From Cliona cf. orientalis (lineage: Eukaryota; Porifera; Demospongiae; Clionaida; Clionaidae), in the NCBI GenBank assembly GCA_963930775.1, contig OZ005697.1, positions 8,640,292 to 8,704,291 on the forward strand: 64,000 nucleotides of DNA, in the 5' to 3' direction. The notes beneath the pieces were generated by a model. That model saw nothing but the letters and a program-made list of their open reading frames with translations, ran no database searches and was not told the origin of the DNA. This document shows positions 1-64,000 of the stretch, piece by piece (position 1 is the first letter of the stretch; each line of letters begins with the position of its first letter). A program made the translations under genes and the position numbers.

Positions 1-96
1 ACAATTTTTTAAAGAACATTCTAAATTATGACAAAAGAATTTCATGGCAATACTTCTCTTTCAATTACTAATTCTATAAAATTTACAAAAGAATAC

Positions 97-3000
97 TCAC
101 AGTGACTTGATCTTAGCAGCAATATCACTATCAAATGGCTTCACAGCTTCAGCCAGTTCTTTCCAAGTGGGAGGAGGGTCTACTCGACTAAGCCAAAGTT
201 TTAATGTCTCCCTTAGACAACTGGGTGCGGTCGTAGCAGAAGCCCGGATGGAATCTTGAAACTTGTCTAGTCTTAAACAAAGTCCAATATTCTCCCATTC
301 ACTCGCCAATGGTAGCAGCAGAGGGAAAGCTTTCGATAAATGGTCTACTCCACAAGATGAAACAACTGGGATGTCTGTATGTCATTATGGTAGGTATACA
401 TAATATTATGATGTCATTGATGTGATATTACCCCAGGTTCAATTAGAGGTTCGTAAGATACCATAGATTGGGATATTTTCATTGGTGAAATAATGTAAAA
501 TTTACATATAATCTAATTTTTGTAAAATGTACACGAACATAATCATTATACTAATTACATGCATAAAATATTTCACATGTTTAATTTTCATCGGTAAAAA
601 TCGTCGACAAAATTTTTTTATAACGGAAATTTCTTACTCTACAGTAATACACCCCAAGCAGGACAGTCTGGAGTATAATGCCCTGCTTGTGGTGCGTTAA
701 CTGTAAATATTAGCCTCACAAATAGATATTACCAGCTATAGCTTAGTATACAGACCTTTTGCAATAGTTTTGCAGGCATCCACAGCATCCTTTGTTCTTC
801 CACTAGCCAGGAGGGCTTCGATAAACACTCTGTATGTTGCTTTGAAGGCAAACTTCTCCTTCCATCGTCCCAGCATCCCAATTCTTTTCTCATCCACAGT
901 CTGGTAGTCACCATTCACGGCAGCAATGTCAGCTTCAGACAGCTTTAGGTGGAGACCAATGAGTCTCCAGTTCACACAGTGTTTGGAGAGATTCAGGAGC
1001 ATCTTTTGTGAGAATTCTTGGTCGAGAATATCAAAGTTGACAATACCAGCTCGAGTAGCTACATCTAATAGACTAATCCCACTATCTGCCATTGTAGCAT
1101 CTTAAATATGAGTGCATATAATTAAGAAAAAGTTGCAATACAAAGTAATAGATATTTCCTTGAAGCAATCTTACCAGAAGATGACGAATCAGCATGAGGT
1201 ATAGAATGCTCACTAGTGTCTTCACGAGGTCTTGGTGATGAGGCAACAGCTGCAAACACCAGGATTATTGAGATATTACTATAATTATACACTTAATAAT
1301 ATATCGGCCATGGCCATGGTATACAAAAATCAGAAATTAAGTCCCTCTGTGAGTCAATCATTCATTGTAAATTATTGAGAAATAGTTGACAATGGGTAGT
1401 ATACGTGAGAAGCTATATTTATAATTATACAGACAGGTCAGGACATGCATGTTGTATCTCAACTATTTTGAAATGCTAGCCATAATATTTACATACCAGA
1501 TGCTTGGGTTACTGATGTAGTATTAACAGGTTGTTGAGTGACAGTTGATGGAGCTGCATACAGAGAATCTGATGTAGTGAATGATTTCAAATTGAAGTAC
1601 CTACCATAGCTAACTTACATAAACTCGGAAGGTTATGTTGAGCAAGCTCAGAACTCGCATTGTCATCAGATGTGGAAGAAGCTGCAAGAAACAGAGTACA
1701 GTGGCTACAACATTCAACGTGATATGATTATTACATAAATACCTTTAGTAAGTCCGAACCATACCAGGTGGCCAGCTTGGAGTGGGTACGAATTAGTACG
1801 AGCTATGTCGCAAGTCAAGAAAGTTTTCTTGTCGTTTAGAGTAGCGGTGTGCGGTTTGAGTTCCTCGGGTCGATCAGTGGCAGGTGAGGTCTGAGACGAT
1901 AGTCGAGTATGAGGACAGTGGAAGGTGAACTCTGGTTTCGTTTGCTTGTAGTTGAGGGCAATGCAAGCAGCATCGATGCCACTGAGGATGGCATTCTTGA
2001 TGACATTCAGAAGAGCTGAGCATTCACTCGGGACAGCTCCAGCTGCAAGCTTGATGTGCACTTCAATGAGGGAGTTGGAATCGATCAGTGTGACAGAGCA
2101 AGGAGGGTCAGTGGGAAGATGCAGCTTAAAGCAATTGCGATAAAGTGACTGATCGTCATCAAGAATACGACTCCACCCAAAGTGATTGATGAGGTGGACC
2201 ACAAAGCAGCAGAACACTCCAGCACGACGAGAACCTTTGGGGAATCGAATGAGAAGAGGAGCAACTTCGGAAGATGATTCTCTATACTGAGCAAGAGCTG
2301 CTTCCAGCAGAGACTCCAAAGTAGCAGGCATCACAAAGTGGGTTTCCTCCTTGTCAGACTTGTGGTCATCTTGATGTGTGGTGGGAGGATTTGGAACATC
2401 CTTATGTGCAGAGGCTGGATTTGGAACAGGAGCAAAGACAAGAAGCTTCTTTAATAGCACACAAAGGTCATCAACGGAGAAGATACCAGGAAAATAGTGT
2501 CGACTGAAGGTCTCTGATTTCAAGCACTCTTTGCTGACGATGCCTCTATCTCTAAAGTGACTCCACTCACCCTCCAAAGGAAAAGAACTCTCGTCTGATT
2601 TAGGCTGTCTGAGCAGGAAACTGTGGGAAACCAACTCAGACACTTTATCGAGTGGAATTTGTGACTCAATAAAGACAACATTTGGAAGGATTTCTGGTAA
2701 ATACTTGATGACATTGAGCTCATCAAAGAATTTCAAAGCAGCATCAAATGAATCGCTACGAATACCAAGTAATCTAGCCATTTCCAGACACTCTGCCCTG
2801 CTAAGTACCCCTCTACCTAGCTCTTTAGCTAGCTCCTGGAGTAGCAGCTCCATGATGTACCACCAGATGGGTATCTCCACTTTCCTGGCTCCAGAGCACT
2901 CAATGGCACACCTGAGTGACTGAGCAGTGCCCTTTTCTCTTTCACCTGGGTTGAGCGTGTTGAGAGTGAAGAGTAGCCTTTTCATATCATTTGAAGGATA

Positions 3001-4004
3001 GACTAGCTGATTGCCAAATTCTGGTTTCAGCATGTCTAGCAGCTGTTTATCCTTCTCTTTCACACTTTCTATTGTGCCACTGGGCTTCACTTTTGACTCT
3101 TCTTCTAGCTTGTCAAGGTGAGTACCGACCATAATGATCTTGGGTGGCTGGTTTTGAGCAGAGTATGACTGGATGGTGCTGACGAGACACTGGATTGTGT
3201 CTTTGGTTGAGAACTGGGATTGCTGAGTTGCTCCAATCTGCTCTCCATCTTTGTAGTACTCAATACCTTGCATTTCATCCAGCTTGTCAGTAAGACGAGT
3301 GACACACAAGGCAGAGGAGATGCTACGGACAAACAGTGGCAAAAGCTCATGATACTGAGGCTGTCCTCCGCTATCTGTGAAGTAGACCCATTTGGACTTC
3401 AGAATGATCTCACCAATAGACTGCAGCTGCTCTGAAGAGCCATCTTGACAATCAGCCTCTCCTTTTGGAAAGCCACCGCGTTTCAGCCTTGAAATCTGCA
3501 GCACTATCTTCTCCTTAATTGAATTCAAGGCTTTTTGGCAGCTGTCTGATAGTGTGGGCTCGGCACGATCTTGCTTGCTTTTGTGAGACTGCTTCAAAGA
3601 AGGTAACTGCGCTCCAGCTGCACCTTGATCTTGTGATGAGAATAGGTTGGCCACCTTGGTAAAAATGCTCTGCTCTGATTTCTGGTGAAGTTGAGGCTCA
3701 GCTAAAAGAATCATCTTTGATACAATATCCAGCATGTCTTCATCGCTAACCTCTTTCCACTGCCCTCGTATGTTCTGAACTTTTGTCCCTGAAACTGTTC
3801 GAATTTCAACCCGGACTGGGGTTTCTGCACAGATGGTGCTGGTGCGACGGTGAGGCGGTCGCATATCTAAAAGCAAATACTTGAGATGTGTTTTCCCCAC
3901 TCCAGGCTGGCCCAGCACAATGCACACGACAATGATAACTTCCACAAAGCCATCCTTTAATGCTTCATTGAGCAGCTTTTCCGATCGCTTTTCCGATTGC
4001 TTTT
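97..4004 (-). CDS. Roc-COR GTPase-like protein with C-terminal death-domain-like modules (5' partial)
   Basis: Probably a signalling or innate-immunity GTPase. The exon chain on the minus strand is 4004-1743, 1681-1619, 1553-1497, 1249-1175, 1100-756 and 365-97; every internal junction is phase 1. The first listed exon opens at a TATGCAG acceptor, so the true start lies upstream and was not found. Its 754 residues hold a Walker A motif GQPGVGKT (about residue 31), a Ras/Roc-like switch DSGGQPQY, a G4-like THLDKL, and then a COR-like region. Three short Ser/Thr-rich linker exons follow. The 345-nt exon encodes a helical death-domain-like module. The last exon encodes a second one (start about VDHLSKAFPLLLPLASEWEN). 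TGA at 99-97 ends the protein, but a strong GTGAGT donor overlaps this stop, so an isoform may continue left of the window. An alternative stop (TAG at 736) exists if the 756 donor is unused. Family by motif recognition; the exact ROCO subfamily is unknown. Confidence 0.72.
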
Positions 4005-5474
4005 CTGCATAAGACCACGCACACGGAACATAAATTTAATTATGAGTAGGCATGTCAGAATCATAAAAAAATCGCCTATAAAAAACCTGCACACATTTAA
4101 ATATTATGAAGTTTCAGGGATCATAGCTACTCACTACAATGTGCTACGAACACCAAACTAGCACCACATGCTTCAGAAAAGATAGCACTACACTGCAGTA
4201 TCTAAAGTGTTGGGTTGTAACCACTTCCGGCATTGCAGGGCTTCAGGAAAACTCCATAAAATACCACATACTCAACTACTGTGGCACACAAATATTGCTA
4301 ATGGATAACTTCAACTTGCTCCATGCTGCTCACTTTTCCAGGGCATTTTATGCTTCTAGGGGTACTTCAGGGTGCTGATTTCAAATTTTTCAGTAGTTTC
4401 AACCATTTTTGAAGTGTTTGGTCGAAAAGAGCTCAATCAGCATTTTACTTTGTGTAAAATAGCATGTGTACATATGAGAAAATGCGTTGAAAATATGAAA
4501 AATGAAATTTTTGGCTCAAACTACCCCTAGCTAGACTATTTCTGCCAAAAACATGCTACATACAAAGTGCACGCACTTTAAACTCATTGTTGCTTCTAAG
4601 GAACTCGGGGCTTGTCTTACACTTTAAGAATAGATTCCACTTCAGAAAACAATATTAATATGTGTATAATGTGCATATACATGTATGAACATGTGTGTGT
4701 ACCACTGTGAGAGTTTATGTATGTGTTTGAGTGGACATCTAAACTAGAAATTTCAAAAAATCATGCATGAAGTCAGCTTCTGGAGTTCTGAGGCAGTGAA
4801 GTATTAGCTACAATAGCAGTCAAACCGGTATGCACACCAAATTTTTTTTATTCATTAATGCATATTAAATTCATCAGTAGAATAAGCAGAGAGGTACTTA
4901 CATGCTATATTTCAAGTTTGGAGTCGATCAGTAGTGTAGTTTGTGAATTATAGGCCTCTAAAGCAATCAACATGTTATGTGCCATTCCCCTATTGGAATA
5001 GTACACACAAGCCTGGCAGAAAAATTGTGATGTTTAGAAATATTAAAACAGCCATATCTCCGCAACCACTCAATGAAATTTATGGAACAAAGACTAAATT
5101 GTATCTTGAAGCCTCCTTTATTATTATGTGTAGCAAAGAAAGTGTAAGGGATAATATAAAATTTTGATGTAATATGCCTATTATGAGTGCTACATATAAT
5201 ATTATCTACACAAGTTCCAGTATTATGGGTTTCTAGTTGTTGTATATAACTCTGGGTTGGTACAACTATGGCAACTGATCAAGTGCAGCAACGCAAAATA
5301 GAGATGATTGCAAATCGCTAGTACAATGTCATTGTTTATGTGCAATAATTAAGATGGATATTGCAATAGCTAGTATATTGGCTAATTAAAAGGCAAACAT
5401 TGCAGTCTATAACTCTTCCTACCAAAGACAATAAAAGCGGCCAAATCAAGAGAGATATGCAAATAATGCACGAG
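4005..5474. other. Intergenic or intronic spacer, no supported gene
   Basis: AT-rich sequence upstream of the first visible Roc-COR exon. It may contain the missing 5' exon of that gene, since the exon at 4004 begins at an acceptor. No reading frame here has a recognisable domain. The short open frames near 4139 and 4943 lack splice or protein support. Confidence 0.6.
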
Positions 5475-5674
5475 NNNNNNNNNNNNNNNNNNNNNNNNNN
5501 NNNNNNNNNNNNNNNNNNNNNNNNNNNNNNNNNNNNNNNNNNNNNNNNNNNNNNNNNNNNNNNNNNNNNNNNNNNNNNNNNNNNNNNNNNNNNNNNNNNN
5601 NNNNNNNNNNNNNNNNNNNNNNNNNNNNNNNNNNNNNNNNNNNNNNNNNNNNNNNNNNNNNNNNNNNNNNNNNN
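5475..5674. other. Assembly gap (200 N)
   Basis: A run of exactly 200 N. The round number suggests a scaffold gap of estimated or default size. The sequence to its right begins inside a MITE of the CCGTATAGCGGGAAA family, so repeats may have broken the assembly here. Confidence 0.99.
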
Positions 5675-5690
5675 TCAAGTCATACAAATT

Positions 5691-5773
5691 TTCGAGGTAT
5701 AAAATTTCGCGGATTCACCCTGATCCGCGAAAACAGCGAAAATTAATACCCTCGAAAATTTCCCGCTATACGG
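5691..5773. mobile_element. Truncated MITE, right end CGCTATACGG with TA flank
   Basis: The right end reads TTTCCCGCTATACGG followed by TA (5774-5775). This matches the terminal repeat of the complete element at 47141-47347. The interior has the same TTTCGCGG and CTCGAAAATTTCCCG blocks. The left end lies in or near the assembly gap. Confidence 0.6.
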
Positions 5774-5994
5774 TATATAGGAACAGAGAGCAATAGTGCT
5801 ATATTAAAGCAAACAACAAACAACATGTAGCTACATAATATATACTAGGAAATAGAAAGCCCTATGGAACACATTGAGAATGTCACGGTAAGATAGCTAT
5901 ATTATTATTACTATAGGTAGTGGAAATTCATATCACTCTGATGCAGATCAAGAGTGCTTTTTTTGTGGCTAATGTAACATCACTGGGACTTGTT

Positions 5995-6110
5995 TGCTTA
6001 CTATTGCTTTCTGCCACCTAGTGTTGCCTGCTGTTGCTTACTGTTACAATAACAGGCAACAGCAGGCAACAACCAGCAACACTAGGCGATAAAAAGCAAT
6101 GGTAACTATA
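5995..6110. repeat. Foldback (hairpin) repeat, copy 1
   Basis: Imperfect palindrome. The left arm carries ATTGCTTTCTGCC, CTAGTGTTGCC and TGCTGTTGC; the right arm carries GGCAACAGCAGGCAAC, CAACACTAGGCGA and AAAGCAAT. A related, more diverged hairpin lies at 9448-9562. Together with flanking sequence it belongs to a block (about 5990-6520) repeated in the same orientation at about 9440-9980. It is probably a MITE-type element. Confidence 0.6.
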
Positions 6111-6549
6111 GCATAATACGTTGTGCATATAGAAAAACGTATTCACGATTATTAATTTATATCCAGGTAGCTAAATAACCTTAATTTTATCAGATTCTTG
6201 GGGTAGCTATAGACCTAAATAGTTCCACCACTATAATTATATACTCCCAAGTACATGTAACGTTAACAGCTATGTGGTAGTTGCCAGCTGAAAATATTTA
6301 TATATTTCTAACTGCTGTATGGACTTACCACTGGACATAATATTATATTATTATAAGGCCATTCAGAAGTAACCCAATGTAAGGGCCAAATAATGCGAAT
6401 TTTAAAGCATGCATCGAATATAGCCTTACTAATAGCTACTAGCATAGCGATCTTGAATTTAGGTACATGACGGGTGGCACAGTTGTGGGCCTGATAAATA
6501 ATAGAGGGGGGACTCAGGATTGGGTGTGGTGCGGAAGAGGGGGATGAAT

Positions 6550-6680
6550 TGCATCAGTATCCATCTGTAAATCCAGCACTTGCAATCACCTCTTCAAATA
6601 ATCTACTGGCTTATCAACCCAACTATGATGATATTCACGATGGAAACAACAATTTGGGTGTTGTATTCCTCAATTTAAAT
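6550..6680 (+). pseudogene. Relic of exon 2 of the 7724-8494 secreted-protein gene
   Basis: This stretch translates to residues like NNLLAYQPNYDD and NNNLGVVFLNLN. These match NLLAYRPNYNDGHAGNSNLG and VIFLNLN in the intact gene (about 8155-8240). Similarity stops abruptly at both ends, and no flanking exon, splice site or stop fits a working gene. It is a broken duplicate of the neighbouring gene. Confidence 0.7.
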
Positions 6681-6961
6681 GTCAGTATGTCGGGAGCTTT
6701 GGCCCCTATGTGGTTACACTGAGAATTGTCTGGGATGCAGCTTGCGAGTAGATGGCTAGAAAACAAGCAAGAGTAAGGCATCAGTACACAAGAAAACGGT
6801 TTATACAGCAACAAGGCCATAGTCTGGAAGCTAGAGCTACAATATGATCTAATTTCTGTAATTAGCTACGAAGTCCGCTACGTATGAGATAGAGTTAGCG
6901 CGGCCAACGTTGACGATCTTTACCGCAATGATTATGCTGATTCTATATATGAGCTAGCTAC

Positions 6962-7473
6962 TAGGGTGTCCAACTGAAAAAGTGAAAGTATGCAAAACCA
7001 ATCCACTTCGGTGTTATCGAGTAGATCCACCCTAGATAAGATAGAAACCACACCACAAATCGGCGAGGCTCTCGAAAAGGTTCGCGACAACGCAATATTA
7101 ATCATAAGCGCAAGTACAAAGAATAGCTACGTGACCAAACCTATGCGCGTAGTGGCGGAAGCGCTAACTGAGAGGTAAATCGCTTCTAGAGGTTACTTAA
7201 GGGATGAACAGCCCATTTAATGTTGTCTAGTGCATATTTCAAGCAATCTCTAGAAGCAGTTTGCCTTTCGGCCACTACTCCACTACGCGCATAGGTTTGG
7301 TCACGTAGCCATATTTGTACTTGTGCGTATGATTTAATATTGCGTTAGCGCGAACTTTTTCGAGGATCTCGCCGATTTGCCGTGTGGTTTCTATCTTACC
7401 TAGGGTGGATCTACTAAAAAACATCGAAGCGGATTGGATTTGCATACTTCCACTTTTTCGGTTGGACACCCTA
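6962..7473. mobile_element. 512-bp foldback transposon with about 240-bp inverted repeats
   Basis: Begins TAGGGTGTCCAACTGAAAAA and ends with the inverted copy GTTGGACACCCTA. The arms run to about 7203 on the left and from about 7233 on the right, so nearly the whole element is one palindrome. Flanks give a probable 6-7-base target duplication (AGCTAC at 6956-6961 and 7475-7480). The TAGGG terminus fits the hAT-type YARNG consensus, although the duplication length is not the usual 8. The element is non-autonomous. Both arms show open frames in opposite directions, which follow from the inverted repeat and are not evidence of genes. Confidence 0.75.
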
Positions 7474-7570
7474 CAGCTACAGATGGCAACATAACAACAA
7501 TACCTATAGCGGTTTTCTCGTATGTAGTAGATCTACTGATTAGTGTTGGTCGCTTAGGCTCACCCCAGTT

Positions 7571-7613
7571 AGCTGCTACAATGGCCCTCATTGTTCTCTT
7601 TGTTGCTAGTTTA
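7571..7613 (+). pseudogene. Relic of exon 1 (signal peptide) of the downstream secreted-protein gene
   Basis: The bases AGCTGCTACAATGGCCCTCA and onward parallel the start of the intact gene (ATGTCCCTCATTGCTCTC at 7724), giving MALIVLFVASL against MSLIALFAASL. Similarity ends after about 14 codons and there is no matching mature region. With the exon-2 relic at 6550-6680 it shows that a second gene copy once existed and decayed. Confidence 0.6.
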
Positions 7614-7633
7614 CAAATGCAGAGAATCCTGGC

Positions 7634-7640
7634 TATAAAA
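7634..7640 (+). promoter_or_regulatory. TATA box of the 7724 gene
   Basis: TATAAAA lies 84 bp upstream of the ATG, leaving room for a 5' UTR of about 55 bases. No transcript evidence is available. Confidence 0.4.
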
Positions 7641-7723
7641 AGAGCATGCTTTACCAACTTCAAATCAGTCTGCATATATCTGATCGATATCGTCATAATT
7701 AGCTGCTATATACTGATTCAACG

Positions 7724-8494
7724 ATGTCCCTCATTGCTCTCTTTGCTGCTAGTTTGCTGTTTATCTCTCCAGCTGGCACCTCAGCCCAGGGAGACAACTC
7801 CTGTAGGGCATGCAACTGCCAGTTTAACAACGTCCAAGTTCTAGACAAGATGATTGAATCCAAGATCAACAAATCCCTGGCCAATGATCCAGGTGAGAGG
7901 AGACAAACAGCACAGCAAAATATATTATGCAGCAGCTAGACATTGCATTGTGTAATTTCTATAATCTCGGTGTGCGCATGTATTTCTATATTATTATCCA
8001 TTGCTCCGTCTCTTTTTGCAGTCATCCGGACCCTCTCTGTTACCATTAACAATAACAGAAATCTGATACTTTATCGACTTACTCCACAGCAGACACTCGA
8101 AACCATCAGTTCAGTGTCTGTGAGTAATCCAGCAGTGTCCAGGACCTCGTCAGACAACCTACTAGCATATCGACCCAACTACAATGATGGTCATGCAGGA
8201 AACAGCAATTTGGGCGTTATTTTTCTCAATTTAAACGGAATCTTTCCATGTGTGCAACCAGGAGCACGAATTCCCTGTGGAATCGTAGCACTGGAAGAAG
8301 ATGCCTTCAATAGTGGACAGGTGTTTATTCAAGCAGTTGATCGAGGAAACAATTTTCGTATCTTCAGCTCTTCACAGAACCTCTACACTTACGGGATGGC
8401 TGTGCAGGGTTGTTCTCAACTGACCACTTCATGCTGGCCCAACCATGTTGAGAAGGGTATCACTTGCCAGTTGCCACGACAGTATTGTGGCTAA
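7724..8494 (+). CDS. Small secreted cysteine-containing protein, function unknown
   Basis: Two exons, 7724-7892 and 8022-8494, joined in phase 1 (GTGAGA donor, TTTGCAG acceptor), give 213 residues. Residues 1-21 (MSLIALFAASLLFISPAGTSA) form a clear signal peptide. The mature part starts with a Cys cluster (SCRACNC) and a short heptad-like stretch (VQVLDKMIESKINKS) that could oligomerise. The second exon encodes a compact domain with six Cys residues, FLNLNGIFPCVQPGARIPCG in the middle and CWPN, CQLPRQYCG at the end, suggesting three disulfides. I do not recognise the family; an extracellular or matrix role is inference from secretion only. Fragments of a second copy lie just upstream. Confidence 0.78.
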
Positions 8495-8692
8495 GACAGC
8501 AGCTGAGAGTGGAATTTGTACTTGATACAAATTTAGCTATTTTTGATAGAAACTTTGATATACTACAATAGCTAATAGTAACTCCCTTTGATTGATGTAT
8601 TGACATTAATATGTGATTTATTTTGTGCCTTTGATAATGGATTATAGTTGCAAAGCTATTCTAACATGATATTAATATTATTATTATTATAA

Positions 8693-8818
8693 TAGTGGAT
8701 TAAGTGATTGTAAATTAAGCCTGTTGCCTAGCAACATTATCCTAGCTGGAATTTCATGGGAAACACATCACCCTGTAAAATGCAAATTTAATTTTTAAGG
8801 TAATTACTTAATCCACTA
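8693..8818. mobile_element. 126-bp MITE with 13-bp terminal inverted repeats
   Basis: Left end TAGTGGATTAAGT (8693-8705) is the exact reverse complement of the right end ACTTAATCCACTA (8806-8818). There is no coding capacity. It lies about 200 bp downstream of the secreted-protein gene. Confidence 0.6.
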
Positions 8819-9439
8819 TATACTCCTTCCTCAGTCACAGTGCACAACACCTCCTTGAGCATTCATTGGTTTCCCAGTGAGAACATCACTGCATGGGTAT
8901 AATGCATACAAATGTCAGTCTATATACTCCTTGAGAAAGTAGTAAATGTGGTTTTGATGCTAATTTTGTAATTCTCTCTTTTGTGGTGAGTACTATAATT
9001 ATGTCACGTTGGTGTACACCTTTCCTCTGCCTGAGGTTTTGGCCACCAGCTGGGATTTGCCATGCAGCCAGGTGCTTGCGTGGAGACACCCTGCTTCACA
9101 TGCGGCCTAGTATGGCTATGTATGTATACCATCAAAAATTTAATAATGTGGACATGACATTGTAGAGCACACTATACATGACCATCTGCCAGTTTGAAAT
9201 TTTAACTGCATGTTATTAATTTGAGTGAATCATGAATATCGTTATCATAATAATAATTATTATGCACAATTAGATCCTAGTTGTAACAAATACTGTGATC
9301 TGATTGGTCAGAAGCAGGTTTTTATTTCCCGTAAAAAATTGTTGCCTATGATTAGGATTGTTGCTAGGCAGCAGTTTATTATTATGACATTGTCAAACCT
9401 GTGGGCAATGTTGCTAGGATCTAAAGTTGTCAGACACTG
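8819..9439. other. Spacer, no supported gene
   Basis: AT-rich sequence. The open frames at 8886-9165 and from 9225 carry no recognisable domain, splice chain or codon pattern. Confidence 0.5.
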
Positions 9440-9447
9440 TTTTAATA

Positions 9448-9562
9448 ACTATTGCTTATTGTTGCCGTCTTGCTTATGTACTGTTGCAACTGTGCAACAA
9501 CAAGCAGCACGGAAACAGCTACAGTATAAACAATAAGCAACACTAGGCAACAGAAAGCAATG
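9448..9562. repeat. Foldback repeat, copy 2
   Basis: Diverged hairpin related to 5995-6110: TATTGCTTATTGTTGCC opposite AATAAGCAACACTAGGCAAC, followed by AGAAAGCAATGGTA. The downstream sequence also parallels copy 1, including CCACTA with TACTCCCA, then TTCTAACTGCTGTATG, and a GGGTGGCACA block near 9915, so the repeated unit is about 500 bp. Confidence 0.55.
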
Positions 9563-10325
9563 GTACTGTAACAGTATAATACCTATGCATTATACTATTA
9601 CAGAACAAAATCACATCTTACGCCCAGGTATAGCCTCAGATTCTCGAGGTATATTATATTATTATAGGCCTAAATATTTCCACCACTATGTATACTCCCA
9701 TGCACATGTGATATGTAACATGTATAGCTGTAAGGTAGCTGCCAGCTTTATTAGTTCCAAGGTTCTAACTGCTGTATGCACTTATATTACCACTGGACTT
9801 AATTATTTGTAACTAATTAACTGTGAATAAACATAATGTGAATTTAAAGCATCAAATAATATATTATTATACTACTAGCATAGACTGATTTCTCCTTGAA
9901 AGAGTAGCAATTTACCTGATGGGTGGCACAATTTCCCACCCATCTGTGTGCACCAGTTGTTATCTACATGGCGCGGGGGTGGGGGATGAATGAAAAGTTA
10001 TCAGAAGATTTGTGTCTAGTGTTTGTGTGCAAACTTATGAGTATCCCAGCTGTGTATACTATTAAAGAGGTCTGTGCAATAATATAATTAAAAACACAAT
10101 TTTAACATACCCAGAGGTCCCAGTGAGGGCATACCCATTGGCATTTTATAGGTTGCTCATATAAATAAAGTGATTCTATCACATGGGGGATTTTTTGTGA
10201 GCAATGATCAACAATTGAACTGTTGTGGTCTAGTGCATATTAATTTTAAATGACCACATCCCCTAGTAACCCTTGTCGAGTGTTCACTCAGTGACTGGGT
10301 AAACGTTCTAGCAGCATTGCTGGAT

Positions 10326-10345
10326 TTGGTATAGGGTCGTTGCGA
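10326..10345 (+). promoter_or_regulatory. Copy of the recurrent TGGTAAAGGGTCG element
   Basis: TTGGTATAGGGTCGTTGCG resembles elements found 45-120 bp upstream of the CP1, CP2, RasGAP and ATAT1 start codons. Here an ATG at 10398 with a short open frame and a GTACCT donor at 10448 lies about 50 bp downstream. That could be a first exon (residues MAPHEASRVRTL and onward), but no following exon was found. Confidence 0.3.
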
Positions 10346-10683
10346 CGGTCGAACTTTGCACTTAGCTGTCGTGCACGTGTCTGTCGACGATGCGTCGATG
10401 GCGCCGCATGAGGCTTCTCGTGTCCGAACATTGTCACAAAACATAAGGTACCTACATCCATTTTCAAGTTTGGTATGATTCACAATTCTTTCCAGTATTT
10501 TTTAATGGTATCGCTCAAACGAGTGTGTTTTATCCGAAAGTAGGCGTGGTTTAAAGATTTATGTGCCGTGCACGGTGCGCACTAAGTTGTGCTCCTATGC
10601 AGGCCTATAGTGATATGTCAGCACGTAGCTTCTACTGCTCGGTTCTTATGGCTATATCTGATATTGGATATGTACCATTAGCT

Positions 10684-10790
10684 CGGAAATTTTTCTCGAG
10701 AGAAATTTTCGCGGAGAAAACTTTCGCGGGTGCAGTGGTTGTATAATCGCGAAATTCGTGTCCCTCAAAAGTTTCCCGGTAAGTTGCCGG
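10684..10790. mobile_element. Diverged MITE of the CGCGGAGAAAACTTTCGCGG family
   Basis: Contains TTTTCGCGGAGAAAACTTTC and, further right, AATCGCGAAATTCGTG and AAAGTTTCCCGG. These blocks occur in the same order in the intact 207-bp element at 47141-47347. Its termini are degraded. Confidence 0.55.
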
Positions 10791-11325
10791 CATGTGCATG
10801 CATGCATGACCTATTAATTAAACGAGGTGCTGCACAGAATGGAGGAAATATTATTAAAAATTGGCATTCTCATCAAAATTTAATGATCTATGAAAGTGGA
10901 AAGTTGACGGCTATGGCTAGCTCCTGCAAACTTAATGATTTCCTTGTTCATCTGATATGCAAAATTAATAGACAGCTTAATTATTATTTTTTACAAAAGG
11001 AAATCATTACTAAAAGCTTAAGTATCAGTAAACAGCACGATCATCGTGGATAATAATATTATTATGCTTTACGCAGTGCTTGCATTGCTCACTCTTATAA
11101 TGTTATTATAGCTATCAGTTAAGCATAAGTTTGATGATCAACAAAATTAATAAGTATGGTAAGCTACTATCTACTAAGTCCATGGCTCACACTAATTAAC
11201 AAAAACCAGTAATATTGTTTTTGCACACTATAGCTACATTAATAGCTAATTGTTATAATAGCATGCAGACAATAATAACATTATTACTTGAGTGTCAAGC
11301 AGGGAGTAATATTTTGTATATAGCA

Positions 11326-14300
11326 TCACTCAGTTTTCATGTATACATCATTATCATAAAAACTCTCAGTGATTTCGATATTAGTGTCATCTTCCGCACC
11401 ACAATTGGTCTTATTCTCAATTAACTCAAACTCGTTCTTATTTTCATGGTGGGTCTTACGAACCTCCTCCATATCTTCGTACAGCGGTGTCTTCTCAGCT
11501 TTGGTGGATTCATTCATATCGATAGTATTCTGATTGGCTGCGGAATCGTTACTTCCATATGCTGAGTTTATGGTGAGAAATTTAGCGGTTGGATTAATGG
11601 CACCCATATTTTGAGTGACCGTGTCAAACTGCGATGGTGTTGGCTTTTTGTGCCTAATGCACATGCGATTAAAACATGCTCCCGAGAAGCATCCAATTGT
11701 TAGACCAACACTAAGTGCGATCACAGCTGCAATCGATGTGGTTACTGGGAGGGAAAATATGGTCGACTGAGCAGACTCCGATCCAGTAGGGGTCCCTATA
11801 AAGAAAATTAAATTTCCATTATCTAAGACCACTCAGAATTAAATATTTGAATTAACCCGACCGACTATAATATTAAAGCACCCAATAGCTGAGTTTACTA
11901 CTAGCATATAATATTACATTATACCAACTCAGACTTTTAATAGGACTGTCTTAAAAATGTATTTTTAAGCTACCACACAGCACTTGTAATTAAAATTCTT
12001 TGGTTAAATTATCACCTGCCCACCTGACCAATCCTAGCATTTTGTGGTCATGTTAGTTCAAACAAACAATTTATTCTGTGTGGCCTAAGCATGTAAGAAA
12101 ACTGTAGTATTACATGCATCAGATCCTACAGTTATTGGAGCTCAAAGGAGTCCAATTTAAATCCTAGACTATATACATTTCTATGAGAATTGGATCCCTT
12201 AAGACAAATATTATGACGTATTTATACCTGTATTTGAACATGAATGTATACTGAAGGTGTCTTGTATCATCTTAGCCGGACTTCCATCCACGATGGCCGT
12301 TGCACGGTAGCAGTACGTCCCCTCAGCCAAAGATGATGGGAGGAGTGTAGCCGATCCAGATCCGGGAATGACATCCATGCAGGTCATGGAGCTCTGACAA
12401 GATCTGCTCAAACTGTAGCAGAACTCACACTGGAATGACTGATCTGTTCCAATGTACCCCCGTGAACATTCCAGTACTTTGGTTTTGGCATCAGTTGAGT
12501 CGGTCACTGTCAGAAATGCTGAGAGCACTTGAGCTGTGAGAATGTCAAAGGTGTAAGTGTAAAAATAATTTATCCCACAACAAAATTGTAGATAGTTAAT
12601 TGACCATGTTCTGTTGCATGACTCCATTAATCTTGGAATTACTGCTATCTTCTGGACCATAAATACTTATTATTGTGCATTTCTTTCCTTATACCAAGAG
12701 TCGTGATATTACACAGTGATTTGCAACAATTAGTGATCATGGGATGACCAATAATTGTAGGCCATACCTTAGGCTGACAATTATTTGCAGGTACTTTTTC
12801 TGCAATTTTGACTTAAAACACATTTTACAAGTTCTAAATTTTGCAATTTGTACGCAATAATGGTACAGGGCTGACAATCTGAAATGCATGCATGTCTAAC
12901 TAGTGTTAGCGCTAGCGGGTAAAAAATTTTGGGTCAATCCGCTAGAATATCAAGCATTAGTACCCATAAAAGATAGCCAGTCACCTTAAGGTATCTACAC
13001 TTTAGTACTACTCTTCATAGTGTCGTACTTACAATCATAATGACATGTATACTGTACTATAACAATTAATTCATACCGCTTGTCTGTGGCCTTAGCAATA
13101 AGCATATTCTCCCACTACCAGCCACATTCTCGGCTGCCACTTGTCCATTATAGTCTGCTCCACTAGAAAGGCTGGAGTACTGGACCGGGTAGGAGTATGA
13201 GCAAGTGCCAACGGCCTTGTTTGGACAAACTGCCTGAACGGGAACTCTGTGTGTACCAGAGCCAACAAGAGAGAGGGTGTAGCCTGTGATGTTGAGATTA
13301 CTGGCTGACCCCGCAGTGGCTGCAGATGGCACCTAACGTGTTAAAAGTAGCTATGTTGACGGTTAAATCCATGGGTGCATATTGTAGTTATGATACCACT
13401 GCATAATCACCAGGGGCGTAGCCAGGATTTTCTGAGGGGGTTTCCTACGAAAAATTTAACGACCACGCCCACTTTTCGGCCACGCCCTCTAATTAACGAT
13501 CGCCATTTTCAGCTAGAGCTTGCTAGATTCTCGAGATTTTGGCAGAGAAAAGCACAAAAGGAGGAGACCTAGGCTAAGTTTTAGGAGATTTTAGTGTCTG
13601 CACAGTGAATTTGGAAACCAAGGGGGGTTTCCTGATAGCCAAATCATGCTAAGATAATACTGAATCTGACTGCCAGGGGGGGTTTCCGGGCAACAAGGAA
13701 ACAACTAAGCTACGCCCCTGATCACAGAGGTCAGGCTTGGTATGTATGTATCGAATAGGCTATATTTATTGTGTGTACAAGTATTACGTGCACTTACGTT
13801 GACTTGAGCCCAGCTGAAGTAGATTAAAGTAAGTGTTCCTTCCTCATTGTACACCGGCACGCTTGAGCAGTTCATAGGCGGAGGGGGAGCTATAGAAGGA
13901 AGCATAAATAGTCAGTGGCACTGTACTGTCTTTCCTTATCACTTTTTAAGTGTCTATTCATGGGTACATTACTAAAGACTAATCATGCATATTTCAGAAT
14001 TAAACTCTAAATTGATAATAAAATTTAATAATTTCGTACTAGATTCAGTCTCAGTGTGATATGTGGGGGCCTCAGTTGTAATCTCCTCAGTGGTAGTGGT
14101 AGGGGACTGAGTTGTAGTTTCCTCAGTTGTAGTGGGGGCCTGGGTTATTATGATTTCCTCAATAGTAGTAGGAAGCTCAGTTGTAATCTCCTCTGTGGTA
14201 GTGGGGGCCTGAGTTGTCGTAATTTCCTCGGTGGTGTGGGTTGTTGTGATTTCCCCAGTAGTAGTAGGGGGTTCAGTTGTTGTAGTTTCCTCAGTGGTAG

Positions 14301-17300
14301 TGGGGGCCTCAGTTGTCATGATTTCCTCGGTGGTAGTGGGGGCCTGAGTTGTCGTGATTTCCTCGGTGGTAGTGGGGGCCTCAGTTGTTGTAATTTCCTC
14401 TGTGGTAGTGGGGGCCTGGGTTGTTGTAATTTCCTCGGTGGTAGTGGGAGGAGCAGTTGTGTAGACTTCATCAAGTATTGTCACGTCGTATGAGTCTATG
14501 TGTATGTCATACAGGGTACAGGTTGGAGCATTGGGGTCCATATTGCTGGAAACATCATCATAAATGGTGACTGCACTACTGCATGCACTAATAGTCTCCC
14601 CCACATTTGCTGTGTTGTTGTAAATGTTTGTCTCATTTATGTGAAGGGAACTTCCAGCCAAAGAGATGACTCCTCCCCTGTTAGTTGCATCGTTATTGCT
14701 AAAGTTGCTGTTGCTGAATGTTACAGCACTTGCAGCATGTCCAACGAACAACACTCCTCCGTCACCACCGGCGGAGTTGTGACTAAATACACTACGTTGA
14801 AGTTTGTAATTTGTAGAGTATTCACTGTTGTACATAACTCCACCATTACCAGCAGCTGAATTGCTGGAGAAGATACTTTGCTCCACAGTCACATTGCATT
14901 CTTCAACCTTAAACACACCGGCATGTGTTGCTGCTGTATTGTGGCTGAATTCACTGGATTTGATTGAAACTGATGCATTCCTGATGCAGGCTACTCCTCC
15001 TCCTTCAAGTGTTGTTGTTGTAGCTCGATTATGAGTGAAAGTACATCCTGTGATGTTTACATGATCAGTGTAAACCTCCGAAACATGTAAAACACTACAC
15101 GAGGGAGCTGAGTTGTAGCTGAAATTACTGTTGATGAAAGTTACGTATCCAGGATATCCAGAATGGTATGAAATGAATTTTGCAACGCCACCTGATTCTG
15201 TTCTGGCAGTATTATTGATAAATGAGCATTCGATGAAAGTTATTGAGCGAGGTGCGCCATAATGCGAATATACTCCTCCTCTCAAATCTGCAGTATTTCT
15301 CATGAAAGTGCATCGAGTGGCCGTAAGTATTGGAGCAACAATTGCTCCACCAAATCTGGCAGAATTGGAATCAAATATTGTGTCTTTGATGGTTCCATAT
15401 CCTGTACTATCTATCCAAACTGCACCAGCGCCCTCGCGCTCAGCATTATTCTGGAAGAAGTGGCAGTTGGTTATATTTGCATATCTGGCATTTACAGTAC
15501 CAAGGCGATTGTTTGAGAAGCTACTGTTCTCAAGTGTAAGATGTCCAGCACAATGAATGGCCCGCAGGTTGTTGGTGAAGTTGCATCGTGATACATACAT
15601 GGAAGAGGTTTGTTGACTCACCCTGTAAGAAATGGCTGGATCTCGGTCAGCATGACTTCCATAAAAGTTGCTGTCTGTGATATTGAGAGTAGAAATCTCT
15701 CCAGCATCGGTTATATAAAAGTGCCCATAACCACGGTCAAATGTTGAATTCGATACCACCATTTTGCTAACATTTTGGATCTGAAATGAATAACCTGATG
15801 AAGTGTGGATTCCAGTAAAATGCACTGTATCAGCCAGTGAACGAATATGTTTGAAATAGCCGCCAATAAAGCGTGCATTAGAAAAAGTGGCTGTAATTCC
15901 AGTGTCTGCAAATGTTCCAGGGCATGATTGAAATGTCACACCACTTATCATAATATGGTCAATTAAAGAGAACCTGATTATATGTAGATTACCACTACGA
16001 CAGTGGATAGTAACATTGGTGCTATCTATAGTCAACTGTTGAAGATTAGATAGTGTCCATTGAGGTGATATGAGTGAGTGGGTTCCGCTTTCAAATATCA
16101 GTGTGACATTTCTTTTGTTGTTTTGACTAACCCGGCGTTCCAAGTTGATAGCAAACTGTTCCAGTGTATAACATGGCACTCCAGAGTACTCTCCAAGACA
16201 AAATGATGCTGGTGAAACTATAATGTAGACAGTTTCGGACAAGATGTCATCTGGTGGAGATATAAGCCTTGAAAGTTGCTCACTCGGAGAACTAGGACTG
16301 ATTGATTCTATGTTGTAGTTGTCAATGTGTCCATCATATAGAACACAGCTTGATTCATCTGGATCTGTAGCATTCCAAACGCCCTCCTCGGGGACTGTGA
16401 CTGCACCATTGCAAGCACTAATGAGTGGTCCTTTATTTGCAGTATTGTCTATGACATTACTTTGAAACAGGTACACTGTACTTGCAATAAGAGTTATGAC
16501 CCCACCTCTATCTGCTGCACTGTTTGAAGTAAAGTTGCTGGCAGCTATGATTGCCAGATTACCAGACTGTCCAAGATATATCACACCTCCATCATCTCCT
16601 GCTGTATTATGGCTAAATGTGCTTTGAAAAATGTTGTAACTTGACGTATGTACCAGAGTATAAAACACACCACCGTCGTACGTAGCTGAATTGTTGAAGA
16701 AGGTGCTATCAGTCACCGTTGTATTGCACTGTTCAAGATTTAATACTCCAGCATGAACAGCAGCTGTGTTGTGACTAAACTCACTGGATTCGATTGAAAC
16801 TGACGCGTTCCTGATGCAGCCCACTCCTCCTCCTTCAAGTGCCGTTGTAGCTCGATTGTGAGTGAAAGTACATCCTGTGATGTTTACATGATCAGTGTAA
16901 ATATCCGAAACATGTAAAACACTACATGAGGGAGCTGAGTTGTAGCTAAAATCACTGTTGATGAAAGTTACGTATCCAGGAAATCCAGGATGGTATGAAA
17001 TGAATTTTGCAACGCCACCTGATTCTGTTCTGGCAGTATTATTGATAAATGAGCATTCGATGAAAGTTATTGAGCGTGGTGCACCATAATGCGAATATAC
17101 TCCTCCTCTCAAATCTGCAGTATTACTCATGAAAGTGCATCGAGTGGCCGTAAGTATTGGAGCAACAATTGCTCCACCAAATCTGGCAGAATTGGAATCA
17201 AATATTGTGTCTGTGATAGTTCCATGTCCTGTACTATCTATCCAAACTGCACCAGCGCCCTCGCGCTCAGCATTATTCTGGAAGAAGTGGCAGTTGGTTA

Positions 17301-18135
17301 TATTTGCATATCTGGCATTTACAGTACCAAGGCGATTGTTTGAGAAGCTACTGTTCTCAAGTGTAAGATGTCCAGCACATTGAATAGCCCGCAAGTTGTT
17401 AGTGAAGTTGCATCGTGATACATACATGGAAGAGGTTTGTTGACTCACCCTGTAAGAAATAGCTGGATCTCGGTCAGCATGACTTCCATAAAAGTTGCTG
17501 TCTGTGATATCGAGAGTAGAAATCTCTCCAGCATCGGTTATATAAAAGTGCCCATAACCACGGTCAAATGTTGAATTTGATACCACCATTTTGCTGACAT
17601 TATAGATCTGAAATGAATAACCAGATGAAGTGTGGATTCCAATAAAACGCACTGAATCAGCCAGTGAACGAATACGTTTGAAATAACCGCCCATAAAGCG
17701 TACGTTAGAAAAGGTGGCTGTAATTCCAGTATCCGCGAATGTTCCAGGGCATGATTGAAATGTCACACCACTTATCATAGTATGGTCAATTAAGGAGAAA
17801 CTGACTACATGTAGACTACCACTACGACAGTGGATAGTAGCCTCCGTGGTTGTCATCAGTGTCAAATTGTGCAGATTGGACAGCGTCCAGAGTGAACTTA
17901 GCATGTGAGTTCCATTTTCGAAAACAACAGTGAGATTTGAGCCAGCAGTGTGTCCTGGATTGGCAGCAAACTGGTCCAGTGTCATGCATCGTGCACCAGG
18001 GCAGGGATTGCTCGACGAAACCAAGACATGAACTGTTTCTGTGGCACAGCTTGCATGCCTGACAAGCATGCAGGCTAGCACGATGATAATGAGCATACTG
18101 TTACCTGTATGCTTAGTTGATGGCCACATGGACAT
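11326..18135 (-). CDS. Receptor-like type I membrane protein: two Pmp-like beta-helices, Thr-rich stalk, membrane helix, tyrosine tail
   Basis: Five exons (18135-14040, 13889-13798, 13332-13077, 12533-12228, 11795-11326) join in frame to 1739 residues. Residues 1 to about 33 are a signal peptide (SMLIIIVLACMLVRHASC). Two long halves (about 35-640 and 645-1250) are parallel beta-helix with recurring FxxN and GGA/GGV motifs, such as SFINNTAR, RGGVYSHYG, GGAIVAP and DGGVIYLG. This is the signature of chlamydial-type Pmp repeats, here rich in N-glycosylation sites. A Thr-rich stalk of TTTEEITTTEAP units follows. Next come Cys-containing extracellular segments that look fibronectin-III-like (PPPPMNCSSVPVYNEEG) and a helix IAAVIALSVGLTIGCF with a basic stop (NRMCIRHKK). 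The tail of about 120 residues contains YEDM (a YxxM motif) and YDNDVYMKTE. An adhesion or recognition receptor is inference. Introns and the animal-type tail exclude bacterial contamination. Confidence 0.8.
13411..13720. mobile_element. 310-bp MITE, terminal repeats CAGGGGCGTAGC
   Basis: Starts CAGGGGCGTAGCC and ends GCTACGCCCCTG, flanked by a 5-base direct repeat ATCAC (13406-13410, 13721-13725). The interior is non-coding. The CAGGGG ends are typical of hAT-derived MITEs. It sits in an intron of the beta-helix receptor gene. Shorter elements with GGCGTAGGAA ends at 21731 and 27951 may be relatives. Confidence 0.65.
14060..14460 (-). repeat. Coding minisatellite of the Thr-rich stalk
   Basis: About ten tandem units of roughly 36-39 bp encode TTTEEITTTQAP and variants (TTTEETTTTEPP, TTIEEIIITQAP). 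They lie inside exon 1 of the beta-helix receptor. The product is a probably O-glycosylated mucin-like stalk. Unit number is likely to vary between individuals. Confidence 0.8.
14480..18050 (-). repeat. Intragenic tandem duplication, period about 1.83 kb
   Basis: The two beta-helix halves of the receptor are near-identical over long stretches. For example, the block near 15262-15516 recurs at 17089-17343 with an offset of 1827 bases and few differences. Identity falls towards the edges of each half. This indicates a recent duplication or ongoing gene conversion within one exon. Confidence 0.85.
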
Positions 18136-19744
18136 CAGATCTTAGCCGTACGGACGCTGCAAACTGGAAAAGAACAGTACTTAGCTACATGACATTGACA
18201 TTTTGTAGTTAATGCAACTGAATGTATCCAAATTGATAGGCGAAGTGCAGTTCTAGTCAGCTTCACAGTTCAACTCAATTAGCGGATTTAAAAATACAAA
18301 TTTAGTTGTTTCATGCATTTTCATGCATTTTAGACAATATTCTATGGCTAATATCGTGTTTCTATTATGTATTCGCAATCATTGTATACTCACATGTTTC
18401 TTCTATAAGCCAATGGAAGAGTTAGTCAGTGTTTTGATTTATAGCTGGCTCGTCCTCTCTTGCACTTTCCAAATGGGAGAGCTTAGCAGACGGTCTTGAA
18501 CTATAATGTACAGACCTCAACTGCAAAATGCAATGTGAGAGCGATTGTGTTATTTTTATAGAAATTGGGTTGAGGGTGGATATACAGCAGTCTATATAGT
18601 CTAGTACAGTGGGTGTTTAGTTTCACGGATTTCACGGTCAAATTAGACTTTCCTTGTTGTTTGCACTTTGTGCAAGGAGGAAGCAGTCATGCTCAATAAA
18701 GGACAGTTAATTAGTAATTAATAGATCATGGTGCTCACCATGCCACAATAATATTATTATATTGACACTCATTTGGAGTCTCATTGACTTTGTTATGGGT
18801 TACACTCTATGCACAATTAAATAGTAATGCATAACAGCTAATTTTGATCAAAAAAAAAAAAAGGATACTCAACTCAATAATAACATGCATGCTCCAAACC
18901 CATTAGTTAAAGAAAGACCCTTGGTGCACAAAAATGCGGAAACCATACATCAGCATTCTCATCAAATGGCTCAGTTTACCTATAAGTGGAAAGCTGAAAG
19001 CTTTATCTATTCATGCAAAACAAAACGGCAGCTGCAAACGATTTCATCTGTGGCACTTAGCTAACGGGTTAAATCAGTGGCGTAAGAAGATGTTTTGGAG
19101 TGGGGGAGGGGGGGCTGAAAATTGGCTATTGAGTAGCTATGGCGGGCTATACCCACCAAAACCTAGTTGGGGGGGGGGGGGGGGGGGGGGGGGCCTGGGG
19201 GCAACTCCCCCCCCCCCCCCCCAAGATAATTTTACATCTTTTTGGAGTGATTCTAGTGCATTCTGAGCACATTGGTTGACAAATTTTAGTACCATTTTGT
19301 TTGACCAAAGTTCAACTGTGACACTCTGAACAAAAGCCTGCTCATCCAAAACACTTGAGATAGCCAAGTAACTAGCTAGCTACATTGCAGAATATTATGT
19401 GAACAAAATCGAGGCTTCAGGCATAATAATAATACTATTATTGTCCTGGCACAGATTCTGAATTCGAACTAATATTCAAAAGTGTACTATCTGAGGGTGT
19501 AGCTAGATAGTACATAATTACTGGGTAGGCTTATTTGGGGGAAGGGGGGGGGGGGGGGGGCGGGTAAGCTCCCTATATTATTTTGAACTCCAGCCCCCTG
19601 GTTCTTATGCCAGTCACGTGTAGATGTCAATACTCTATCTATCAGACCCAACTCATCATGATTCATGAGCAGTATTACTCTTAGTCTTGCATTATTTACA
19701 AGTCCCAAAATGTTTTCCTGGAAACAAGATATTGAACTCAAGTG
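18136..19744. other. Spacer between the divergent receptor and carboxypeptidase genes
   Basis: Holds the upstream region of the receptor gene (possibly with a 5' UTR intron), an A-tract near 18850, a GGCGTAAGAAGATG fragment near 19080 resembling a MITE end, and long G and C homopolymers. No coding exon was supported. Confidence 0.5.
19169..19222. repeat. Poly-G / poly-C inverted homopolymer
   Basis: A run of more than 20 G is followed after about 15 bases by about 15 C, able to form a G:C hairpin or a G-quadruplex. A similar G run lies near 19545. Run lengths in the assembly are unreliable. Confidence 0.8.
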
Positions 19745-19764
19745 TATGGTAATGGTCATCACGC
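19745..19764 (+). promoter_or_regulatory. Recurrent promoter-like element upstream of CP1
   Basis: TATGGTAATGGTCATCACGC lies 45 bp upstream of the CP1 start codon. It is a diverged version of GTGGTAAAGGGTCGTCACGC at the RasGAP promoter. The role is inferred from repeated position only. Confidence 0.4.
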
Positions 19765-19808
19765 TTTTCTCATGGAAGCATTCACTCATGCGGTTGATAT
19801 TCAGAATG

Positions 19809-22800
19809 ATGGCTTGCAGGCTAGTGTGTTGTGCGTATTCTCTGTTGCTTGGATCTCTCCTCCTCCTCCTCCTGCCAAGTCAGGTCTCCTGCTCCTACTC
19901 CTGGCCAGACAATGTCACACAGCACAAGGGATACGTCGAAGTATGTGAGAACAAAAGCAATCATTCTTGAAACACTGCATCTTCTTGCTGTGATGTAGTA
20001 GTGTAGCTATTAATATAAATTACCGCATCAAAGGTGATTGTTTTAGTACTTTCATGCATAAAACTAGTAAAATCTTTCTATGATTGTTGAATCCATAAAA
20101 ATCAATTAATAGGCATTCCTATAGGTAAATCACACTCATGGAGTGAATCTGTTTTATTGGTTTTTCGAGAGTCGTAATGAGCCCAGTAGTGATCCCCTGG
20201 TGGTGTGGTTGACCGGAGGGCCTGGCTGCTCCAGTATGCTGGCTCTGTTGGTGGAGAATGGACCTTTTCTCATCCCAGAAGGAAGCACAGACCCAGTCTA
20301 CAATAAGTATGGTGGGTAGACATGCATACTCGAAATCAAGTAGTCGCATCTCTCTCTCTCTCCCTCTCTCCCTTCCTCTTAGGCTGGAACTCCTTTGCCA
20401 ATCTTCTCTTCATCGACCAGCCTGCTGGTACAGGGTTCTCCTATGTCACCAATCCCCTTGACTACGTCACCAATGAGCGTACCATAGGGACTGAACTTTG
20501 GACCATGCTGCAGGAGTTCTACTCCCTCTACCCCAAATATGCCAACCTCGACCTCTATATCGTCGGGGAGAGTTATGGTGAGAAGAACCTTGTAGTTTAA
20601 GATCATGCACTAAAAACTAGTTTAGTTGTGCTAAATGCAATTATTACTGGTGATTAGTGCCTGCATAGCTACCATTGTTACGCATGACATTGTCACATGA
20701 TCCTGGCATTTTATATCTCTCATGCCCAGCTGGCCACTATGTACCTGCCACTGCTCAAATCATCCTTGAGAGCAACTCCATCTACACAAAGAACCTCAAG
20801 GGAATTGGTATTGGAAATGGATGGGTGGACCCATATATTCAGTATCCTGCCTATGCAAAGGTGAGTGAGAGGGAGAGAGAGAAGGAAGTGGGAGATGGAG
20901 AGAGAGAGAGAGAGAGAGCAGGGGGAGACAGATTCAACTCTTCCCCTTTACAGTTTGCTAAGTTGGAGAACCTGATCACTGAGCCTAGTTTTGAGATAGC
21001 CAATATCATGTTCACTATGTGCAAAGGTACCCTATTAATGATAGCTGTACAGTCACTGAGACTACCATAGTTTTCTCTCACTTTTTTTCCAGGCCTTATT
21101 GATCTTCATCTGTACAGAGAAGCCTTTAAGGAATGCGAGGTGAGGGCTGCACCATCATTGTATTTGACACTAAATTTTTGTGTACATGTATAATATCATT
21201 AAGGTAGATAGATACCAGATATGCATTAGCTATAAGTGCTACTTTCTCGTAAATGTCATTTTCTGAATCATGGCCACCTGTTCTTTTGAACAAGCCCTGA
21301 CACCATACAAACTTACATATTATTACCTCTAGCTCACTGTGTTGGCTGTTTTGGAGTCTGCAGAAAGAACACTAGGAAGAAGGTACCTACCCAAATCAAG
21401 ACTAGCTGCCCAAATGTATATAATTATGCACCTACTACACCCCCTCTATATCAAAGTATCAATTTGTATGACATCAGGAAGAGATGCATTTCATCAGCAC
21501 TCTGCTATGACTTTTCAAGGGTGAGCAACTCGAGTCAATACCAATGTTCAAGTAAATCTAATGCAACTTGTTATACTCATAGTGTGTGTGCCATTAATTT
21601 AGGTGAGTACGTTTCTGAACCGTGCTGATATTCAAGCTGACCTTGGTGTGAACTGGACCTGGGAATCGTGTACCCAGCAAGTCTACAACCATGTGAGTTA
21701 CACATTCTACCTAGATTTTTTGCTATTCAAAGGCGTAGGAAGATGGTTTGGTAAACGGGAGCTCTATATAGATCTATAGGCAAGGGGAGTATGATCAGTG
21801 TATATAAAATTGAGCCTAGCTATGTAACTATCAGAAAACACAGGGGGGGGGGGCACCAGCCCCTGGAGCTCCCATGGTTCCTACGCCTATGCTACTTATA
21901 CAAGGGAAGCAACAAATGTAATATAGCTACTTAAGCACTCTCCTCCAGCTTGGTATATAAGTTGTGAAAAGGAAGAATTGCACTTAGCTGTATAGATCGA
22001 GGAAAAGATTACAGGATTAAATTTGATTACTTTTTATTGTAATGTTGGACCCCATAGTTGCTAGGTGATTGGGTTCATCAGTTTGCCTGGGCCACTGGTA
22101 GTGTGCTGGACGCTAAGAAGAAGGTCGTCGTCTACAGCGGAAAAGAAGACTATATCTGTAACTACATTGGAGGAGAGGGATGGACCAACGTCACACAGTG
22201 GAAGGAACAGGTGAGAGAGAGAAAGGAGCACTGAGTGTCTGTTACTACATGTATAATATCATAGCTGGAGTTTATTCGGCATCATTATTCTGAGTGTAGT
22301 TTCTTGATCTGTGGAGTGAGAGCTAGCTACTTTTAAGACATGCACTTTAATGTTAATATTACTCTGTGCATTATACACTAGCTTTTAAATGCAAGGTACA
22401 AGCTCACTTACTGTCTTGACCACTCTTCAGAACATTACGTTGTAATGTATCTACATTATTGCATTAACTTATTATTATATCCAGGATGCTTTTCGCAGTG
22501 CTGAGACGGTAGACTGGACAGTGGGCGGGGCAGTTGCTGGGCAGGTCAAGAGCGGAGGGGGGCTGACCTTCCTCGCTGTGGAAGGGGCGGGGCACATGGT
22601 ACCCATGGACCAACCAGCTAATGTGAGAACTCCCATCATTAGTGCCATAGAAATTTATGTGTTTGGTATATTGATTAAATATAATAATAATATATTCCAA
22701 ACTTATGATGTTCATTGCTCAAACATGCACTCCCATGGCATTGCAGGCATTGGACATACTGGATCATTTGGTTCACGATAAACCATTCAGTACTTCTACC

Positions 22801-22815
22801 AAATCACCTAGTTAA
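19809..22815 (+). CDS. Serine carboxypeptidase (peptidase family S10), copy 1
   Basis: Twelve exons: 19809-19940, 20125-20311, 20383-20577, 20730-20860, 20954-21026, 21093-21139, 21333-21382, 21457-21520, 21603-21692, 22058-22210, 22485-22622, 22747-22815. They total 1329 nt, or 442 residues, a normal S10 length. The N-terminal signal peptide ([20 protein letters not shown]) directs it to the secretory/lysosomal route. The family removes C-terminal residues from peptides at acid pH. The oxyanion region is [11 protein letters not shown]. The catalytic triad is Ser170 in GESYAGHYVP, Asp354 in [11 protein letters not shown] and His411 in [11 protein letters not shown]; all three are present. NGWVDP and [13 protein letters not shown] are further S10 hallmarks. 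An ATG three bases upstream would add one Met. It was tandemly duplicated with the next gene: the internal exons have identical lengths and phases. Confidence 0.92.
21731..21889. mobile_element. 159-bp MITE, GGCGTAGGAA ends
   Basis: AGGCGTAGGAAGATGG at the left pairs with CCCATGGTTCCTACGCCT at the right. The interior is non-coding and ends in a G-run. It lies in CP1 intron 9. The equivalent CP2 intron (25351-25545) lacks it, so it probably inserted after the gene duplication. Confidence 0.6.
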
Positions 22816-22990
22816 GCCTCAACTCTGGGTATATACTCTGCAAAGACGTTGTTTAATTTAATAATACTGGTGTTGTGTAATTTTCATCAGATTCACTAAG
22901 TTTATTCTATAAATCAATGAACTGATCAACACTCTTATCCAAACTATTATTGCTTATTGATACACTAAAGTAAGCGTCACAATGATATGA

Positions 22991-23010
22991 ATGGTAAAGG
23001 GTCGTTACAG
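22991..23010 (+). promoter_or_regulatory. Recurrent promoter-like element upstream of CP2
   Basis: ATGGTAAAGGGTCGTTACAG lies 54 bp upstream of the CP2 start codon. It shares GGTAAAGGGTCGT exactly with the element upstream of the RasGAP gene. Confidence 0.45.
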
Positions 23011-23063
23011 TTGCACTTTGAACCATCGCGGCTGGGCTAAAATTATATTGAAGCTGTTGAAGT

Positions 23064-26356
<3,293 letters not shown>

Positions 26357-26683
26357 ATCAAGAAAGTATAATTATTATTATGACATTGTTGCATGTAATA
26401 ACACTATTATTAATTTCAGACTTTGCATAAAAATATCCTGCATGTATTTATCAGCTATTGCTCTGCCCATCAGAATTTTTTTAATGTTTGAACTCTTGAT
26501 TCATAATAACATTAATTTTAAGATTTCTCCTATTATAATAATTATAGCTTGCATAATAATAATACTCCTTCTAGTTGCATGATATAAAATTCTTGTACGA
26601 GATATAAGATTGTCATAAAAACTAGCTGTCGAGCTGAGTTAAAAAAAACTTAATTGTACATGTGCTATAAATAAATAGTTTCA

Positions 26684-29600
26684 TTATAACTCTTCATGGT
26701 GCCTGGCTCTATCACTGCTACCAGTTGTGTCCTCTGCAGAGAGCTTGAGGGAGTGGGTCACCGCTGCCGCCATTTTCCTCTCCTGCACATCTTGACCCAG
26801 CTTCACCATCAGTCTCATGAATTCATTGACGTCAAACGAGTAGTTTGTGAACTTGGCATGATGTGTCCCCAGGGTCGGGTGCTTACCCTGCATGGGGAAA
26901 ATCGAAGTAATATGGAACACAAATAATATTATGGTCTCGGTGTATTATTATGACATTGTATGATTCACTGTTGTTGATTTTCTGTCTGAGAAAGTATGGA
27001 AGAAGCTTTTGAGATCAGTAAAGATTAATTTTGGGGATTGGGAACCCTTTGTGACAACTCTACATCCATACCTCGGCTTCTGGCCACACTTTGTTTTCAT
27101 CCTCCCAAGTGATGTACTGGACTCCACTGTACAATCACACAAGATATTATCGTGAATTGATTAAGATTGAGTTGAGCGAATATTAAACAAAAATGTACAA
27201 TAGCTAGCTCTAGTACTTACCGTAGTCTTGCTAGGTCATGATAGCACCTTGGATCCTCAGTGTTGTAACTATAGAGTACATTGAAAAATTATTAAAAGTG
27301 GTCACCTTATTTTAATATAATATTATTATACAGCCACTTAGTTCAAGCTCCAAGTGGCAAAACTCAGCATAATATTGTATTAATTAAAAGTAGCCATGGA
27401 CTTCAGTCACTGACAGTTGGACCAAGTGTGACTGTTACAGACATGCAGGTTCCATGAGCTGTATCATACGGATAACTACGTGTACGTGGAGCTTACATTT
27501 CGAAGGCAGCTGCCCAGTCTGGCAGGAAGAGGAGGTGAGTCAGCCCTGAGCCATGCATACCAAGAAAGATGTCAGAATTATGGCTGGTCTGATGGATAAA
27601 ACAAAACTATAATCACAATTATGAAAGTTTTGAGTGTGACAGCACTGACCTGTACTTGATCCAGGAAGGGGTATACTCTGCAAAAACAATGATCATGACT
27701 TTGGCTTAGTCGTGATGTTTTGATTATTCTCACCTTGCCTTGTAGTCGACCACTCTGACATCAAAGAAACCAACAGTCTTCATGGCTCTCACCAACTGCA
27801 GTTGACACATTATACTTATCATACAGTGACAAAAAGTTCAGAAATTCAACATCTTTCTCAATCAGTCCTCCATAATCTACAAACAACTTTGCCTCACTGG
27901 CGACACTAATAGCTGCACATCATAAGTGTAGGAATATGAATTTTGATAAAGGGGGCCCCAGGCTCTATAAGACGAGGATCTAGTGTGTTGAATTCAACTA
28001 ATTAGGCACCGAAAATAAAAGGGAGCCCCCATGCATGGTTCCTACGCCTATACACATCCCACCTCCTCTTCGTTGACTATTCTCCTGTGTCTGGTGCTCC
28101 TAGAGAGCAGTGTCACGCGGACCCTCTGGGGGTCAGAGTCCTCCTGGTAGATTCCCAGCCTTGCCAGCAGGTGCTTGCTGAAGGCCTGCATGAGGCCGGA
28201 GCCATAGCAACCAGGCAACAGGTAGGTGTTGTAATAGAGACCATGCCTCATCCGAGCAAGGAGGGGAAACACTGCATCACTGAAACACATCTGTGAGAGA
28301 GAAAGATAGAGAGAAGGAGGGAGAGAGAGAAGACAGGAGGGAGGGAGTAAGAGAGGAGAGAGGGTACCCTTATTAGTCATTGACTTGATCAGCTGACTCA
28401 CTCGTTTTCCTTCAAAATCTGACAATCTTTTCACTGGATGCCTTGAGAACGCCTTCCATGTCTCACCGAAGAGGTCAATGTAGGGTCGATAGGACTGCAT
28501 GGGGTGGAAATGGAGGAATCATCACGATGATGTCATAATGATGTGATGTCATTAAAGCTCACTGTGTCCCAATTGACGATATAAATATCGTCGCTGAATG
28601 ATCCATTGATGTGCTGAGAGGCATACAAATTGAAGAAATCACAGTAGTGGTGATACAGATTGACCCCTGTGTGTTATGATGTGCGGTCACCATGGGAAAC
28701 AGAACATAGTATAATAAGCATGTACATGGACTTACTATCATAGATGTACTTATACATGTACAATGTCATGTACATATGCTTTTACCTGCATCGAGCTTGA
28801 TGAAGACAGTTGGCTTGGTGATAATCTCATCGCAGTGCTCGCTGCTGGTTGGCTTGAAGTTGAGAGCGGAGTAGGAGCCGAGCTCAGCAAACCAGCTCTG
28901 GAGGGGGGACTTGTGTTCCCCCTGATCACGGTGGACCTCCGCGTTGAACTGACAGCGACCTCCGACCTCACCCTCCTCAAAGATGTCCTCCAAGAAACTA
29001 TAAAAAATAATTGTATGATTGTACATGTATGTGCATGTTGAACCATTAGATATTCACACATTGGGAGTTTTGGAATGACAACAACACCATCAATTTTTAA
29101 TGTGGCTACCCCACTGACATTTTCCACAAGCAATGGAATATTATTAAAGATCTAGTAATTGATTGCCCCATGGTATTATTAATTTCATAGTTATATCTAT
29201 AGATTTAGTTTTATAATTATTATACAACAATGTACTCATACTTTTTGTATCTTCCCTCCATCTTTGACATCTCCTTGAATCGCCTGAAGTCCATGTAGAG
29301 ATGCGTGGCTCGACAGTGTCTCAGGTGGCGCGAACACTCAAGCTTCGAGTCTCCCTAGGAACACAATGTAAAGAGAAGCATGACATAGCAGGAAGGATAA
29401 TCTTTCATATCTGAATAGTGAAACTGCATCAGAATCCTGTCAGTTCAGGATCATGTATATCATGTTCGTGTACTATTATAATATTCTTGTAACCTAGGCA
29501 ACAGCTGTGGCTTGACTATCATATATATTCACCAGGAATATTATTACATGTACTTGGCAATCACTTGGCCAATTAGAGCACTTGCTTTTTTTGTGCTGAT

Positions 29601-31057
29601 CTTACAGCAGGAAATCTCATAAAAGGCTTATATCTTTCATAGCCAATAGCAAAACCACGAAAATCAGGAGCATGCATGCCCAGTTGCAGAATGGGAGCCA
29701 TTGATTGAGGTAAAAATCTTGAGGAATTGGGAAGGGGGGAGGGGAGAGATGATGAAAAGCTCTGCTGTTAGCAGTACATTCCAGTATTGTTTCTTATTGC
29801 ATGCTGAACTTAAAACGATCAAACGTAGGAATTCAAACTCGTGGCATGTTGTAATATAAACACTGTGTAATAGCAATGTAAATATTTTAGAAGCAAGGTG
29901 TAAACGTGCGATAAGCATGTTTTCTAGTGTGGGAGACATATATAAAGCGAGAGAGCTGAAACAAGATACACACCCACTTGGGAATTCACTGTACAAGCTA
30001 AAGAGATAGCTACCAAATCCACCCACAAGCTAATATTATCACAACCAGGCCCCATCAGCATTCTTATGACACTGTATAGTGCATTTATCCACCTGCACAC
30101 CCCCTTGTGAACATACATAATTATTATGAGATCAATGTGAAGTATTGACTACCAAATTTTATGTAAAGGGTTCACCTTTGCTTGTGGTTTACAGAGTGAC
30201 ATCATTGAATCCACCTCTTTCTTGACGTAGCCAAAGTCTCCTTGTCTCCAGAACTCCTCATGCTTACCCTCCAAGTCCCTCGCCCTGTAACAGTGGAAGC
30301 AAGCCAAGACTTGAATAGGACATACCTATTATTATATCTATATGTATAGTGTCCATTAACTTCGACTATTCTATTTTTATAATTCTAAGCCACAATAAAA
30401 TTTATTGGGGCCATCATTAAATTTTAATATCAAAAATGAATGTCAGTCTTGATTCAAATACTATAACTGCAAACAGCTGCAAGACTGCATGTAGCCGAAA
30501 CTGAGCCTGGGTTCCAGGCAAGACTGCATGATACAATCATGAAATGGAATGCACTTTGAAGGGATGCAAGTTATGTGCAATTTGACAGTGGGTCTTCTAT
30601 TTAAATTGCCGGCTTACAGGCATCATTGCAGCAGTACATGCATACATACATACATGCATACATACCATGGCTTATAAGGTTCGTGGCAATGTGGTATAAA
30701 CAGTCGGTTCTTCTTATCACAGTCCTTTTCATAGCCCCAGCAGAGACTCCGCGCGATAGAACCAGTCGCTTCTAAACTTGAGAGATTTACAATTCTACGG
30801 CCACTGCACGACTCCTCCCCCTCCTCCTCCTGCTCACAGTCAATCTCAGCACCGTCCATGGTCACGGATGATCGGTTTCTTCCCTGACCGCGATCAAGAA
30901 GAAGGGGTCCCTCCCCCAACTTTGCTAGCATGAGCGTCACCGTTCGCCCATCGTGTTGCGATTTTGAAAAACCAAGTGTCCACGCGAGCAGGGAAGAGAA
31001 GATGACGCTGTAGAGTAGTATTCTAGAGAGGCAGCACCGATGTACTGATGCTTCCAT
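26684..31057 (-). CDS. EOGT: EGF-domain-specific O-linked N-acetylglucosamine transferase
   Basis: Thirteen exons: 31057-30666, 30284-30176, 29354-29242, 28997-28786, 28666-28563, 28494-28402, 28290-28063, 27795-27734, 27677-27650, 27588-27497, 27268-27221, 27126-27072, 26887-26684. They total 1740 nt, or 579 residues (vertebrate EOGT is about 527). EOGT transfers GlcNAc from UDP-GlcNAc to Ser/Thr of secreted EGF repeats in the ER lumen. Family blocks in order: [130 protein letters not shown]. An N-terminal hydrophobic stretch ([18 protein letters not shown]) is a signal sequence. The C-terminus HHEEL is a KDEL-like ER-retention signal. Most of the extra length is an acidic, poorly conserved N-terminal segment. 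Confidence 0.95.
27951..28051. mobile_element. Partial MITE, right end CCTACGCCTAT
   Basis: GGGAGCCCCCATGCATGGTT then CCTACGCCTAT parallels the right end of the 21731-21889 element. The left part (GGGGGCCCCAGGCTCTATA) is rearranged. It sits in an EOGT intron. Confidence 0.45.
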
Positions 31058-31306
31058 GTTGGCTGGGCAGCAATGTTTGGATAGGGTAATGATCGTCACG
31101 CATCGCTGCACTTTCACTTTGATCGATTGAGCATGCGCAATAGTGTCAGCTGACTGACCTGAGCCACTGTGGTAAAGGGTCGTCACGCCACAGGAAATTG
31201 TGCATGAAGCCACAAAATTTAATGACAGTGGGCAAGGCAAGCAGTTCACTCTCAGTTTGAAGTCTAGAGAGAAGAAAGAAAAGTAGTTTGGAAAAGAAGA
31301 GAAAGA
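31058..31306. promoter_or_regulatory. Shared bidirectional promoter of EOGT and the RasGAP gene
   Basis: Only 249 bp separate the divergent start codons. Within it are two plus-oriented copies of the recurrent element: AGGGTAATGATCGTCACGC (31083-31101) and GTGGTAAAGGGTCGTCACGC (31169-31188). It also has TGAGCATGCGCA (31128-31139), one mismatch from the NRF1 site TGCGCATGCGCA. There is no obvious TATA box. Confidence 0.65.
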
Positions 31307-51925
<20,619 letters not shown>

Positions 51926-52318
51926 ACAGAATGTTGAAAATAATCATATCAGTGCATTTTATTATCATAATATTATGTGTATTGTAATCTGCATGTTTCC
52001 AATTTCTATTAATTTATTACTGTCTAGTGCATCTTTTCACTGTTCCAATATTGAAACTTGATTTGTATTGTTAGCGATTGATAATTATGAATTCGTGGTC
52101 GAGTATAATTGTGCAACAGCTAAAGGGGCCCCAAAAATGACGTACAATGCATTGCAACATTCATACATACCTACATGCTAACAATTAGCATAATAGGGTC
52201 TTCAGCATGTGTAATGAAACAAAGCTCATAAGATTAACAGGGTTGATCATGAAATTAATTAATTGACCTGAAGTTAATAATAATATTAGTATTGTGATTA
52301 ACAGTAACTAACGTACAG
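51926..52318. other. 3' intergenic gap between the convergent RasGAP and EXD3 genes
   Basis: 393 bp of AT-rich sequence holding both 3' UTRs. No gene or hairpin terminator of note was seen. Confidence 0.6.
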
Positions 52319-55300
52319 CTAGTCGAGGGTTGGTTCTGTGTTGAAGTGAGGGTCAATGGAAAGTGCTTGTGACTTGAGAGACTCGTAGACAGCCAGCAGA
52401 CAATGGGCATCCAACGCTAGAGAGGTTAATTAATAGAAGTATTAATATAATATTGCACGCCATAAATCAGATTGGAATACATTACCGAAATACGCTTTTT
52501 TGGTCTGAGTATAAATGTGATAATCATACATATTATAAGCCTATCTTTGAAGAAGCTTGGTATGTATATTGCATATAGTCTAACCTAACATGTCTATAGG
52601 ACCATGGTAGCTGCTTTCATCTGCTCAAGAGCTACATTTTGGTTTTTGTTCCAGTTCCATAGCTCTTTCCGTTGCTGAGATACACTTTGGCACGCGCCGT
52701 GGTATATATTAATAGCTCTTAATTACGTCATACATTCCAACAGTAAACCCATACGCGTTTTGCTACCCCCTATTCCAGCTCAATAAATAGATTTTCTGGG
52801 ACGGTCTATTGATAACGTGGCTAGAACGGTAGCTGAAAACTGCCGCATGGTCCTGGGCATTTAGGGTTTAGGGGCCGCCCAGGATCTCCCTTGAATACCC
52901 CCCATCCCTGGAAGTATGCCTGCGGTAATGTCCGCAGTGTCACTCCGTACAGATCACCGAAGCTGCGGCGACTCGGCCTGGGGGGAGGGATGTTTGGGAC
53001 TATTTTTGCTCTTTTTGCATATAATTTTGACTTCAGGCTCCATCAGTTTGTTGGAAAACGAACAATATTAAAAATTTGAATTTTTATGTAGATATCACAC
53101 CGTAATGGAGGGTGCCTAGGGACAAGGCTACAATAATTCACGACATTGCTTCATGTGCTCACCAGCATATCTAACTTGTGCCTGTTTCAGTGGCCTCCTC
53201 TCCCAGTCCGAGAGCTGCTGCGATTTGTCCAGCGGTTTCCCAAGGCACCTTTCTACCAGCAAGCTGAGGCCGGTGGCTTCACTGTACCCAACACTAGCAG
53301 CTGTGGTGGTAGCATCGCTGCGACTATCAATTGCAACAGCTCCAGATGATAGCTCATGTGGAGTCAAGGAGTGTGAAGAAATGTGGGCTGTGTCACAGAT
53401 TTTCATGTTCGAGAGAGCTGCAGTTAGTACTTCTGCTTGGTCTTTTGCAGTCTGTGACCTATGCGATGGGTGCGTACAGGTACACTGAGCTTCTAAGCTT
53501 TTCTGATGGTCGTGGCTGTTGTGTGGTGATGGGGAATGGAGTAATGGGTGATTGGGAATGGAATCTGAATTTGAACGGGGTTGTAGCAGTAGAGGGTGAC
53601 TGGGAAGGGAACAACTACACAAGTTATTCCTCTGGAGAGCCGATAGCTTCAGCCCCTCAACCTGTGGACATAGAAAAATTAAATTTAACTATTAGCAAGC
53701 CACCACATACATGTAATTATTATTAGTTTTGTAGTCTCCTACACACCCAGCACTATTCGCAGCTATCAGACTGCAATACTGAAAGGCTTGAAATAGCACT
53801 GGGCTTGAGGTTATTGCTATTACCATTTTTGCGAGCATCTGGAGGTCAAGAACTCGCTTTGGTGAAGAGATAACATCGGCGGCAAAGGTCCACGAGCGAG
53901 AGAGTATTTTGAAGTCAGCATTGATCCCATATCCTGAAAAAATACAGCAAGGTAATATAGAAAAGAAAGCTAAGGTTGTCAATAATATATCAGATATTTG
54001 GTAAAGGTCGTCAAGTCCGTTGGTCGCACACTAAATCACTGTCTACAGAGCTGGCAATGAGGCTAAATCCATGTGTATATTAATATATTTTAAGTCGCCC
54101 GTTATTTCTTACCCAATTTTAAATTATTTCTTGAGCCGAAAAGATAGCGTATGAAATCCTTGAGCGTCTTCTCAGGCACAGCGGATGGAAGGTGAACCAT
54201 GTCTAGCAGGAAGATGATGGAGGAGACAGCCAGCTGCATCAAAGCAAGCCTCTCCATGCCACCATTACAGGCAGGCAGACGCCACTCACAGTCAACACCT
54301 ATGATCAAGTCAGGCTGAAGGGAGGAGAGGGAGGGAGGGAGAGAGAAGAGAGAGAGAGAGAGGGAGGGAGGGAGAGAGAGAGTAAAAGCAAAACATCTTT
54401 ATGAACTTCTGCTTACCTTTGCTATAGTCTTCCAACAAGTTTGCAGTCCGCCCTCATCACTGATAAACACCACTTGAGACAGGGGGACAGTCAGACTGTA
54501 GTATCTGTCAGATCTTACTGCATGCCCATCATTTGAGATGTCCGTATCACTTGAAGAATTATTTGCAGTACTGCAGTGCAATTTTTATGCAAAAATGTTT
54601 CGTCATTAATATTTTTGCATAAGGCAAAATTTTTTTATTAATAGCTCACATTTCGGGTTCTGATATCATGTAGATCTGTAGTGCAGATGGTAGATACTCC
54701 ATGGCAACGTTGAGCCTCCTGGCCCACTTAGCAGCTGCAGCGATGTCATTGTATCTCAGCAGCTCCTTAATTAGCTGCATCTTCAAGCCACCTCCTTCCG
54801 CACTACTAATAGCCGCCTGGAAAAAAAGCAGAGGATAAAGTTCATGCACTAGACTTTATGTATAATATTATGCTGAGCGCTGAAAATGAAAAGATGAGGA
54901 GCCCCGAGGATGAGGCCAATGATGGAGGGGGGGAGGGCTTCTAGCTACTTCAATACATGTATAAATTCTATTATTGTACTCACTTCGATCAGGTCATCCA
55001 TATTCTCATCAGTGATTGCTCCCTGTAGGTATGTTATATACAACAGTCTATTTCATTAACAATGATAGCACAATTGAATAATTATCTCATAACAGGTCCA
55101 GGTGTGCATGTATAATATTATTATAGCTTACCTCTACATACTTGGAATGCAGCATGTGGTGAAGAGAGGCAGAAGATTTTCTCTTAAATAGGTGAGGAAA
55201 CATGCCTACATGAACACCATCATACAGTGCATATGCAAGAGAGCTCACAATCAATGCATAGTATGTCAATAACGAGTACCAGAGAGAGAGGGGGGGAGGG

Positions 55301-57302
55301 GTGGGGGGGGGGGGGGGAGAGGGAGGGAGAGAGAGACTCACCTAGTTTGAGGTTATACTTTTCAACAAAGCGCAGCCCCAGTTTGTAGAGCTGCTGGGAG
55401 TTCAGCTTGCTGTTGGGGGCCATCAGAGACTCTGGATTGACAACAGACGAAGTGATCCCACACTCTTTAAGAAATCTGGAAACGAAAACTAATGCATGTA
55501 TATGTACAATAATAATGTTATTACTATAATACCTCGTTATCTGTTTGTACGTCTTTCCTGGTTCACAGAGCTTGTCCACCAACTCCACAAATTCTACTTG
55601 CAGTTCGTTCCTTCCATCGATGTAGCTATATACATACAGTGACATAGTATAATTATATTCATGGGAAAACATCACTATTGTATGTAGCATGTACTGTGGT
55701 CAATAATATTATGCTAACCATTTGCTAGGAGAAGTGGAGTAAACATAATTAGAGTAATGTAATGTATATACTACCACCCAGATTTTCAATAATTACTGTG
55801 CATGACAATAATTATAATGTACCTCGGAATAAACCTAGCTAAGCTAACATATCTCTTACTTCTCAATCAAGTTGACTTTATCCACTACCAGGAGAGGCAA
55901 CAGCATCTGCAAAAACATAATAATGAGGACTTCTAACAGCATCACAGTTTATACACAACTGCAAGTACTTTGGCTTGTCATGAGTATTCAGACAAAGCTG
56001 AACCAGGGGAGATTGGGGTACCATAATTGTGTCCTACTCACTTCTGCCATGTTGAAGTATCTCTGCAGGCCCAGCTTCCATGCGTAGGTCACTGCCTCGT
56101 TCATCTTTCTGTTACTGAGCAGTGTCTTTATGAGTAGCACTTGGTCCTCCTCTGGGGAGGTCTTGAGACTGAAGATGGCGCAAACGTCATCCATGAGCAT
56201 CGGGTGACAGCGAGTCAGCAAGGTTAGGGCCTGTTTCTGATGCTCGTAGGTGAGAGCTGCATTCCTGCATAAAAATTACGGGAGTATAAATATTATATGA
56301 AGGTTTGTGTTATATCAATCCCTATGGGAAACTAGTCCAAAAATATGGCACCTCTAATTTATTTATAGTACATTAAATTTTACTGAATTACTAAAGCACC
56401 CTCTAAAGTTTGGCTAAATCATGAACATTCATTTTGCCTGTGAAAGACAAGCATAATAATTTAGATGACTTACTTGGAATTAGATGGTTTGCCCAACCAG
56501 CGCTTAAATTCATCCACCACTCTCCTGACAAGAGAATGCTTCTGGTGTCTATTCTTGCCAGATCTCTGCAGGAACGTCAGCACCAGTGTGAACACATCCT
56601 TGTGCTCGTCAAACATCTCATGCAGACACTCTGCGATCTTTTTGCCCCCGTCCTGTGAGGAGAGCACCGCCTTAGCTTCATCCACCCATACATCATCCTC
56701 GTACATCATGAACGGCTTCTTGTACTCTTGGAGAATCGGGTCGGGTTCTGAGGGAAAACAGAAGGAGGTACCGGTATTATTATGACTTGATTGTTCAAAA
56801 GCTGCTACTATCATAGTTATATAAACCATGGCATTATCAGAATAATCATGGAGTTGCCATAAATTATATCTCAAATTGTCTAGCACTACAACAGTTATTT
56901 ATGGATAAACTTAATTCATAGATTGTATTGTAAAAAAGTTTTTATCGCACCCAAACCTGTGTTTTTAACACGTCATAACAAAGTGAAACGTTGATCGCTG
57001 AAATGGTATCACACTCGTAGTAGACTTGTATCAAGTACGGAAATGTTGTATATATAAATATAAAACACAACTGCATGCCTTTTCTATTCCACACCTGTCT
57101 GCTCTGGTAGGTCTGGCAGACACGTTTCATCATCAGAGTTCCATCCATCGCCGTCGTCGCCTTGTGCGCCCGCCGCCATGGCCAGGCTGTGGGAGGAGTA
57201 GAGCTTCTCATAAACGCTCGGAGCAGCGTAGCGAGAAACGGCGCAGTCGTCGAACTGAAGATCTTCATCCGAATCATCGTCGCTGTACTCCATGGCCATC
57301 AT
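52319..57302 (-). CDS. EXD3: EXD3 / Mut-7-like 3'-5' exonuclease
   Basis: Fourteen exons: 57302-57095, 56747-56474, 56264-56042, 55906-55860, 55625-55533, 55475-55342, 55205-55132, 55022-54984, 54816-54650, 54570-54417, 54314-54113, 53933-53824, 53661-53163, 52416-52319. They total 2322 nt, or 773 residues. Residues 1-70 are acidic. About 75-440 is helical, repeat-like, as in Mut-7/EXD3. The DEDDy exonuclease domain has Asp479/Glu481 in GVDCEW, Asp545 in GINADFKIL, and Tyr740-x3-Asp744 in RYAALDAHCLL, so the catalytic set is complete. The 499-nt exon inserts a low-complexity Ser/His/Pro/Gln-rich segment of about 110 residues before GLSLLVERCLGKPLDKSQQL. The protein ends 29 residues after the last catalytic Asp and lacks the Mut7-C domain found in longer homologues. 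Worm MUT-7 acts in small-RNA silencing; the role here is unknown. Confidence 0.88.
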
Positions 57303-57356
57303 GCATGTTGGGGATAGGGTCCACGTGCAGGTGGGCGGGGCTTGCAGCGGATATTG

Positions 57357-57368
57357 TGCGCATGCGCA
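57357..57368. promoter_or_regulatory. Perfect NRF1-type site TGCGCATGCGCA
   Basis: Lies 55 bp upstream of the EXD3 start, within the 110-bp interval between ATAT1's stop and EXD3's ATG. It matches the NRF1 consensus YGCGCAYGCGCR in full. It probably serves the EXD3 promoter. Confidence 0.55.
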
Positions 57369-57412
57369 TTAATTGAAGAGATTTGGGGTTGTTGATTTCA
57401 ATAAGAGCTCTA

Positions 57413-59521
57413 CTAAAGGATAAAGGTTTTCCATTTGTCCTTCAGTTTATTTGCTGACATATTTTTTGAACTTGAGCCAGTCCATTTTGACCTAAATGAG
57501 GCAAAATTGTCATAAAAACTATACATTGATATACAAAATAATTAATAAGCAGGTGTATCTTACCCTACAAGAGAGCTATCACTTCCTGTTGATACAACAA
57601 AACCACTATTAAGTGGTGCTCCTTTCGACGTCTTCAACTTATGGGGCACCGTGGTTGCCGAGTGCCTCGAATAGTTCATCAACGCTGAACTAGTATCCCA
57701 CGGATTGGTAGCACCACCAGACACTCCCTGGGCAGTGGTACTACCGGAGCCCACAGTGTAGCTGGAGTAGAATCCAGGAGCTGGTTTGAAAGAGGCTCTG
57801 TATGTTGACAAACCACTAAATGAAGCGTTCTTCCGCCTCATATCAAGATGTGGCGCTTTCTGAAGTTGTTCGGCACTAAGTGCAATAGAATTAGCTTCAA
57901 CATTCGCTCCTGTGTTGCCCTTGCTAGAATTTACATTACCGGTGTTAATTTTGTTGAGAGAACTTGTGAAAGAGGGGCTTGATTTAAGTGTTGGTGCTGG
58001 ATCAGTGTCTAACTGAAGAGGGTGACCTGTGATGATATTAAATCTTTGACTCCTGGTTCGACGCTCTCCTAGATGATTCAGCTTGACAAGCCCAGTTCGA
58101 GTCAGGGGTGACGATGAGATTGAGATATTATCATGATCACCTGCTGCAGCCTGTGGAGTTTTACCGGCACAACCAGTAGCTACAGGTGTATTTATTGTTC
58201 CCGCCTTTGGAGATACACTAGTTGTTGCATTTGGTGAGAGAGTACAGCTACCACTGAGGATACCCTTTATCTCATCTGCCTTGGGCGTGGCCGTGCTATT
58301 GTCAGTGAGCATTTGAAGGGAAGGGGAGTGGTTGTGTGGACTGAAAGATTTGGTAGAGGGTGATTTTGTAGTAGTAATGGGTGATGTGAGAGTGGATTCA
58401 TTTTTTGCCTGCAAACTTCTTCTAGACTTTTGAGAGACATCTATAATATTATAGCAAATTAGTGATTATTCACATATTATTGTAAATTAGCTCAATAATA
58501 CCTCCAAAGCTTACCTACACAAGTTGTAAAGAATTGATCAAACACTACATAATTATTGGCCTGTATGAATGAATGCAGCATTAGATCTAGATTGAAGTCA
58601 GAATTGCATCACACATGCTTACATTTACATACCTGTCTAACGTATGATTGAAGTTTGTAGTGTTTTCTTAAGAAGCCCAGAAACTTGGGTGAAGGGCGGT
58701 CAATTGCTACCTCGAACGGCTTCAACTCTTCTGCCTGAGGAGAAAAATGGTATATATCACTCTTTGAAGTGGAGAGATTCATCCGCTAATAAGCTAAACT
58801 TACTTTTAGCATTGCCTCAAAGAGGACCTTTCCATAGCCACATCTTTGCTTGGACTCATGGACATAGAAGTCGAGTACACACAGCGGAGATACTTCATGC
58901 TGTACCCCACATGGGTCCTACAAGAGAGAGAGAGAGAGTAATAAGCATCACAACTGCATAAGATATTAAATTGTGAGGTATTATAATTATTATTTACGCA
59001 AAGAAAGAGATTCTTCTGACCAGTCTTGAGGATTCCCACAATGACACCTTTACCACTGTGTGTAAAAGCATGGCTTACATAAATCCAAACAAATAAGAAT
59101 TCATTCAGATAGTGCACTGACTTGTTGCTGGTCTCTTCCTTCATGATGTAGAGGGTTTGGTTGGAGGTGGCCAGCTTCTGGTACGAGGTGATGGGGGAAC
59201 GGAGACACTGAGCCTGGGGCAAAATTGAAATCATACAAATCAAGTGACTGAATCAAACACTAGATCAATTTTTAAAAACAGACCTTGGCTGATGCTAGTC
59301 CCATCTCGTTTACAACTTCGGTCATCCTCGCTCTTGCCACATCTCCAAGTCTGCAGGTGACGAGATCAGCACTGTGAAACGTCCCGCCTTGATCATGCAC
59401 TCTATCTATCAAATTTAAAACGCGGGATAACTTACAGCTGTTTGTATGGCGGAAATTTCCCTCCAACTGTCCTGGTGATTGGCTGAGGAAAGAGCTCGTT
59501 GATGTTGAAGGGGAACTCCAT
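57413..59521 (-). CDS. ATAT1: Alpha-tubulin N-acetyltransferase 1
   Basis: Nine exons: 59521-59436, 59350-59284, 59213-59122, 59055-58998, 58917-58804, 58734-58633, 58560-58515, 58440-57564, 57491-57413. They total 1521 nt, or 506 residues. The enzyme acetylates Lys40 of alpha-tubulin inside microtubules using acetyl-CoA. The start [16 protein letters not shown] is the family's usual N-terminus. The catalytic block is [20 protein letters not shown]: Asp117 corresponds to human Asp157, and QRCGYG is the acetyl-CoA-binding Q/RxxGxG motif. Other matches are [37 protein letters not shown] and [10 protein letters not shown]. The long exon 8 (877 nt) is a disordered Ser/Thr/Pro-rich tail like that of vertebrate ATAT1. 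The last short exon is the least certain; its frame and acceptor fit. Confidence 0.93.
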
Positions 59522-59600
59522 CGCGATCAAGATCGATCACCATGGCAAAGGAGGCGGGGACGTTTAAAAGTGGGCGAGGCCAATCGATCGCATGCCAACT

Positions 59601-59620
59601 GTCTGTCGACCCCTTACCAT
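59601..59620 (-). promoter_or_regulatory. Recurrent promoter-like element upstream of ATAT1
   Basis: On the minus strand ATGGTAAGGGGTCGACAGAC lies 80 bp upstream of the ATAT1 start codon, oriented with the gene. It shares ATGGTAA-GGGTCG with the CP2 element. Confidence 0.45.
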
Positions 59621-59639
59621 GTATCGCAACTTCACGCAA

Positions 59640-60420
59640 AAACAAGCAGGTTATCAGAACTTAAGCTTTTCTCTTTCTCCCTGCATCACTTTAGTAAACA
59701 TGGCTGTTTTATTTAATGGCATCATATACACTAATCATCATCATCAGTCAACAGCCTCTTCAGCTTTGGTCAGCATTAACGCTCTTAGCAACAATAGTAG
59801 TCCCAATACCAAACTATAATATTATAGTACAAGCTCAGGAGAGACACGGTGCATGTTGAGGTTGTTAGTTACCATAACAATCACCAACGATTTTGCATAT
59901 TATCCCAAAATAGCTGATGTGTTGACATTCAATGTGGTAGCTCATAACAGCACTATGCATACATCTAGCACATGTGCCCTAACTCCTTTAAATATACCCT
60001 ATACATGTGCATACACTTCCCCCAATACCTTAATACTTACTATGTCCACATATGTACACCCTCACTCTACTTTCATAAACACTCACACAGGCATACCTAC
60101 TTACACCACATACCCACAAACACGTGTACTTGTGTCCACACACAAAATACCCTGTGACCCTCATCACCACATACCACCTACACATGGGTTCAATTATCCA
60201 AGCACTCTCTTGACAGCTAAATTAAAACTTACTAAACAGTAAAATTAATTACCCTGCCATAATTATTAATATGCACCAGCAATAATTATGTAGTGCCTGA
60301 TCAAGTATACCACAGTGGAGCAAGTCAAAATAAAAACATAGATAATCATGTTTCCTGTGAAAAACTTTGAGATATCAGAGTACTAGTGTCTCTGTGGTGT
60401 GCTCTGTTATTGAGTCAAAC
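59640..60420. other. Spacer, no supported gene
   Basis: AT-rich sequence upstream of the duplicated mini-gene unit. It has CA/CATAC-rich low complexity around 59990-60180. The open frame from 59853 consists of this low-complexity sequence and has no domain. Confidence 0.5.
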
Positions 60421-61057
60421 TCTTGTGTATTCACTAGTAGTCTTGTAGAAACCTTTCACTGGCAGAGAGTTCAATCAGACTAGAAGGATATCTGCCGGCA
60501 AAGGTGGGTACCTGGTGGTCAATGAATATCATCCATAATTACTCCATACAACTGCACTGAAATGTGCACACTGACATACAGTGAACTGTACTTAAGACTT
60601 CAGCCTCACTATATCATGAGAGCTACACATCTTCAGGCCCACCTCACTACATCCGTGAAACAGTTTGGAGTCTTTGATTTGACAAATAATTTGATAAAAA
60701 GATGGAGTGGCTACCTGCAAAGTGCTAATGAATATTTCAGAGAACAGAAAAGACGTGACTTGTGGATATGTTGGAGTACACAGACTTGGGGTATATAATA
60801 GAATCGAGAATGTTCTAATAAACGAGTGCGTGAGTAGGGTGTGTGTATGTGTGTATGTGAAGAAAAACATCTGTCAGCGATAACCGAGAATATGCACAGC
60901 GATAAAATTCCCCGAAGGTAACAGGATAGGAACGTGAACTTGTGAACCAGATGCACACGGCACAAGTCACGAGAATTGCTGAGAAACGTCCCAACTTCCA
61001 ACTTGGACAAACAGCACAATACACCGAGAACCGATGAATACTGAACTATCGAGATAG

Positions 61058-61064
61058 TATAAAG
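61058..61064 (+). promoter_or_regulatory. TATA box, mini-gene 1
   Basis: TATAAAG sits 119 bp upstream of the ATG within GATAGTATAAAGCCATACGA, a block also found in unit 2. Confidence 0.45.
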
Positions 61065-61182
61065 CCATACGAAGTGAACGTTCTTGAGCGATTGAGTCTG
61101 AGATTTTTACGCCACTGCTTCTAAAAGCTACTACACAAGATACTTTACCACCAGTTCGGCACGTTTGATTTCTACCATCAAA

Positions 61183-61676
61183 ATGGTACGTCAAATAATT
61201 ATTGCTGTGGTAAGAAACCACAATGTCTTTGTTGTGTTCTCTATCCCATAAGTGGAACAGTATGGCACCATATTAATATATCTTAAGAGGACCTAGGACC
61301 AATATAGAGAGAAACATACATATTCATCAGGGAGTCATTAGCTAGCACATACTAAGGCAATTATAAAGCTAGAAGCCATAGGCACTACCTTATACTGTAT
61401 ATACTGTACTAAATTCCTATACCAGGGTACATGTAAAGAAAGTGGCTGTACCAAAAATGCGCATGGAGGTAAGTTTAAAAGATGCTTAGAACACTGCAAT
61501 AAAGGATGCAAAGGAGGTCAGGTGAGTGAGATCCAAGAAGCATAAATCAATACTATAATAATATTATTATGAAATAGGGGACCAACTGTGAAACCAAAAA
61601 TTGCAAAAAATCAGCGCATACTAGGTGCTGCCTCAGTCTTTGCACAGATCACTGTAAAGGAAAATGTAGTTCTTGA
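61183..61676 (+). CDS. 65-aa Cys/His-rich basic protein, copy 1, function unknown
   Basis: Exons 61183-61185 (the ATG alone), 61426-61521 and 61578-61676, all phase 0, with donors GTACGT and GTGAGT and acceptors ATACCAG and GAAATAG. The ATG context ATCAAAATG|G is strong, and an in-frame TGA lies about 80 bp upstream, so no longer N-terminus or signal peptide is available within exon 1. Each coding exon encodes one repeat starting with Gly: C-x4-C-x4-H, then CL, then Cys at 3-residue spacing (RCLEHCNKGCKGG; CCLSLCTDHCKGKC). Twelve Cys and three His in 65 residues, plus many Lys, suggest a metal-binding (zinc or metallothionein-like) or nucleic-acid-binding protein. A secreted toxin-like peptide is less likely without a signal sequence. 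No known family was recognised. Confidence 0.68.
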
Positions 61677-62552
61677 AGTAACCATGCAGTGAACTGAAAC
61701 TTTTTGATTAGCAACCATTAGTCTATTATTGTTTTTGCTGCTATATTATTATTAAAATTTGTATTATTTTAACAATAGCTAATTTTTTTTGTTGATAACC
61801 CTAGTGCATATTATGCATATTAATAATTTACATGTAATTTATTTATAAGGGTACTACTGACTGGCATTTAGCTATTATAATATAGCTACATAGATGTACA
61901 GATTAATATAAATAGTGGGGTTGTGTATTCATGCACTAGTAGTCTTATAGAAACCTTTCACTGGCAGAGAGTTCAATCAGACCAGAAGGATATCTGCCGG
62001 CAAAGGTGGGTACCTGGTGGTCAATGAATATCATCCATAATTACTCTATACAACTGCACTGAAATGTGCATACTGACATACAGTGAAGTGTACTTAAGAC
62101 TGCAGCCTCACTATATCATGAGAGCTACACATCTTCAGGCCCACCTCACTATATCCGTGAAACAGCCTGGAGTCTTTAATTTGACAAACAACTTTAAAGA
62201 TGGAGTGGCTACCTGCAAAGTGCTAATGAATATTTCAGAGAACAGAAATGATGTGACTTGTGGATATGTTAGGGTACACAGACCTGGGCTATATAATAGA
62301 ATCGAGAATGTTCTAACAAACAAGTGAGTGAGTAGGGTGTGTGTATGTGTGTATGTGAAGAAAAGTATCGGTCAGCGATAACCAAGAATATGTACAGCAA
62401 TAAAAATTCCCCGAAGGTAAGGGATTGGAACGTGAACTTGTGAACCTGATGCACACGGCACAATGCAAGTCACGAGAATTGCTGAGAAACGTCCCAACTT
62501 CGACAAACAACACAATACACCGAGAACTGATGAATACTGAACGTCAAGATAG
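61677..62552. other. 3' region of mini-gene 1 and leader of mini-gene 2
   Basis: Contains the AT-rich 3' flank of unit 1 and, from about 61920, the duplicated leader of unit 2. Open frames in the leader are not conserved between the copies (different lengths and frameshifts), so it is probably non-coding promoter or 5' UTR. Confidence 0.5.
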
Positions 62553-62559
62553 TATAAAG
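62553..62559 (+). promoter_or_regulatory. TATA box, mini-gene 2
   Basis: TATAAAG 108 bp upstream of the ATG, matching the position and context of the unit 1 TATA. Confidence 0.45.
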
Positions 62560-62667
62560 CCATACGAAGTGAGTGATTGAGTTTGAGATTTTTACGCCAC
62601 TGCTTCTAAAAGCTACTACACAAGGTATTTTACCACCGGTTCGGCACTCTTGATTTCTATCATCAAA

Positions 62668-63353
62668 ATGGTAAGTCAAATTGCTATGATGAAAAACCAT
62701 AGTGTCTTTGTTGACGGTATAAGAGGACTTTCCATGAAACTCATCAGAACAGCATGGCATCCTCCTAAATAGGACATGGGGCATGCCATTTCATTTCATT
62801 ACTGTATTTCAGGGAAGCGTTAGCTAGTACATACAAAACTAAAGACAACACGGCTGGGAGCGATAGCTACTACGTTCAGTGATGACTTTAGGGGAGGGGG
62901 TGAAGGGTATGGCCCCATCCTGTTACTATACCCTGTTGGTCATATGAATTTCTAACTCAAGTATATTAATTATACCGAAAGCTTAGTACCTCTATCTTGA
63001 TTACTTCACTGGGGTCTCAGGTCCCCTCCCTAGATAAATCTAAAATTGCCTCAGTGACTCCACAGTGCTATAAATAACACAGGAAATTCTTATAATAGGG
63101 TAAGTGTAAACAAAGTGGCTGTGACAGATATGTACATGGAGGAAATTTTAAACGATGCTTACAACACTGCAATAGAGGATGTAGAGGAAACAGTAGGAAG
63201 GTGAGTGGGATCCAAGAAAATAACATACATGTATATATGCATAATCTGTACTATTAGGGTGACACCTGTGAAACTACCTATTGCAGAAATAGAGTGCATA
63301 CTACGTGTTGCCTAGGTTTGTGCACACTGCACTGTAGAGGACGATGTGGATAG
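62668..63353 (+). CDS. 66-aa Cys/His-rich basic protein, copy 2, function unknown
   Basis: Same structure as copy 1: 62668-62670 (ATG only, donor GTAAGT), 63099-63200 and 63258-63353. The two repeats read KCKQSGCDRYVHGGNFKRCL and onward, and TCETTYCRNRVHTTCCLGLC and onward. All Cys and the His of the C-x4-C-x4-H pattern are kept, while about half of the other positions differ. Copy 1 Lys residues are often Arg here, so basic charge is kept. This pattern of retained Cys/His and charge with diverged filler supports both copies being real proteins. Confidence 0.68.
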
Positions 63354-63910
63354 TTCTTGAAGTACCCATGCAGTGAACTGAAACTTTTTGATTAGCAACC
63401 CTGTAGCAACCACTATAGAGTCTATTATTATTTTTGCTGCTATACTATCATTTTAGTATTTTAATTACAGCTGATTTTTTTTTTTGTTGATAGTGTTATA
63501 ACATGTCAACAGATAACCTAGCGCATATGCATAATATTATTATTACAATGTGATTTTATTTACAAGGGTACTATTGACTGGCATTCAGCCATTAGCCACT
63601 AATATAAATGGAGGAGTTAATTCACTATACAAACATTGCCCAATGAGGCATCATAATTTATAGTGAGACGGCAGTGAACGCGATGATTTATAATAAGTTA
63701 TATAATAGGTATCCCTATATATAATAGGCATCCCTATACTTCTTATGCATACATGTAATAGAAATATTATTATTATATTGCTAAATAATATAGGCTTGTG
63801 GTCCCAAGACTAATATAGCGGAAGTGTGGATCTCAGACAGTCCCTTACATTATATTTATAGTAACACCGTCATGGCATAATTTGTACGTAATCACACATT
63901 CTATTCTTAC
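63354..63910. other. Spacer after the mini-gene pair
   Basis: The first about 250 bp are the 3' part of duplication unit 2. The rest is AT-rich, with a short repeat TATAATAGG(T/C)ATCCCTATA around 63700-63740. No gene was seen. Confidence 0.5.
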
Positions 63911-63958
63911 CTGAAGGATCTCTAATCAAGCCATCATCCAAGTCACTGGTCCAGAGGC
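63911..63958 (-). CDS. Possible 3' end of an exon of a minus-strand gene running off the window
   Basis: On the minus strand an open stretch LWTSDLDDGLIRDPS ends at a good donor CAG|GTAAGA (63909-63910). A stop upstream in frame means the exon would start at or near the CTAAAG acceptor at about 63959. Too short to identify. Confidence 0.2.
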
Positions 63959-64000
63959 TTTAGTAGAGGATTAGCTACCTGGTCCTGGATTAACATTTTT

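Follow-up and report, generated by a model that had tools for sequence, protein, structure and literature searches.

A cluster of sponge mini-genes built from a Cys/His module, with metal-response-element-like promoter sites and a possible metallothionein-like role

Results

Gene models and cluster layout

The window analysed here, a 64,000-nucleotide stretch of the Cliona cf. orientalis genome (C9:8640292-8704291; 216.8 Mb in 149 contigs), carries two adjacent mini-genes, A and B, with predicted products of 65 and 66 aa. The coordinates, exon borders, intron phases and product lengths of the initial annotation were confirmed for both genes, with four of four introns being GT-AG and in phase 0. 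That annotation had described a tandem pair; A and B are indeed neighbours, but they are the edge, visible in the window, of a larger cluster that comprises nine or more mini-genes over about 22 kb. The scan that revealed the cluster covered 144 kb (the window and 80 kb downstream) with filters for Cys-rich frames, so the cluster may include additional members or ones poorer in Cys. Seven additional genes, C to I, lie 12-19 kb past the window end on the same strand and follow the same plan, with a first exon of ATG plus 1-3 codons and introns in phase 0 only. Searching the genome with gene A DNA returned C9:8715224-8715694 at 93%, together with a short match at 8718249. Exon models for A to I were picked by eye and their splicing is predicted from sequence; in this set, frames are open in nine of nine models, introns are phase-0 GT-AG in 17 of 17 cases, and products range from 35 to 66 aa.

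The features are as follows, on the scale of the window (positions above 64000 lie outside it):

60421..61182, + strand: gene A 5' flank and promoter module (A/B 687/738; gene C flank 93%)
60952..60963, + strand: TGCACACGGCAC, metal-response-element-like site of gene A (motif scan; consensus and EMSA probe in an excerpt of PMC9820605)
60966..60973, + strand: GTCACGAG, second shared promoter word, gene A (motif scan)
61058..61064, + strand: TATAAAG, putative TATA box of gene A, 125 bp before the ATG (motif scan)
61183..61185, + strand: gene A coding exon 1, ATG only, donor GTACGT (gene model)
61426..61521, + strand: gene A coding exon 2, module A2 with 5 Cys and 2 His (gene model, module comparison)
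61578..61676, + strand: gene A coding exon 3, module A3 with 7 Cys and 2 His, stop (gene model, module comparison)
61921..62667, + strand: gene B 5' flank and promoter module (A/B alignment)
62450..62461, + strand: TGCACACGGCAC, metal-response-element-like site of gene B (motif scan)
62469..62476, + strand: GTCACGAG, gene B promoter (motif scan)
62553..62559, + strand: TATAAAG, putative TATA box of gene B, 115 bp before the ATG (motif scan)
62668..62670, + strand: gene B coding exon 1, ATG only, donor GTAAGT (gene model)
63099..63200, + strand: gene B coding exon 2, module B2 with 5 Cys and 2 His (gene model, module comparison)
63258..63353, + strand: gene B coding exon 3, module B3 with 7 Cys and 2 His, stop (gene model, module comparison)
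75862-76322, + strand: gene C, outside the window
76508-76573, + strand: possible second last exon of gene C, outside the window
77027-77524, + strand: gene D, outside the window
78527-78842, + strand: gene E, outside the window
79358-79727, + strand: gene F, outside the window
80811-81002, + strand: gene G, outside the window
81349-81673, + strand: gene H, outside the window
82105-82973, + strand: gene I, outside the window

A conserved Cys/His module

Each of the four larger exons of A and B encodes one repeat, as the initial annotation had proposed; it reads C-x4-C-x4-H followed by C-x2-H-C-x3-C. Across the nine genes there are 11 such modules, and from their sequences the ligand pattern C..C..H..C..HC...C is kept throughout, with C, C, H, C, H, C and C invariant in 11 of 11. 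The expression H-x2-8-C-x2-HC-x2-4-C occurs at 11 places in the 144 kb (14 overlapping matches), all within the nine genes, whereas 20 simulations with a first-order Markov model gave an expectation of 0.25. A shorter form, C-x2-HC-x3-C, gives 12 matches in the same stretch against 0.3 expected, one of them outside the cluster at position 4694.

Composition varies considerably around this pattern. Genes A-D encode 57-66 aa with 12 Cys (18-21%) and 4 His each, and genes E-I encode 35-54 aa with only 6-7 Cys (11-17%). Net charge runs from +9/+10 in A/B to the strongly acidic G (-8) and H (-7), and each protein contains 1-6 aromatic residues. In C and D, the final exons finish with ACCCKCGL and ACCCNCGLK, combining CC with CxC in metallothionein-style spacing; CC is also present in A3 and B3, and CxC is absent from A and B. 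This absence, the aromatic residues and the low Cys number of E-I count against a metal-buffering role. No signal peptide or leader was seen by eye in the nine models, in which the 1-4 residues from exon 1 are not followed by a hydrophobic stretch. AlphaFold2 predicted the gene I module with a pLDDT of 79 and a pTM of 0.37, placing one short helix at residues 19-23 (CRTHC), and a Foldseek search of this model against the PDB gave no match.

Promoter sites and a candidate regulator

MRE-like sites (MRE, metal response element) precede five of the nine genes, as judged from their sequence. The word GCACACGGCAC occurs nine times in the 144 kb, every copy lying on the gene strand in one of five promoters (A, B, C, E and G), and the relaxed form GCACACGRYAC occurs 13 times, again exclusively in these five promoters (A 1, B 1, C 6, E 2 and G 3, one of the last a variant). 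In gene C, six GCACACG[A/G]CAC copies are spaced 17-18 bp apart; one reads TGCACACGAC and the others GGCACACGGCAC or GGCACACGACAC. The sites of A, B, E and G read TGCACACGGCAC (six copies in the cluster). An MRE core with a 3' GGC extension is matched exactly in four of nine promoters, with TGCRCNCGGC found seven times in the 144 kb, six of them in the cluster (A 1, B 1, E 2, G 2). Searches of 346-515 bp before each of D, F, H and I found no MRE-like site.

An excerpt of PMC4768315 gives TGCRCNC as the MTF-1 core, and TGCACACGGCAC differs by one letter from the extended element TGCRCNCGGCC. It also agrees at 11 of 12 letters with TGCACACGGCCC, contained in a high-affinity MTF1 probe described in an excerpt of PMC9820605. 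One study questions whether TGCACACG serves MTF-1 as a motif in cells (PMC10047149); this doubt, the lack of a site before D, F, H and I, and the general frequency of TGCACACGGCAC count against the buffering role. The bare core TGCRCNC matches 143 times over the 144 kb, with no more than a mild rise in the pair of 4-kb bins covering 76-84 kb (7 and 10 matches), a spread that likewise counts against that role. The second word, GTCACGAG, occurs six times in the 144 kb (five on the + strand, one on the - strand), four of them in cluster promoters, where it follows the last site within about 10 bp in A, B and G and stands without a site in D.

Over the whole genome there are 511 copies of TGCACACGGCAC and 13 of the reversed control word, and 25 of 30 sampled loci, all on contig C1, lie in one dispersed repeat. 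The matches were for this reason rejected as evidence of a genome-wide MRE regulon, and the word alone proves nothing, its abundance coming mostly from the repeat. The cluster promoters themselves do not seem to derive from the repeat, since among the matches listed they share only 12-19 bp with its copies around TGCACACGGCAC. If 5 of 30 is typical, about 85 non-repeat sites would remain, or about 0.009 expected per 22 kb against the six found, an estimate that rests on the contig C1 sample and in which the A/B and E/G sites, being related by duplication, are not independent.

A candidate regulator is also encoded in the genome. Using as query what we take to be the human MTF-1 finger region, the best match was C17:2187600-2188037 (58%, E 8e-59), followed by a match at 37% (E 2e-22). 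This frame contains five fingers resembling MTF-1 fingers 1-5, with 84 of 145 residues identical to the query, and no sixth finger was seen in the part of the frame examined. In the reverse search, the named zinc-finger proteins among the best 120 of 2353 matches have at most 46% identity over the region, and the name MTF-1 is not among them; long finger arrays fill these 120, making the reverse search uninformative. From its sequence, the C17 region is a probable MTF-1 orthologue.

Relationship to known families

The initial annotation recognised no family, and this view held: searches of Pfam, NCBIfam, the PDB and a collection of 5.8 billion proteins gave nothing above cut-off. The best Pfam match was Zf_WRKY19 (PF24906), a plant WRKY19-type zinc finger, which was sub-threshold in gene I (20 bits against a cut-off of 27, E 6e-4) and in gene A (E 0.2), and three other Pfam families gave E values of 0.06 to 8.3. 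Two thiolation-type NCBIfam families, each matched by a single member (E 0.006 and 0.095), were judged to be Cys-composition noise. The metallothionein profile PF00131 matched neither A, B nor any of the 11 modules; it also had no match in this genome, and 14 control genomes gave none either. By sequence, the PDB held no match for the mini-gene proteins. In the 5.8-billion-protein collection, no homologue was found for A alone, and none of 52 candidates fitted the nine-member alignment; such absence is weak evidence, because gene callers easily miss tiny split genes and the collections may not hold them. Among open-licence publications, as represented by titles and the beginnings of abstracts, no sponge gene family of this kind was found.

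Within the genome, the sequences point to a one-locus family. In whole-genome searches with proteins A, B, D, E and I, every match with E below 0.1 fell within the cluster, and matches elsewhere had E values of 0.3 or more. The motif C-x-Y-C-x2-H-C was considered as a sign of a genome-wide family (77 matches against 11 in the control, seven in the cluster) and rejected, as 20 of the other 70 were inspected and none resembles the mini-genes. Rfam gave no match in the window. An origin from a dispersed transposon was likewise rejected: gene A DNA matches four places genome-wide, all in the cluster, and gene B DNA five, four of them in the cluster and the fifth being 73% identity over about 95 bp of intron 1 on contig C15.

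The Zf_WRKY19 match raises the alternative that the modules are structural zinc fingers that bind nucleic acid or protein, with the metal serving structure and not being stored. We consider this unlikely, while noting that several features agree with it: the gene I and gene A scores, the positive charge of A and B, the confidence of the gene I model with its short predicted helix, the aromatic residues, and the fixed spacing with a C-R-Y-C string, which suggests a fold over a loose string of thiols. Every member scanned, however, falls below the curated cut-off, with 2 of 11 modules matching at E<=10; a profile search of the sponge's own genome likewise gave nothing over the cut-off, its best match being again gene I at 18 bits. 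The alignment reaches only position 22 of the profile, short of the final Cys pair of the module, and the mini-gene proteins, at 35-66 aa, carry no WRKY domain. The acidity of G and H, the missing PDB fold match and the promoters of A, B, C, E and G, which suggest metal induction, also argue against a finger function.

Divergence among the copies

The A and B proteins share 37 of 63 aligned residues, comprising 16 of 16 Cys/His and 21 of 47 other positions (hypergeometric P 3.5e-5), which bears out the earlier observation that Cys and His are kept as filler changes. Of 54 aligned residues C and D share 34, among them all 12 Cys and 15 of 17 Cys/His positions (P 0.008). We read this as suggesting weak selection on the filler and strong selection on the ligands. 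At the DNA level, A and B agree at 687/738 positions in the 5' flank (93%), 139/229 in intron 1, 76/96 in exon 2 (79%), 35/56 in intron 2, 67/96 in exon 3 (70%) and 166/205 in the 3' flank, so that exons are more alike than the introns between them. In the C/D pair, introns (104/137 and 91/119) and aligned coding sequence (128/162) are nearly equally conserved. Changes between A and B are spread evenly over codon positions (15, 18 and 16), and codon-level proof of coding is therefore modest outside Cys/His; those between C and D also fall on all three positions. The NG86 method gives dN 0.28 and dS 0.48 for A/B (dN/dS 0.59) and dN 0.23 and dS 0.32 for C/D (dN/dS 0.72); for A/B, LWL85 gives 0.29 and 0.33 and YN00 gives 0.40 and 0.17, a disagreement over 63 codons that makes the A/B ratio unstable. 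The NG86 ratios and the conserved C/D introns count against the buffering role.

Conserved Cys with fast-changing filler, tandem copies and an A/B promoter more alike than the exons would also fit disulphide-rich effector or antimicrobial-type peptides under diversifying selection. We regard such a function as very improbable: the models show no leader by eye after their minimal first exons, disulphide bonds leave two His as invariant as the Cys unexplained, and dN is below dS in both pairs by NG86, with YN00 giving the reverse for A/B. That the genes are decaying duplicates or non-coding transcripts with relic frames, to which the even codon-position changes and a dN/dS not far under 1 might point, is similarly hard to credit given the uniformly open frames and phase-0 introns of the eye-chosen models, the ligands retained across very diverged modules and the excess of modules over chance.

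Module comparisons bear on how the two-exon plan arose. Identities are 62% for A2-B2 and 55% for A3-B3, compared with 30% for A2-A3 and 28% for B2-B3, supporting, from sequence, an origin of the two module types before the A/B split. The earlier proposal of an internal exon duplication preceding the gene duplication thus stands as to relative age; as to source, gain of exon 3 from a neighbouring gene is as good an explanation, since A3 and B3 match the modules of C-I (29-48%) at least as well as they match exon 2. The promoter module has its own history. It is common to A and B, and about 470 bp of it also precede C; against C, the A flank is 96-98% identical in 100-bp steps from 60400 to 60799, falling to about 40% past 60900, and the C exons are unlike those of A. 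The A/B flank being more alike than the gene bodies, the promoter region would be younger or homogenised.

Discussion

The mini-genes may well constitute a metallothionein-like, metal-induced family whose products work as cytosolic metal buffers. This role is favoured by their small size, the conserved thiol and imidazole ligands, the absence of a visible leader, the tandem arrangement, the MRE-type sites and the MTF-1-like gene. The genes would be transcribed and spliced into proteins of one or two modules, each offering 7-11 possible metal ligands, and these would bind Zn(II), possibly also Cd(II) or Cu(I), in the cytosol. Metal would raise transcription of part of the cluster, with the presumed MTF-1 orthologue acting on the metal response elements of the induced genes. 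The initial annotation, which on the whole is partly supported, had allowed for metal or nucleic-acid binding; because the promoter sites match metal response elements, metal handling is now favoured from sequence.

The comparison with established metallothioneins shows both likeness and difference. Like the amphioxus and vertebrate proteins, the mini-gene products are small, Cys-rich and encoded by several short coding exons in tandem copies. According to an excerpt of PMC3419175, the amphioxus genes BfMT1 and BfMT2 are in tandem, carry MREs, include one with a TATA box and are accompanied by one MTF-1 gene; the sponge cluster parallels this in its MRE-like sites, the TATA-like box of A and B and the MTF-1-like gene in the genome. 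In contrast, the mini-genes have no PF00131 match, contain 11-21% Cys against about 30% in tunicate metallothionein (same excerpt), and have modules with invariant His, fixed finger-like spacing and aromatic residues, with A and B free of CxC. For the amphioxus proteins, the same in-silico signs accompany bench tests (PMC3419175), whereas the mini-genes are known from sequence. Neither the profile result nor Cys density nor the CxC motifs clearly place the mini-genes in the family, so the name metallothionein would be unjustified; our proposal is that the products work like one.

More than one origin is generally assumed for metallothioneins, the proteins that hold zinc, cadmium or copper in animals. 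More tentatively, the locus could represent an independently evolved metallothionein system, in which a new family of exon-encoded Cys/His modules with seven invariant ligands, one or two per protein, sits in one cluster under MRE arrays read by an MTF-1 orthologue, its promoter modules having been copied between genes with already unlike coding exons. To our knowledge, early-branching animal cases with promoter, regulator and gene cluster all in view are few. If this reading holds, the locus pairs the MTF-1/MRE switch with a different, histidine-containing module, and it offers nine natural variants for studying the influence of ligand number and charge on metal preference. Another sponge, Suberites domuncula, reportedly has a small, Cys-rich, metallothionein-like protein inducible by cadmium.

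Promoter module of genes A, B and C

Three members of the nine-gene cluster of Cys/His-rich mini-genes, genes A and B in the window and gene C beyond it, carry a common promoter-side module, identified by sequence comparison upstream of each gene:

60421-61182, module copy upstream of gene A
61921-62667, module copy upstream of gene B
C9:8715224-8715694 (contig C9), module copy upstream of gene C

The three copies are 91-93% identical, with identity per 100 bp reaching 98%, while the introns and exons of the same genes are much more diverged. Judged from this comparison, the promoters look as if they had been homogenised, or copied separately from the coding parts.

The metal-response-element-like word TGCACACGGCAC, also present in promoters of the cluster, occurs 511 times genome-wide. 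In a sample from contig C1, 25 of 30 loci place it inside one dispersed repeat, which often extends about 390 bp to the left and 150 bp to the right of the word. Should TGCACACGGCAC really act as a metal response element, it would have been spread by a repeat. An open frame at C17:2187600-2188037 (contig C17) is probably an orthologue, with five fingers, of the metal-responsive regulator MTF-1; the sixth finger of vertebrate MTF-1 was not seen in the examined part of this frame.

Gene C tail and other open frames

Beyond the stop in its modelled last exon, gene C offers another candidate for that exon, with an open frame and an acceptor; the Cys-rich tail may be alternatively spliced.

76508-76573 (window scale, beyond the window), candidate exon, YPCDICNRYSSWPCTCCCGCD

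Two further open frames and one exon lie in the window, with these Pfam matches:

1714-4035, minus strand, 773 aa, weakly similar to Roc/Ras-like GTPases (E 0.013, cut-off not reached)
13972-18141, minus strand, 1389 aa, right-handed beta-helix (E 2e-28) and Chlamydia-PMP-type repeats (E 4e-10)
20669-21070, plus strand, serine carboxypeptidase exon (Peptidase_S10, E 2e-9)

The product of the 1389-aa frame has a threonine-rich tail and two similar halves.
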